Shown one piece after another: positions 1-37,684 of a DNA stretch of 37,684 nt. The notes below the pieces were generated by a model, which was not told the DNA's origin, did not search any database, and worked only from the letters and a program-made list of their open reading frames with translations. This stretch comes from Spirochaetales bacterium (GTDB lineage: Bacteria > Spirochaetota > Spirochaetia > DSM-2461): assembly GCA_028532905.1 (NCBI GenBank), contig JAQQAM010000229.1:1-37684 (forward strand), read 5' to 3'. A program made the position numbers and the translations under genes. Within the stretch, counting starts at the first letter, position 1. Every line of letters begins with the position of its first letter.

Positions 1-1
1 G

Positions 2-226
2 GACAGAGAAGAGGGGCTGGATGTCATTGAACTTAAAGTAGAGGTGAGCAGTGAGCTCTATTCCTTCGATGAAGTGAGGGAAGTTCAGAAATTTCAGGAA
101 AAAATTCATCATCATATGATTACGAGTCTCGGACTTCATGCTAAAATCACCCTGGTTGAATCAAAAAGCCTGGGACGCAGCACAGGCGGTAAAGTCAGGC
201 GGGTCATAGACCGGCGGGATTTGTAG
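2..226 (+). CDS. Phenylacetate-CoA ligase-like protein, C-terminal end (truncated by the window edge)
   Basis: The frame is open from the first bases and ends at TAG 224-226, so this is the last 74 codons of a longer gene. The visible residues match the C-terminal lid domain of PaaK-type adenylate-forming ligases, which convert aryl acids to CoA thioesters using ATP. The pattern runs from an E-G-L-D-V block through a hydrophobic beta strand to LVESKSLGRSTGGKVRRVID. The lysine in the S-x-GGK-x-RR segment is the expected catalytic lysine of the C-terminal domain. A GTG at 44 lies inside the domain and is not a believable start. A TetR gene starts 8 bp downstream and is probably co-transcribed and regulatory. 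The substrate cannot be judged from this fragment. Confidence 0.8.
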   Translation, partial: DREEGLDVIELKVEVSSELYSFDEVREVQKFQEKIHHHMITSLGLHAKITLVESKSLGRSTGGKVRRVIDRRDL

Positions 227-233
227 GAAGAAC

Positions 234-854
234 GTGAAAGAGACCTTTGATAATCTGTCAGAAAAGAAAAAGCAGCGGGTCATTATGGCCTGTATCGACG
301 AGTTCGGGGAGCACGGATATGATTCGAGTTCCATGGATGGTATTATAAAGCGGGCCGGCATCTCCAAAGGCGGCCTGTATGAGTATGTATCCTCCAAGGA
401 GGAACTGTTCAAGTTCATTGTGGATTATACCTACAGTTCTCTGTACAGTTATCTGAAGGAGAGGGTGCGGATTGAGGTCAAGGTTCTGCCTTCTGACCTT
501 CTGGACCGTCTGAAGCTGGTAGCCGAGCTGGCCATCGATTTCTATATTGACAACCCCGAGTTTGTACAGCTGATAGTCCGCACATCCAGTCTGGCCAATG
601 AAAAAATCGCTCTGGATGTACAGGATATTTTTGAGAAACACTTTCTCGAACTCTTCGGTGAAGCGGAGGTCGGGAATCTGCGCTACAGCAAGGACAAAAT
701 CCTTGAACTGTCCATGTGGCTTCTGCTGAAAACCCGCTATGATTTTCTGAACGAAATAAAGACCGTTGCCGACCCCGCCAAAATCAAGGAAGACTATATG
801 GAGAACTGGGATTTTTTCCTGGGGACCATGAGGTCCGGGATTTACCGGAGCTGA
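234..854 (+). CDS. TetR/AcrR family transcriptional regulator
   Basis: A 206-residue protein of normal TetR length. Residues about 10-55 form the N-terminal DNA-binding domain. The helix-turn-helix is seen as MDGIIKRAGISKGGLYEYVSSKEELF, the usual I-x-x-x-AGIS-KG-x-LY-x-Y-F-x-x-K-E-x-L pattern. The rest is an alpha-helical ligand and dimerisation domain of unknown ligand. The GTG start at 234 lies just after an AGGAAG ribosome-binding site that overlaps the stop of the upstream CoA ligase gene. The 8-bp gap suggests one transcript, so control of that ligase by an acyl-CoA or aromatic ligand is a reasonable inference and not shown. Confidence 0.88.
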   Translation: MKETFDNLSEKKKQRVIMACIDEFGEHGYDSSSMDGIIKRAGISKGGLYEYVSSKEELFKFIVDYTYSSLYSYLKERVRIEVKVLPSDLLDRLKLVAELAIDFYIDNPEFVQLIVRTSSLANEKIALDVQDIFEKHFLELFGEAEVGNLRYSKDKILELSMWLLLKTRYDFLNEIKTVADPAKIKEDYMENWDFFLGTMRSGIYRS

Positions 855-966
855 GGTTCTTCTACTGCTCTATAATATAGATTATTTCATATGATCATCG
901 TCATCTGCTGCTGAATTGTATTATAATAAATATACAAGTGCAGAAGAATTCGTCAGGGAGAGGCGA

Positions 967-2652
967 TTGAGCAGAATCAGTCTTCGTATTATAGGTATTA
1001 TCATTCTCTGTGTGATCTTTACAGGAATCTCTATTGGTACATTGAGTGTCATGCAGGCCGGCAGGATAATGGAACGGGAGAGTTATGAGAAATTTGAATA
1101 TATCTCCCTCAGCTATGCCAATGAGTTCAGCCTGCTCCTTGAGGGAGTCGAAAAGACCATTCAAACTATAACCGCGGGAACTGCATTTAATTTTGATCCC
1201 GCTGCATTTGCTTCCAATCCGGACTACAGAACAGATTATATGGAACAGGCCGGGTCTCTTTTGAAACATCTCGCTGAAAATAATGGAGCGATTCAGGGAA
1301 TCTATCTGGCCATTAATCCGGAACTCACAGGGAAGGTTTACGAAGCCTGGTATATCAGTGACGGTGCAGGAAATTATATCTTTCAGGAGGCTGAGGATAT
1401 ATCCCTGTTCTATCCGGAAAATGAGGATATGAAATGGTATTATGATCCGGTTAAAGCCGGGCGGGGCATCTGGTCTGCTCCTTATACGGATGCCACCATC
1501 AACGTCAAAATGGTATCCTACACAGAAGCTGTCTTTATAGGAGATCAGCTGGTGGGGGTAGCGGGTATTGATATGGCCTTCACTGATATTCTCGAAAGAA
1601 TCCGGAACATAGACTTATATGAGACCGGGTACGGCATCCTTCTGGACAGCGATTTGAAGATCATTTCTCATCCCGAACTGGAAGAAGGCACCGATATCCG
1701 CTCATTGGATAACGGAGGACTGTCATCTGTGGCAGATGCCTTCCAGGAACGGGAGTCGGATACTCTTGATTATGTGTATGAGGGGAACAATAAAATTCTC
1801 GGGTTTTCCCGGCTGTCCAATGACTGGATATTCATAGCTGCAGCAGAAATGGATAATGTCAGAAAGCCGGTTTCTCTGCTTCGGTTCAACATCCTTTTCA
1901 TTGTGTTTGCCGCTGTGCTGATCTCCATTGCCGCGGGACTGAAGATGTCCCGTTCCATTATGCTGCAGCTGAACAAGCTCCATGATCTGACGGTGGCTAT
2001 CGGTAACGGCAATTATGATGTCAAAATAAACAATGATACGAAAGACGAGTTCGCCGGGCTGATCAGCAGCTTTGAAACAATGAGCCGGAAAATAGCAAAA
2101 ACACAGGATCATCTGGTTGAAGTGAACAAGAATATGGAGGTCATGGCTTTTCATGATTCTCTGACCCGGCTTCCCAACAGGCGTTCCGGCATGGAAAGCC
2201 TGGAACAGATGTTAAAGCAGTATGATACCAGCCTGGATTATGCAGGTATTATGCTAATCGATCTGGACTATTTCAAGGAAGTGAACGATTCAATGGGACA
2301 TGATGCCGGGGACCAGCTGTTACTGGGGATAACGGAAAAAATGAGCCATCAGATCGGTAACAAGGATATACTGTGCCGGCAGGGGGGGGATGAATTCCTC
2401 CTTATTTTCAAAGAGGTTCCGAGAGTGGAACTGATCAGGGCATTGGCGGAACGTCTGCTGGCTGCCGCCTCAGAACATATGACCATTGAGAAGCGCCGCA
2501 TCAGTATATCCTGCAGCATCGGAATTGCCCTGATTAACGGAAGCAATCTGAACCGCAAATCTCTTTTAAGGGAAGCGGATCAGGCTTTGTATGCAGTAAA
2601 AAGAAAAGGGCGGAACAACTATGCTTTTTTCCGGGAAGCAGAGCCGGACTGA
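967..2652 (+). CDS. Membrane-bound Cache-HAMP diguanylate cyclase (GGDEF)
   Basis: Predicted c-di-GMP synthase. An N-terminal membrane helix (ISLRIIGIIILCVIF) is followed by a periplasmic double-Cache sensor with the typical WYYDPVKAGRGIWSAPYTD segment. A second membrane helix (FNILFIVFAAVLISIAAG), a HAMP linker and a C-terminal GGDEF domain follow. The active site is intact: RQGGDEF, with DLDYFKEVND and GHDAGDQ upstream. The inhibitory I-site (RxxD) has Gly where Arg is needed, so product inhibition is probably weak. I place the start at TTG 967, which has a strong AGGGAGAGG site 4-5 bp upstream. A longer frame from TTG 916 has no such site and would contain the TATAAT at 922-927. The last 34 bp overlap the convergent Rrf2 gene. 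Confidence 0.9.
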   Translation: MSRISLRIIGIIILCVIFTGISIGTLSVMQAGRIMERESYEKFEYISLSYANEFSLLLEGVEKTIQTITAGTAFNFDPAAFASNPDYRTDYMEQAGSLLKHLAENNGAIQGIYLAINPELTGKVYEAWYISDGAGNYIFQEAEDISLFYPENEDMKWYYDPVKAGRGIWSAPYTDATINVKMVSYTEAVFIGDQLVGVAGIDMAFTDILERIRNIDLYETGYGILLDSDLKIISHPELEEGTDIRSLDNGGLSSVADAFQERESDTLDYVYEGNNKILGFSRLSNDWIFIAAAEMDNVRKPVSLLRFNILFIVFAAVLISIAAGLKMSRSIMLQLNKLHDLTVAIGNGNYDVKINNDTKDEFAGLISSFETMSRKIAKTQDHLVEVNKNMEVMAFHDSLTRLPNRRSGMESLEQMLKQYDTSLDYAGIMLIDLDYFKEVNDSMGHDAGDQLLLGITEKMSHQIGNKDILCRQGGDEFLLIFKEVPRVELIRALAERLLAAASEHMTIEKRRISISCSIGIALINGSNLNRKSLLREADQALYAVKRKGRNNYAFFREAEPD

Positions 2653-3086
2653 TCTTTGTTCCTCTCTTTCAGACTGTTTAATGAGGAAAGCAGATCCTCA
2701 AGGGTGACATTTGTGAGACTTTCCATAAAAGATGCCTGCAGAGTCTGAAAGAAAGGGGACAGCAGGTTTTCAATATTCCCTCCCACAGGACATCCGGGCG
2801 CCGTATCTTTATGTATGCGGAACAGGTCGGATTGCGGCTCAACAGCCCTGTAAACATCCTGTAGTGTCATTTTGGAAGCAGGGCGGCTGAGGGAAATTCC
2901 TCCTGTCCCTCTGGATACCTCAATCAGGCCGGCTTTTTTAAGCTGACTCATCAGTTTCCGGATGACGACCGGGTTGGTGTTCACACTGGAGGCTATAAAA
3001 TCACTGGTGACTTTATAATCCTCCCGGAACACCTCTACGCTGAGGAGAATATGAATGGATACTGAAAACTTGGTCCCTATCTGCAT
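2619..3086 (-). CDS. Rrf2 family transcriptional regulator
   Basis: A 155-residue winged-helix regulator. The N-terminus (MQIGTKFSVSIHILL) and the recognition region (SDFIASSVNTNPVVIRKLMSQLKKAGLIEVSRGTGGISLSRP) are characteristic of Rrf2 proteins. There is one cysteine, in GCPVGG near residue 99. The three-cysteine iron-sulfur cluster motif of IscR/NsrR is absent, which places it nearer the YwnA/CymR-like subgroup. A rho-independent terminator at 3106-3144 separates it from the upstream pseudogene, so it should have its own promoter just before the start. No clear ribosome-binding site is visible at ATG 3086. Its 3' end overlaps the convergent diguanylate cyclase gene by 34 bp. Confidence 0.88.
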   Translation of the reverse strand: MQIGTKFSVSIHILLSVEVFREDYKVTSDFIASSVNTNPVVIRKLMSQLKKAGLIEVSRGTGGISLSRPASKMTLQDVYRAVEPQSDLFRIHKDTAPGCPVGGNIENLLSPFFQTLQASFMESLTNVTLEDLLSSLNSLKERNKDQSGSASRKKA

Positions 3087-3105
3087 CTGTAATTAGCAAT
3101 CTATA

Positions 3106-3144
3106 CAAAAAACAGAGACCTGACAACTGGAGCCCGGTCCCTGT
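3106..3144 (-). terminator. Rho-independent terminator downstream of the NTF2/SnoaL-like pseudogene
   Basis: Read on the minus strand, ACAGGGACC pairs with GGTCTCTGT over 9 bp (one G-U pair) around a 15-nt loop. Six T residues follow directly. It lies between the pseudogene stop and the Rrf2 start. Confidence 0.7.
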
Positions 3145-3153
3145 CTTTCTGTA

Positions 3154-3536
3154 TCAGTACATGGGATTTCCGCATTTTGTATCCCCGGGAATCTGCTGGA
3201 TGGAATCCCAGTGTTCTACAATCTTACCTCTGTCGTCAAAACGGAAAAAATCCATGGTGACATACTCATCTCCCCCGGGTCAGGTCTGATGTGTATGAAG
3301 GGCTACCAGATCACCTTCTGCAACAGTACGGACAAACTCGATCTCCTTCTGCGGATAGTCTCTGGACATCCTGTCAAAATACCTTATGAATCCGTCTTTC
3401 CCGTTTTCCACATCGGGATTATGCTGGATGTACTCTGCGCCCACATATTTTTCTACAGCCTCCGATGGATTTCCTTCATAGGCTGTCCGGTAAAAGGCAA
3501 TGGCATTTTTTTGTTCTGTTCAAGGTTATTTTTCAT
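3154..3536 (-). pseudogene. NTF2/SnoaL-like small protein, disrupted by a frameshift and a nonsense codon
   Basis: Read from ATG 3536 (GGGAG site 5 bp upstream), the frame starts MKNNLEQNKK and then derails at a run of seven A residues (minus strand). Adding one A restores NAIAFYRTAYEGNPSEAV, then KYVGAEYIQHNPDVENGKDGF, the hallmark of a nuclear transport factor 2-like/SnoaL-like family of about 127 residues. Further on the frame reads HTHQT-stop-PGGDEYVTMDFFRFDD. The stop is a TGA where homologues as I recall them have Trp (TGG). It then continues through GKIVEHWDSIQQIPGD to a natural TGA at 3154-3156. Total length is one base short of a multiple of three, which fits a single deletion. Two independent lesions make this a decayed gene. 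Confidence 0.82.
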
Positions 3537-3664
3537 TAATAGCTCCCGTATTCCAGTCTGATTCGATTTGCAGCTCCGGAGGTTTACCCTTTCAGACTGT
3601 ATTAAATTATAATGAATCAGGAAGCGCTTTGCCTCCTGATCTGCTACGTCCAGCCGGCAGAGTC

Positions 3665-3949
3665 TCAACCCTGCTGCACCTGGTTCAGGAAATCATCCAC
3701 AGACCCCTGTACCGGATAGAAACTGTCTTCTGCCTCCGGGATCAACAGCCGGGTATCATCCCGGTTTACCCGAACCAGTTCAATGTTCCAGTCTCCGGCT
3801 GCCAGCTTTTCAAAGGGGAACCGGATAATGGAGGGCGTATTGAAGCCCACTCCCAGCTCCAGCAGGAGGAGCCCTTCTTCTCTGCAGGAGTTGATAAAGG
3901 AGATATAGTCCTCCTGCTTTTTCATCCAGGGATGGGGGGAGGGAATCCG
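3665..3949 (-). pseudogene. C-terminal fragment of a Sir2-family (SirTM-like) NAD-dependent protein
   Basis: The frame reads IPSPHPWMKKQEDYISFI, then LLLLELGVGFNTPSIIRFPFEKL, then LVRVNRDD, and ends at 3665. The LELGVGFNTP-x-IIR-x-PFE block is, from family knowledge, the C-terminal signature of bacterial macrodomain-associated sirtuins. Those proteins are around 290 residues, and only about 94 C-terminal residues remain. The NAD-binding Rossmann core and zinc ribbon are missing. The fragment begins abruptly at about 3949, immediately where the macrodomain fragment stops and in a different frame. This points to an internal deletion joining two neighbouring genes. An ATG at 3925 could start an 86-residue peptide, but nothing suggests it is functional. 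Confidence 0.72.
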
Positions 3950-4154
3950 GCGGTCTCCGGTTCAGAATCTCTCTGAGAAGGGTCTTCATAGCATCCATCT
4001 GGTCAGGGAGTTCTATGGAACTGCCGGATTCGGAGATCAGGAAGGACAGAACGTCCTGTACAGCGGCAATCAGTTCACCCTGTGAGTCGTAGACATCAGG
4101 TCTTCTGTATGCTTCGGGAAGGGATATTGTTTCTGAGTATACTGACAGCAGCAT
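3948..4154 (-). pseudogene. N-terminal fragment of a zinc-macrodomain protein-ADP-ribose hydrolase
   Basis: From ATG 4154, with a good AAAGGAG site upstream, the frame gives about 69 residues. It ends in the pattern MKTLLREILNRRPP, preceded by an acidic-hydrophobic helix. This resembles the N-terminal extension of Zn-dependent macrodomain hydrolases, where a leader helix ending in LxRALxNxRPP precedes the catalytic macrodomain. The macrodomain itself is absent. Translation would run out of frame into the sirtuin remnant until 3810. In the bacterial SirTM systems the macrodomain and sirtuin genes are neighbours. The simplest reading is therefore a deletion that removed the core of both. Promoter and operators upstream appear intact. 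Assignment of so short a fragment is moderately certain. Confidence 0.6.
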
Positions 4155-4170
4155 TATGACTCCTTTATTT

Positions 4171-4193
4171 GATGTAATAATAAATGTTACAGC
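4171..4193. promoter_or_regulatory. Operator-like inverted repeat 1 (TGTAA-N9-TTACA)
   Basis: GATGTAA-N9-TTACAGC. It is one of two near-identical sites whose starts are exactly 40 bp apart. It lies just downstream of the predicted transcription start of the macrodomain/sirtuin relic. Confidence 0.6.
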
Positions 4194-4194
4194 A

Positions 4195-4223
4195 ACAGTA
4201 GTGAAGATTAGATGTAATGTCAA
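4195..4223 (-). promoter_or_regulatory. Sigma-70-type promoter of the macrodomain/sirtuin relic
   Basis: On the minus strand, a perfect TTGACA (4218-4223) is followed by a 17-bp spacer and TACTGT (4195-4200, a weak -10). The -35 box sits inside operator 2 and the start region adjoins operator 1. A repressor bound to both would cover the promoter. Confidence 0.5.
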
Positions 4224-4233
4224 TTGTTACATC
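4211..4233. promoter_or_regulatory. Operator-like inverted repeat 2 (TGTAA-N9-TTACA)
   Basis: GATGTAA-N9-TTACATC is a perfect 7-bp inverted repeat, 40 bp from the start of site 1 and so on about the same helix face. It overlaps the -35 box of the minus-strand promoter. The cognate regulator is unknown; the nearby HxlR protein is one candidate. Confidence 0.65.
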
Positions 4234-4329
4234 AACGATTTCAAAAATGTTTCTTTTTTCGTCCTGAATTGTGCAAATTGCATAAGAGATGAGGAGACAA
4301 CATTACAAGATAAGCGGGGGATATGAAAC

Positions 4330-4689
4330 TTATTCTGAATCAGGTCCTGAGAGTGGTCGTCCCTGGAAGACATTTTCAATTCCCCAGTCCCGCAAAGCCA
4401 GAAGAATGGTACTGAGGGATTTTCCCTTCTCCGTCAGGCTGTACTCCACCCGGGGAGGGACTTCTGCATAAACATGCCTGTTGATCAGGCCGTCAGCCTC
4501 CAGTTCCCTGAGCTGCTTGGTCAGCATCCTCTGGGTCACATCGCCCACTCTCCGTTTCAGTTCGTTGAAGCGGAGGGTTCCGTCTACCAGAAGATGATAC
4601 AGAGCGATTCCCTTCCATTTGCCGCCAATCACATTCAGTGTGGCTTCTACAGGGCATCCTGCCGATACTTTTCTATTCTCCATATCCAT
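4330..4689 (-). CDS. HxlR (DUF24) family transcriptional regulator
   Basis: A 119-residue MarR-like winged-helix protein. The conserved core reads [19 protein letters not shown], then [21 protein letters not shown], then the wing [14 protein letters not shown]. The cysteine at residue 12, just before the core, is the conserved N-terminal Cys that senses thiol or quinone stress in the HypR/YodB members of this family. The start at ATG 4689 has AAGGA upstream. The gene follows two nitroreductases and an iron-sulfur protein on the same strand. This recalls HypR controlling a nitroreductase in Bacillus, so redox or electrophile control of this cluster is a fair inference. Confidence 0.9.
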
Positions 4690-4755
4690 AATAAATCCTT
4701 GGTATACTTTCTGTAACTAATTATGGCTGTATTCTATTCCAAATAGATTTGCTGG

Positions 4756-5109
4756 TCAAACTGCACCCCTTGATACCGCCTCTGCAGGGCAGATTTCATA
4801 GCAGTTCCCGCAGTGGAGGCAATGCTCCTGTAGGATTCTGTAAGGGGTTCCAGTCTCTATACAGTTCTGGGGGCAGACTTCTGTACACTGACCGCACTGG
4901 GTACAGGCTGTATTTATCCGGAATGCCGGGGGGAGCTCTTTATCGCCGCCCAGTGTGAAAGACGCTCTGGTAATGGGACTGGTGGTCAGATCAAAATACT
5001 GACCCCGGCCCCTGTAGAGACAGAAAACCTCAAGTGCTCTGCGGCTTTCCGGGGAGGGGTAGATCTCCGCCATATAGGGATTCTTCTTAAATATATCTGC
5101 TGATTTCAT
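4756..5109 (-). CDS. 2x[4Fe-4S] ferredoxin-type protein
   Basis: A 117-residue protein. Its second half carries two classical cluster motifs, CTQCGQCTEVCPQNC and CLHCGNCYEICP, so it probably carries electrons. The first 65 residues (NPYMAEIYP, then CLYRGRGQYFDLTTSPITRASF) look like the end of a longer flavin- or PPOX-like domain that precedes such ferredoxin modules in some proteins. The gene may thus be an N-terminally shortened version. ATG 5109 lies inside the upstream nitroreductase gene (23-bp overlap, different frame), which suggests translational coupling. An alternative start is the ATG 12 codons later. It could serve as electron donor to the two nitroreductases, but this is inferred from position only. 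Confidence 0.75.
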   Translation of the reverse strand: MKSADIFKKNPYMAEIYPSPESRRALEVFCLYRGRGQYFDLTTSPITRASFTLGGDKELPPAFRINTACTQCGQCTEVCPQNCIETGTPYRILQEHCLHCGNCYEICPAEAVSRGAV

Positions 5110-5626
5110 CCATAGGCTTTCGTGGTGCCGCTTTAGGATGTTTTACTTCATAACCATAGGGAATAACCGCCGCAACAGTTTCGTCTTCGGGAAGATTGAT
5201 GATCCGGGCAACCTTGTCTTCATCAAACAGACCCATAATAACTGTGCCGACTCCCTGTTCATAGGCGGCCAGACAGAAGTTCTGAGAAGCTGCTCCGGCA
5301 TCGAACATATCCCATGTAGCTCCCTTGGTCGTTACATAGCCTTCCTGGCCGGGAAGGGTGCCGTTCTGTCCTTTCACATAGCTTATCACCAGGACGCCGG
5401 GAGCCTTTCCGGTTGTTTTCACGTTGGGGCCGAACATGCCTTCTTCTGCCAGCTTCTTTCGAGTTTCAGGGTCTTCCACAACATTAAAACGGGCAATCTG
5501 GAAATTAGCCCAGCTGGGGTAGTAGCTGGCATTGTCAATAATTGTATTCATCGTCTCTCTGTCTACCGCATCTTCTTTAAAACTTCTGATGCTTCTTCTT
5601 TCTCTCAGCATTGTTACTGCGTACAT
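5087..5626 (-). CDS. Nitroreductase family protein (179 aa)
   Basis: FMN-dependent NAD(P)H oxidoreductase fold. The N-terminus MLRERRSIRSFKEDAVDRETM contains the RRSIR-x-F FMN-phosphate site. SYYPSWANFQIARFNVVED is the usual P-S-x-x-N-x-Q-x-W/R-F-x-V segment. The central DAGAASQNFCLAAYEQGVGTVIMGLF matches the family dimer and FMN region. Chosen start is ATG 5626, with an AAGGAAGGA site 7 bp upstream; a longer frame exists upstream but its extra residues lie within the preceding gene. It lies 46 bp after the other nitroreductase and overlaps the ferredoxin gene, so the three probably form an operon. The physiological substrate (quinone, nitro compound or other) cannot be told from sequence. 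Confidence 0.88.
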   Translation of the reverse strand: MYAVTMLRERRSIRSFKEDAVDRETMNTIIDNASYYPSWANFQIARFNVVEDPETRKKLAEEGMFGPNVKTTGKAPGVLVISYVKGQNGTLPGQEGYVTTKGATWDMFDAGAASQNFCLAAYEQGVGTVIMGLFDEDKVARIINLPEDETVAAVIPYGYEVKHPKAAPRKPMDEISRYI

Positions 5627-5672
5627 TGTTTTATCCTTCCTTATTCTTTTCTCTATTCTTTCAGGGGAGGGC

Positions 5673-6341
5673 TTATCTGACCCACTCCACAATTTTTTCC
5701 ATGGGCTGTCTGGTTCCGGGAAAGGGGGAGTCCGCCTTTCTGTACCCGAAGGCCGCCATGGCTGCCACACCAAGATGCTCTTTATCCAGTACCCCTTCAG
5801 CACTCAGGATTTCTTCCACTTTCTCTTTGTCAAACCCTTCAATGGGACAGGAATCAATTCCGATCTGGGCAGCGGCGGTCATCATATTGGCAAAGGGGAG
5901 GTACACCTGCCTGCTGGACCAGTCAAAAATCTTACGCTCATCGGTCAGGTCAAACTCATTCTGCTGGAAATTACCGAAAAACTTCTCTTTTTCCAGTTTC
6001 ATCTCTTCGGGGAGCCCGTCAATTTCATCGGAAATATAACTCAGATATTCAGAACCGGGCGTCATATCCACAGCTTTTCTGGCAAGGATTACAACAAAGT
6101 GGCTGGCGGAAGGCAGCTGTCTCTGAGCTCCCCAGCTGGGTTCCATCAGTTTCTTTCTGAGATCCTTATTCTGGATTACCACAAATTTCCATGGTTCCCA
6201 TCCGAAGGAACTGGGAGAGAGTCTGGTTGTTTCCAGGATGAAATTAAAATCATCATCACTGATTTTTTTATCTGGTTCAAACTCTTTTATGGCACGTCTG
6301 AACTTATAGGCTTTCAGAATTTCTTCTTTCTTTTCTTTCAT
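5673..6341 (-). CDS. NAD(P)H-dependent nitroreductase, NfsB/oxidoreductase type (222 aa)
   Basis: A longer and different nitroreductase from its neighbour. KFRRAIKEFEPDKKISDDDFNFILE is the N-terminal FMN site. RLSPSSFGWEPWKFVVIQN is the S-P-S-S-x-x-x-Q/E-P-W motif of NfsB/YfkO-like enzymes. SRQVYLPFANMMTAAAQIGIDSCPIEGF is the C-terminal FMN and dimer segment. ATG 6341 is chosen over an adjacent GTG because AGGAG lies 6 bp upstream. It is the first gene of the presumed operon and has a candidate promoter at 6394-6422. Two unrelated nitroreductases with a ferredoxin and a Cys-type HxlR regulator suggest a redox or xenobiotic response. Confidence 0.9.
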   Translation of the reverse strand: MKEKKEEILKAYKFRRAIKEFEPDKKISDDDFNFILETTRLSPSSFGWEPWKFVVIQNKDLRKKLMEPSWGAQRQLPSASHFVVILARKAVDMTPGSEYLSYISDEIDGLPEEMKLEKEKFFGNFQQNEFDLTDERKIFDWSSRQVYLPFANMMTAAAQIGIDSCPIEGFDKEKVEEILSAEGVLDKEHLGVAAMAAFGYRKADSPFPGTRQPMEKIVEWVR

Positions 6342-6393
6342 CACTTACTCCTGAACCGGCGGGGCCGGTAATCAATTATTCGCTTGTGATGTA

Positions 6394-6422
6394 AATATTG
6401 GCAATATGGTTTATAAAGTCAA
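6394..6422 (-). promoter_or_regulatory. Candidate promoter and operator of the nitroreductase operon
   Basis: Minus strand: TTGACT (6417-6422), 17-bp spacer, AATATT (6394-6399). A 13-bp palindrome ATATTG-G-CAATAT (6395-6407) covers the -10 box, where a repressor would block transcription. The surrounding gap 6342-6594 is AT-rich and shows no gene. Confidence 0.4.
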
Positions 6423-6594
6423 GTAGGTGTTAATAAAGATAGTAGTGACATAAAAGATACTAATGGAGTAATGTCCATTTAAAAGCCTGAAATCCTTGCA
6501 GTAATATAAAAAATAATGAGATGCAGGAGATAAAATCATCCAAATTACCTATAATTTGAGTTAATAAGAAATCAAAAATCAGGATAAATGGAAC

Positions 6595-7926
6595 ATGATG
6601 AATCCTCGAAAAACACTTCCAGCCTTAATCGCTTTGCTCTTTTCAGTCCTCTGGGGAGTCATGGTGTCTGCCGAGGGCCGGCAGGATTCAGTCAGGGAGA
6701 GACAGACCATTGCTGTCATAACCGATCCCCATTATCTCTCCCCCTCCCTGTTTGATGAAGGTCCTCTTTTTGACCGGGTTGTCTACGGGGGAGACGGAAA
6801 GAATCTGTATATTCAGGATCAGCTGCTGGCAGCCTTGTCGGATGACCTTGTGCGGCATGATATTGATGCTCTTCTGGTTACCGGGGATATTACTCTGAAC
6901 GGTGAAAGACAGAGCCATAAGGATTTTGCCGCCCGGCTGAAGACCATTGAGAACAGGGGTATTGATGTGTTTGTCATCCCCGGGAATCACGACCTCAATA
7001 ACCCGAAAGCCCGTGGATTTACGGATGAACAGGTTCGTCCGGTGCAAAGCCTCACACCCGGACAGTTTCTCTCTGTCTACAGGAATTACGGATTCAGTGA
7101 AGCTCTTTCCAGGGATAAAGACTCTCTGAGTTATCTGGTAGAACTGAATCCGGATGTCCGGCTTCTGATGCTGGATTCCAATCAATACGATATGAATCTC
7201 TCCATGGGATATTCCGATCCGGGAGGCCTGTTCAAGCCTTCCACCCTTCAATGGATTCAAGATGTCGCTGAAGAGGCGGTGGAGGAGGGGGCTGTTCTCT
7301 TTGCGGCCCTGCATCACAGTCTGATTGATCACCACTCCATGCTCACCAGAGGGTTTACCATCGACAACAACAAGGCTCTCCTGTCACGGTTCAAAACCTA
7401 TGGAATTGAAGCGGCTCTGACCGGACACATCCATGTGCAGGATATCGTTTCTGATGAAAACGGAGAGGGATTGATTTACGATATTGCCGGCGGTGCGTTT
7501 ACGGTATATCCCCATACCTATGGCGTTCTGGAACTGGGGGAGGAAAGCTGGTCCTATGAGACCAGAGAGGTGGATGTTCCATCCTGGGCTGCTCAGAATG
7601 ATCCGGAAAATACGGACCTTCTGGATTTTGAACATTACTCATCCGGTTTTTTCAGGGATTTCTCCCACAGGATGGTAGAGAAGCAATTGGAAGGTTCGGA
7701 TTACAGTTCTGATGATATCGCGTCTATTTCCGAGATTGCCGGGATTCTGAATCTGAACTTCTTTGCGGGGCTTGAGGAGAAGAACACTCCTTCTCTTGAG
7801 GGCTACGACCTTGAATCCCTGCTGGGGGATTCTGAGTCTTTTATGCTGATGTACCTTCAGAGTATTACAGAGGATTCGGGTCCGGATGATAATTATCTGG
7901 AGAAGAAATATAACATCCAGTATTAA
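6595..7926 (+). CDS. Exported calcineurin-like metallophosphoesterase
   Basis: A 443-residue protein with a signal peptide (LPALIALLFSVLWGVMVSA, cleavage near residue 26), so it probably acts in the periplasm or outside. All metallophosphoesterase motifs are present in order: TDPHYLS (DxH), LLVTGDITLNGE (GD), VIPGNHDLN (GNHD), ALHHSLIDHH, and GHIHVQD (GHxH). These ligate two metal ions for phosphoester cleavage. The C-terminal part after the catalytic domain (about residues 320-443) is acidic and of unknown role. Two adjacent ATGs (6595 and 6598) are possible starts. The substrate is unknown; phosphodiesters, phospholipid headgroups or sphingomyelin-like lipids are used by relatives. It appears to be a single gene. 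Confidence 0.9.
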   Translation: MMNPRKTLPALIALLFSVLWGVMVSAEGRQDSVRERQTIAVITDPHYLSPSLFDEGPLFDRVVYGGDGKNLYIQDQLLAALSDDLVRHDIDALLVTGDITLNGERQSHKDFAARLKTIENRGIDVFVIPGNHDLNNPKARGFTDEQVRPVQSLTPGQFLSVYRNYGFSEALSRDKDSLSYLVELNPDVRLLMLDSNQYDMNLSMGYSDPGGLFKPSTLQWIQDVAEEAVEEGAVLFAALHHSLIDHHSMLTRGFTIDNNKALLSRFKTYGIEAALTGHIHVQDIVSDENGEGLIYDIAGGAFTVYPHTYGVLELGEESWSYETREVDVPSWAAQNDPENTDLLDFEHYSSGFFRDFSHRMVEKQLEGSDYSSDDIASISEIAGILNLNFFAGLEEKNTPSLEGYDLESLLGDSESFMLMYLQSITEDSGPDDNYLEKKYNIQY

Positions 7927-7950
7927 GGCCTTCGGGCCGGCACTGGTTAA

Positions 7951-7979
7951 CTGCCTGAGCTGTTGAACGGCTCGGGCAG
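7951..7979 (+). other. Hairpin between the metallophosphoesterase and ACT-fold genes
   Basis: CTGCCTGAGC pairs with GCTCGGGCAG over 10 bp (one G-U) around a 9-nt loop. A small GGCC-TTCG-GGCC hairpin precedes it at 7927-7938. There is no T-run, so it is a weak terminator at best. It sits directly before the ribosome-binding site of the next gene and could also influence translation. Confidence 0.4.
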
Positions 7980-7994
7980 AATAAGGAGAAACAT

Positions 7995-8243
7995 ATGGAA
8001 TATCAGTTGGTTGCTGTAAAAGTGGGACACCGTGAGGACACCGCCGCATCGGTTCAGACCGTTCTCACAGAGTTCGGCTGTAATATCAAGGTCCGTCTGG
8101 GGCTTCATGATCTGCCCGAGGGCGCCTGCTCTCCCGCCGGCCTGATTATTCTTCAGGTGACAGCGGCTCAGGAAGAGCTGGATGCGTTTCTGAATAAGCT
8201 GAACGCAGTGGACGGGGTGGTTGCCAAGTCTCTGTCCATCTGA
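7995..8243 (+). CDS. Small ACT-like regulatory protein (TM1266-type fold)
   Basis: An 82-residue protein with the beta-alpha-beta-beta-alpha-beta rhythm of an ACT/NikR-C-like domain. It starts VAVKVGHREDTAASVQTVLTEFG, goes through KVRLGLHD and a short insert with Cys, then LIILQVTAAQEELDAFLNKLNAVDGVVAKSL. This resembles the TM1266 family, which is often called an iron-only hydrogenase system regulator, although no hydrogenase gene is present here. ATG 7995 has an AAGGAG site. It converges on the PII-like gene with a strong shared hairpin at 8247-8292. Likely a small ligand-binding oligomer; the ligand is unknown. Confidence 0.65.
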   Translation: MEYQLVAVKVGHREDTAASVQTVLTEFGCNIKVRLGLHDLPEGACSPAGLIILQVTAAQEELDAFLNKLNAVDGVVAKSLSI

Positions 8244-8246
8244 AAT

Positions 8247-8292
8247 ATCATCCCCCCGGAAAGGGCAGTTCCGACGTTTCCGGGGGGATGAT
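8247..8292. terminator. Bidirectional stem-loop between convergent genes
   Basis: Perfect 16-bp stem (ATCATCCCCCCGGAAA against its complement) with a 14-nt loop, exactly between two convergent genes. T-runs are poor on both sides, so termination is inferred mainly from position and stem strength. Confidence 0.65.
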
Positions 8293-8315
8293 TTAAGCCA
8301 TTGGCTGTTATAGCT

Positions 8316-8609
8316 CTACAGTTCCATCTCTTCAAAAGGAAGGGCAAACACCTTTATTCCTTCCCGGGGAAATCGTTCTTTAACAGCCTTTATGCCGGCG
8401 GCATAGCGCAGAGCCTGCTCCCGACTGCAGTAGATGATGAGCATAAAGTTTTCTTCGGGCCACACTTCATCTCCCTGCCGGGGCTGCTGACGCCCCTGAC
8501 CGTGAATCCCGCTTAGCCGGGAGAAGCGAAGATCCTCCTCCGCAGCTCCCAGAGCCTCTTTAATATCCTGTTCTACCGTGTTATTGGCTATGATTTCCAG
8601 TCTTACCAT
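8316..8609 (-). CDS. PII-fold transporter-associated protein (PG0541-like)
   Basis: A 97-residue protein starting 1 bp after the RND pump gene, so certainly the third gene of that operon. The sequence MVRLEIIANNTVEQDIKEAL, then LSGIHGQGRQQPRQGD, then WPEENFMLIIYCSREQA, then VKERFPREGIKVFALPF has the fold pattern of PII-like signalling proteins. It matches the small PG0541-like family often found beside RND transporters. PII-like proteins bind small effectors and modulate membrane transporters. The H-G-x-G loop takes the place of the PII T-loop. Its role in adjusting the pump is an inference from operon position. Confidence 0.75.
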   Translation of the reverse strand: MVRLEIIANNTVEQDIKEALGAAEEDLRFSRLSGIHGQGRQQPRQGDEVWPEENFMLIIYCSREQALRYAAGIKAVKERFPREGIKVFALPFEEMEL

Positions 8610-8610
8610 T

Positions 8611-11600
8611 CTAGGCGCTCCTTTCCTCTTCTGAGGGATTCCTGTCGTTTTCTGTATTCCTCTGCTTACGGTTCAGCCGCCTGTTCATCTGTACAAACAG
8701 CAGGGGTGTTACGATCAGGGTCATCAGAGAGCTGACCAGCAGACCTCCGATAATGGTCTGGGCAATGGGCTGGACCTGTTCTGTTCCCGCACCGCCCATA
8801 AAAGCCAGGGGATACATCCCCAGTATGGTGGTGAATGTGGTCATCAGAATCGGCTTGAGACGGCTCCCGGCGGCATTCACTGAAGCCTCTACAAGTCCTT
8901 CTCCCCGCTTCAGCAGCATCTTGGTATAGTCCAGCATAACAATTCCGTTGTTGACGACCAGACCAACCAGTACAACAAGTCCCACAATAGACATCAGACT
9001 GAAGGCCGCTCCCGAAAGTATATAGAGCCACACCACACCGATCATCATAAGGGGGATGGTCATAAAGATGATAAACGGGTCTTTCAGTGACTCAAACTGG
9101 GCGGCCATCACTCCGAAAACAAGAATCATGGCTATGACCAGAACGATTACCATCTGGGCTCCCTGCTCGGCAATATCTTCAAAGTCACCCCCCATGGTGA
9201 GGCTTATACCGTCGGGTATGACCACTTCTTCCGCCAGAAGGGAATTGATATCCGCCTGGGCTGCTGTGGACGAGTATCCCGCAGCAAGGCCGCCCAGAAT
9301 ATGGATGGTTCTCATTTCATTCTCTCTGCTGATGGACACAGGGCCGGTAGACCGCTCCAGGCTGGCCACATTGGATACGGCGATTCTGGTTCCTTTATTA
9401 TTGGTCACAAATATCTTGTTCAGATCAGGTACTGTACTTTTATCTTCTTCTCTGAGAATAACCTTCACATCCAGTTCTTCCCCCCCGGTTCTGTACCGGG
9501 TGGCTGTTTTCCCCTGAATACCGGCACTTACTTCATTGGCCACAGTGTACATGTTCAGACCCAGGCTGTAGGCTCTGTCTCTGTCTATGACAAGTTCAAT
9601 CTGAGGCAATCCGCTGTCCATATCTGTACTCAGATCCTGAATCTGAGGGAGACGGCTGTTCATTAGAGCAACAAGCTCATCAGAAAAACTCATGGCCAGT
9701 TCCAGATCATCAGACTGAACCACAATGTCCACAGGATTGCTGTTGCCCATACCCGGAGCCATGTTGGAAAACTCGAGGGTGGCAGCAGGAAAGTCATTGA
9801 ACCATGTTCTGAATACAGATTTCATTTCATCGGCGCTCATAGTCTGGTTCTGATAATCTGGAAGAGTTATCTCCACAGAGGCTTTGTTGGACTCAGTGCT
9901 GCCGCCGAACATTCCTGATTCTCCTATGGTCACTACCAGATTCTCGTAATGTCCCCCGAATTCCCTTTCAATATTCAACAGCAGGTTCTCCATCTGCTGT
10001 TCTGTTTCATCCAGAGTCGTCCCGGGGGGAAGTTCCATGGAAACGGTGAAGGAATCTTCACTCATAGGAGGAGCCAGTACCATTCCCATTCTGGGAATCT
10101 GCATCATGGTCAGAACAAACAGAAGGAACACCAGCAGCAGGGTTTTCTTTCTATGGTTCATCAGAGCCGACAGCAGTTTTTTGTAGGCGTTGTCCAGTCT
10201 GTTAAATCCCCTTTCAAAGGCGCTATCAATCTTCCTGAGTGTTTTATTCTTTAAAGGTTTCTGGGTTCTGGTCTGAACCTTCAGGTAGTTGGCCGAAAGG
10301 GTGGGGACCAGGGTCACAGCTACAATCAGAGACACGGTCATGGCAATGATGATCGTCCAGGACAGGGATTTGAAAATCTGACCGAACATGCCGATGTCGT
10401 CTGCAAACAATACCATGGGAATAAATACACAGACTGTTGTCAGGGTGGAGGCTGTTATGGATTTCACCATTTCCCGGTTTCCCAGTATGGCCGAAGCTTT
10501 CAGTCTGGTACCCCGTTCTCTGTAACGGAAAATATTCTCCAGTATGACAATGGAGTTATCCACTACCATTCCCAGTCCCAGAATCAGCCCTGTGAGGGTC
10601 ATCAGGTTCAGAGACAGTCCCATAAAGTACATAAACAGTATGGTTACAAATATGGATACGGGAATAGAGAGGGCTATTATGATTGTACTGGACCAGGTTC
10701 TCAGGAAAAAAAAGAGTACTACCATGGCCAGAAGAATCCCCTGAAAGAGGGAGTTGTAGGTCTGGTTCATAATTGACCGGATGGATGTAGAGGAATCGGA
10801 TACAACAATAAGACTTGTTCCGGCAGGCAGGGATCTGTTGATCCCTTCCAGGGCATCCTGAATCCGGTCGGATACGGAGATGGTATTGGCATCGGATTCC
10901 TTGACCACCGACAGAGTTACACCACTGTAGCCGTTGATGTAAACCCGGCTGTCTTCCTCTTCAAAATCCAGGAACACATCGGCCACATCGCTCAGGCGTA
11001 TGACCTTGGTTCCGTCATTCTGAAGACCCCCGACACTGGATATGATCACATTCTCAATCTCACTGAGATTCGAAAACTCGGCATCTGTTCTGATCAGGAA
11101 ATCTGTCCCCTTTTCTTCTATACTCCCTGAACCAAGCTGGTAGTTCTGTGTACTCAGGGATGAGGCAATGGAGGTGAGAGTCAGGTTATAGGCTTCCAGT
11201 CTGTTCTGGGACACTTCCACTTTGACGATTTGCTCCTGTCCCCCCTGTACAGTAACAGAAGAGACACCGCCGATTCGTTCAATCAGAGGCTGAACCGTAT
11301 CTTCGGCCACTTTTCTGAGCTCGTTCTGGGACATGGTTCCTTCAACAGCCAGTGTCATAACAGGCATCATATTCGAATCCATTTTAAAGATGATGGGGCT
11401 GTCTGCATCATCCGGGAGCATATTGCTGACCAGTTCCAGTTTGTCCCGCACATCATTGGTGGCCACATCCAGGTCTTTGGAGAAGTCAAACTCCAGAATA
11501 ACCATACTGGAGCCTTCGGAAGAGGTAGAGCTTATACTCTGCAGGTCACTCACATTGGACAGCTGCTTCTCCAGTACTTCCGTAACGTTTTTTTCGACAT

Positions 11601-11772
11601 CCTCGGGACCGGCTCCTGTGTAGGTCGTGTTGACGATAATGGTGGGCATTTCCATATCGGGAAACAGTTCAACGGGTATACTGGGAACCAGAAAGGCCGC
11701 CAGTCCGATAAACAGGGCAAATACAATGGACACAGCCACCGGTCTGTTCACAACAGTTTGGGTTATACTCAT
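8611..11772 (-). CDS. RND superfamily efflux pump (AcrB/HAE1-like inner-membrane transporter)
   Basis: A 1053-residue protein of standard RND length. Two repeats each have one membrane helix, a large periplasmic porter domain and five more helices. The N-terminus is FVLFIGL-type with VPSIPVELFPDMEMPTI. Motif A appears as GLILGLGMVVDNSIVILENIFRY, including the Asp of the proton-relay helix. The second half mirrors it with IVGLVVLVGLVVNNGIVMLDY. It should work with the membrane fusion protein 13 bp upstream and the TolC-like protein of the neighbouring unit to expel substrates across both membranes. Substrate is unknown; the DNSIVILEN form and HAE1-like porter suggest drugs or lipids and not heavy metals. 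Expression is probably sigma-54 dependent. Confidence 0.95.
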   Translation of the reverse strand: MSITQTVVNRPVAVSIVFALFIGLAAFLVPSIPVELFPDMEMPTIIVNTTYTGAGPEDVEKNVTEVLEKQLSNVSDLQSISSTSSEGSSMVILEFDFSKDLDVATNDVRDKLELVSNMLPDDADSPIIFKMDSNMMPVMTLAVEGTMSQNELRKVAEDTVQPLIERIGGVSSVTVQGGQEQIVKVEVSQNRLEAYNLTLTSIASSLSTQNYQLGSGSIEEKGTDFLIRTDAEFSNLSEIENVIISSVGGLQNDGTKVIRLSDVADVFLDFEEEDSRVYINGYSGVTLSVVKESDANTISVSDRIQDALEGINRSLPAGTSLIVVSDSSTSIRSIMNQTYNSLFQGILLAMVVLFFFLRTWSSTIIIALSIPVSIFVTILFMYFMGLSLNLMTLTGLILGLGMVVDNSIVILENIFRYRERGTRLKASAILGNREMVKSITASTLTTVCVFIPMVLFADDIGMFGQIFKSLSWTIIIAMTVSLIVAVTLVPTLSANYLKVQTRTQKPLKNKTLRKIDSAFERGFNRLDNAYKKLLSALMNHRKKTLLLVFLLFVLTMMQIPRMGMVLAPPMSEDSFTVSMELPPGTTLDETEQQMENLLLNIEREFGGHYENLVVTIGESGMFGGSTESNKASVEITLPDYQNQTMSADEMKSVFRTWFNDFPAATLEFSNMAPGMGNSNPVDIVVQSDDLELAMSFSDELVALMNSRLPQIQDLSTDMDSGLPQIELVIDRDRAYSLGLNMYTVANEVSAGIQGKTATRYRTGGEELDVKVILREEDKSTVPDLNKIFVTNNKGTRIAVSNVASLERSTGPVSISRENEMRTIHILGGLAAGYSSTAAQADINSLLAEEVVIPDGISLTMGGDFEDIAEQGAQMVIVLVIAMILVFGVMAAQFESLKDPFIIFMTIPLMMIGVVWLYILSGAAFSLMSIVGLVVLVGLVVNNGIVMLDYTKMLLKRGEGLVEASVNAAGSRLKPILMTTFTTILGMYPLAFMGGAGTEQVQPIAQTIIGGLLVSSLMTLIVTPLLFVQMNRRLNRKQRNTENDRNPSEEERSA

Positions 11773-11785
11773 TTACATACACTCC

Positions 11786-12775
11786 TTATGAGTTCACTCT
11801 GACGGATGAACCGCTCTGAAGCATGGTCTGCCCCAGAGTGACGAGCCTGTCTCCTGCAGACAGTCCTTCCAGAACCACTGTGGAACCGTCTATGGCCAGA
11901 CCGGTTTTAATCATTCTCATCTCTGCTTTATCAGAAGAATCCACTGTGTAGACATAGCTGCCTTCATTGGAATTGAGGATGCTGCTGGTGGGGATAATCA
12001 GAGCGTTTTCCAGGGTATCGGTTATCAGATAAACAGAACCGAACATACCGGATTTTATACGGCTGTCATTGTCTGTCAGTATGAGCTTGATCTCCAGGGT
12101 TCTGGAATCCCTGTCCAGCACGGGGCTTATTTCACTGATCACCCCTTCGAAGAGTTCATTGCCAAAGGGCTCAAAGCTGATCCGGGCGATTTGTCCCAGT
12201 TCCACCCGGGCCATATCCTTTTCAGAAATATAACTCTGAACCTGAAGACTGCTCAGGTCCCCCACTGTGGCAACAGGCACCTGGGGAGATGAAATGGTGG
12301 CTCCCACTTTATAGGGCAGATCGGTAATGGTTCCGTTTATGGTGGCTTTAACAGGGCTGGCCACATACTTATGACCTGGCAGGGAAGGATCGACTTCAGC
12401 AATGACATCCCCTTTCCGGACATAATCCCCCAGGGAGACATGAAGCTTTGTCAGCTCCCCTGTTGCATCGGGATAAATTTCAACCGAAGTATCAGTAATG
12501 ACGTCCCCGTTGAACTTCAGATAGTCTTCTATGGTGCCGGTCTCTACAGACTGTGTCAGAACAGAGTAGACCGTCTCTTCCGGCATATCCTGACCTGAGC
12601 CGGGACGCCCGGAACCCATACTGTCCATCCCGGTCTGACGGGCTTTTTCCGCGTTTCCGGCAATGGGTGATGCGCCGATAAATGCGCTGACGCCCATAAA
12701 TCCGGCCAGTCCGACTATGGCAATCACTAAAACCAGACCGGTTGTCCGGTTTTTTCTCTTTTTCTTTGTATTCAT
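11786..12775 (-). CDS. RND periplasmic adaptor (membrane fusion protein)
   Basis: A 329-residue HlyD/AcrA-type adaptor. A basic N-terminus (MNTKKKRKNR) and one membrane anchor (TGLVLVIAIVGLAGFMGVSAFIG) are followed by the lipoyl/barrel-sandwich halves. The first half is YLKFNGDVITDTSVEIYPDATGELTKLHVSLGDYVRKGDVIAEVD; the second is the ATINGTITDLPYKVGATIS segment. A beta-barrel (QIARISFEPFGNELFEGVISEISPVLD) and the membrane-proximal domain end it. The alpha hairpin is very short, as in many spirochaete and Bacteroidetes adaptors. ATG 12775 has a GGAGG site. First gene of the unit MFP-RND-PII-like, driven by the sigma-54 promoter at 12820-12835. Confidence 0.92.
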   Translation of the reverse strand: MNTKKKRKNRTTGLVLVIAIVGLAGFMGVSAFIGASPIAGNAEKARQTGMDSMGSGRPGSGQDMPEETVYSVLTQSVETGTIEDYLKFNGDVITDTSVEIYPDATGELTKLHVSLGDYVRKGDVIAEVDPSLPGHKYVASPVKATINGTITDLPYKVGATISSPQVPVATVGDLSSLQVQSYISEKDMARVELGQIARISFEPFGNELFEGVISEISPVLDRDSRTLEIKLILTDNDSRIKSGMFGSVYLITDTLENALIIPTSSILNSNEGSYVYTVDSSDKAEMRMIKTGLAIDGSTVVLEGLSAGDRLVTLGQTMLQSGSSVRVNS

Positions 12776-12819
12776 ATTTACCTCCGGTAATCCATATCAA
12801 TCGTTATACCGGAAGATAT

Positions 12820-12835
12820 TGCAGGAACCGTGCCA
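12820..12835 (-). promoter_or_regulatory. Sigma-54 (RpoN) promoter of the MFP-RND-PII operon
   Basis: Minus strand TGGCACGGTTCCTGCA, one mismatch to the -24/-12 consensus TGGCACRNNNNTTGCW, with the required GG-N10-GC spacing. It ends 45 bp before the MFP start. A small palindrome GGGGT-TCAG-ACCCC lies at 12848-12861, just upstream of the -24 element. Confidence 0.85.
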
Positions 12836-12882
12836 ATTTACGAAAGCGGGGTTCAGACCCCTTTTAAGGACTCAATTCAGGG

Positions 12883-12921
12883 AAAAATAAAAAAGGCACT
12901 GCGCAGAAATTGCACAGTGCC
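12883..12921 (-). terminator. Rho-independent terminator of the TolC-kinase-regulator operon
   Basis: Minus strand: GGCACTG (12921-12915) pairs with CAGTGCC (12901-12895) around a 13-nt loop, followed at once by six T, an A and five T. It separates the response-regulator gene from the MFP promoter. Confidence 0.85.
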
Positions 12922-12926
12922 CGGAA

Positions 12927-12953
12927 TTTTCACAGTTGGAAGCTGCCTGTGAA
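12927..12953. promoter_or_regulatory. Enhancer (UAS) for the sigma-54 MFP promoter
   Basis: TTTTCACAG-N11-CTGTGAA, a perfect 7-bp inverted repeat. Its centre (12941) is 121 bp from the downstream end of the sigma-54 promoter element, about -133 from the expected start, a normal place for an NtrC-type activator. The same half-site and spacing recur before the TolC promoter. Confidence 0.8.
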
Positions 12954-12970
12954 TCAGCGGCTCCTGAGGA

Positions 12971-14314
12971 TTATTCTTGAGGGTCCTTATCCAGACCGAA
13001 CTCTTTGATCTTGTTGATAATGGTCCGCCGAGAGATTCCCAGCTCGTCAGCAGCCCGGCTGCGGTTACCTTCCCAGCGCCTGAGGGCCCTGGTTATGGAC
13101 TCTTTTTCGATTTCCTTTAGAGTTCTGCCGTCGGCAGCAGGGGAGGCGGATGGAGTTTGCATGCCTGAACTGATCAGCTCAATATCACTGTCCTGAAGCT
13201 CTTCCTCTTCACAAAAAATCATGGCTCTTTCCAGAATGTTCTCCAGTTCTCTGATATTTCCGGGAAAATCATAGGCCTTGAGCTTGTCCCAGGCCTTTTC
13301 TGAAAGTCCCTTGATGTTCTGTTCCATACGGCGGTTCAGCTTTTCCAGCAGAAAGCCGCAGAGTCCCGGCAGGTCATCCATCCGCTCTCTGAGAGGAGGA
13401 ATCTCCAGCCTGGCAATATTGAGCCGGTAGTAAAGGTCTTCCCGGAAGCTCCCATCTTTGACCATATCTTCCAGTGTCCTGTTGGTGGCCGTGACAATCC
13501 GGGAGCTTATCTCTATTTCCTCCAGTCCCCCCAGTCTCCGGAATTTCTTCTCCTGCAGAACCCGGAGCATTTTCACCTGAAGGGGCAGGGGCATCTCACC
13601 AATTTCATCCAGAAACAGAGTTCCCCCGGCAGCTTCTTCAAAAAGCCCTTTTTTCTGTTTGTCCGCACCGGTGAAGGCCCCCTTTTCATAGCCGAAGAGT
13701 TCGCTTTCCAGAAGGTTTTCAGGAATCCCGCCAATGTTGACCGGAATAAAGGGCGCCTGACTCTGAGCAGACCGCTCATGCAGGCTCCGGGCTGTGACCT
13801 CTTTTCCCACACCGCTCTCACCGGTGATCAGGACCGTGGATCCCGTACCTGCCACCCGGGTCAGCCTTTTCTGGAGAAGACGCATGGCACGGGAGGTCCC
13901 TGTGAAAAAATCTCCAGCCGGAAGATCCATCCCCTCCTGCATAGTGTCAGTAAGGGACAGACTCTCTTTGAGGGAAATAATCTTGTCCAGCAGAATCTCC
14001 GGATCAAAGGGTTTGACTATATAATCGACGGCTCCTGTTTTCAGAGCATCCACAGCATCATGAACCTGTCCGAATGCGGAAATCATCATAACGGGAAAGC
14101 TTTTATCCCGGTTCTGCTGCCATTCCAGAAGTTCCAGTCCCGACATTCCGGGCATCTTCAGATCAAAAATTCCCGCATCATAGTCGGTCTCTTCCATCAG
14201 CCGCTGCGCCGAAAAGCCGTTTTCGGCGCAGTCTACCTCAAACCCGTCCTGCTGCAGCAGAAGCCGGAGGCTCTCCCGGATGTTTTTCTCATCATCTACA
14301 ATCAAAACTCTCAT
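12971..14314 (-). CDS. Sigma-54-dependent response regulator (NtrC/ZraR type)
   Basis: A 447-residue three-domain activator. Receiver residues 1-120: VDDEKN acidic pocket, phosphoacceptor Asp in GIFDLKMPG, and KPF Lys. AAA+ domain, about 145-375: Walker A GESGVGKEV, the sigma-54 contact loop GAFTGA, Walker B GGTLFLDEIGEMP. C-terminal Fis-type helix-turn-helix (GNRSRAADELGISRRTIINKIKEFGL). All key residues are present, so it should be a functional activator. It overlaps the kinase gene by 4 bp (ATGA), a cognate pair. Two sigma-54 promoters with matched enhancers flank its operon, one driving the operon itself, so it probably activates both the pump genes and its own expression. Confidence 0.95.
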   Translation of the reverse strand: MRVLIVDDEKNIRESLRLLLQQDGFEVDCAENGFSAQRLMEETDYDAGIFDLKMPGMSGLELLEWQQNRDKSFPVMMISAFGQVHDAVDALKTGAVDYIVKPFDPEILLDKIISLKESLSLTDTMQEGMDLPAGDFFTGTSRAMRLLQKRLTRVAGTGSTVLITGESGVGKEVTARSLHERSAQSQAPFIPVNIGGIPENLLESELFGYEKGAFTGADKQKKGLFEEAAGGTLFLDEIGEMPLPLQVKMLRVLQEKKFRRLGGLEEIEISSRIVTATNRTLEDMVKDGSFREDLYYRLNIARLEIPPLRERMDDLPGLCGFLLEKLNRRMEQNIKGLSEKAWDKLKAYDFPGNIRELENILERAMIFCEEEELQDSDIELISSGMQTPSASPAADGRTLKEIEKESITRALRRWEGNRSRAADELGISRRTIINKIKEFGLDKDPQE

Positions 14315-15558
14315 GTCAGATCCCCCTTCAGAGGGAACTCTGCCGTAACCGTTGTTCCCTGACCCGGCAGGGATTCAATTGTCAGTTCTCCATCGGCAGC
14401 GGTCACGAAACTGTGCACCACCGACAGACCGATTCCTGTGCCTGTGGATTTGGTGGTAAAGAAGGGATCATACAGCTTTTCCATATTCTCCTCAGGAATA
14501 CCTGTTCCCCTGTCTTTGATCTGAAGGAGAACTCTGCCGTGTCTTTTTTCAATATCAAGGGAAATCCCGGACAGCTCACTGCCGCTCTGCAGAGCGTTAT
14601 TCAGCAGATTTTCCAGAATGGAACGAAGCCTGTCTGTATCAATCCAGACCGGAAAATGCTCCTCCTTCCGGGAATAGTTCATATTGAGGTGGTACCGTTC
14701 CACAACCTTCTGCACTTCAGCCCCCAGATCAACCAGACCCGGTTCTCCCTCAGGATGTCTTAAGAAATCTCCCACACGCTCCGTGAGCAGGGAGAGGCGG
14801 TCCACCTCTTCATTCAGTATTCTCAGGGACTCGTCATGCAGGGAGCAGCCCGAGCGTTTTATAATGGTAGACTGCAGGCGTATGCTGCTTAAGGGGTTTT
14901 TTATCTCATGGGTCAGGGTTCTGGCAGCGGTCCCCAGAACAACCAGCCTCTCCTGATCAATGATCTGTTTTCTGTAGGCCATATTTCTTGTGTAGATATG
15001 CCAGATAAAGGCCAGCAGGGCGATCAGAGCCACCGGGCTGACAAACTGCAGCATCCGGAACTTCTTTATCATGGAGTAGATCCGGGGATCTTTGATTTCC
15101 ATATACACATAACGGACCATCTGCTTCCTGAACTCGGGACTCCTGCTGTCTATCCTCTCCTTGTATTCCGCATTATAGTCATCCAGGGCTTCCTGACCGC
15201 CCAGAACCGGAACAAAGGGGTTCATCAGATCTCTCTGCACAATAATTGATTTTCTCTCACTGTTGAAAAATGGGATATTGCCAGGAGTCGAAATGGAAGG
15301 CTCCGCGGTTCCGTACTGAAAAAGAGGATCTCCGTAATAATTGTAAAAGCCGAAACCCGGGATCTGCTCCCCTATCTCGTATTCTTCCAGATCGCCGGTT
15401 CTGTACATGGGGTACATACGCCCCAGAATTTTAGCGTATTCCATCAGAAGAGTCACCTGGGTCCGCTGAATATGGGATTCCACTATCATTACGCTCAAAA
15501 TTGAGAACATCACAAACATGATCACCAGCAGATAAATCAGGAATTTCTTCTCATTCAT
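14311..15558 (-). CDS. Sensor histidine kinase of the efflux two-component system
   Basis: A 415-residue membrane kinase. TM1 is residues about 8-28 (IYLLVIMFVMFSILSVMIV), then a 140-residue periplasmic sensor without a clear family, TM2 about 172-192 (FVSPVALIALLAFIWHIYT). The HisKA domain has phospho-acceptor His in LTHEIKNPLSSIRLQ. The HATPase has N box ENLLNNALQS, G1 DRGTGIPEE, F box YDPFFTTK and G2 GTGIGLSVV. It should phosphorylate the downstream overlapping regulator. The start at ATG 15558 has GGAGG 14 bp upstream, rather far, so an upstream non-ATG start is possible. It lies 176 bp behind the TolC-like gene, with a structured GC-rich element in between. Confidence 0.93.
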   Translation of the reverse strand: MNEKKFLIYLLVIMFVMFSILSVMIVESHIQRTQVTLLMEYAKILGRMYPMYRTGDLEEYEIGEQIPGFGFYNYYGDPLFQYGTAEPSISTPGNIPFFNSERKSIIVQRDLMNPFVPVLGGQEALDDYNAEYKERIDSRSPEFRKQMVRYVYMEIKDPRIYSMIKKFRMLQFVSPVALIALLAFIWHIYTRNMAYRKQIIDQERLVVLGTAARTLTHEIKNPLSSIRLQSTIIKRSGCSLHDESLRILNEEVDRLSLLTERVGDFLRHPEGEPGLVDLGAEVQKVVERYHLNMNYSRKEEHFPVWIDTDRLRSILENLLNNALQSGSELSGISLDIEKRHGRVLLQIKDRGTGIPEENMEKLYDPFFTTKSTGTGIGLSVVHSFVTAADGELTIESLPGQGTTVTAEFPLKGDLT

Positions 15559-15596
15559 AGTATCAAGTATATCCTCCGCATCTCATTTTTGCTATC

Positions 15597-15725
15597 GGGC
15601 GCTCCCCCGGCCGGCCGGGGTCAGGCTTTGCGGGGGTGCCCGTCCGGCCAGTCAGAGCCTGACCAGACCGCTTCAAGGGTCGTACCGCAGGCGAAGCCGA
15701 GGAACGAGCCCGGCCCGCAGCGCCC
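15597..15725. repeat. GC-rich structured intergenic element with terminal inverted repeats
   Basis: About 129 bp, much richer in GC than its surroundings, bounded by GGGCGCT and AGCGCCC. Inside is a 9-bp inverted repeat (GGTCAGGCT at 15619-15627, AGCCTGACC at 15656-15664) and the self-complementary stretch CCCCCGGCCGGCCGGGG. It lies within the presumed TolC-kinase transcript. No coding potential is evident. It looks like a dispersed REP/MITE-type intergenic element, but no second copy is present in the window. Confidence 0.5.
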
Positions 15726-15734
15726 CTCCAATCC

Positions 15735-17039
15735 TTAGCGCATCAGGGCGAGATCTGTATTCAGGGCCAGCTCCAGGTCCAGCAGACTGGACAGGTAGCT
15801 GTAACGGCTTAAAAGGAGATCCTGGTTGGCCGAAAGGAGCTTGTTCTGGGCATCTTCCACATCCAGCAGCTCCGCTGTCCCCTGGTTATAGGCCTGCTCG
15901 GTCATCTGGAAGGTTCTCAGAGCCAGCTCTGCCGACGCCTCGGAGGTTTCTATATTGGTCCAGGCCCCTTCCAGGGTCATCACCAGGGAGCGGATCTCCT
16001 TTTCGGCGCTGTTCATGGTTTCCTGTACCTGAATGGATGATTTTTCCGTACTGCGCCCGGCGTTACTGATGGACGTTCTGTCTGCTGAGCCGGGAATGAA
16101 TCCGTCCAGGGGAATGGAGAGGTTCATGGACAGGGTTGCCGTATCGGACCAGCCGGGTGACTGTGAGAGGGAGGTAATAGAATTATTCCAGCCGGCACTC
16201 AAAGCCAGAGAGGGTGCCAGGGAGGCGGCCTTGGTCATCCGCTCCTGATTTTCCTGGATTTCCAGACTCTTCTGACTGCTTTGCACATCCAGGCGGCCTG
16301 CCAGGTAGCTGTTTACCAGAACATCAGGTTCCAGATCAATCTTTTCCACATCCAGAGTCCCCTGCAGTTCAATCTCCTGTGTCAGATCCATACCCAGAAG
16401 GTTTTTGAAAGACATCAGCTGGTTTTCATAGGCCGTCTGCACATCCTGATAAGCCGGGCGCAGCAGTTCCAGAGAGTTTTGTGCCTGCAGGACGGTCAGC
16501 TCCGATGCCAGACCATTCAGATAATTGGTCTGGGCCTGTTCGTACCGTTTCCGGGCCAGATCGATGCTTTTCTCCTGAAGCAGTACATTCTCCCGGGATG
16601 CCAGGAGGTAGCTGAACTGTTTGCGTATGGTCGATTCCAGATAACTCTGTTCATATTCATAACTCAAAGACTGCAGGTCATAACCCAGAGCAGCGGATTC
16701 CATGGCGTAGTAGTTTGTCAGACCCAGTGGCAGGGTCACGCTCCCGCCGAAGCTGGCACTCCAGGGGTCTCCCGAGGTGGCCATGGTTTCGTCACTGAAC
16801 AGCTCGTCTGCTGCACTGATTCCGGCACTGGCCGAGAAAGAGGGGAGGAAGGAGTTCCATCTGTTTCTGTTGGACTCTTCGCTGCTGGCCAGGTCAAGAG
16901 CCGATCCCCTTAAGGAGAGATTCTGTGTCATACCGATCTCTACGGCTCCCTCTTCTGTTAGAATCAGTGTTTCCTGAGCCCCCAGGGCTCCTGCACTGAT
17001 CATCATGCCCAGCAGGCCTGTCATTATTTTTCTATTCAT
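15735..17039 (-). CDS. TolC-family outer-membrane efflux channel
   Basis: A 434-residue protein with signal peptide (IMTGLLGMMISAGALGAQE, cleavage about residue 21). It shows the internal duplication of TolC proteins: long helical hairpins rich in Ala, Gln and Glu, with LYxNGLA-like segments (QAQTNYLNGLASELTVLQAQNSLE in the first half, AYNQGTAELLDVEDAQNKLLSANQDLLLSRY in the second). It would form the outer-membrane duct for the RND pump encoded on the separate unit. ATG 17039 has an AAGGGA site. First gene of the operon TolC-kinase-regulator, starting at a perfect sigma-54 promoter, so channel and regulator are made together. Confidence 0.92.
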   Translation of the reverse strand: MNRKIMTGLLGMMISAGALGAQETLILTEEGAVEIGMTQNLSLRGSALDLASSEESNRNRWNSFLPSFSASAGISAADELFSDETMATSGDPWSASFGGSVTLPLGLTNYYAMESAALGYDLQSLSYEYEQSYLESTIRKQFSYLLASRENVLLQEKSIDLARKRYEQAQTNYLNGLASELTVLQAQNSLELLRPAYQDVQTAYENQLMSFKNLLGMDLTQEIELQGTLDVEKIDLEPDVLVNSYLAGRLDVQSSQKSLEIQENQERMTKAASLAPSLALSAGWNNSITSLSQSPGWSDTATLSMNLSIPLDGFIPGSADRTSISNAGRSTEKSSIQVQETMNSAEKEIRSLVMTLEGAWTNIETSEASAELALRTFQMTEQAYNQGTAELLDVEDAQNKLLSANQDLLLSRYSYLSSLLDLELALNTDLALMR

Positions 17040-17076
17040 ATTGATCCCTTTTCATTCATATTGTTGTGAGTCCTGT

Positions 17077-17092
17077 TGCAAGGGCTGTGCCA
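17077..17092 (-). promoter_or_regulatory. Sigma-54 (RpoN) promoter of the TolC-kinase-regulator operon
   Basis: Minus strand TGGCACAGCCCTTGCA matches all defined positions of TGGCACRNNNNTTGCW, with GG-N10-GC spacing. It ends 38 bp before the TolC start codon. Confidence 0.9.
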
Positions 17093-17155
17093 AATGCCCA
17101 AACAGCCCCTCAGGGACCTTTCAGAGCCAGTCCGGGGAGTCATTCCCGAACCGGG

Positions 17156-17192
17156 CTGTGAAAAATCTGCGCAGTATTCCTGTTTTTCACAG
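17156..17192. promoter_or_regulatory. Extra inverted repeat (CTGTGAAAAA-N17-TTTTTCACAG) upstream of the TolC promoter
   Basis: Perfect 10-bp arms separated by 17 bp. The right arm is shared with the enhancer at 17183-17213, so this region may hold one and a half activator sites. The arms carry the same CTGTGAA half-site as the MFP enhancer. Confidence 0.6.
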
Positions 17193-17213
17193 TCTTTCGG
17201 TTTCATGGAAAAA
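17183..17213. promoter_or_regulatory. Enhancer (UAS) for the sigma-54 TolC promoter
   Basis: TTTTTCACAG-N11-CATGGAAAAA (7 of 10 positions symmetric). Its centre (17198) is 121 bp from the downstream end of the promoter element, identical to the distance at the MFP promoter. It also abuts the -35 box of the divergent cNMP gene. Confidence 0.72.
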
Positions 17214-17216
17214 CTC

Positions 17217-17244
17217 TTTTCACACGGGAGGGATCGACTATAAT
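17217..17244 (+). promoter_or_regulatory. Sigma-70-type promoter of the cNMP-STAS gene, giving a leaderless message
   Basis: TTTTCA (17217-17222), 16-bp spacer, perfect TATAAT (17239-17244). The ATG is at 17252, only 7 bp after the -10 box, so transcription would begin at or next to the start codon. The nearest Shine-Dalgarno-like run (GGGAGG, 17226-17231) is 20 bp away, too far to act. Confidence 0.55.
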
Positions 17245-17251
17245 CATAGGT

Positions 17252-18676
17252 ATGAACAAGAACAAACTGCTGCGTTTTGAAGAAGGGGACGTTCTGTTCC
17301 GCACCGGGGACAATACCCGGGAAATGTATATTATCCGTTCGGGCACCGTTAAGGTCATGGGCTATAAAAACGGTGAATACTTTCTCATAACCGAGCTGGG
17401 CAAGGGGCACTATATCGGGGAGATGTCCTTTCTCACCGGGATTCCCCGTTCCGCTACTGTTGTAGCCGGATCGCCGGTTCTTGTGAATGTGGTTTCCGCC
17501 GATCTTCTGAGCCAGGAGGATCTGGGACTAAGCAGCTGGGCCGTCAGTATTGCCAAGGTTCTGGTCAGGCGGATACGGAAAACAACGGAAATGCTGGGAA
17601 ACTATCTTCTCACCACTCCCCCTGAACCCGGGGGCAGAAGGAAAGAGGACAATGAAAGAGTTCCCTTTTCCGTTTTCTACAGCCCCATATGGGAGAACAG
17701 GCTCTATCTGAAAGGATTTCTCACAGAAGATTGCATTGATGAAATCAAAGAGAAAATCCGGACTCTGAGGATGAAGGAGATTAATCCGGTTATCCTCGAT
17801 TTCTCTGACGTGATTGATGTGGATAATCAGGGCATCAACTATCTGTATGAGCTCATTCAGTCCTACAATGTGAAAAACAATGAAATTCAGATAGAGAATA
17901 TCCAGCTGATCCGGGACAAGGTCATCTCCATCAAAGGGATTCAGGATATTGTTATATCCACCAAAACACCCATCAAACGGATTGAGGCCGGAGAGTATCT
18001 GATCCGTCAGGACAGTGTGGAAAACACCATGTATGTGGTTAAGTCCGGGAGTTTTTCCGTGGTCAGGCATGTGGACGGGCAGGAGTTGAAACTGGCCGGC
18101 ATCGAGGCCGGTGATGTGACCGGGGAGATGTCTCTGGTCAAGCAGGGCGTCCGTTCCGCATCGGTAATCGCAGACAAGTCCTCCATGGTCTACGTCATCG
18201 ACACAAAAGAGTTTTACAAGAATACATATAATGTCCCCACCTGGTTTATGGAACTCATCAAGGGGCTGGTGGACCGCCTGCGGGATACCAATGAAATGCT
18301 GGAGGAACGGATTACCGAGCAGATCCGGCAGGAAGAGGAGAAGGAGTGGCCCACTCCCTTCAGTATAATGGTGGACAGCCAGAATCCGGGGAAAATGAAA
18401 CTCCAGGGCATTATGACGATTCCCAACCTGCAGTATTTTACCCAGGCCGCCGAACTGGAGGTCCGCAGAGGAAGCCGGGAGCTGACGGTGAATCTGGGAA
18501 AAGTGGAAAGCGCCGACAGCCAGAGCATTTCCTATCTTCTGTACCTGTACAGGAAGCTTAAGGCCCGGAATGTTATTCTCAAATTTGAAAATACCCCCCG
18601 GGAACTGATGGAAATGTTCCGGAAACGGACCGTACGCTGGGGAGACAGGCCCGAAGAGACGGGCTCAGAAGACTAA
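17252..18676 (+). CDS. Duplicated cyclic-nucleotide-binding/STAS-like domain protein
   Basis: A 474-residue soluble protein made of two copies of cNMP-binding domain plus STAS-like domain. Copy 1: the cNMP domain spans about residues 5-120 with the phosphate cassette IGEMSFLTGIPRSATV; the STAS-like domain includes VILDFSDVIDVDNQGINYLYEL. Copy 2: the cNMP domain (IEAGEYLIRQDSVENTMYVVKSG, then TGEMSLVKQGVRSASV) and the STAS-like LTVNLGKVESADSQSISYLLYL. The Glu and Arg that hold the cyclic phosphate are present in both copies. The STAS phospho-serine position is Asn in copy 1 and Ser in copy 2, so only the second could be switched by phosphorylation. There is no DNA-binding domain. It is divergent from the TolC operon and shares its enhancer region. 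Confidence 0.85.
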   Translation: MNKNKLLRFEEGDVLFRTGDNTREMYIIRSGTVKVMGYKNGEYFLITELGKGHYIGEMSFLTGIPRSATVVAGSPVLVNVVSADLLSQEDLGLSSWAVSIAKVLVRRIRKTTEMLGNYLLTTPPEPGGRRKEDNERVPFSVFYSPIWENRLYLKGFLTEDCIDEIKEKIRTLRMKEINPVILDFSDVIDVDNQGINYLYELIQSYNVKNNEIQIENIQLIRDKVISIKGIQDIVISTKTPIKRIEAGEYLIRQDSVENTMYVVKSGSFSVVRHVDGQELKLAGIEAGDVTGEMSLVKQGVRSASVIADKSSMVYVIDTKEFYKNTYNVPTWFMELIKGLVDRLRDTNEMLEERITEQIRQEEEKEWPTPFSIMVDSQNPGKMKLQGIMTIPNLQYFTQAAELEVRRGSRELTVNLGKVESADSQSISYLLYLYRKLKARNVILKFENTPRELMEMFRKRTVRWGDRPEETGSED

Positions 18677-18717
18677 AGGGCTACTCCGGACAATAGATAT
18701 CCCTTCTCATTTTTTTC

Positions 18718-18746
18718 TTGTCAGACAGAGAGTCCTGATATATTAT
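18718..18746 (+). promoter_or_regulatory. Promoter of the URO-D-like/LacI operon
   Basis: TTGTCA (18718-18723), 17-bp spacer, TATTAT (18741-18746). It is followed directly by an operator-like inverted repeat. Confidence 0.65.
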
Positions 18747-18771
18747 GCTAAATATAAACTAAATATTTAGC
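18747..18771. promoter_or_regulatory. Operator-like inverted repeat over the URO-D-like/LacI transcription start
   Basis: GCTAAATAT-N7-ATATTTAGC, a perfect 9-bp inverted repeat that starts right after the -10 box and covers the expected start site. The LacI-family protein of this operon is the natural candidate repressor, although the 7-bp gap lacks the central CG typical of LacI sites. Confidence 0.55.
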
Positions 18772-18825
18772 AACGTAAGAAACCCGGCTCCTATGGGGTG
18801 GCGGGTGAACAAAAAGGAGCACTCC

Positions 18826-19899
18826 ATGACCGGAAAGGAACGGATCGGGAATATTCTTCAGAGAAAACCCGTAGACCGGATAGGATTATATGAACACTTC
18901 TGGGATGATACGAAAAAATCCTGGATTCAGAAGGGAGAGATGAAGGAGTCCGAAAGCTATGCGGAACACTTCGGATTTGATATGGACGCCTTCTGGTCCT
19001 TTAATATGGTGGCTGACCTGGATAAAGAGCCGGAAGTGGTGGAGGAAACAGAAGAAACCATCCTGGTTCGGGACGGGAACGGCGCCCTGCTGCGGCGTCA
19101 TAAACTGCATGACAGCACTCCGGAGCATGTGGATTTTCTGGTAAAAGACCGGCTGGCCTGGGAAGAGCATATCAGACCCTTTCTGACCCCCGATCCCGCC
19201 CGGATAGATTTTGAAGGGTACCGGAAGGTCCGTCAGGAGTGCCTGGCTGCCGACCGCTTTTTCTGCTGGAGCGGTGTCAATGTGTTTGAGCTGATGCATC
19301 CTGTCTGCGGGCATGAGTATATGCTGATGGGCATGGCCCTCGATCCGGACTGGATACGGGAGATGGCCGACCTATACAGTACCCTGATGATCAATCTTCT
19401 GGAGATCCTTTTTGAAAAAGAGGGCGCCCCCGACGGCATATGGTTTTACGAGGATATGGGGTTCAAGGACAGACCCTTTATGAGTCCCGACATGTACAGA
19501 GAGCTGATTATGCCGGCGCATAAAAAGACCATAGACTGGGCTCATGGAAGGGGACTTCCTGTGATCATGCACTCCTGCGGTTTTGTGGAACCCCTCCTGC
19601 CCGGCATGGTGGAAGCGGGCATCGACTGTCTGCAGGTTATTGAGGTGAAGGCCGGAATGGATCCCTTGCGCATCCACAAACAGTACGGGTCCGAGCTCTC
19701 TCTTATGGGCGGGATTGATGTAAGAACCATCTGTTCCAATGAAAAATCTCAGATAGACAGAGAACTGGAGGGCAAAATCCCCTTGCTCAAAAAGGGATTC
19801 GGTTTTACTCTTCACAGTGATCACTCCATACCGGAAACGGTTGATCCTGAAACCTACCGCTACTTTATTGAACGGGGACTTGAACTGGGCAGATACTGA
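18826..19899 (+). CDS. Uroporphyrinogen decarboxylase (URO-D)-family protein, methyltransferase-like
   Basis: A 357-residue TIM-barrel protein of the URO-D superfamily. Typical features are the N-terminal MTGKERIGNILQRKPVDRIGL, the central DGIWFYEDMGFKDRPFMSPDMYRELIMPAHK, and VIMHSCGFVEPLLPGMVEAGIDCLQ with a zinc-type HSCG. It lacks the clear heme-pathway residues and context. It more likely belongs to the corrinoid/cobamide methyltransferase-like branch (MtaA/CmuA relatives) seen in anaerobes. The start ATG 18826 has AAGGAG 6 bp upstream; an earlier in-frame ATG at 18793 has none. The stop overlaps the LacI start by one base (TGATG), so they form an operon. Substrate unknown. A second, distant relative is at 28832-30151. 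Confidence 0.8.
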   Translation: MTGKERIGNILQRKPVDRIGLYEHFWDDTKKSWIQKGEMKESESYAEHFGFDMDAFWSFNMVADLDKEPEVVEETEETILVRDGNGALLRRHKLHDSTPEHVDFLVKDRLAWEEHIRPFLTPDPARIDFEGYRKVRQECLAADRFFCWSGVNVFELMHPVCGHEYMLMGMALDPDWIREMADLYSTLMINLLEILFEKEGAPDGIWFYEDMGFKDRPFMSPDMYRELIMPAHKKTIDWAHGRGLPVIMHSCGFVEPLLPGMVEAGIDCLQVIEVKAGMDPLRIHKQYGSELSLMGGIDVRTICSNEKSQIDRELEGKIPLLKKGFGFTLHSDHSIPETVDPETYRYFIERGLELGRY

Positions 19900-20891
19900 T
19901 GTATAAAAAGAGAGTCACACTGAAGGATATTGCTCAGAAGGCAGGGGTCTCGTCCACTGTGGTTTCTGTCGTTCTGAACGGCCGGGAGGATATTCAGATC
20001 GCCCCGGACACCCGGGAGCGTGTGCATTCTGCTGCAAAAGAGCTTGGCTATGTCTACACAAAGCCCCGCCGGGAAAGCAGCCGGCCCCTGATCAGTTTTG
20101 TTCATTCCGAGTCTTATGATCAGCATATCGGAACCTCTTTTTTTGTGACCCTTGCCTCCCGGCTGCGGAGCCTCTGTGAACAGGAGGGATACGGGGTTCA
20201 GGAAATCGAGTGTTCTGTGTCTGCACCCCTGCCCTCCTACCAGACCGTACTGTCTTCCCGTGCCCGGATGATTGTCTCCTTCAATCAGACATTCACCGAA
20301 CTCTGTCTGTCCCAGGGGCACGATGTTCCCCTGTTTCAGGTGCAGGGCGAGAGGCGGGGGGCAGACCGCTGTTCTCTTTATCTTGTGGATGACAGGCAGG
20401 TGGGGGAACTGGCAGCCCTGCGTCTCCTTGATCAGGGACGGCGGTATTGCGCCATGATCTTTCCGCCCCTGAAAGGGCGTTGTGAGCAGGAGCGCTTTCA
20501 GACCTTCCGCCGGACCTTCGAGTCCCGCAAAGCCGGGACAGTACATATTGAGATGGACAGTTCTGCCCATAAAGAGATAGAAGCCTGGTTCCGGAAGGGA
20601 AAGGGGGAGGGGTTCGACAGCTTTTTCTTTTTCAGCGACGCCATGGCTTTACCCGCCCTGCGGGGGCTGCAGACCGGAGGGCGCAGAGTTCCTGAAGACG
20701 CCTCTGTCATAGGAACAGACAATCTGTACTGGGGGCAGTATACCTCTCCCTCACTGACCACTTTGAACCTCCATGAGGAGCTGTTCGCCGGCAGAATCTT
20801 CCGGGATATCCGCAGTTTCATTCAGGACGGCAGCTTCTATCCGGGAGAAACGGTTATCCGCCCCGAGCTGCTGGTGCGGGAATCAGGGTGA
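19899..20891 (+). CDS. LacI family transcriptional regulator
   Basis: A 330-residue regulator. The N-terminal helix-turn-helix and hinge are textbook: VTLKDIAQKAGVSSTVVSVVLNG, then RVHSAAKELGYVYTKP. The rest is the periplasmic-binding-like effector domain, ending SLTTLNLHEELFAGRIFRDI and ELLVRESG. It is coupled to the upstream URO-D-like gene and probably represses that operon through the repeat at 18747-18771. The last 33 bases around its stop codon are one copy of a perfect direct repeat whose other copy lies at 25731-25763. The ancestral gene was apparently followed within 4 bp by the convergent permease stop. Confidence 0.93.
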   Translation: MYKKRVTLKDIAQKAGVSSTVVSVVLNGREDIQIAPDTRERVHSAAKELGYVYTKPRRESSRPLISFVHSESYDQHIGTSFFVTLASRLRSLCEQEGYGVQEIECSVSAPLPSYQTVLSSRARMIVSFNQTFTELCLSQGHDVPLFQVQGERRGADRCSLYLVDDRQVGELAALRLLDQGRRYCAMIFPPLKGRCEQERFQTFRRTFESRKAGTVHIEMDSSAHKEIEAWFRKGKGEGFDSFFFFSDAMALPALRGLQTGGRRVPEDASVIGTDNLYWGQYTSPSLTTLNLHEELFAGRIFRDIRSFIQDGSFYPGETVIRPELLVRESG

Positions 20892-20892
20892 A
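20860..20892 (+). repeat. 33-bp direct repeat, left copy (end of lacI-like gene)
   Basis: A 33-bp sequence starting GCCCCGAGCTGCTGG and ending AATCAGGGTGAA, identical base for base to 25731-25763. It includes the LacI stop codon. The two copies bracket the kinase/methyltransferase/HD-GYP cassette. Confidence 0.95.
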
Positions 20893-20900
20893 AACATAAT

Positions 20901-23900
20901 TTACATATCCGACGGGGTGGATACCAGTATATCTATTGCCTTCATAAACTTATTTTTATTTTCTTCATCAAAATCCATCAGTTTCTCCAGTCTGGACATC
21001 AGAGGTTTTACAAAGTGCTCCATCCTCTTGGATTTTCGCTCATAATCCGTTCTGTGATCCAGCATCATAACCTGACAGAGTGATGGATCACTGTACTCAC
21101 CCAGATATTGAAATCCCAGCTTTCCATACATGGCAACCTGCTTTTTATCATCAGCAAATACATCAAGAAATAAAGTCTCAGTATCTTCGACACGGGCATA
21201 AAGATACGCCAGAGTCATCAGTCCCATGGGAATTATGCTGCCCCGTTCCTTTTTCAGTACGGCCAGCCTGTCAATCTCTGCTGTTCTTTTTCCTTTTGTT
21301 ATTTCACTGATATCAAAGTGGTTGGAAATGGGAAGTTTTCCAGTCATACCCGAGGTTACACAGGAGGCCGTTCCAACCGGCTGAAGCCCTTTGTATGCCA
21401 GAACATGAAAGGCATGCTCATCTATGTCTCTGCGAATCGTCTCTTCCCGATAACCCATTTCTCCCACAAGTATCTTCCTTTGGATGAAAAACACATCATC
21501 CCGTTCCTCGGGAGTTTTTACATTAACAAAACGGATTTTCCATTTATCTCTGGTTTCCAGCGGAAGAGAGACAATAATCTCAGTCCCATGTTCATAGGTA
21601 CTGTTTATATGAATACGTCCCCCCATTTCAGTGAGTATCTGATGGGTGATACTCAGACCCAGTCCAGTTCCTTTTCCCGGTTCTTTTGTTGTAAAGAAAG
21701 GGTCAAATACCTGTTGAATATCCTGTTTGTCAATGCCGATCCCCGTATCCCGAATGGATATGCGGATGGAATAGGATGTCAGCCGGCTTTCCATATACAG
21801 ATGACCGCCGCCGGGCATAGATTGAACTGCATTAACAATAATATTCATAAAGACCTGTTGCAGACTGTTGTTATTCAGCTCTACAGGAGGCAGATCACCT
21901 AAATCCTGATGTATCTGGATTCCCTCGAAATTCATTCCCCTCTGTGCCAGGCGGATTGAATTGTGCAGTACATCGTTAATCTGCAGAAATTCAGCTACAC
22001 CCTTCTCTTTTCTGGAATAGTTTGTCAGGTCTTTGATCACAGAGGCCGCCGTTTCTGAATACTGGATAATATCGTTTGTATATTCGTATAGCTTTGATTC
22101 CGGTTCGAAACTATCAATCATGATTTCAGCAGTACCCAGAATTCCAGCCAGAGGGTTATTCAATTCATGGGCAATACCGGAGGCAAGAGTCCCGATTCCT
22201 GCCAGTTTTTCAGATTGGATCAGTTCGGCCTGCAGTTGTTTCTGCTGGGTGATATCCTGAAAAAACTCCAGAAACAGTTTCTGGTCGGATGGAACGGATA
22301 TGGGATAAAAATGGACATCGAAGATCAATTTCTTTTCCTGACTGGTCTGTTCGACAGAAAAAGGAAGCTGTGTATGAAGACAATCCTGTGCAAGACACTT
22401 TTCACAGGGATGTTCCCTGTTGAAATAGATGCGGTAGCACTTTTCATTTATCATTTCATCATAGTGCTTCTGGAAATATTTTGTTGCCGCAAAATTCACC
22501 ATAATAATGTTGTAATTGATATCCTGAATGGAAATAGGAGCGGTAATACCATCAAAGAAAGCTTCCAGTTTATTCCGGCTTAACACCAGTTCCTGATTCA
22601 GTACCTGCAGTTTATGCTGCTGGTTTTTCAATCGTTCAAAACTGATGGCATTCTCCAGAGTCACCGAGGAATGGTCGCTCAGAATTTCCAGAATATTAAG
22701 CTCAAACTGATTGTAGTAGGCTCTCTCTTTTCCGGGACCCATGATAATATAGCCATTGATTCTGTTTTTAAATATCAGGGGGAGAATAAGACTCGGTTTC
22801 AATTTCAGAACCTTTCCGTTCAGTTCCAGAGAAAAGGAAGGATACACTTTCTGAATCCTGCCGCCCCTTGAACCCGACAGCACTTTTTTCATTTCCTTAT
22901 TCTCTTTAAGGGAGAAAGGAAGTCTGCTCCCGAGCTCAACCCCCAATCCTCTCCATGATATGATCTGATAATTTCCTGCTGAATAATCATGAACAAGCAT
23001 GGTGCACCATTCCAGCTTGTAGGATTCCATTATTTTTTCTGTGGTTCTTGCCCCCAGTTCTGTCAGATCTACAATCGACTTCAGGCTATCCGAGAAATTC
23101 TTCAGATCCTGAAGAGTACTGAAGCGTCTTCCCAGATATAGTTTTTCAATAAATGACTTAGTCCCTTTTCTCAAAGGCTGAAAAGTAAGAGTCAGAATAA
23201 TACCAAGTAAAACGGATATGGCTGCAGGAGATGAAGTCTCACTCATTTTATCCACAAATCTCATCAGCAGCATAGATCCATAAAACAAAGTACTGCTGAC
23301 AATAATCAGAATAAAGTATAGGGTCATCCTCAGTACAAGTGCCGAGTAGTTCAAAAGCTGGTAATTATAGATGGCATAGAAAATAAAGATGGCATTGAGT
23401 GTGGTTCCCAGAATGTCAATAGGATATCTGCCAAGGGGCTCATACAGGTTTGCCAGAACACTGATCAGAAGTATTACCACACCGTAAATAGGGTATGTCA
23501 GTTTTCTCTTTAGAACCTTGTTTTCAGTTTTATATAACTCACGGCTCAGATGTATCAGGGCCAGGATCATATAAATATAGCAAAGGGAATAGATTAAAAT
23601 GGCAGACTGCCCAAGAAGATAATTAAACTCTGAACCTGTAAACCAGGCATTGTCAACGATGTCTCCCTTGAAGTTCTTATAAAGAGAGACGGCATAAACC
23701 AGATATCCTATGAACAGAGAGACTGTGTATCTTCTACCCTTATTTCCTGTAAGACTGAGCAGCGCATGAAACATTGTGATGGGTACACCCAGCATGCCCA
23801 CCATCATGATTCTGTTCCAGATCAGCGGTGTATAAACATTAAAATTTCCATGCATCATGAAAGATCCGAAACTCCAGATCATCATCATGAACATATACAG

Positions 23901-24014
23901 ATTGAATGGTTTCAGGGATTTATCAGTTCTGCCCTGATAGAGCCCAAAAACAGTAAATATGATGTATAGTATACAGCTCATGGCGGGAATAATAGTCGAC
24001 ATATTCAGTATCAA
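20901..24014 (-). CDS. 7TM-GAF-PAS histidine kinase fused to a FeeM/LuxI-like acyltransferase domain
   Basis: A 1037-residue protein. Residues 1 to about 290 hold an N-terminal block of about eight membrane helices of the histidine-kinase 7TM sensor type. A GAF-like domain follows (about 310-480), then a coiled coil, a PAS domain (about 500-600) with an unusual Cys cluster (PCEKCLAQDC), and a HisKA domain with His616 (GIAHELNNPLAG). The HATPase has NNSLQQVFMNIIVNAVQSMPG, DTGIGI and GTGLGLSI. From about residue 826 there is an extra domain: VFFIQRKILVGEMGYREET, DIDEHAFHVLAYKGLQPVGT, EIDRLAVLKKERG, and MYGKLGFQYLG. This is the GNAT-like pattern of N-acyl amino acid synthases (FeeM) and autoinducer synthases. 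TTG 24014 has GAGGA upstream; ATG 24002 is an alternative. No receiver is present; the divergent HD-GYP regulator is the likely partner. Confidence 0.88.
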   Translation of the reverse strand: MILNMSTIIPAMSCILYIIFTVFGLYQGRTDKSLKPFNLYMFMMMIWSFGSFMMHGNFNVYTPLIWNRIMMVGMLGVPITMFHALLSLTGNKGRRYTVSLFIGYLVYAVSLYKNFKGDIVDNAWFTGSEFNYLLGQSAILIYSLCYIYMILALIHLSRELYKTENKVLKRKLTYPIYGVVILLISVLANLYEPLGRYPIDILGTTLNAIFIFYAIYNYQLLNYSALVLRMTLYFILIIVSSTLFYGSMLLMRFVDKMSETSSPAAISVLLGIILTLTFQPLRKGTKSFIEKLYLGRRFSTLQDLKNFSDSLKSIVDLTELGARTTEKIMESYKLEWCTMLVHDYSAGNYQIISWRGLGVELGSRLPFSLKENKEMKKVLSGSRGGRIQKVYPSFSLELNGKVLKLKPSLILPLIFKNRINGYIIMGPGKERAYYNQFELNILEILSDHSSVTLENAISFERLKNQQHKLQVLNQELVLSRNKLEAFFDGITAPISIQDINYNIIMVNFAATKYFQKHYDEMINEKCYRIYFNREHPCEKCLAQDCLHTQLPFSVEQTSQEKKLIFDVHFYPISVPSDQKLFLEFFQDITQQKQLQAELIQSEKLAGIGTLASGIAHELNNPLAGILGTAEIMIDSFEPESKLYEYTNDIIQYSETAASVIKDLTNYSRKEKGVAEFLQINDVLHNSIRLAQRGMNFEGIQIHQDLGDLPPVELNNNSLQQVFMNIIVNAVQSMPGGGHLYMESRLTSYSIRISIRDTGIGIDKQDIQQVFDPFFTTKEPGKGTGLGLSITHQILTEMGGRIHINSTYEHGTEIIVSLPLETRDKWKIRFVNVKTPEERDDVFFIQRKILVGEMGYREETIRRDIDEHAFHVLAYKGLQPVGTASCVTSGMTGKLPISNHFDISEITKGKRTAEIDRLAVLKKERGSIIPMGLMTLAYLYARVEDTETLFLDVFADDKKQVAMYGKLGFQYLGEYSDPSLCQVMMLDHRTDYERKSKRMEHFVKPLMSRLEKLMDFDEENKNKFMKAIDILVSTPSDM

Positions 24015-24072
24015 TGTTCCGGATCCTCAAGAAAGATTTATTGAAATATTCACTTTTATCAAATTAGTCTGA

Positions 24073-24639
24073 ATGATATCATATAATTCAGATATGGCTT
24101 ATTATTTATTCTCTATTATATCTTTTTTATGCCTTCTGATCTCTGATTATCTGCAGATCATACAAAAAAGAATTCCCATTATATTGTTCTCAATAGCGGG
24201 ATATGGCGGTATTACAGCATCTCTCATCTTTTCCTCAATCTCTTACTGGAATACAGAGGGATATTCAGTAATTACCGGTCTGAAAGCTCTGTTTCTTGTA
24301 TTCAGTTTTGCGCTCCTTTTGTATCAGCTGTTTCTGGAAATCCCTCTCTCGCCCCAAATACAGAAAACCCAGGAGAGAATGGCTGTGCAGCAGGGAAGCT
24401 ACAGTCATGTCAGACATCCTGCTTTCTATCCTTTTCTTCTGCTTACGGCGGCTCTGTCTTTACTGGTAAACAACCGGCATTTCATACCCATAGCCTTGTT
24501 AATGAATGTTTTGAATTTTATCCTGATTGTGATTGAAGATATATTTATTTTTCCGGAGGTTTTTGATAATTATTCTGATTACAAGAAAAATGTGCCCTTT
24601 CTTGTTCCAGACTTGAAACGATATCCAAGGCAGGACTGA
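24073..24639 (+). CDS. ICMT/PEMT-like integral membrane methyltransferase
   Basis: A 188-residue membrane protein with about five helices. The C-terminal half carries the isoprenylcysteine carboxyl methyltransferase-type motifs: GSYSHVRHPAFYPFLLL (G-x-Y-x-x-x-RHP-x-Y) and VIEDIFIFPEVFDNYSDYKKNVPFLVP (E-x(6-8)-F-x-x-x-Y-x-x-Y-x-x-x-VP). In known relatives these bind S-adenosylmethionine and act on lipids or lipidated carboxyl groups. No Shine-Dalgarno precedes ATG 24073. A TATAAT at 24082-24087 lies 6 bp before the ATG at 24094, suggesting a leaderless start there (181 residues). One base separates it from the HD-GYP gene, so they are co-transcribed. Confidence 0.78.
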   Translation: MISYNSDMAYYLFSIISFLCLLISDYLQIIQKRIPIILFSIAGYGGITASLIFSSISYWNTEGYSVITGLKALFLVFSFALLLYQLFLEIPLSPQIQKTQERMAVQQGSYSHVRHPAFYPFLLLTAALSLLVNNRHFIPIALLMNVLNFILIVIEDIFIFPEVFDNYSDYKKNVPFLVPDLKRYPRQD

Positions 24640-24640
24640 T

Positions 24641-25699
24641 ATGCTTCAACACAGAAAAATTCTGATTATAGATGATGATGTTTCTCTGCAGAAAGTACTG
24701 GGTATACAGCTTGAGAACGGCGGCTACGAAAGCTCTGTTGCAGAGTCCGGACAAAGAGCTCTTGAACTACTGGCAGAGGGCTCTTATCAGCCTGAATGTA
24801 TACTTTCTGATATCAAAATGCCCGGATTAAGCGGCCTTGATCTGCTGCCTCTGCTGAAGGAACAGTATCCTCTGGTGCCGGTCGTTATGCTGACAGCACA
24901 TACAGACCTTGAAACAGGACTGAAGGCTATGCGGTCGGGAGCCTATGATTATATTACTAAACCTGTCAGGCGGCAGACTCTTTTTGAAACCATAGAAAGA
25001 GCCTTGCAGTATTATGATGTTGAGCAGGAAAATAACAAGCTCAAAGAGGAAAACCGCCGCTATCAGGAGAATCTTGAAAGGAATATTGAAGAGAGAACCA
25101 GAGAGGTTATCGATGCCTATCAGGCCTTAAAAGATACCAACCTGGCTGTTGTTAAAGTCCTCGCAGAAACCATTGAAGCTAAGGATCAGTACACTAGAGG
25201 GCACTGCAACCGGGTCAGAATGCTGTCCAGAGAACTGGCTTCACATTACAACCTGAGTGAACAGGAGATAGAAGTTCTTGAATATGGTGCTCTGCTCCAT
25301 GACATTGGAAAAATAGGTATTCCTGAAAAACTGCTGAACAAATGCGATATTCTGGATAAAGAGGAAAAAGCTGTTTTCGAAGATCATACGGTTATCGGAG
25401 AAAAGATTCTGAGTATTATCGAGTTCTTTAATCCTTGCCTGACCATAGTTCGGCATCACCATGAGCGTTGGGACGGAAGCGGATATCCTGACGGTTTGAA
25501 AGGTGAAGAGATTTCTCTTCTTTCCAGAATTGTACAAGTTTGCGACTCTTTTGATGCTATGACATCAACCAGACCCTACAGAGGAGAACTTCCTCTGGAT
25601 GAGGCTCTCGGAGAACTGAAAAAGGGCAGAGAATCTCAATTTGACGCCGATATTGTTGATCTGTTCATCGCACAGAAGATCTACCGCTGTGTGTTATAG
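24641..25699 (+). CDS. Response regulator with HD-GYP c-di-GMP phosphodiesterase output
   Basis: A 352-residue protein. Receiver, residues 1-125: DDDV acidic pair, phosphoacceptor in CILSDIKMPGLSGL, Thr in MLTAHTD, Lys in YITKPV. A coiled-coil linker (EQENNKLKEENRRYQENLERNIEERTREV) joins an HD-GYP domain. That domain has YTRGHCNRV, LLHDIGKIGIPEKLL, DHTVIGEKIL, HHHERWDGSGYPDGLKGEEI and the family end. All metal-binding residues and the GYP loop are intact, so c-di-GMP hydrolysis is expected. It lies 1 bp after the methyltransferase gene and is divergent from the kinase, whose only plausible partner in the window it is. Confidence 0.93.
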   Translation: MLQHRKILIIDDDVSLQKVLGIQLENGGYESSVAESGQRALELLAEGSYQPECILSDIKMPGLSGLDLLPLLKEQYPLVPVVMLTAHTDLETGLKAMRSGAYDYITKPVRRQTLFETIERALQYYDVEQENNKLKEENRRYQENLERNIEERTREVIDAYQALKDTNLAVVKVLAETIEAKDQYTRGHCNRVRMLSRELASHYNLSEQEIEVLEYGALLHDIGKIGIPEKLLNKCDILDKEEKAVFEDHTVIGEKILSIIEFFNPCLTIVRHHHERWDGSGYPDGLKGEEISLLSRIVQVCDSFDAMTSTRPYRGELPLDEALGELKKGRESQFDADIVDLFIAQKIYRCVL

Positions 25700-25730
25700 A
25701 AAGGTACTCTGATTTTACCAGGGGGCAGAT

Positions 25731-25763
25731 GCCCCGAGCTGCTGGTGCGGGAATCAGGGTGAA
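25731..25763 (+). repeat. 33-bp direct repeat, right copy
   Basis: Perfect copy of 20860-20892, ending 3 bp before the stop codon of the minus-strand YjiH-like gene. It is not part of any reading frame here, so it is a duplicate of the lacI-like gene end. Confidence 0.95.
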
Positions 25764-25766
25764 TCT

Positions 25767-27155
25767 TCAGCCGAATAACCCCGTCAGTCCCAGCAGCCTG
25801 GTAAACAGCACTGTCAGAGGAAGGGCAATCACTGTCTTGATAACAAAAATCACAATCAGATCTTTCAGCTTTATCGGAATACTGGAGGCCAGCAGAACTG
25901 CCGCCATCTCCGACAGATAGATAATCTGAACCAGAGACACAACGGCTATGATAAATCTTGTTTCCACAGATGCAATGGATGAACCGATAATGGCCGGAAG
26001 AAACATATCCGTGAACCCCACCACCATGGTTGGAGCCGCTGCAGCGGCTTCATCCACTCCCAGAACATTCAGATACCAGAAGAAGGGGGTGGAGATCCAC
26101 TGAAACAGGGGGGTGTGTTCTGCCAGAACCAGCCCGGCTGTTCCTATGGCAATGACCATGGGAATCACATTGAATATCAGGTCCAGAGTCCCTTTGGAAC
26201 CCTCTTTGAGTATCTCTTTCACAGAGCCTGCCCGGCGGGCATTATCCATGGCACAGTGAAATCCCCAGCGGAGACTGCTCATATTCCCGGGAATCTCCTC
26301 ACTGTTTCTCTGCTTTTTTCCTTTATACCTGCTGTTGTCGATCCGGGAGATGGGGGGAATGCGCACCATCACTATGGTGGTCAGAACTCCCACCAGAATC
26401 AGAATCCCGTAGAGGGGTGCAAACAGATGTCCCACACCCAGTGTGTTGGCAATCACCAGACAGAAGGGGAGGGACACCACTGAGAACATGGTGGATATGG
26501 TTACCGCCTCTCTTGCGGTATAGAAGCCGGACTCATACTGCCGGATTGTAACCAGAATACCCGCTGCATTACCTCCTACCCAGGAGGAGATCAGATCCAC
26601 AGCCGAACGGCCGGGCAGGCGGAAAAGAGGGTGGATCAGGCGGCGGAAAACGGTCCCTGTGAAATCCATCAGTCCGTAATCGGAAATCAGGGGCAGTACA
26701 AAGACAACCACCAGAAAGGTGGCATACAGGGTAATTCCCAGGTCCATCATCAGAAATCCCGTATCATCATGAACAATCAGATCAAAAACCCCCCCGGTGA
26801 GGTTCAGAAAAAGGGCCGCCGTTACGGCAGCTGCCGTCAGTTTGAGAATGAAAGTCGGCGTATTATTGTCAAAAAGTATCTTCAGAAGAGGATGTTTGAG
26901 TATAAGATCCGGCTTGAATATCCGAGTCAGAATTGATCCCGCGGCAGAAAGGAGAACGGTTATTCCCACAAGCTGAAGGCCGAAGCTCTCAATGCCCGCC
27001 CTTATGCTGTCAATCAGGACTCCCAGGGGAATGGTCATACTCCCGTCAATAGAAAGGGGAAACAGAAATATAAAGGCTCCCAGCAGGGAGGGGATCAGGA
27101 ATCTCAGGATGTCTGTTGATGTATAATTTTCCGTCTCAGTCAGTGTGTTATTCAA
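25767..27155 (-). CDS. YjiH-family (nucleoside recognition/Gate domain) membrane permease-like protein
   Basis: A 462-residue polytopic membrane protein with about ten helices. It has two Gate-type segments: FRLPGRSAVDLISSWVGGNAAGILVT and, near the end, DEAAAAAPTMVVGFTDMFLPAIIGSSI. These and the overall length match the YjiH branch of the nucleoside-recognition/SpmA-like proteins. Transport of a small polar solute is likely; the substrate is unknown. TTG 27155 is the start, with GAGG 7 bp upstream. It converges on the LacI-like gene and, before the cassette insertion, ended 4 bp from it. Regulation by that LacI protein is possible but unproven. Confidence 0.83.
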   Translation of the reverse strand: MNNTLTETENYTSTDILRFLIPSLLGAFIFLFPLSIDGSMTIPLGVLIDSIRAGIESFGLQLVGITVLLSAAGSILTRIFKPDLILKHPLLKILFDNNTPTFILKLTAAAVTAALFLNLTGGVFDLIVHDDTGFLMMDLGITLYATFLVVVFVLPLISDYGLMDFTGTVFRRLIHPLFRLPGRSAVDLISSWVGGNAAGILVTIRQYESGFYTAREAVTISTMFSVVSLPFCLVIANTLGVGHLFAPLYGILILVGVLTTIVMVRIPPISRIDNSRYKGKKQRNSEEIPGNMSSLRWGFHCAMDNARRAGSVKEILKEGSKGTLDLIFNVIPMVIAIGTAGLVLAEHTPLFQWISTPFFWYLNVLGVDEAAAAAPTMVVGFTDMFLPAIIGSSIASVETRFIIAVVSLVQIIYLSEMAAVLLASSIPIKLKDLIVIFVIKTVIALPLTVLFTRLLGLTGLFG

Positions 27156-27368
27156 TTATTTACCTCAATTATTTTAAGCAGGCAGTATATTTATACCGGA
27201 GAGTACATGAAAAATGTCAAAACTTTATGTCAGGATTGTGTAGATTAAATTGTGAAAACTGAAGGGAGAAAAAAGGAAAAGTCCCATACCCGGCGGAACT
27301 GTTTATAGAATCACTCCTGTAAGGGCAGAATGAGGAGTTGATAGTAAATAAAGTTTATAAATAGTTTC

Positions 27369-27397
27369 TTGACATGAATCTTCCGGATTCCTATGCT
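27369..27397 (+). promoter_or_regulatory. Promoter of the ROK regulator gene
   Basis: Perfect TTGACA (27369-27374), 17-bp spacer containing a GAATC-N5-GATTC repeat, TATGCT (27392-27397). The ATG is 15 bp after the -10, with AAAGG before it. The rest of the 256-bp gap from 27156 is AT-rich and shows no gene. Confidence 0.65.
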
Positions 27398-27411
27398 AAA
27401 AAAGGTAGTAT

Positions 27412-28647
27412 ATGAACCGGCAGAAAGGCAGCAAACCAAAAACACTCAGGAAAGATAATACAACAAGGGTTCTGGAGTTATTCAAATCATCAGAACTTTT
27501 ATCTGCTTCAGATATTCAAAGCAGGATTAATCTGAGTAAACCCACAATTATGAAAATCCTCGATTCTCTGGAGCAGGAGAGCTTTATTCTCAATGAGGGA
27601 AAAGGGGAGTCTTCTGATGAGGGGGGCAGAAAACCAATGCTGTACCGCCTCAATGCGGATCGAAGCTACAGTATTGCCTTTCATATTTTTCCCAATGAGC
27701 TCTACGGTGTAATCACTGATCTGAAGAGCAGGATACTGAAAACCGTCTCCAGTGACATTGACAGCACCATCAGTTTTGAAGACACCATAACTCTTCTAGC
27801 AGATTGCTGCAGAAGGCTGGCACAGGGAATCACAGATATGGACAGCCTGACAGGAATTGCCGTCGGATCTCATGGGGCAACCGATCATGAAGCGGGTATT
27901 ACCTTTCATGCCCCCCATTTTCATAACTGGGGAAAGCATGCTGATTTCAGAACGGGACTGAGAACAGCTCTGAATACGGATATACCGGTTCTTGTGGACA
28001 ATCAGATCAGATATCAGATTCTGTCGGAGCGGATAACAGGAAGAAACAAGGATTCAAGAAATCTTATTGTTATAGAGGCCGGTGTGGGGCTTGTGGCCGG
28101 AATCATGTCCAAGAATGAGATTAAGCGGGGGATTCACTATCTGGCCGGGGAAATCGGACATATGATTATAAATCCCGGAGGAGAGCTCTGCGCCTGCGGC
28201 GGTCATGGCTGTTTTGAAGCTATGGTAACGGCAGACAGGATTAAAAACATGGCGACTAAGGCTCATGAATCCTCCCGGGAATCGGAGATATTCAGAAATA
28301 CAACCCCCGAGGGGCTGCATATCTATGATATATTCAGTGCAGCAAACAACGGTGATCCCCTTGCCATGGAACTGATGGATGATCTGGCCTACTGGTTTGC
28401 CATCGGACTGACAAACCTGCAGCTCAGTTATGATCCCGAGAGTATCATTATTCAGGGCGTTTACTCCCAGGCCGGCAACTTTTTTCTTAAATCTCTCAAG
28501 CGGCAGATCAGGGAATTATCACCTCTTCTGAGGGATGAGGAACTGGATATCCGCCTCTCCATGCTGGGTAAAAACAGAAGCGTTATCGGAGCCACCTGGC
28601 TTCTGGCGGAAGAATATTTTAAACAGACATTCTCTTCTCTCACCTGA
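27412..28647 (+). CDS. ROK family transcriptional regulator
   Basis: A 411-residue protein. The N-terminal winged helix has LLSASDIQSRINLSKPTIMKILDSLEQESFI. The ROK domain follows, with the zinc motif CACGGHGCFEA (CxCGxxGC). The kinase features are degraded. The N-terminal DxGGT phosphate loop is not recognisable (GVITDLKSRIL), and the catalytic END-A-N segment reads VDNQIRYQ. It is therefore a sugar-sensing regulator of the NagC/XylR/Mlc kind and not a sugar kinase. It sits directly before the URO-D-like/ABC transporter operon, which it probably controls, perhaps through the palindrome at 28736-28749. Confidence 0.9.
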   Translation: MNRQKGSKPKTLRKDNTTRVLELFKSSELLSASDIQSRINLSKPTIMKILDSLEQESFILNEGKGESSDEGGRKPMLYRLNADRSYSIAFHIFPNELYGVITDLKSRILKTVSSDIDSTISFEDTITLLADCCRRLAQGITDMDSLTGIAVGSHGATDHEAGITFHAPHFHNWGKHADFRTGLRTALNTDIPVLVDNQIRYQILSERITGRNKDSRNLIVIEAGVGLVAGIMSKNEIKRGIHYLAGEIGHMIINPGGELCACGGHGCFEAMVTADRIKNMATKAHESSRESEIFRNTTPEGLHIYDIFSAANNGDPLAMELMDDLAYWFAIGLTNLQLSYDPESIIIQGVYSQAGNFFLKSLKRQIRELSPLLRDEELDIRLSMLGKNRSVIGATWLLAEEYFKQTFSSLT

Positions 28648-28735
28648 TTATTATTAGGTTTATATTTTTGTAATTGCTTTTATAGTAAGGAATAATACGT
28701 TTGATCGGCTCTCTGTTTTTTAGATAGTTAAGAAT

Positions 28736-28778
28736 GTTAATTAATTAACTTGACATATGGATGAAGTCGAGAGACAAT
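28736..28778 (+). promoter_or_regulatory. Promoter and palindromic operator of the URO-D-like/ABC transporter operon
   Basis: GTTAATTAATTAAC (28736-28749) is a perfect 14-bp palindrome that abuts TTGACA (28750-28755). A 17-bp spacer and GACAAT (28773-28778, weak -10) follow. The poor -10 and the site touching the -35 fit either an activator or a repressor site. Confidence 0.5.
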
Positions 28779-28831
28779 AATCTTGTAAACAAAAAAGTAC
28801 AAAAAAAACGGAATTGTTGATAAGGGAAAAT

Positions 28832-30151
28832 ATGGCACATGCAGAAAAGGTGAAAGATCCTTCCATGGAACAGACGGCTGCCGGATTGAGCACAGTCCGC
28901 GGCATCGATACAAAACTGAATTTCACTGATGCGGAGATATCAGTACTGCGCGAACTGGCTTTAAAAGTCGCCGAGCTGGCGGCTCATCCCCAGGAGGCGG
29001 AGAAAGCGGCTCTCTGGACCGCTCATAATGATCTGGAAGAGACAAGACCCCTTATTTTTGCGGATCCTGAGAACGGCTGGAATGAAATCATTACACAGGA
29101 TCAGATGCTCTGCAGTGATCCCCTGGCCCGGGTCTGGGAAATGCACCTGAGAAAAGAAATTTTCTGGGGAACCGAAATGGGAGATGACAAGGTCATTGAG
29201 AATTATTTCAATGTTCCCTGGAGTTATGATGATACCGGCTGGGGACTGCATGAGGAAAAAATAGGCGGAGAAGACGGGGGAAGCTACACCTGGAAAACAC
29301 CTATAGAAGAGTACGAGAGAGATTTTGAAAATCTCCGTTTTCCTGAAATCCGACTGGATACAGAAGAGTCTGATAAAACTCTGGAATATGCTCAGCAGAT
29401 TTTCGGGGATATTCTGAAGGTCCGCCGGAAAGGAATCTGGTGGTGGACTCTGGGAATGACCTGGGACTTTATCAATCTGAGAGGTCTTGAGAATCTGATG
29501 ATGGATCTGTACCTCAATCCCGAATGGGTGCATCGTCTGATGGCCTTTTTAAGGGATGGTACCCTCAAAAAACTGGATTATCTGGAGAGTCACGGTCTGC
29601 TTTCTCTGAATACAGAAGGCAGCTATGTCGGTTCCGGCGGTTTCGGCTGGACAAAAGAGCTTCCGGGAGCAGAGTTCAATCCGGATCAGGTCCGCTGTCA
29701 GGATATGTGGGGGTTTGCAGAAAGTCAGGAAACCGTCGGCATTGATCCGGCCATGTTCAACGAGTTTATTCTTCCCTATCAGCTGCCTATTCTGGACCGG
29801 TTTGGCCTGAACTGCTACGGCTGCTGTGAACCCATTGATAAACGCTGGGACTATGTAAAAACCATACCCCGCCTCCGGAGGGTTTCCATATCCCCCTGGG
29901 CTGACAGAGACGCTTCCCGGGAACTTCTGGGAGGAGAGTATATTATCTCGATGAAACCCAATCCTGCCGATCTGGCGCAGCCCCGGATGGATGTAGAGGG
30001 TGTCAGAGCCTCTATCAGGGAGGAGCTAAAGGCTGTCAAAGGGGGTGTGGTGGAAGTCCTGATGAAGGATAATCACACACTTGGTCATAATCCCGGGAAT
30101 ATTACTGCCTGGTGCAAAATCGTGAGAGAAGAGATAGACCGCCTATGGTAA
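28832..30151 (+). CDS. URO-D superfamily protein of a sugar transport operon
   Basis: A 439-residue protein. It shows URO-D superfamily features in a longer frame: LKVAELAAHPQEAEKAALWTAHNDLEETRPL, SYVGSGGFGWTKELPG, and the C-terminal ILDRFGLNCYGCCEPIDKRWDYVKTIP, where a Cys-rich GCCE replaces the HSCG of the other copy. It ends EVLMKDNHTLGHNPGNITAWCKIVREEI. The first 60 residues are an extension. ATG 28832 has AAGGG 6 bp upstream. The stop overlaps the ABC ATPase start (ATGGTAA), so the two are translationally coupled. Such URO-D-like proteins occur repeatedly beside carbohydrate transporters in anaerobes, but their reaction is not known to me. Confidence 0.72.
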   Translation: MAHAEKVKDPSMEQTAAGLSTVRGIDTKLNFTDAEISVLRELALKVAELAAHPQEAEKAALWTAHNDLEETRPLIFADPENGWNEIITQDQMLCSDPLARVWEMHLRKEIFWGTEMGDDKVIENYFNVPWSYDDTGWGLHEEKIGGEDGGSYTWKTPIEEYERDFENLRFPEIRLDTEESDKTLEYAQQIFGDILKVRRKGIWWWTLGMTWDFINLRGLENLMMDLYLNPEWVHRLMAFLRDGTLKKLDYLESHGLLSLNTEGSYVGSGGFGWTKELPGAEFNPDQVRCQDMWGFAESQETVGIDPAMFNEFILPYQLPILDRFGLNCYGCCEPIDKRWDYVKTIPRLRRVSISPWADRDASRELLGGEYIISMKPNPADLAQPRMDVEGVRASIREELKAVKGGVVEVLMKDNHTLGHNPGNITAWCKIVREEIDRLW

Positions 30152-31653
30152 AGGATAAATGCATTCTGAAAATGGAAGGAATCAGCAAGTCCTTCCCCGG
30201 TGTGAAAGCCCTGAACAATGTGCAGTTTGCTCTGGAAGCAGGGGAAGTCCATGTTCTGATGGGTGAGAACGGAGCCGGAAAATCCACTCTTATGAAAGTA
30301 CTGGCCGGTATTTACACCAAAGATGAGGGGAGTATTGATCTGAAAGGCCGGGAAGTTGATTTCCATCATCCTTCCGATTCCATTCATGCCGGAATCAGTA
30401 TGATTCATCAGGAGCTGATGCCCATTCCCCATCTCGCGGTAGCTGAAAATATCTATCTGGGACGGGAACCCCTGACCTTTGTCGGGACAGTGGACCGGAA
30501 AAAACTGGAATCATGGACAACGAGTCTGTTTGAAAAACTGAGAATTGAAATCAATCCCTGGAGTCTGATGAATGATCTCAGTGTGGCAGAAATGCAGATG
30601 GTTGAGATTGCCAAAGCCACTTCATGGGATTCGGACATCATCATTATGGATGAGCCCACATCTGCCATCACAGAACAGGAAGTGGATAATCTGTTCCGTA
30701 TCATCCGTCAGCTGAAAGCCGAGGGAACGGGAATTATCTATATTTCCCATAAAATGGATGAAATCTTTGAAATAGGGGACAGAATCACAGTCTTCCGGGA
30801 TGGAGAGTATGTGGATACCTGCCGGATAGAAGGTCTGGAGCGGTCCAGGCTGATCTCTCTCATGGTGGGACGGGAAATCAAGGATATCTTCCCCAAAACA
30901 GACTGTCCCATTGGAGAGACTATTCTCAAAGTCGATGAAATCAGTCTCCCTGATGTGTTCGAGAACCTTTCCTTTGAACTGAAGAAAGGGGAAATCCTGG
31001 GAATCTCCGGGCTGATGGGCGCGGGACGAACCGAGCTCGTGGAAACCCTTTTCGGAATCAGAAAGAAAAGCAGGGGCACTATTTTCAAAGAAGGCAAAGA
31101 AATCAGAATAGAAAAACCGTCGGATGCCATTGAAAACGGACTGGCTATTGTATCAGAAGACCGCAAAGAAGTCGGTCTGGTCCTGAAGATGTCTGTGGGG
31201 CGCAACCTTACCCTCACAACTCTGAAGGATTACGCTTTGTTCGGTCAGATTATGCAGGAGCGCTCGGAAAGCAAATCCATTCAGGAGCAGATTGAAAAAT
31301 TGATTATCAAAACCGCCGGAGACGGACAGCTTGTCAGCACTCTTAGCGGCGGGAATCAGCAGAAAGTGGTCATCGGAAAATGGCTGCTCAATAACCCGGA
31401 TATCCTCATTATGGATGAGCCGACCCGGGGAATCGATGTGGCTGCCAAGGCGGAAATCCACAAACTGATCTGCCGGCTGGCCTGCCAGGGAAAAGGAATC
31501 ATCCTGATTTCATCAGAGCTGCCTGAAATCATCGGCATGTGTGACAGGGTTCTGGTAATGCACGAAGGCAGAATTACCGGAGAACTGGACCGTAAGGACT
31601 TCACTCAGGAATGTATCATGCACATGGCAACCGGCCAGTGTCTGGAGGAGTAG
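30145..31653 (+). CDS. Sugar ABC transporter ATP-binding protein (RbsA/MglA type, two NBDs)
   Basis: A 502-residue tandem ATPase. NBD1 has Walker A GENGAGKST, a divergent signature LSVAEMQMVEIAKA and Walker B IIIMDEPTSAIT. NBD2 has the usual degenerate Walker A (GLMGAGRTEL), a canonical signature LSGGNQQKVVIGKW and Walker B ILIMDEPTRGID. This asymmetry is normal for RbsA, MglA and XylG. The protein energises import of a monosaccharide through the permease encoded 4 bp downstream. ATG 30145 is taken as start since it overlaps the previous stop and precedes the conserved MEGISKSFPGVKAL by 9 residues. Confidence 0.95.
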   Translation: MVKDKCILKMEGISKSFPGVKALNNVQFALEAGEVHVLMGENGAGKSTLMKVLAGIYTKDEGSIDLKGREVDFHHPSDSIHAGISMIHQELMPIPHLAVAENIYLGREPLTFVGTVDRKKLESWTTSLFEKLRIEINPWSLMNDLSVAEMQMVEIAKATSWDSDIIIMDEPTSAITEQEVDNLFRIIRQLKAEGTGIIYISHKMDEIFEIGDRITVFRDGEYVDTCRIEGLERSRLISLMVGREIKDIFPKTDCPIGETILKVDEISLPDVFENLSFELKKGEILGISGLMGAGRTELVETLFGIRKKSRGTIFKEGKEIRIEKPSDAIENGLAIVSEDRKEVGLVLKMSVGRNLTLTTLKDYALFGQIMQERSESKSIQEQIEKLIIKTAGDGQLVSTLSGGNQQKVVIGKWLLNNPDILIMDEPTRGIDVAAKAEIHKLICRLACQGKGIILISSELPEIIGMCDRVLVMHEGRITGELDRKDFTQECIMHMATGQCLEE

Positions 31654-31657
31654 GAAA

Positions 31658-32608
31658 TTGAATCTTTCAACAATAATTGGAAAAACATCTAAATTCGGAA
31701 TCTATATAGCTTTTGTTCTGCTGTGTGTTGTGCTGGCCATTCTGTCGCCGTACTTTTTCACGGTCAAGAATATTATCAATGTACTGAATCAGGTCTCCAT
31801 CATCGGCATAATCGCCATTGGAGCAACAATCGTGCTGATCAGCGGCGGTCTGGATTTGTCTCCCGGAGCCGTTGTGGCTGTGGCAGGGGTTATGGCCGCT
31901 CATTTCGGACATCCCGGAGAGTATCCCCTGATTGTTCCGGTTCTGGTTGCCCTTGTGACAGGACTTGTTTTTGGAATGGCCAATGGCGTGCTTACGGCCT
32001 ATGGTAAAATTCCCCCTTTCATCGTCACTCTGGGGACAATGACCATCGGCAGAGGCCTGGCTCTTCTGGCCTGTGACGGGATGCAGGTGATTGATCTGTC
32101 GGACGAATATATTTCTCTGGCAAACAGCGAGTTTCTGGGCATTCCCATTCTGATTGTCCTGTTTGCCCTGATGTTTGCCGTCTTTCAGTTCATCCTGACC
32201 AAAATGAGATTCGGCCGTCATATCTATGCGGTGGGCGGGAATGAAACAGCCTCTCATGTTTCCGGTCTGAATGTGAACAGAATCAAGGTCATTGTCTATA
32301 TGCTGGCCGGTGCCCTGGCGGGATTCGGGGGGCTTCTTCTCAGTTCCAGAACAGTGGTGGGATCTCCCATTGCCGGACAGGGCTACGAGCTGGATGCCAT
32401 TGCCGCTGCTGTTATCGGGGGAACCAGTACAACCGGAGGCATGGGCAAACTGACGGGAACCATCATCGGTGCCCTGATGATTCAGGTTATCAGCAATGGA
32501 CTGGATATGATCAATGTCCCTTCCTACTGGCAGCAGATTGTAAAGGGTAGCATTATCATCCTGGCTGTTTATATCGATATGCGGTCAAGAAATAAAGGGA
32601 ATAACTGA
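31658..32608 (+). CDS. Sugar ABC transporter permease (RbsC type)
   Basis: A 316-residue inner-membrane protein with 8-10 helices. Family markers are VSIIGIIAIGATIVLISGGLDLSPGAVVAVAG near the N-terminus, TLGTMTIGRGLALLACDG in the middle, and the EAA-like loop GYELDAIAAAVIGGTSTTGGMGKLTGTIIGALMI. All are typical of ribose/galactose-type permeases, which work as dimers with the tandem ATPase. The start is TTG 31658, placed by GGAGGAGTAGGAAA upstream; no in-frame ATG fits as well. It lies 4 bp after the ATPase gene. Confidence 0.94.
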   Translation: MNLSTIIGKTSKFGIYIAFVLLCVVLAILSPYFFTVKNIINVLNQVSIIGIIAIGATIVLISGGLDLSPGAVVAVAGVMAAHFGHPGEYPLIVPVLVALVTGLVFGMANGVLTAYGKIPPFIVTLGTMTIGRGLALLACDGMQVIDLSDEYISLANSEFLGIPILIVLFALMFAVFQFILTKMRFGRHIYAVGGNETASHVSGLNVNRIKVIVYMLAGALAGFGGLLLSSRTVVGSPIAGQGYELDAIAAAVIGGTSTTGGMGKLTGTIIGALMIQVISNGLDMINVPSYWQQIVKGSIIILAVYIDMRSRNKGNN

Positions 32609-32627
32609 TTGCTTTTTTGCGGAGGGA

Positions 32628-32698
32628 GGAAAGAACCGGTTAGAGTCTTTCCGCTTAAAGTATCAGTTTATATAAAAAAAGGTTGATAACTTTCAACC
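32628..32698 (+). other. Hairpins in the leader of the sugar-binding protein
   Basis: Two stem-loops lie between permease and binding-protein genes: GGAAAGA-N11-TCTTTCC (32628-32652) and GGTTGA-N6-TCAACC (32681-32698). The second is immediately upstream of the ribosome-binding site. Such elements commonly raise the binding-protein message over that of the membrane genes by blocking decay. Confidence 0.45.
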
Positions 32699-32723
32699 GA
32701 GAGAATTGTTAAAGGAGTCTGAA

Positions 32724-33644
32724 ATGAGAAAAATTACATCGTTTATCCTGGTACTTCTGATGGCGGTAACAGCTGTGTTTGCTGAAGGACAGAAAGAGGG
32801 TAGTGATACTATTCGTGTCGGTGCAACAATGCAGGGTATGAATGACACCTATATCCGTATCGTCACCGGTGCCATGGAAGAGCGGGCCAAAGAGCTGGGT
32901 GTGAAGCTGTCTATTCTCGATGGTGAAGCCAAAGCGGAAAAGCAGGTGGCCCAGGTGGAAAATCTGATTGCCCAGAATGTGGATGTTATTATTATGAATC
33001 CCATCTCACTGGACGGTTGTGCCCCTGCTGTGGATAAGGCTGTCAAAGCCGGCATCCCCATTTTTACACTGGTTTCCGTTGTTAAGAATCAGGACAAATG
33101 TGTCACCTATGTCGGTTCCGATGCTCCTGAATCAGGAAAAATCCAGGGAGAAATGATCATTGCAGATAACGGAAAAAGCGGTAAGGTCGCTTTGATTCAG
33201 GGACCCATCGGTCATGATGCCCAGATTGGACGGAAAGAAGGTCTCATGGACGCTTTTGCCGGAACGGATCTTGAGGTTGTTGTTGAGCAGACTGCCAACT
33301 GGCAGAGAGCCGAAGCCCTTGATCTGATGGAAAACTGGCTCCAGGCCGGTCAGAACTTCGATATTGTGGCAGCACAGAACGACAACATGGCCATGGGAGC
33401 CCTGATGGCTATCGAAAATGCCGGACTCAGTGACAAGATCAAGGTTTACGGTATTGATGCAACCACCGATGCCAAATCTGCCATTGCCGATGACAGACTT
33501 ATGGGAACAGTTTTTCAGGATGCTGCCGGTCAGGGTCGAATGTCCATTGATGTGGCTGTGAAGATTGCCAATGGTGAATCTGTGGATGATTATATTTTTA
33601 TCCCCTATCTGCCTGTGAACAAAGACAATCTGTCCGATTTCTAA
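32724..33644 (+). CDS. Periplasmic sugar-binding protein of the ABC transporter (RbsB type)
   Basis: A 306-residue protein with signal peptide MRKITSFILVLLMAVTAVFA, then EGQKEG, cleaved by signal peptidase I. There is no lipobox cysteine. The type I periplasmic fold is clear: TIRVGATMQGMNDTYIRIVTGAMEERAKELG, AQVENLIAQNVDVIIMNPISLDGCAPAVDKAVKAGIPIFT, then VTYVGSDAPESGKIQGEMI, and DIVAAQNDNMAMGALMAIENAG. It delivers the sugar to the permease. ATG 32724 has AAAGGAG 6 bp upstream; a longer in-frame TTG start is less likely. The ligand cannot be told from sequence. Confidence 0.93.
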   Translation: MRKITSFILVLLMAVTAVFAEGQKEGSDTIRVGATMQGMNDTYIRIVTGAMEERAKELGVKLSILDGEAKAEKQVAQVENLIAQNVDVIIMNPISLDGCAPAVDKAVKAGIPIFTLVSVVKNQDKCVTYVGSDAPESGKIQGEMIIADNGKSGKVALIQGPIGHDAQIGRKEGLMDAFAGTDLEVVVEQTANWQRAEALDLMENWLQAGQNFDIVAAQNDNMAMGALMAIENAGLSDKIKVYGIDATTDAKSAIADDRLMGTVFQDAAGQGRMSIDVAVKIANGESVDDYIFIPYLPVNKDNLSDF

Positions 33645-33671
33645 TCAGTCTGCAGCAGGATCTATTAACAG

Positions 33672-33699
33672 GGACGGTCTGAAAAGGCCGTCCTTTTTT
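33672..33699 (+). terminator. Rho-independent terminator of the sugar ABC operon
   Basis: GGACGGTC-TGAAAA-GGCCGTCC forms an 8-bp stem (one G-U) with a 6-nt loop, followed by six T. Its end overlaps the stop codon of the convergent AraC gene. Confidence 0.88.
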
Positions 33700-34717
33700 A
33701 TGGAGATACAGAGTCGGCATTCCGGTAGTCCCGGGGACTCATATCCGTATACTTCCGGAATATCCTGTTGAAGTACTGACTGGAGGAAAAACCGCAGTCA
33801 AAAGCTATGTCCGTGATGGAGGAGTCAGTGGATTGAAGCTGCTTTTTCGCCTCCTGTATTCTCAGAAACTGAAGGTACTGGATAGGGGACATATTGGTCA
33901 ATTTTTTGCAGTAATGAATAAAACGGGTAGATTTGAGGTGACAGTAGTCTGCCATACTCTCACTGGTCCACTGGTAGCTCAGAAGCTTCTCCAGTTCCTT
34001 CAGGAAGAGCCTTACATTCCGCTCATTACTGATCAGTTCCGTATCCAGACGGGGTTTCTGAGCCTGAAGGGTCAGGAAGATGTTCAGCAGCAGTTCGTTG
34101 ATCAGCAGTTTTATGGAAGAGGAGCTGCCCGGGTTGCCGTAGTTCCTGATTTCTGATGTGATTTTCTTGAATATGGCTGCTGTTTCCGGCTTTGCCTGCC
34201 ACACGGGAGCCTCATTTTCCCTCAGTATCCGGGTCAGAAATGAGAGATCTTCCTCATTGAGGATGATCCACTCCGGCCAGTTCCACCCCTGATGAGGCCG
34301 GCGGACTCCCACATCCAGAATCAGCCAGTGGAGACTGCAGATCTCTATATGGGGATCTCCCAGCTGATGGGGCTGCCAGGGGCGGGTAATGGCCATCATA
34401 CTGGAGCCCAGTTCTTTCTGTTTTCCTTCACAGTTGAACGAAACATGACCGGCTTCACAAAGGGTAAACTCGATCCCCTCATTCTGATGAGTCGGCAGGC
34501 CGAATTTCTGCTCTTTTCTGGCATTCCAGAAACCGATGCTTCTGATGCCCTTAAGATCGTTCTCCCTCAGCTTTTCACCCGGATAATTTCCTCTGCCAAT
34601 TGCAATTAAATCGATATCTCCCAGTTCAGCCGCCTCCTTAAGAGGGATGCAGGAATCAGGGTATATTTTACTTTTCAGATCATTGAATACAACAGTTTCC
34701 ATTACAGTCACAATCAT
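33698..34717 (-). CDS. AraC family transcriptional regulator
   Basis: A 339-residue protein. The first 220 residues form a cupin-like sensing part (GLPTHQNEGIEFTLCEAGHVSFNCEGK, then RPWQPHQLGDPHIEICSLHWLIL). The C-terminal 100 residues hold the double helix-turn-helix: SESMADYCHLKSTRFIHYCKKLTNMSPIQYLQFLRIQEAKKQL and ITDIAFDCGFSSSQYFNRIFRKYTDMSPRDYR. ATG 34717 has GGAG upstream. It is divergent from the sugar isomerase gene across 157 bp and convergent with the ABC operon. Control of one or both by a sugar ligand is the natural guess. Confidence 0.92.
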   Translation of the reverse strand: MIVTVMETVVFNDLKSKIYPDSCIPLKEAAELGDIDLIAIGRGNYPGEKLRENDLKGIRSIGFWNARKEQKFGLPTHQNEGIEFTLCEAGHVSFNCEGKQKELGSSMMAITRPWQPHQLGDPHIEICSLHWLILDVGVRRPHQGWNWPEWIILNEEDLSFLTRILRENEAPVWQAKPETAAIFKKITSEIRNYGNPGSSSSIKLLINELLLNIFLTLQAQKPRLDTELISNERNVRLFLKELEKLLSYQWTSESMADYCHLKSTRFIHYCKKLTNMSPIQYLQFLRIQEAKKQLQSTDSSITDIAFDCGFSSSQYFNRIFRKYTDMSPRDYRNADSVSP

Positions 34718-34874
34718 ATTGTCAGTCTCCGGCTGCTGTCAAATCAATTAGGATACAAAAAGGGTTGGATAGGGGTCGGAAAGGGACCCGATTGTACATT
34801 TTTTCAATAAAAACCTGTGGAAGCATCCGGGACTGTTCAGGGGTAGGATGGGTAAAAAAAGCGGAGGTAATGCA

Positions 34875-35717
34875 ATGAAATTCGGATGTTTTGCAGCAGT
34901 GGAGCCTTTCGGCACCATGCCCAATCAGTTAAAAGCCATCAAGGCCATGGGAATTGATTATGCGGATATAACAGACAGCCATAACGGCGGGTCCCTGGGG
35001 GTGGAGTTCGGCTTTAATCCGTCTCTGAGTCTGGACAGTCATCCGGGAAAGGTCAGAGCCATGGCAGAAGAGGCAGGCATCACTCTCACCAGTGTCTGTG
35101 CCCATGCCAATCTTCTGGATCCTGAGAGCCCTGATCTGTTCAGTACCTATGAAATCATCAAAGCCGTACAGCTGGCCTCTTATATGGGGATTAAACATGT
35201 GATCACCACAGAAGGAGATCCTAAAACCGAGTTCGGCCACAATCTTTCCTTCAAGGAGAAACTCTTTCTTACCGTTGAAAAACTCTATACCCCCGTCCTC
35301 TGGGCGGAAGAGCTGGGTGTGAAACTCCTGATTGAACCCCACGGAGAAGTGACAGACAATATTGATGCCATGGAAGAACTCCTGGATAAGCTGGGACACA
35401 AGGAGAGTGTGGGGATCTGCCTGGATACGGGGAACAGCTGGCTGGGGGGAGGAGATCCCCTGGAATATGTCAAACGATTCGGCAACAGGATCGAGCATGT
35501 ACACTGGAAGGATCTTCCGGCGGATATGGAGGAAGACCGGGGTAAACTGTTCGGCTGCGGTATGGCTCCCATTGCCATCGGAGAGGGTGTTATTGATGTG
35601 AAGAGTGTTGTCCGGGCCCTGCAGGGGATCGGCTATGACGGTTATACCACACTGGAAGTCTTCGGTGAAGAGAATGTTGTTAATTCTGTAAAGGCGCTGA
35701 AGTCTTATATGAGTTGA
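34875..35717 (+). CDS. Sugar phosphate isomerase/epimerase-type TIM-barrel protein
   Basis: A 280-residue xylose-isomerase-like TIM barrel. Expected metal ligands are in place: Glu in LLIEPHGEV, Asp in GICLDTGNSW, His in IEHVHWKDL, and Glu in YTTLEVFGEE. The N-terminus MKFGCFAAVEPFGTMPNQLKAIKAMGIDYADI is typical. ATG 34875 follows a GGAGGT site; the frame could extend upstream to 34848 without such a site. It probably interconverts or cleaves the sugar brought in by the neighbouring transporter, but isomerase, epimerase and inosose-type dehydratase activities cannot be told apart here. Confidence 0.88.
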   Translation: MKFGCFAAVEPFGTMPNQLKAIKAMGIDYADITDSHNGGSLGVEFGFNPSLSLDSHPGKVRAMAEEAGITLTSVCAHANLLDPESPDLFSTYEIIKAVQLASYMGIKHVITTEGDPKTEFGHNLSFKEKLFLTVEKLYTPVLWAEELGVKLLIEPHGEVTDNIDAMEELLDKLGHKESVGICLDTGNSWLGGGDPLEYVKRFGNRIEHVHWKDLPADMEEDRGKLFGCGMAPIAIGEGVIDVKSVVRALQGIGYDGYTTLEVFGEENVVNSVKALKSYMS

Positions 35718-35806
35718 TAATATATCCGGGAAACCAGGGGGCACTCATTTTCTGCCGGTTTCCCGGATAACTTGATATCTTACAGATTATTCCCGAGAAT
35801 TAAATT

Positions 35807-37231
35807 ATGTCAGGATTAGTTTCCTTAAACAAAGAGCTGGAAGAGGTTTTCAGCAAGATCCCCATCGCCATATATATACTGGATAAAAATTACTCCATCT
35901 CTTTTGTTAATGACAAGGCACGCTCTCTGTCCCGGCTGATACAGGGTAATGTTATCGGGCAACAGCTGGGAGATATTCTCCGCTGTATCAACGCATTAAA
36001 CAGTCCCAACGGTTGCGGCACCACTGAGAAATGCCGCAGCTGTAAAATTCGGGAGACGATTAAAACGACGATTCAGAATAAAACTGATATCACAGGAATT
36101 GAAGCTCAAATGGAATCTGTCTCCCCAGAGGGCCGGAGAGAAACAGTCTGGATCAAAATTTCTACAGGATTGTTGAACCGGAATGAGGAAGGGATCATTA
36201 TTATCTCTCTGGAGGATATAACATCCCAAAAAGAGAAAGAGAGACTTCTTAAAGCCAGTGAAAAAATGTCGAGGGCTCTTATCGAGGCTAATTCTGACGC
36301 AGTTTCTCTGGTGGACCGGAACGGTATGTTCCTTACCATGAATGAAAACCTTTTGAATCGTCTTGGCAAAAGCAGGGAAGAACTGACCGGCACAAATATG
36401 TTCGATTTTCTTCCTCCCGATCTGGCCATTTCCAGGAGGGATATTCTGGATGAAGTCCTCAAGTCCGGAAAACCCTGCAGGCAGGAGGATCGACAGGATT
36501 CATTGGTACTGGATAATAATGTATATCCTATTCTGGACGATTCAGGAAATGTCTCCATGGTCGCCATTTTTTCACGGGATATTACTAAAGAGAAATCAAC
36601 AGAACTGGCTATGCGTTTGAGCGAAGAAAAATATAAGTTCATTGCCAATAAAACTGCTGATGTCATTTACAGAATTGATCTTTTAACAGAGCGGTATATT
36701 TATGCCAGCCCATCAGCCCATCCCATACTGGGATACAGCCAGGAGGAATGTCTGAAGCTTCATTCCCGGGATATCCTTACAAATGAATCCTATGATATTC
36801 AAAAAAAAAATCTGGAAGCGGCATTTCATGAAAGAAGAAGAGACCCCATTCTCATGGAACTGGAACTTGTACGGAAGGATGGCCGGATTATTACAGGGGA
36901 AATTAATGCCTGCCTGATTTACAACGATATCGGATCACCAGTGGAAATCCTTGGATCGGTTAGAGATATTTCCAGACGGAAAGAATCAGAACGGGAAAAA
37001 GACAAAGTAATCAAAGAACTTAAGGAGGCTTTGCAGGAAATCAAAGCCCTGAACGAGCTGATTCCAATCTGTGCACGATGTAAAAAAATCAGAGATGACC
37101 AAGGGTATTGGGAAAATCTGGAAGCCTATTTCGAAAAAAAAGCCAACACCCAGTTCAGCCACGGCATATGCCCTGAATGTGCCAGAGACCTGTACGGAAA
37201 TGAGGACTGGTTCAAAAAAATAGGGAAGTAA
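35807..37231 (+). CDS. Triple-PAS sensor protein with C-terminal zinc-finger-like motif, no kinase domain
   Basis: A 474-residue soluble protein. There are three PAS domains, about residues 8-140 (with a Cys cluster CGTTEKCRSCK), 150-265 and 275-395. The last has the PAC motif (GEINACLIYNDIGSPVEILGSVRDISRRKE). A short coiled coil leads to the C-terminal module LIPICARCKKIRDDQGYW, then SHGICPECARDLYG. This CxxCKxIR-x(n)-CPxC module is found at the end of many PAS and response-regulator proteins, especially in deltaproteobacteria and spirochaetes, and its role is not established. No HisKA, HATPase or GGDEF is present. It lies about 100 bp before a single-domain receiver, which may be its partner. 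Confidence 0.85.
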   Translation: MSGLVSLNKELEEVFSKIPIAIYILDKNYSISFVNDKARSLSRLIQGNVIGQQLGDILRCINALNSPNGCGTTEKCRSCKIRETIKTTIQNKTDITGIEAQMESVSPEGRRETVWIKISTGLLNRNEEGIIIISLEDITSQKEKERLLKASEKMSRALIEANSDAVSLVDRNGMFLTMNENLLNRLGKSREELTGTNMFDFLPPDLAISRRDILDEVLKSGKPCRQEDRQDSLVLDNNVYPILDDSGNVSMVAIFSRDITKEKSTELAMRLSEEKYKFIANKTADVIYRIDLLTERYIYASPSAHPILGYSQEECLKLHSRDILTNESYDIQKKNLEAAFHERRRDPILMELELVRKDGRIITGEINACLIYNDIGSPVEILGSVRDISRRKESEREKDKVIKELKEALQEIKALNELIPICARCKKIRDDQGYWENLEAYFEKKANTQFSHGICPECARDLYGNEDWFKKIGK

Positions 37232-37330
37232 TCCGACCTCCTGAGATTCATTTACAAGGAAGCTGTTGCATTTCTGTCACTGTGAACTAGAATTTAGATT
37301 ATCAAATGAAATCTTTTCAAGGTGTCCGCC

Positions 37331-37660
37331 ATGGTTGAATCAAAGAAGAAAAATACAGTTCTCATTGTTGATGATAATGAGAATGATTTCATCATTCTGA
37401 AAAGATATATTGCTGATGAATATGAAATATACTATAGCGATGGTCAGGATAATGTTCTTGACCGGATAGAAAATCTCCGACCTGACTGCATTATTCTGGA
37501 TTACAATTTAGGAACCGTAAAAGGAATTGATCTGTTAAAATATATTAAGGCGAATTCCCAAATCTCCTACTATTCGGTAATCATGCTCACTAATGAACGA
37601 AATCCTGAAGTTATTGTGAACTGCATTAAACATAATTCAACTAATTATCTGATCAAATAA
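37331..37660 (+). CDS. Single-domain response regulator, short at the C-terminus
   Basis: A 109-residue CheY-like receiver: VLIVDDNENDF (acidic pair), phosphoacceptor Asp in CIILDYNLGTVKG, Thr in VIMLTNERN, and Lys in NYLIK, which is the last residue before TAA. A complete receiver has about 15-20 more residues forming helix alpha5, so this one either lacks that helix or has been cut by a mutation near the end. ATG 37331 is preferred over GTG 37322, since AAGG lies 9 bp before it. There is no output domain. The neighbouring PAS protein is the likely signalling partner. Confidence 0.78.
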   Translation: MVESKKKNTVLIVDDNENDFIILKRYIADEYEIYYSDGQDNVLDRIENLRPDCIILDYNLGTVKGIDLLKYIKANSQISYYSVIMLTNERNPEVIVNCIKHNSTNYLIK

Positions 37661-37684
37661 CAAATAAACAAATAGGATCTGTCT

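Follow-up and report, generated by a model that had tools for sequence, protein, structure and literature searches.

The reading of this locus that we favour, with moderate confidence, is that an old, conserved spirochaete module was recently inserted as a bounded block by a repair- or replication-based event, and that it works as a lipid-signal membrane two-component system. The block consists of a sensor histidine kinase, a membrane methyltransferase and an HD-GYP response regulator (the triad), and lies between two perfect copies of a 33-bp sequence in a window of 37,684 nucleotides, the whole stretch of DNA that was analysed. The scar clearly exemplifies the intact arrival of an entire functional module at a new address without visible mobile machinery, and nothing at the locus is of more interest than this module.

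Features of the locus

The features on which the analysis draws are given below with their coordinates in the window, their strand and the evidence for each.

19899 to 20891, plus strand: LacI-family regulator, left host gene (Pfam; orthologues)
20860 to 20892, plus strand: left 33-bp copy, the native lacI 3' end with the last nine codons, the stop and one extra base (C-termini of LacI orthologues)
20893 to 25730, no strand assigned: insert with the triad, 4838 bp, its ends 8 bp past the kinase stop and 31 bp past the regulator stop
20901 to 24014, minus strand: sensor histidine kinase, 1037 aa (Pfam; alignment of 33 homologues); translation may in fact begin at the ATG at 24002
20904 to 21527, minus strand: FeeM-like GNAT acyltransferase domain, putative, at the kinase C-terminus (Pfam FeeM; AlphaFold2 model, pLDDT 84)
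24073 to 24639, plus strand: ICMT-like integral membrane methyltransferase, 188 aa (weak Pfam and NCBIfam matches; conserved motifs; AlphaFold2 model)
24641 to 25699, plus strand: response regulator, REC-HD-GYP, predicted c-di-GMP phosphodiesterase type, 352 aa (Pfam; invariant residues)
25706 to 25760, plus strand: possible weak stem, half insert end and half right copy (DNA z -2.15, RNA z -3.05)
25731 to 25763, plus strand: right 33-bp copy, a non-coding duplicate of the lacI 3' end (exact repeat)
25767 to 27155, minus strand: Gate-domain membrane protein (nucleoside-recognition family; permease), convergent right host gene (Pfam; congener orthologue)

A perfect direct repeat bounds the insert

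By sequence comparison, positions 20860-20892 and 25731-25763 are identical at 33 of 33 bases, and the chance expectation of such a perfect pair in a window of this size is about 1e-11. Allowing up to three mismatches, we found exactly two sites for the 33-bp sequence in the organism's own 4.98-Mb draft genome and no match in 60 relatives. Across the roughly 338 kb of the genome that was sampled, this pair was also the sole non-tandem exact direct repeat of at least 20 bp with a spacing of no more than 20 kb. Being unique and perfect, the pair is therefore neither a chance match nor part of a repeat family.

The C-terminus of the window LacI, VIRPELLVRESG up to the stop, aligns with VIPVDLIKREST and its stop and with the like ends of three orthologues; in the three genomes the orthologues end in GE-T/I-VIP-VDLI-x-REST-stop, and the window protein in GETVIRPELLVRESG-stop. 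This homology identifies the left copy as native coding sequence. Read in one frame, the right copy gives PELLVRESG-stop, repeating the last lacI codons and the stop, and is part of no gene, and the permease C-terminus is intact 3 bp past it (GLTGLFG-stop, compared with GFAGLIG-stop in a congener). The first-pass annotation of this DNA had described identical 33-bp repeats at these positions, the left one as the functional 3' end of a lacI-like gene and the right one as a useless copy 3 bp from the convergent permease stop, and it was correct in each respect.

At the right junction, only folding hints that the insert might end in an inverted version of the repeat, and the stem formed between the insert end and the right copy was not significant when tested as an alignment. 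An attC-like integron site was also considered there and rejected, its core sites being unmatched by eye.

When the insert and one copy of the repeat are removed, lacI and the permease lie tail to tail, which is the simplest ancestor of the locus. Close convergent pairing is natural for this permease, since in a congener its stop overlaps the end of a different convergent gene. The empty site, with the lacI stop beside the permease stop, was absent in the relatives searched with the LacI and permease proteins, as well as in the class, searched with the permease. LacI orthologues in three genomes (G002, G004 and G027) adjoin other genes, and the permease was found in few genomes, never adjoining LacI. 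As the empty site did not turn up, it is from the repeat alone that we infer an insertion. Thus, the neat convergent pair that had been proposed from collapsing the repeat is recovered by removal of the insert, but no relative examined has such a site, and the search for it that the same annotation had recommended came back negative.

Gene content and composition of the insert

The insert has a GC content of 41.4% versus 48.5% outside, and only 3% of 4.8-kb stretches in the organism's own genome are as AT-rich. In most other hosts, too, the AT content of the triad is somewhat above that of the sequence around it. The kinase and regulator show no unusual codon usage, at the 37th and 63rd percentiles among host genes, respectively; foreign origin by codon usage was accordingly rejected, the kinase at its percentile not being foreign. 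A foreign origin of the insert is weakly supported by its AT-richness. The lower GC that had been judged by eye is therefore real, and the comparison inside and outside the repeats that had been advised gave a difference in GC but not in the codon usage of these two genes. Three genes were confirmed inside the insert, as had been read from the DNA, but that reading had missed a GNAT/FeeM-like domain at the C-terminus of the kinase. In a scan of the insert, promoter and terminator sites were no more numerous than in shuffles, and PADLOC gave only weak and partial matches to the regulator and no defence system.

The triad is a conserved chromosomal unit in spirochaetes

Among the 395 class genomes, 43 encode the kinase, always as a single copy, and it also occurs in a few genomes of other classes. 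Nearly all carriers with long enough contigs have the same divergent triad, spanning ~4.6-4.9 kb, in many different neighbourhoods. Inside the class, kinase and methyltransferase occur as a pair, and the regulator nearly always accompanies the kinase. The methyltransferase gene was unrecognisable between the kinase and regulator in three carriers of other classes and the regulator was missing in three genomes of family f18, so the parts are not all essential.

Neighbours of the triad vary between families, and sites are common to related genomes: one is shared by G002 and G003, another by several genomes of families f3, f4 and f18, and others by groups within f9. Differing neighbours between distant families are also expected from ordinary loss of gene order. 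In two congeners the triad occupies a different, shared site, and the genes beside it there are without close orthologues in the genome studied here. No long flanking repeat was found at the other triad loci, and no triad on plasmids or viral contigs. A scan of genome contigs with the single kinase sequence returned only distant kinases.

The closest relative by rpoB (G001, 97.5%) is without the triad, in a genome that is only 85% complete. At 66%, the identity of the kinase to its counterparts in the congeners is much like that of the window's RND pump (67%), rpoB being at 94-95%, and the three congeners group together in the kinase tree. In an rpoB tree cleaned of two wrong sequences (G140 and G342), placing the window's family together with the one in which the nearest outside kinase occurs was not rejected (AU p 0.15), and we therefore claim no tree conflict inside the class. 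Kinases from the phylum's other classes nest within the class, a placement that hints at transfer.

The module is thus an ordinary chromosomal unit, patchily distributed, and the insertion here is a single event. Single copies, varied neighbours and the lack of repeats elsewhere argue that the triad is not a self-mobile cassette. These results agree with the earlier description of a self-contained three-gene signalling unit inserted at the lacI end, as the triad is conserved in many spirochaetes and is located elsewhere there. Of the search that had been suggested for the same genes elsewhere with flanking repeats, the genes were found and the repeats were not.

Probable origin of the proposed insertion

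A one-off insertion by break repair or template switching fits best, favoured because there is no recombinase, no terminal inverted repeat and no shared target; a dedicated integrase or transposase is less likely. In the proposed course of events, a complete and precisely bounded triad would have entered between the stop codons of lacI and the convergent permease, and the last 33 bp of lacI would have been duplicated on the far side. This could have happened if a staggered break was filled in around a captured fragment, or if a template switch brought copying back 33 bp upstream of its departure point. The triad may have come by transfer from a related (unsampled) cell or by relocation within the genome of its own lineage. 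The perfect 33/33 match bounds neutral divergence since the duplication below ~9% (1 - 0.05^(1/33)), and the insertion is therefore recent.

Site-specific integration at the lacI 3' end, by a tyrosine integrase that acted in trans or has since been lost, would have left attL and attR. Insertion at a gene 3' end regenerates the gene and the repeat length is usual for att sites, and the locus resembles integrative elements at gene 3' ends in its direct repeats and regenerated target gene. It differs from them in having no recombinase, no second site and no repeats around other copies of the module. We consider this origin unlikely, given that the Pfam scan of the window gave no integrase or mobile gene, the genome has no third copy of the 33-bp site, other triads are without flanking repeats, each genome has one triad copy, and no triad was seen on viral contigs or plasmids. 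No tRNA was found in the window. The first-pass annotation had offered attL/attR of an integrating element or a replication-based insertion while noting that no recombinase is present. The Pfam scan, which covered the triad proteins and the remaining larger ORFs of the window, indeed gave no recombinase, and together with the lack of repeats at other triads and the single copy per genome this leads us to disfavour the first of those origins; the second, along with repair-based insertion, is the one that fits best.

An intragenomic rearrangement by homologous or illegitimate recombination, using a short repeat that was already present, is improbable; one such course would be a circle with the triad and a piece of the lacI end recombining back. 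The resemblance between kinase and RND pump identities to congeners makes a native origin in the genus possible, but the rearrangement needs an earlier linkage of the triad to the lacI 3' end, of which there is no trace in relatives. We think it very improbable that the locus arose by transposition with an unusually long target duplication, through a transposase that worked in trans or whose genes have been lost. The IS1549 and IS1634 group is known for long direct repeats of variable size, with target duplications of 8 to 514 bp (PMC2266710), but neither the insert nor the window has a transposase by Pfam, and there are no terminal inverted repeats, the left end scoring against the reverse complement of the right end like random pieces. 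Also very improbable is an assembly artefact: the draft (probably metagenome-derived) genome is in 296 contigs, and contig breaks occur at some triads elsewhere, but even a faulty join presupposes the 33-bp sequence at each end of the triad, the genes left of the insert (the RND operon) keep the order of a congener, and the flanks to left and right match the genome in base composition.

Predicted activities of the three proteins

Pfam assigns HisKA_7TM, weak GAF, PAS, HisKA, HATPase_c and C-terminal GNAT/FeeM-like domains to the kinase, with no receiver domain among them. All 29 kinase homologues searched match the Pfam FeeM family (PF21926), the window protein with 39.3 bits against a cut-off of 27, and in the alignment of 33 homologues the FeeM-like domain is as conserved as the kinase catalytic domains, with invariant residues that include E-x-x-R. 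Its model (pLDDT 84) matches FeeM (2g0b) with Z 18.8 over 160 residues, and equally well matches ordinary GNATs, among them SACOL1063 over 137 residues. The domain thus shares the Pfam family and, over those 160 residues, the fold of the FeeM N-acyl amino acid synthases (PF21926, PDB 2g0b), but differs from them in its fusion to a histidine kinase, in an identity of ~20% and in being matched equally well by the fold of ordinary GNATs. Homology and modelling together point to a FeeM-like acyltransferase tail of putative activity.

The methyltransferase scores 21.8 bits against Pfam PF04140, below the cut-off of 24, which sets it apart from the isoprenylcysteine carboxyl methyltransferases (ICMT); it resembles them in its conserved RHP motif, in a C-terminal acidic motif (ED..FP, also conserved) and in fold. 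The AlphaFold2 model (pLDDT 93) matches Ma-ICMT (4a2n) with Z 9.1 over 144 residues, and an integral membrane sterol reductase with Z 10.8 over 123 residues. In the regulator, the REC phosphoacceptor and the HD-GYP residues are invariant among homologues and both the HD and GYP motifs are present; from its sequence, it is predicted to be of the REC-HD-GYP c-di-GMP phosphodiesterase type.

Proposed function and comparison with known systems

The module is most likely a membrane two-component system. Its 7TM kinase would sense a hydrophobic or metabolic signal, the phosphorylated REC-HD-GYP regulator would degrade c-di-GMP, and the FeeM-like tail and ICMT-like methyltransferase would probably make, modify or remove a signal lipid. 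Analogy suggests that the triad may be an autocrine lipid-signal circuit that lowers c-di-GMP. A more specific version, possible if doubtful, is a cell-to-cell circuit of new architecture in which the kinase protein both makes and senses an N-acyl amino acid, the methyltransferase caps it as a methyl ester and the HD-GYP protein lowers c-di-GMP. If the cell-to-cell version is true, the triad would be self-contained and would therefore survive relocation as one block. No published description of this module architecture was found in the literature searched.

Two of the closest parallels are lipid-signal systems. In Rpf/DSF, the synthase RpfF, the sensor kinase RpfC and the REC-HD-GYP protein RpfG act together, and the kinase also controls the synthase through direct contact (PMC5391125). 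Both that system and the triad place a membrane sensor kinase and a REC-HD-GYP c-di-GMP phosphodiesterase, the output protein present here, beside a lipid-type enzyme. The triad differs in carrying its acyltransferase as part of the kinase, in having an additional ICMT-like methyltransferase, in its spirochaete hosts and in a kinase without the extra receiver part of RpfC; no crotonase-type synthase domain like that of RpfF was detected by Pfam in the insert or the scanned flanking genes. The Phc system of Ralstonia has the methyltransferase PhcB and the kinase PhcS (PMC8578825, PMC11960443). Likened by description, it too combines a methyltransferase and a sensor histidine kinase in one circuit around a lipid methyl ester; the window methyltransferase differs in being membrane-embedded and of the ICMT type, and the window output in being HD-GYP. 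Set beside these systems, the module is a putative new form of HD-GYP two-component system, one that incorporates an acyltransferase, and a candidate lipid-signal system for spirochaetes.

Possible structure at the right junction and repeats elsewhere

At the right end of the insert, a possible stem with two bulges (window 25706–25760) was found in which the final bases of the insert would pair with the right copy of the 33-bp repeat. The folding of this stem beats that of most shuffled sequences; as an alignment, the pairing did not reach significance. Elsewhere in the sampled DNA, the congener G003 has an extended repeat whose period is 1164 bp and which is exact over many stretches (L223, 17708–19862), perhaps lying within a surface protein gene, and a minisatellite with the 14-bp unit CGGGCTAAACGTGC is present at the end of a contig in the window's own genome (L204, 14421–14510).

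The triad in other genomes and its neighbors in the window

In other classes of the phylum, three loci (L228, L229 and L230) have the kinase and regulator in divergent orientation, with no recognizable methyltransferase between them. Contig ends fall within the triad in two unrelated genomes, G035 (L072/L073) and G060 (L077/L078), in both cases close to the divergent promoter separating the kinase from the methyltransferase, and the G060 contig pair is 99% identical in an overlap covering the methyltransferase.

Within the window, the gene for a 445-aa protein (28814–30151), for which a Pfam search gave no match, lies upstream of ABC sugar-transport genes. The window also encodes a dCache-HAMP-GGDEF diguanylate cyclase (916–2652), whose activity is the opposite of that of the insert's HD-GYP regulator, by sequence a c-di-GMP phosphodiesterase.

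Follow-up and report, generated by a model that had tools for sequence, protein, structure and literature searches.

A membrane methyltransferase encoded beside a kinase-borne acyltransferase in spirochaetes: a candidate methylating enzyme of a lipid-signal module

The methyltransferase gene and its neighbours

The gene considered here lies in a window of 37,684 nucleotides, the whole stretch of DNA that was analysed, on contig JAQQAM010000229.1 of a Spirochaetales bacterium. It encodes a predicted membrane methyltransferase, diverges from a gene for a large histidine kinase, and is followed directly by a gene for a response regulator (Table 1). The methyltransferase probably starts at the ATG at 24094 instead of at 24073, because its relatives begin there and because a perfect TATAAT on the methyltransferase strand, six bases ahead of 24094, would otherwise be intragenic. 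The initial annotation had described the kinase and methyltransferase genes as divergent across 58 bp and had placed the methyltransferase stop codon 1 bp ahead of the HD-GYP regulator. The orientation and the second spacing stand, and the first spacing becomes 79 bp with the later start.

Table 1. Features of the window, with coordinates, strand and basis
Feature	Position	Strand	Size	Remarks
Listed ORF	24073-24639	+	188 aa	ORF calling
ICMT/PEMT-superfamily membrane methyltransferase, probable extent	24094..24639	+	181 aa	start as in relatives
GxY...RHP motif	24394..24420	+		G-S-Y-S-H-V-R-H-P; conserved 31/31
E-D motif	24535..24540	+		D invariant 31/31
Putative divergent promoter region, kinase/methyltransferase	24015..24093	.		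TATAAT at 24082-24087
Histidine kinase with C-terminal FeeM-type acyltransferase domain	20901..24014	-	1037 aa	TTG start, alignment-supported
HisKA_7TM sensor domain of kinase	23349..23981	-		domain search
FeeM-type N-acyltransferase domain of kinase	21096..21431	-		Pfam match residues 862-973; modelled region 20904-21560
Response regulator, HD-GYP output	24641..25699	+		receiver 24659-24994, HD-GYP 25154-25654

A TATAAT stands 6-7 bases upstream of the methyltransferase start codon in the window and in three other loci (L042, L047 and L048), and a box so near the start suggests a leaderless transcript, as predicted from sequence. On the kinase strand, a TATAMT box keeps a constant position in most Sphaerochaeta-type loci. 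A conserved bidirectional promoter made of overlapping divergent -10 boxes was considered and set aside as too weak, at 17 of 31 against 9.6 expected from mononucleotide shuffles, a comparison in which the intergenic sequence of the window was entered 3 bases short at its methyltransferase end. A consensus promoter scan of the intergenic region returned fewer promoter-like sites than its shuffles.

The kinase has the architecture 7TM-GAF-PAS-HisKA-HATPase, with GAF and PAS matches that lie below cut-off, and ends in a FeeM-type domain. Enzymes of the FeeM family join an acyl group to an amino acid. The domain of the window scores 36.1 bits against Pfam FeeM (PF21926; cut-off 27), and all 27 members of the domain family match that model at E values of at most 0.01. 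FeeM itself (2g0b) is the top solved structure for the model of the domain (Foldseek E 2.7e-11). In VIA-align, 2g0b reaches Z 17.8 (167 aligned, rmsd 2.4) and is nearly tied with a GNAT at Z 16.8, and sequence searches of the PDB with the domain give a GNAT as best match. A loop motif that we take to be the acetyl-CoA loop of ordinary GNATs is absent from its usual place in 27 of 27 FeeM-type domains, the sole pattern match, in the window, lying elsewhere. An ordinary acetyl-CoA GNAT is less likely because this loop is missing there, and its absence is compatible with the predicted transfer of a long acyl chain to an amino acid. In the regulator of the window, the HD-GYP catalytic motifs are intact (HDIGKIGI and HHERWDGSGYP). 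Kinase and regulator motifs are likewise intact in six of six sets (the window and five relatives), with like HD/GYP motifs in all.

Near the module, positions 17252-18676 of the window encode a protein that has cyclic-nucleotide-binding and STAS domains, each in two stretches. Two ORFs at 18793-19899 and 28814-30151 were named, by eye from the sequence, as uroporphyrinogen-decarboxylase/methyltransferase-like; by the same kind of reading they lie near a LacI-type regulator, a ROK-type protein and a sugar ABC transporter.

Family and fold of the methyltransferase

Two motifs, G[STA]Y-xxx-RHP and [EQ]D-xxx-FP-xx-F, are both kept in all 31 aligned members of the methyltransferase subfamily, the window protein included. 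The gene is real, and this conservation shows it to be under constraint. Relatives share 19-47% pairwise identity with the window protein. In a profile alignment to Ma-ICMT (4a2n), RHP falls on RHP and the acidic pair on EE, with the D of the E-D motif opposite the second E of 'KEEELL'.

The window protein scores 21.8 bits with Pfam ICMT (PF04140), slightly below the cut-off of 24, and 30.2 bits with the NCBIfam isoprenylcysteine methyltransferase model NF040696, which has a cut-off of 160 and matches 5 of 31 subfamily members at E values of at most 0.01. With both curated cut-offs missed, a true protein isoprenylcysteine methyltransferase was rejected. With Pfam PEMT (PF04191) the window protein scores 16.8 bits, under the cut-off of 25; relatives linked to GH3-family genes (see below) score 28.0 and 30.6 bits, over this cut-off and under that of ICMT. 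LmtA and MddA were also rejected as identities, the window protein lying far under cut-off (for the LmtA lipid A phosphate methyltransferase model, 22.1 bits against 325).

The AlphaFold model of the methyltransferase has a pLDDT of 92, and its top structural matches are delta(14)-sterol reductase, Ma-ICMT and an insect ICMT. Z scores are 10.8 for 4quv_B (121 aligned, rmsd 2.8), 9.2 for Ma-ICMT (143 aligned, rmsd 4.0) and 8.9 for 5vg9 (128 aligned, rmsd 3.5), all below 13 and thus weak for a helical bundle; the best Foldseek E value is 0.14. Among the 50 structural matches listed, rows 1-4, 6 and 7 have what we take to be the ICMT / sterol-reductase / 5-alpha-reductase fold.

Because the ICMT, PEMT, LmtA and MddA cut-offs are missed, and because such Z scores are no proof for helical bundles, we name the protein at the level of the superfamily. 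Judged by these profiles, it is best placed as a separate subfamily of the ICMT/PEMT superfamily, outside the ICMT family proper. It has C-terminal motifs in common with ICMT (including Ma-ICMT), LmtA and PEMT and may share their fold, but it misses their curated cut-offs and belongs to a clade of its own on a long stem. The name 'ICMT-like' in the initial annotation therefore captured the superfamily core, with its GxY...RHP and E-D motifs, and overstated the relation to ICMT. A subfamily of known and unrelated substrate, which the same annotation had named as evidence against its hypothesis, was not found: the protein reaches no curated NCBIfam cut-off for a family whose substrate is known. 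The ICMT/PEMT fold is used for O-, N- and S-methylation, so esterification of a carboxyl group cannot be read from the fold.

Conservation of the gene set and exchange of the synthase

When 84,980 species genomes were scanned with an alignment of the FeeM-type domain (A1), 45 loci were found. Their titles name spirochaetes, apart from L052, from a Solidesulfovibrio MAG, and L056, titled only 'bacterium'. The scan finds genomes that match two short peptide patterns and so misses remoter cases. Six of the 45 loci are uninformative, five of them cut at the kinase (L044, L056, L058, L078 and L082) and L052 apparently chimeric. Five others (L062, L068, L049, L050 and L054) are apparently contigs that also occur among the phylum genomes described below (G numbers), and each was counted once.

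The methyltransferase gene diverges from the FeeM-kinase gene in 36 of the 39 informative database loci (37 of 40 with the window), and the gap between them in the database loci is mostly 56-61 bp. The HD-GYP regulator comes next in 33 of 36 loci; L043 reaches the end of its contig at this point, and L085 and L086 have no such gene. Co-occurrence of the three genes across genomes, which the initial annotation had put forward as a check, is thus borne out. The same annotation had held that frequent kinase-acyltransferases without the methyltransferase would count against it; they make up three of the 40 informative loci. At these three (L049, L050 and L054) the regulator is present and the methyltransferase is not beside the FeeM-kinase. 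Two of the genomes behind them, G047 and G068, carry a gene of the subfamily elsewhere, and the third, G028 (83% complete), carries none.

Neighbouring ORF families were counted at 44 loci, from about 7 kb upstream to 5 kb downstream. The kinase was found 44 times, the regulator and the methyltransferase 35 times each (the ORF picking missed one) and the next commonest family 8 times. The module is conserved while its surroundings vary. L085 and L086 combine kinase and methyltransferase without an HD-GYP regulator, and the HD-GYP output may be an exchangeable part of the module.

L052 was rejected as a non-spirochaete case and is probably an assembly or binning chimera, in which a different kinase front has been joined to a FeeM end and neighbour genes that are both of spirochaete type. 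We set it aside because its acyltransferase end and neighbours match L051, L053 and L055 and because all subfamily scores in that genome are at most 23 bits. In 198 genomes of the phylum of this MAG, no member of the subfamily was found, with a best score of 47.6 bits.

The methyltransferase subfamily also occurs with a different synthase. When 296 genomes of the spirochaete phylum were searched with a methyltransferase profile (A2), nine held a member scoring at least 80 bits, a line set after we had seen the gap between 80.4 and 45.7 bits. In three of the nine (the window genome, G224 and G261) the member adjoins a FeeM-kinase. In four (G003, G039, G063 and G271) the methyltransferase gene is followed directly by a gene for a GH3-family protein and then by one for a kinase of 993-1258 aa. 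In G047 and G068 it lies away from both FeeM-kinase and GH3. The GH3 subfamily itself is found in five of the 296 genomes, the four just named and G047, in which it is split over two frames and is once more followed by a kinase gene. A module of one kind or the other is present in 10 of the 296 genomes, the methyltransferase subfamily in nine and both in nine (Fisher 2e-16, a value that ignores descent). On the strength of the 37 of 40 loci and the GH3 arrangement, a chance neighbour was rejected.

At L091, L092, L087 and L088, from four spirochaete genomes, the order methyltransferase, GH3, large sensor kinase has the look of an operon. The two overlapping frames of the GH3 gene of G047 (L125, 7977-9592) reflect either a real break or an assembly error.

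The assignment to GH3 comes from several searches. L002 and L006 pass the Pfam cut-offs, with 45.6 and 39.2 bits for PF03321 and 38 and 43.5 bits for GH3_M; L088 is over cut-off for GH3_M and GH3_C and below it, at 17.6, for the N-terminal GH3 model. All seven distinct PDB sequences matched by the GH3 profile are plant GH3 acyl-amido synthetases. Enzymes of the FeeM and GH3 types have unrelated folds. Among NCBIfam models, the one closest to the GH3 protein is OlsH, at 37.2 bits against a cut-off of 620. GH3 enzymes join acyl groups to amino acids and, as described in the accessible part of the source, N-acyl ornithine is made in a planctomycete by OlsH, a GH3-like enzyme (PMC12493201).

What stays with either synthase is the methyltransferase subfamily and the type of sensor. 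A tree was made of 37 methyltransferases (31 linked to FeeM-kinases, four linked to GH3 and two unlinked) and 18 other ICMT/PEMT proteins, and the 37 form one clade with support of 100/99 and a long stem separating them from the 18. The unlinked methyltransferases of G047 and G068 group with the GH3-linked ones, and the FeeM-kinases of these two genomes may, on that grouping, use the methyltransferase in trans. The 7TM domains of 12 FeeM-kinases and five GH3-kinases were compared with 85 other HisKA_7TM domains (87 of the hits taken, two dropped for frame). Each of the 12 FeeM-kinase sensors hits a GH3-kinase sensor better than any background domain, and the reverse holds for all five GH3-kinase sensors. 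In a quick tree made without bootstrap, the 17 fall on one side of a branch with an SH-aLRT of 96.

A proposed lipid-signal module

Two unrelated families of acyl-amino-acid enzymes, one methyltransferase subfamily and one sensor clade point to a methylated acyl-amino-acid signal. The occurrence of one methyltransferase subfamily and one receptor clade with either synthase is accounted for best by a methyltransferase that acts on the kind of product common to both and a receptor that reads what results. We postulate that the methyltransferase carries out the methylation step in a lipid-signal module that is complete in itself, and we give the whole mechanism a probability of about one half. 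The FeeM-type domain of the kinase would couple an amino acid to a fatty acyl chain, as its family membership predicts. The methyltransferase would then cap the acyl amino acid, most likely at its free carboxyl group, giving a methyl ester. Carboxyl methylation removes the charge of an N-acyl amino acid, and the product would be neutral and soluble in the membrane. The 7TM domain of the kinase would sense the finished compound and cause phosphorylation of the neighbouring HD-GYP regulator, which, with its motifs intact, is predicted to degrade c-di-GMP. A GH3-type amide synthetase encoded as a separate protein takes the place of the FeeM domain in other spirochaetes, with methyltransferase subfamily and sensor clade unchanged. 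The GH3 arrangement has outputs of other kinds and, with no HD-GYP regulator at L085 and L086, the lowering of c-di-GMP is not a general feature. The initial annotation had suggested a similar pathway, in which an acyl amino acid is made, methylated and sensed and c-di-GMP is then lowered. Its gene association is upheld by the loci counted above, with the GH3 arrangement as independent support; the identity of the ligand, the atom that is methylated and the effect on c-di-GMP are what we infer.

The strongest of the alternatives, though in our view an unlikely one, is that the head group of an aminolipid is N-methylated. Here the methyltransferase would methylate the nitrogen of the acyl-amino-acid lipid, or another head-group atom, to give a modified aminolipid, and the 7TM kinase would monitor membrane composition with no diffusible signal involved. 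The GH3-linked methyltransferases do pass the Pfam PEMT cut-off, OlsH is the NCBIfam model closest to their GH3 protein, though with a score far under the cut-off, and OlsH stands in an operon with an N-methyltransferase, OlsG, according to the part of the source available to us (PMC12493201). However, the window methyltransferase scores higher with ICMT than with PEMT, and a synthase that is fused to a sensor kinase, or held in tight order with one, in modules as rare as 10 in 296 genomes, fits this account poorly.

The methyltransferase could also make a fatty-acid methyl ester signal, as PhcB does, with FeeM or GH3 as a separate step or an output of the kinase. In the descriptions of the Ralstonia system available to us, PhcB makes the methyl ester of a hydroxy fatty acid, which is sensed by the histidine kinase PhcS. 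We consider this improbable for the spirochaetes, as it leaves unexplained why two unrelated families of acyl-amino-acid enzymes lie beside the same methyltransferase subfamily. There is still less to be said for a methyltransferase-like protein that lacks catalytic activity and serves the 7TM kinase as a membrane partner. The strict adjacency of the two genes and the strong divergence of the protein would suit such a role, but the RHP and acidic-pair motifs are kept in 31 of 31 members. Least credible is co-location without a common pathway, in a gene set inherited together by chance, since a Mantel r of 0.86 between methyltransferase and FeeM distances over 21 loci agrees with it but the flanks vary while the set stays, and the subfamily recurs in a tight gene order that includes another synthase.

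The proposed module of synthase, methyltransferase, 7TM kinase and regulator resembles known systems in layout. In the RpfF/RpfC/RpfG (DSF) system, a signal synthase, a sensor kinase and an HD-GYP response regulator are encoded together, as in the spirochaetes. In contrast to Rpf, the spirochaete synthase is of the FeeM type and forms part of the kinase, the sensor is HisKA_7TM and a methyltransferase is added. The Ralstonia PhcB/PhcS/PhcR set, as far as its descriptions were accessible, shares the combination of methyltransferase and kinase, but PhcB acts on a hydroxy fatty acid whereas the spirochaete set includes an acyl-amino-acid synthase. Unlike both, the spirochaete module has a form with another synthase, and it combines a kinase-borne synthase with a membrane methyltransferase. 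N-acyl alanine methyl esters (NAMEs) belong to the chemical class of the proposed end product; they are known as compounds, from the alphaproteobacterium Roseovarius, and the portion of the report at hand states that the synthase genes were not found (PMC11580390). The OlsH-OlsG-OlsI ornithine lipid operon of Singulisphaera combines a GH3-like acyl-amino-acid synthetase with a methyltransferase, as does the GH3 arrangement, but in the accessible part of that report it makes a bulk N-methylated membrane lipid (PMC12493201). The terms 'histidine kinase' and 'FeeM' are absent from the paper (PMC12493201). A literature search that covered few of the subscription journals found no paper on a module like the one proposed here.

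We speculate that methylated N-acyl amino acids form a class of cell-cell signals of the spirochaetes' own, in which the kinase carries the synthase, and FeeM and GH3 are swapped while methyltransferase and 7TM clade are kept. We hold this broader idea tentatively, at odds somewhat short of even. If it is true, there would be a spirochaete lipid-signal system for which genes, order of enzymes and receptor can all be named. Replacement of the synthase around a fixed methyltransferase and receptor would narrow the chemistry of the ligand by genomics alone. The species with the module include Sphaerochaeta halotolerans strain 4-11, whose methyltransferase gene lies at 6924-7436 of L075 and which is recorded as a strain and not as a MAG.
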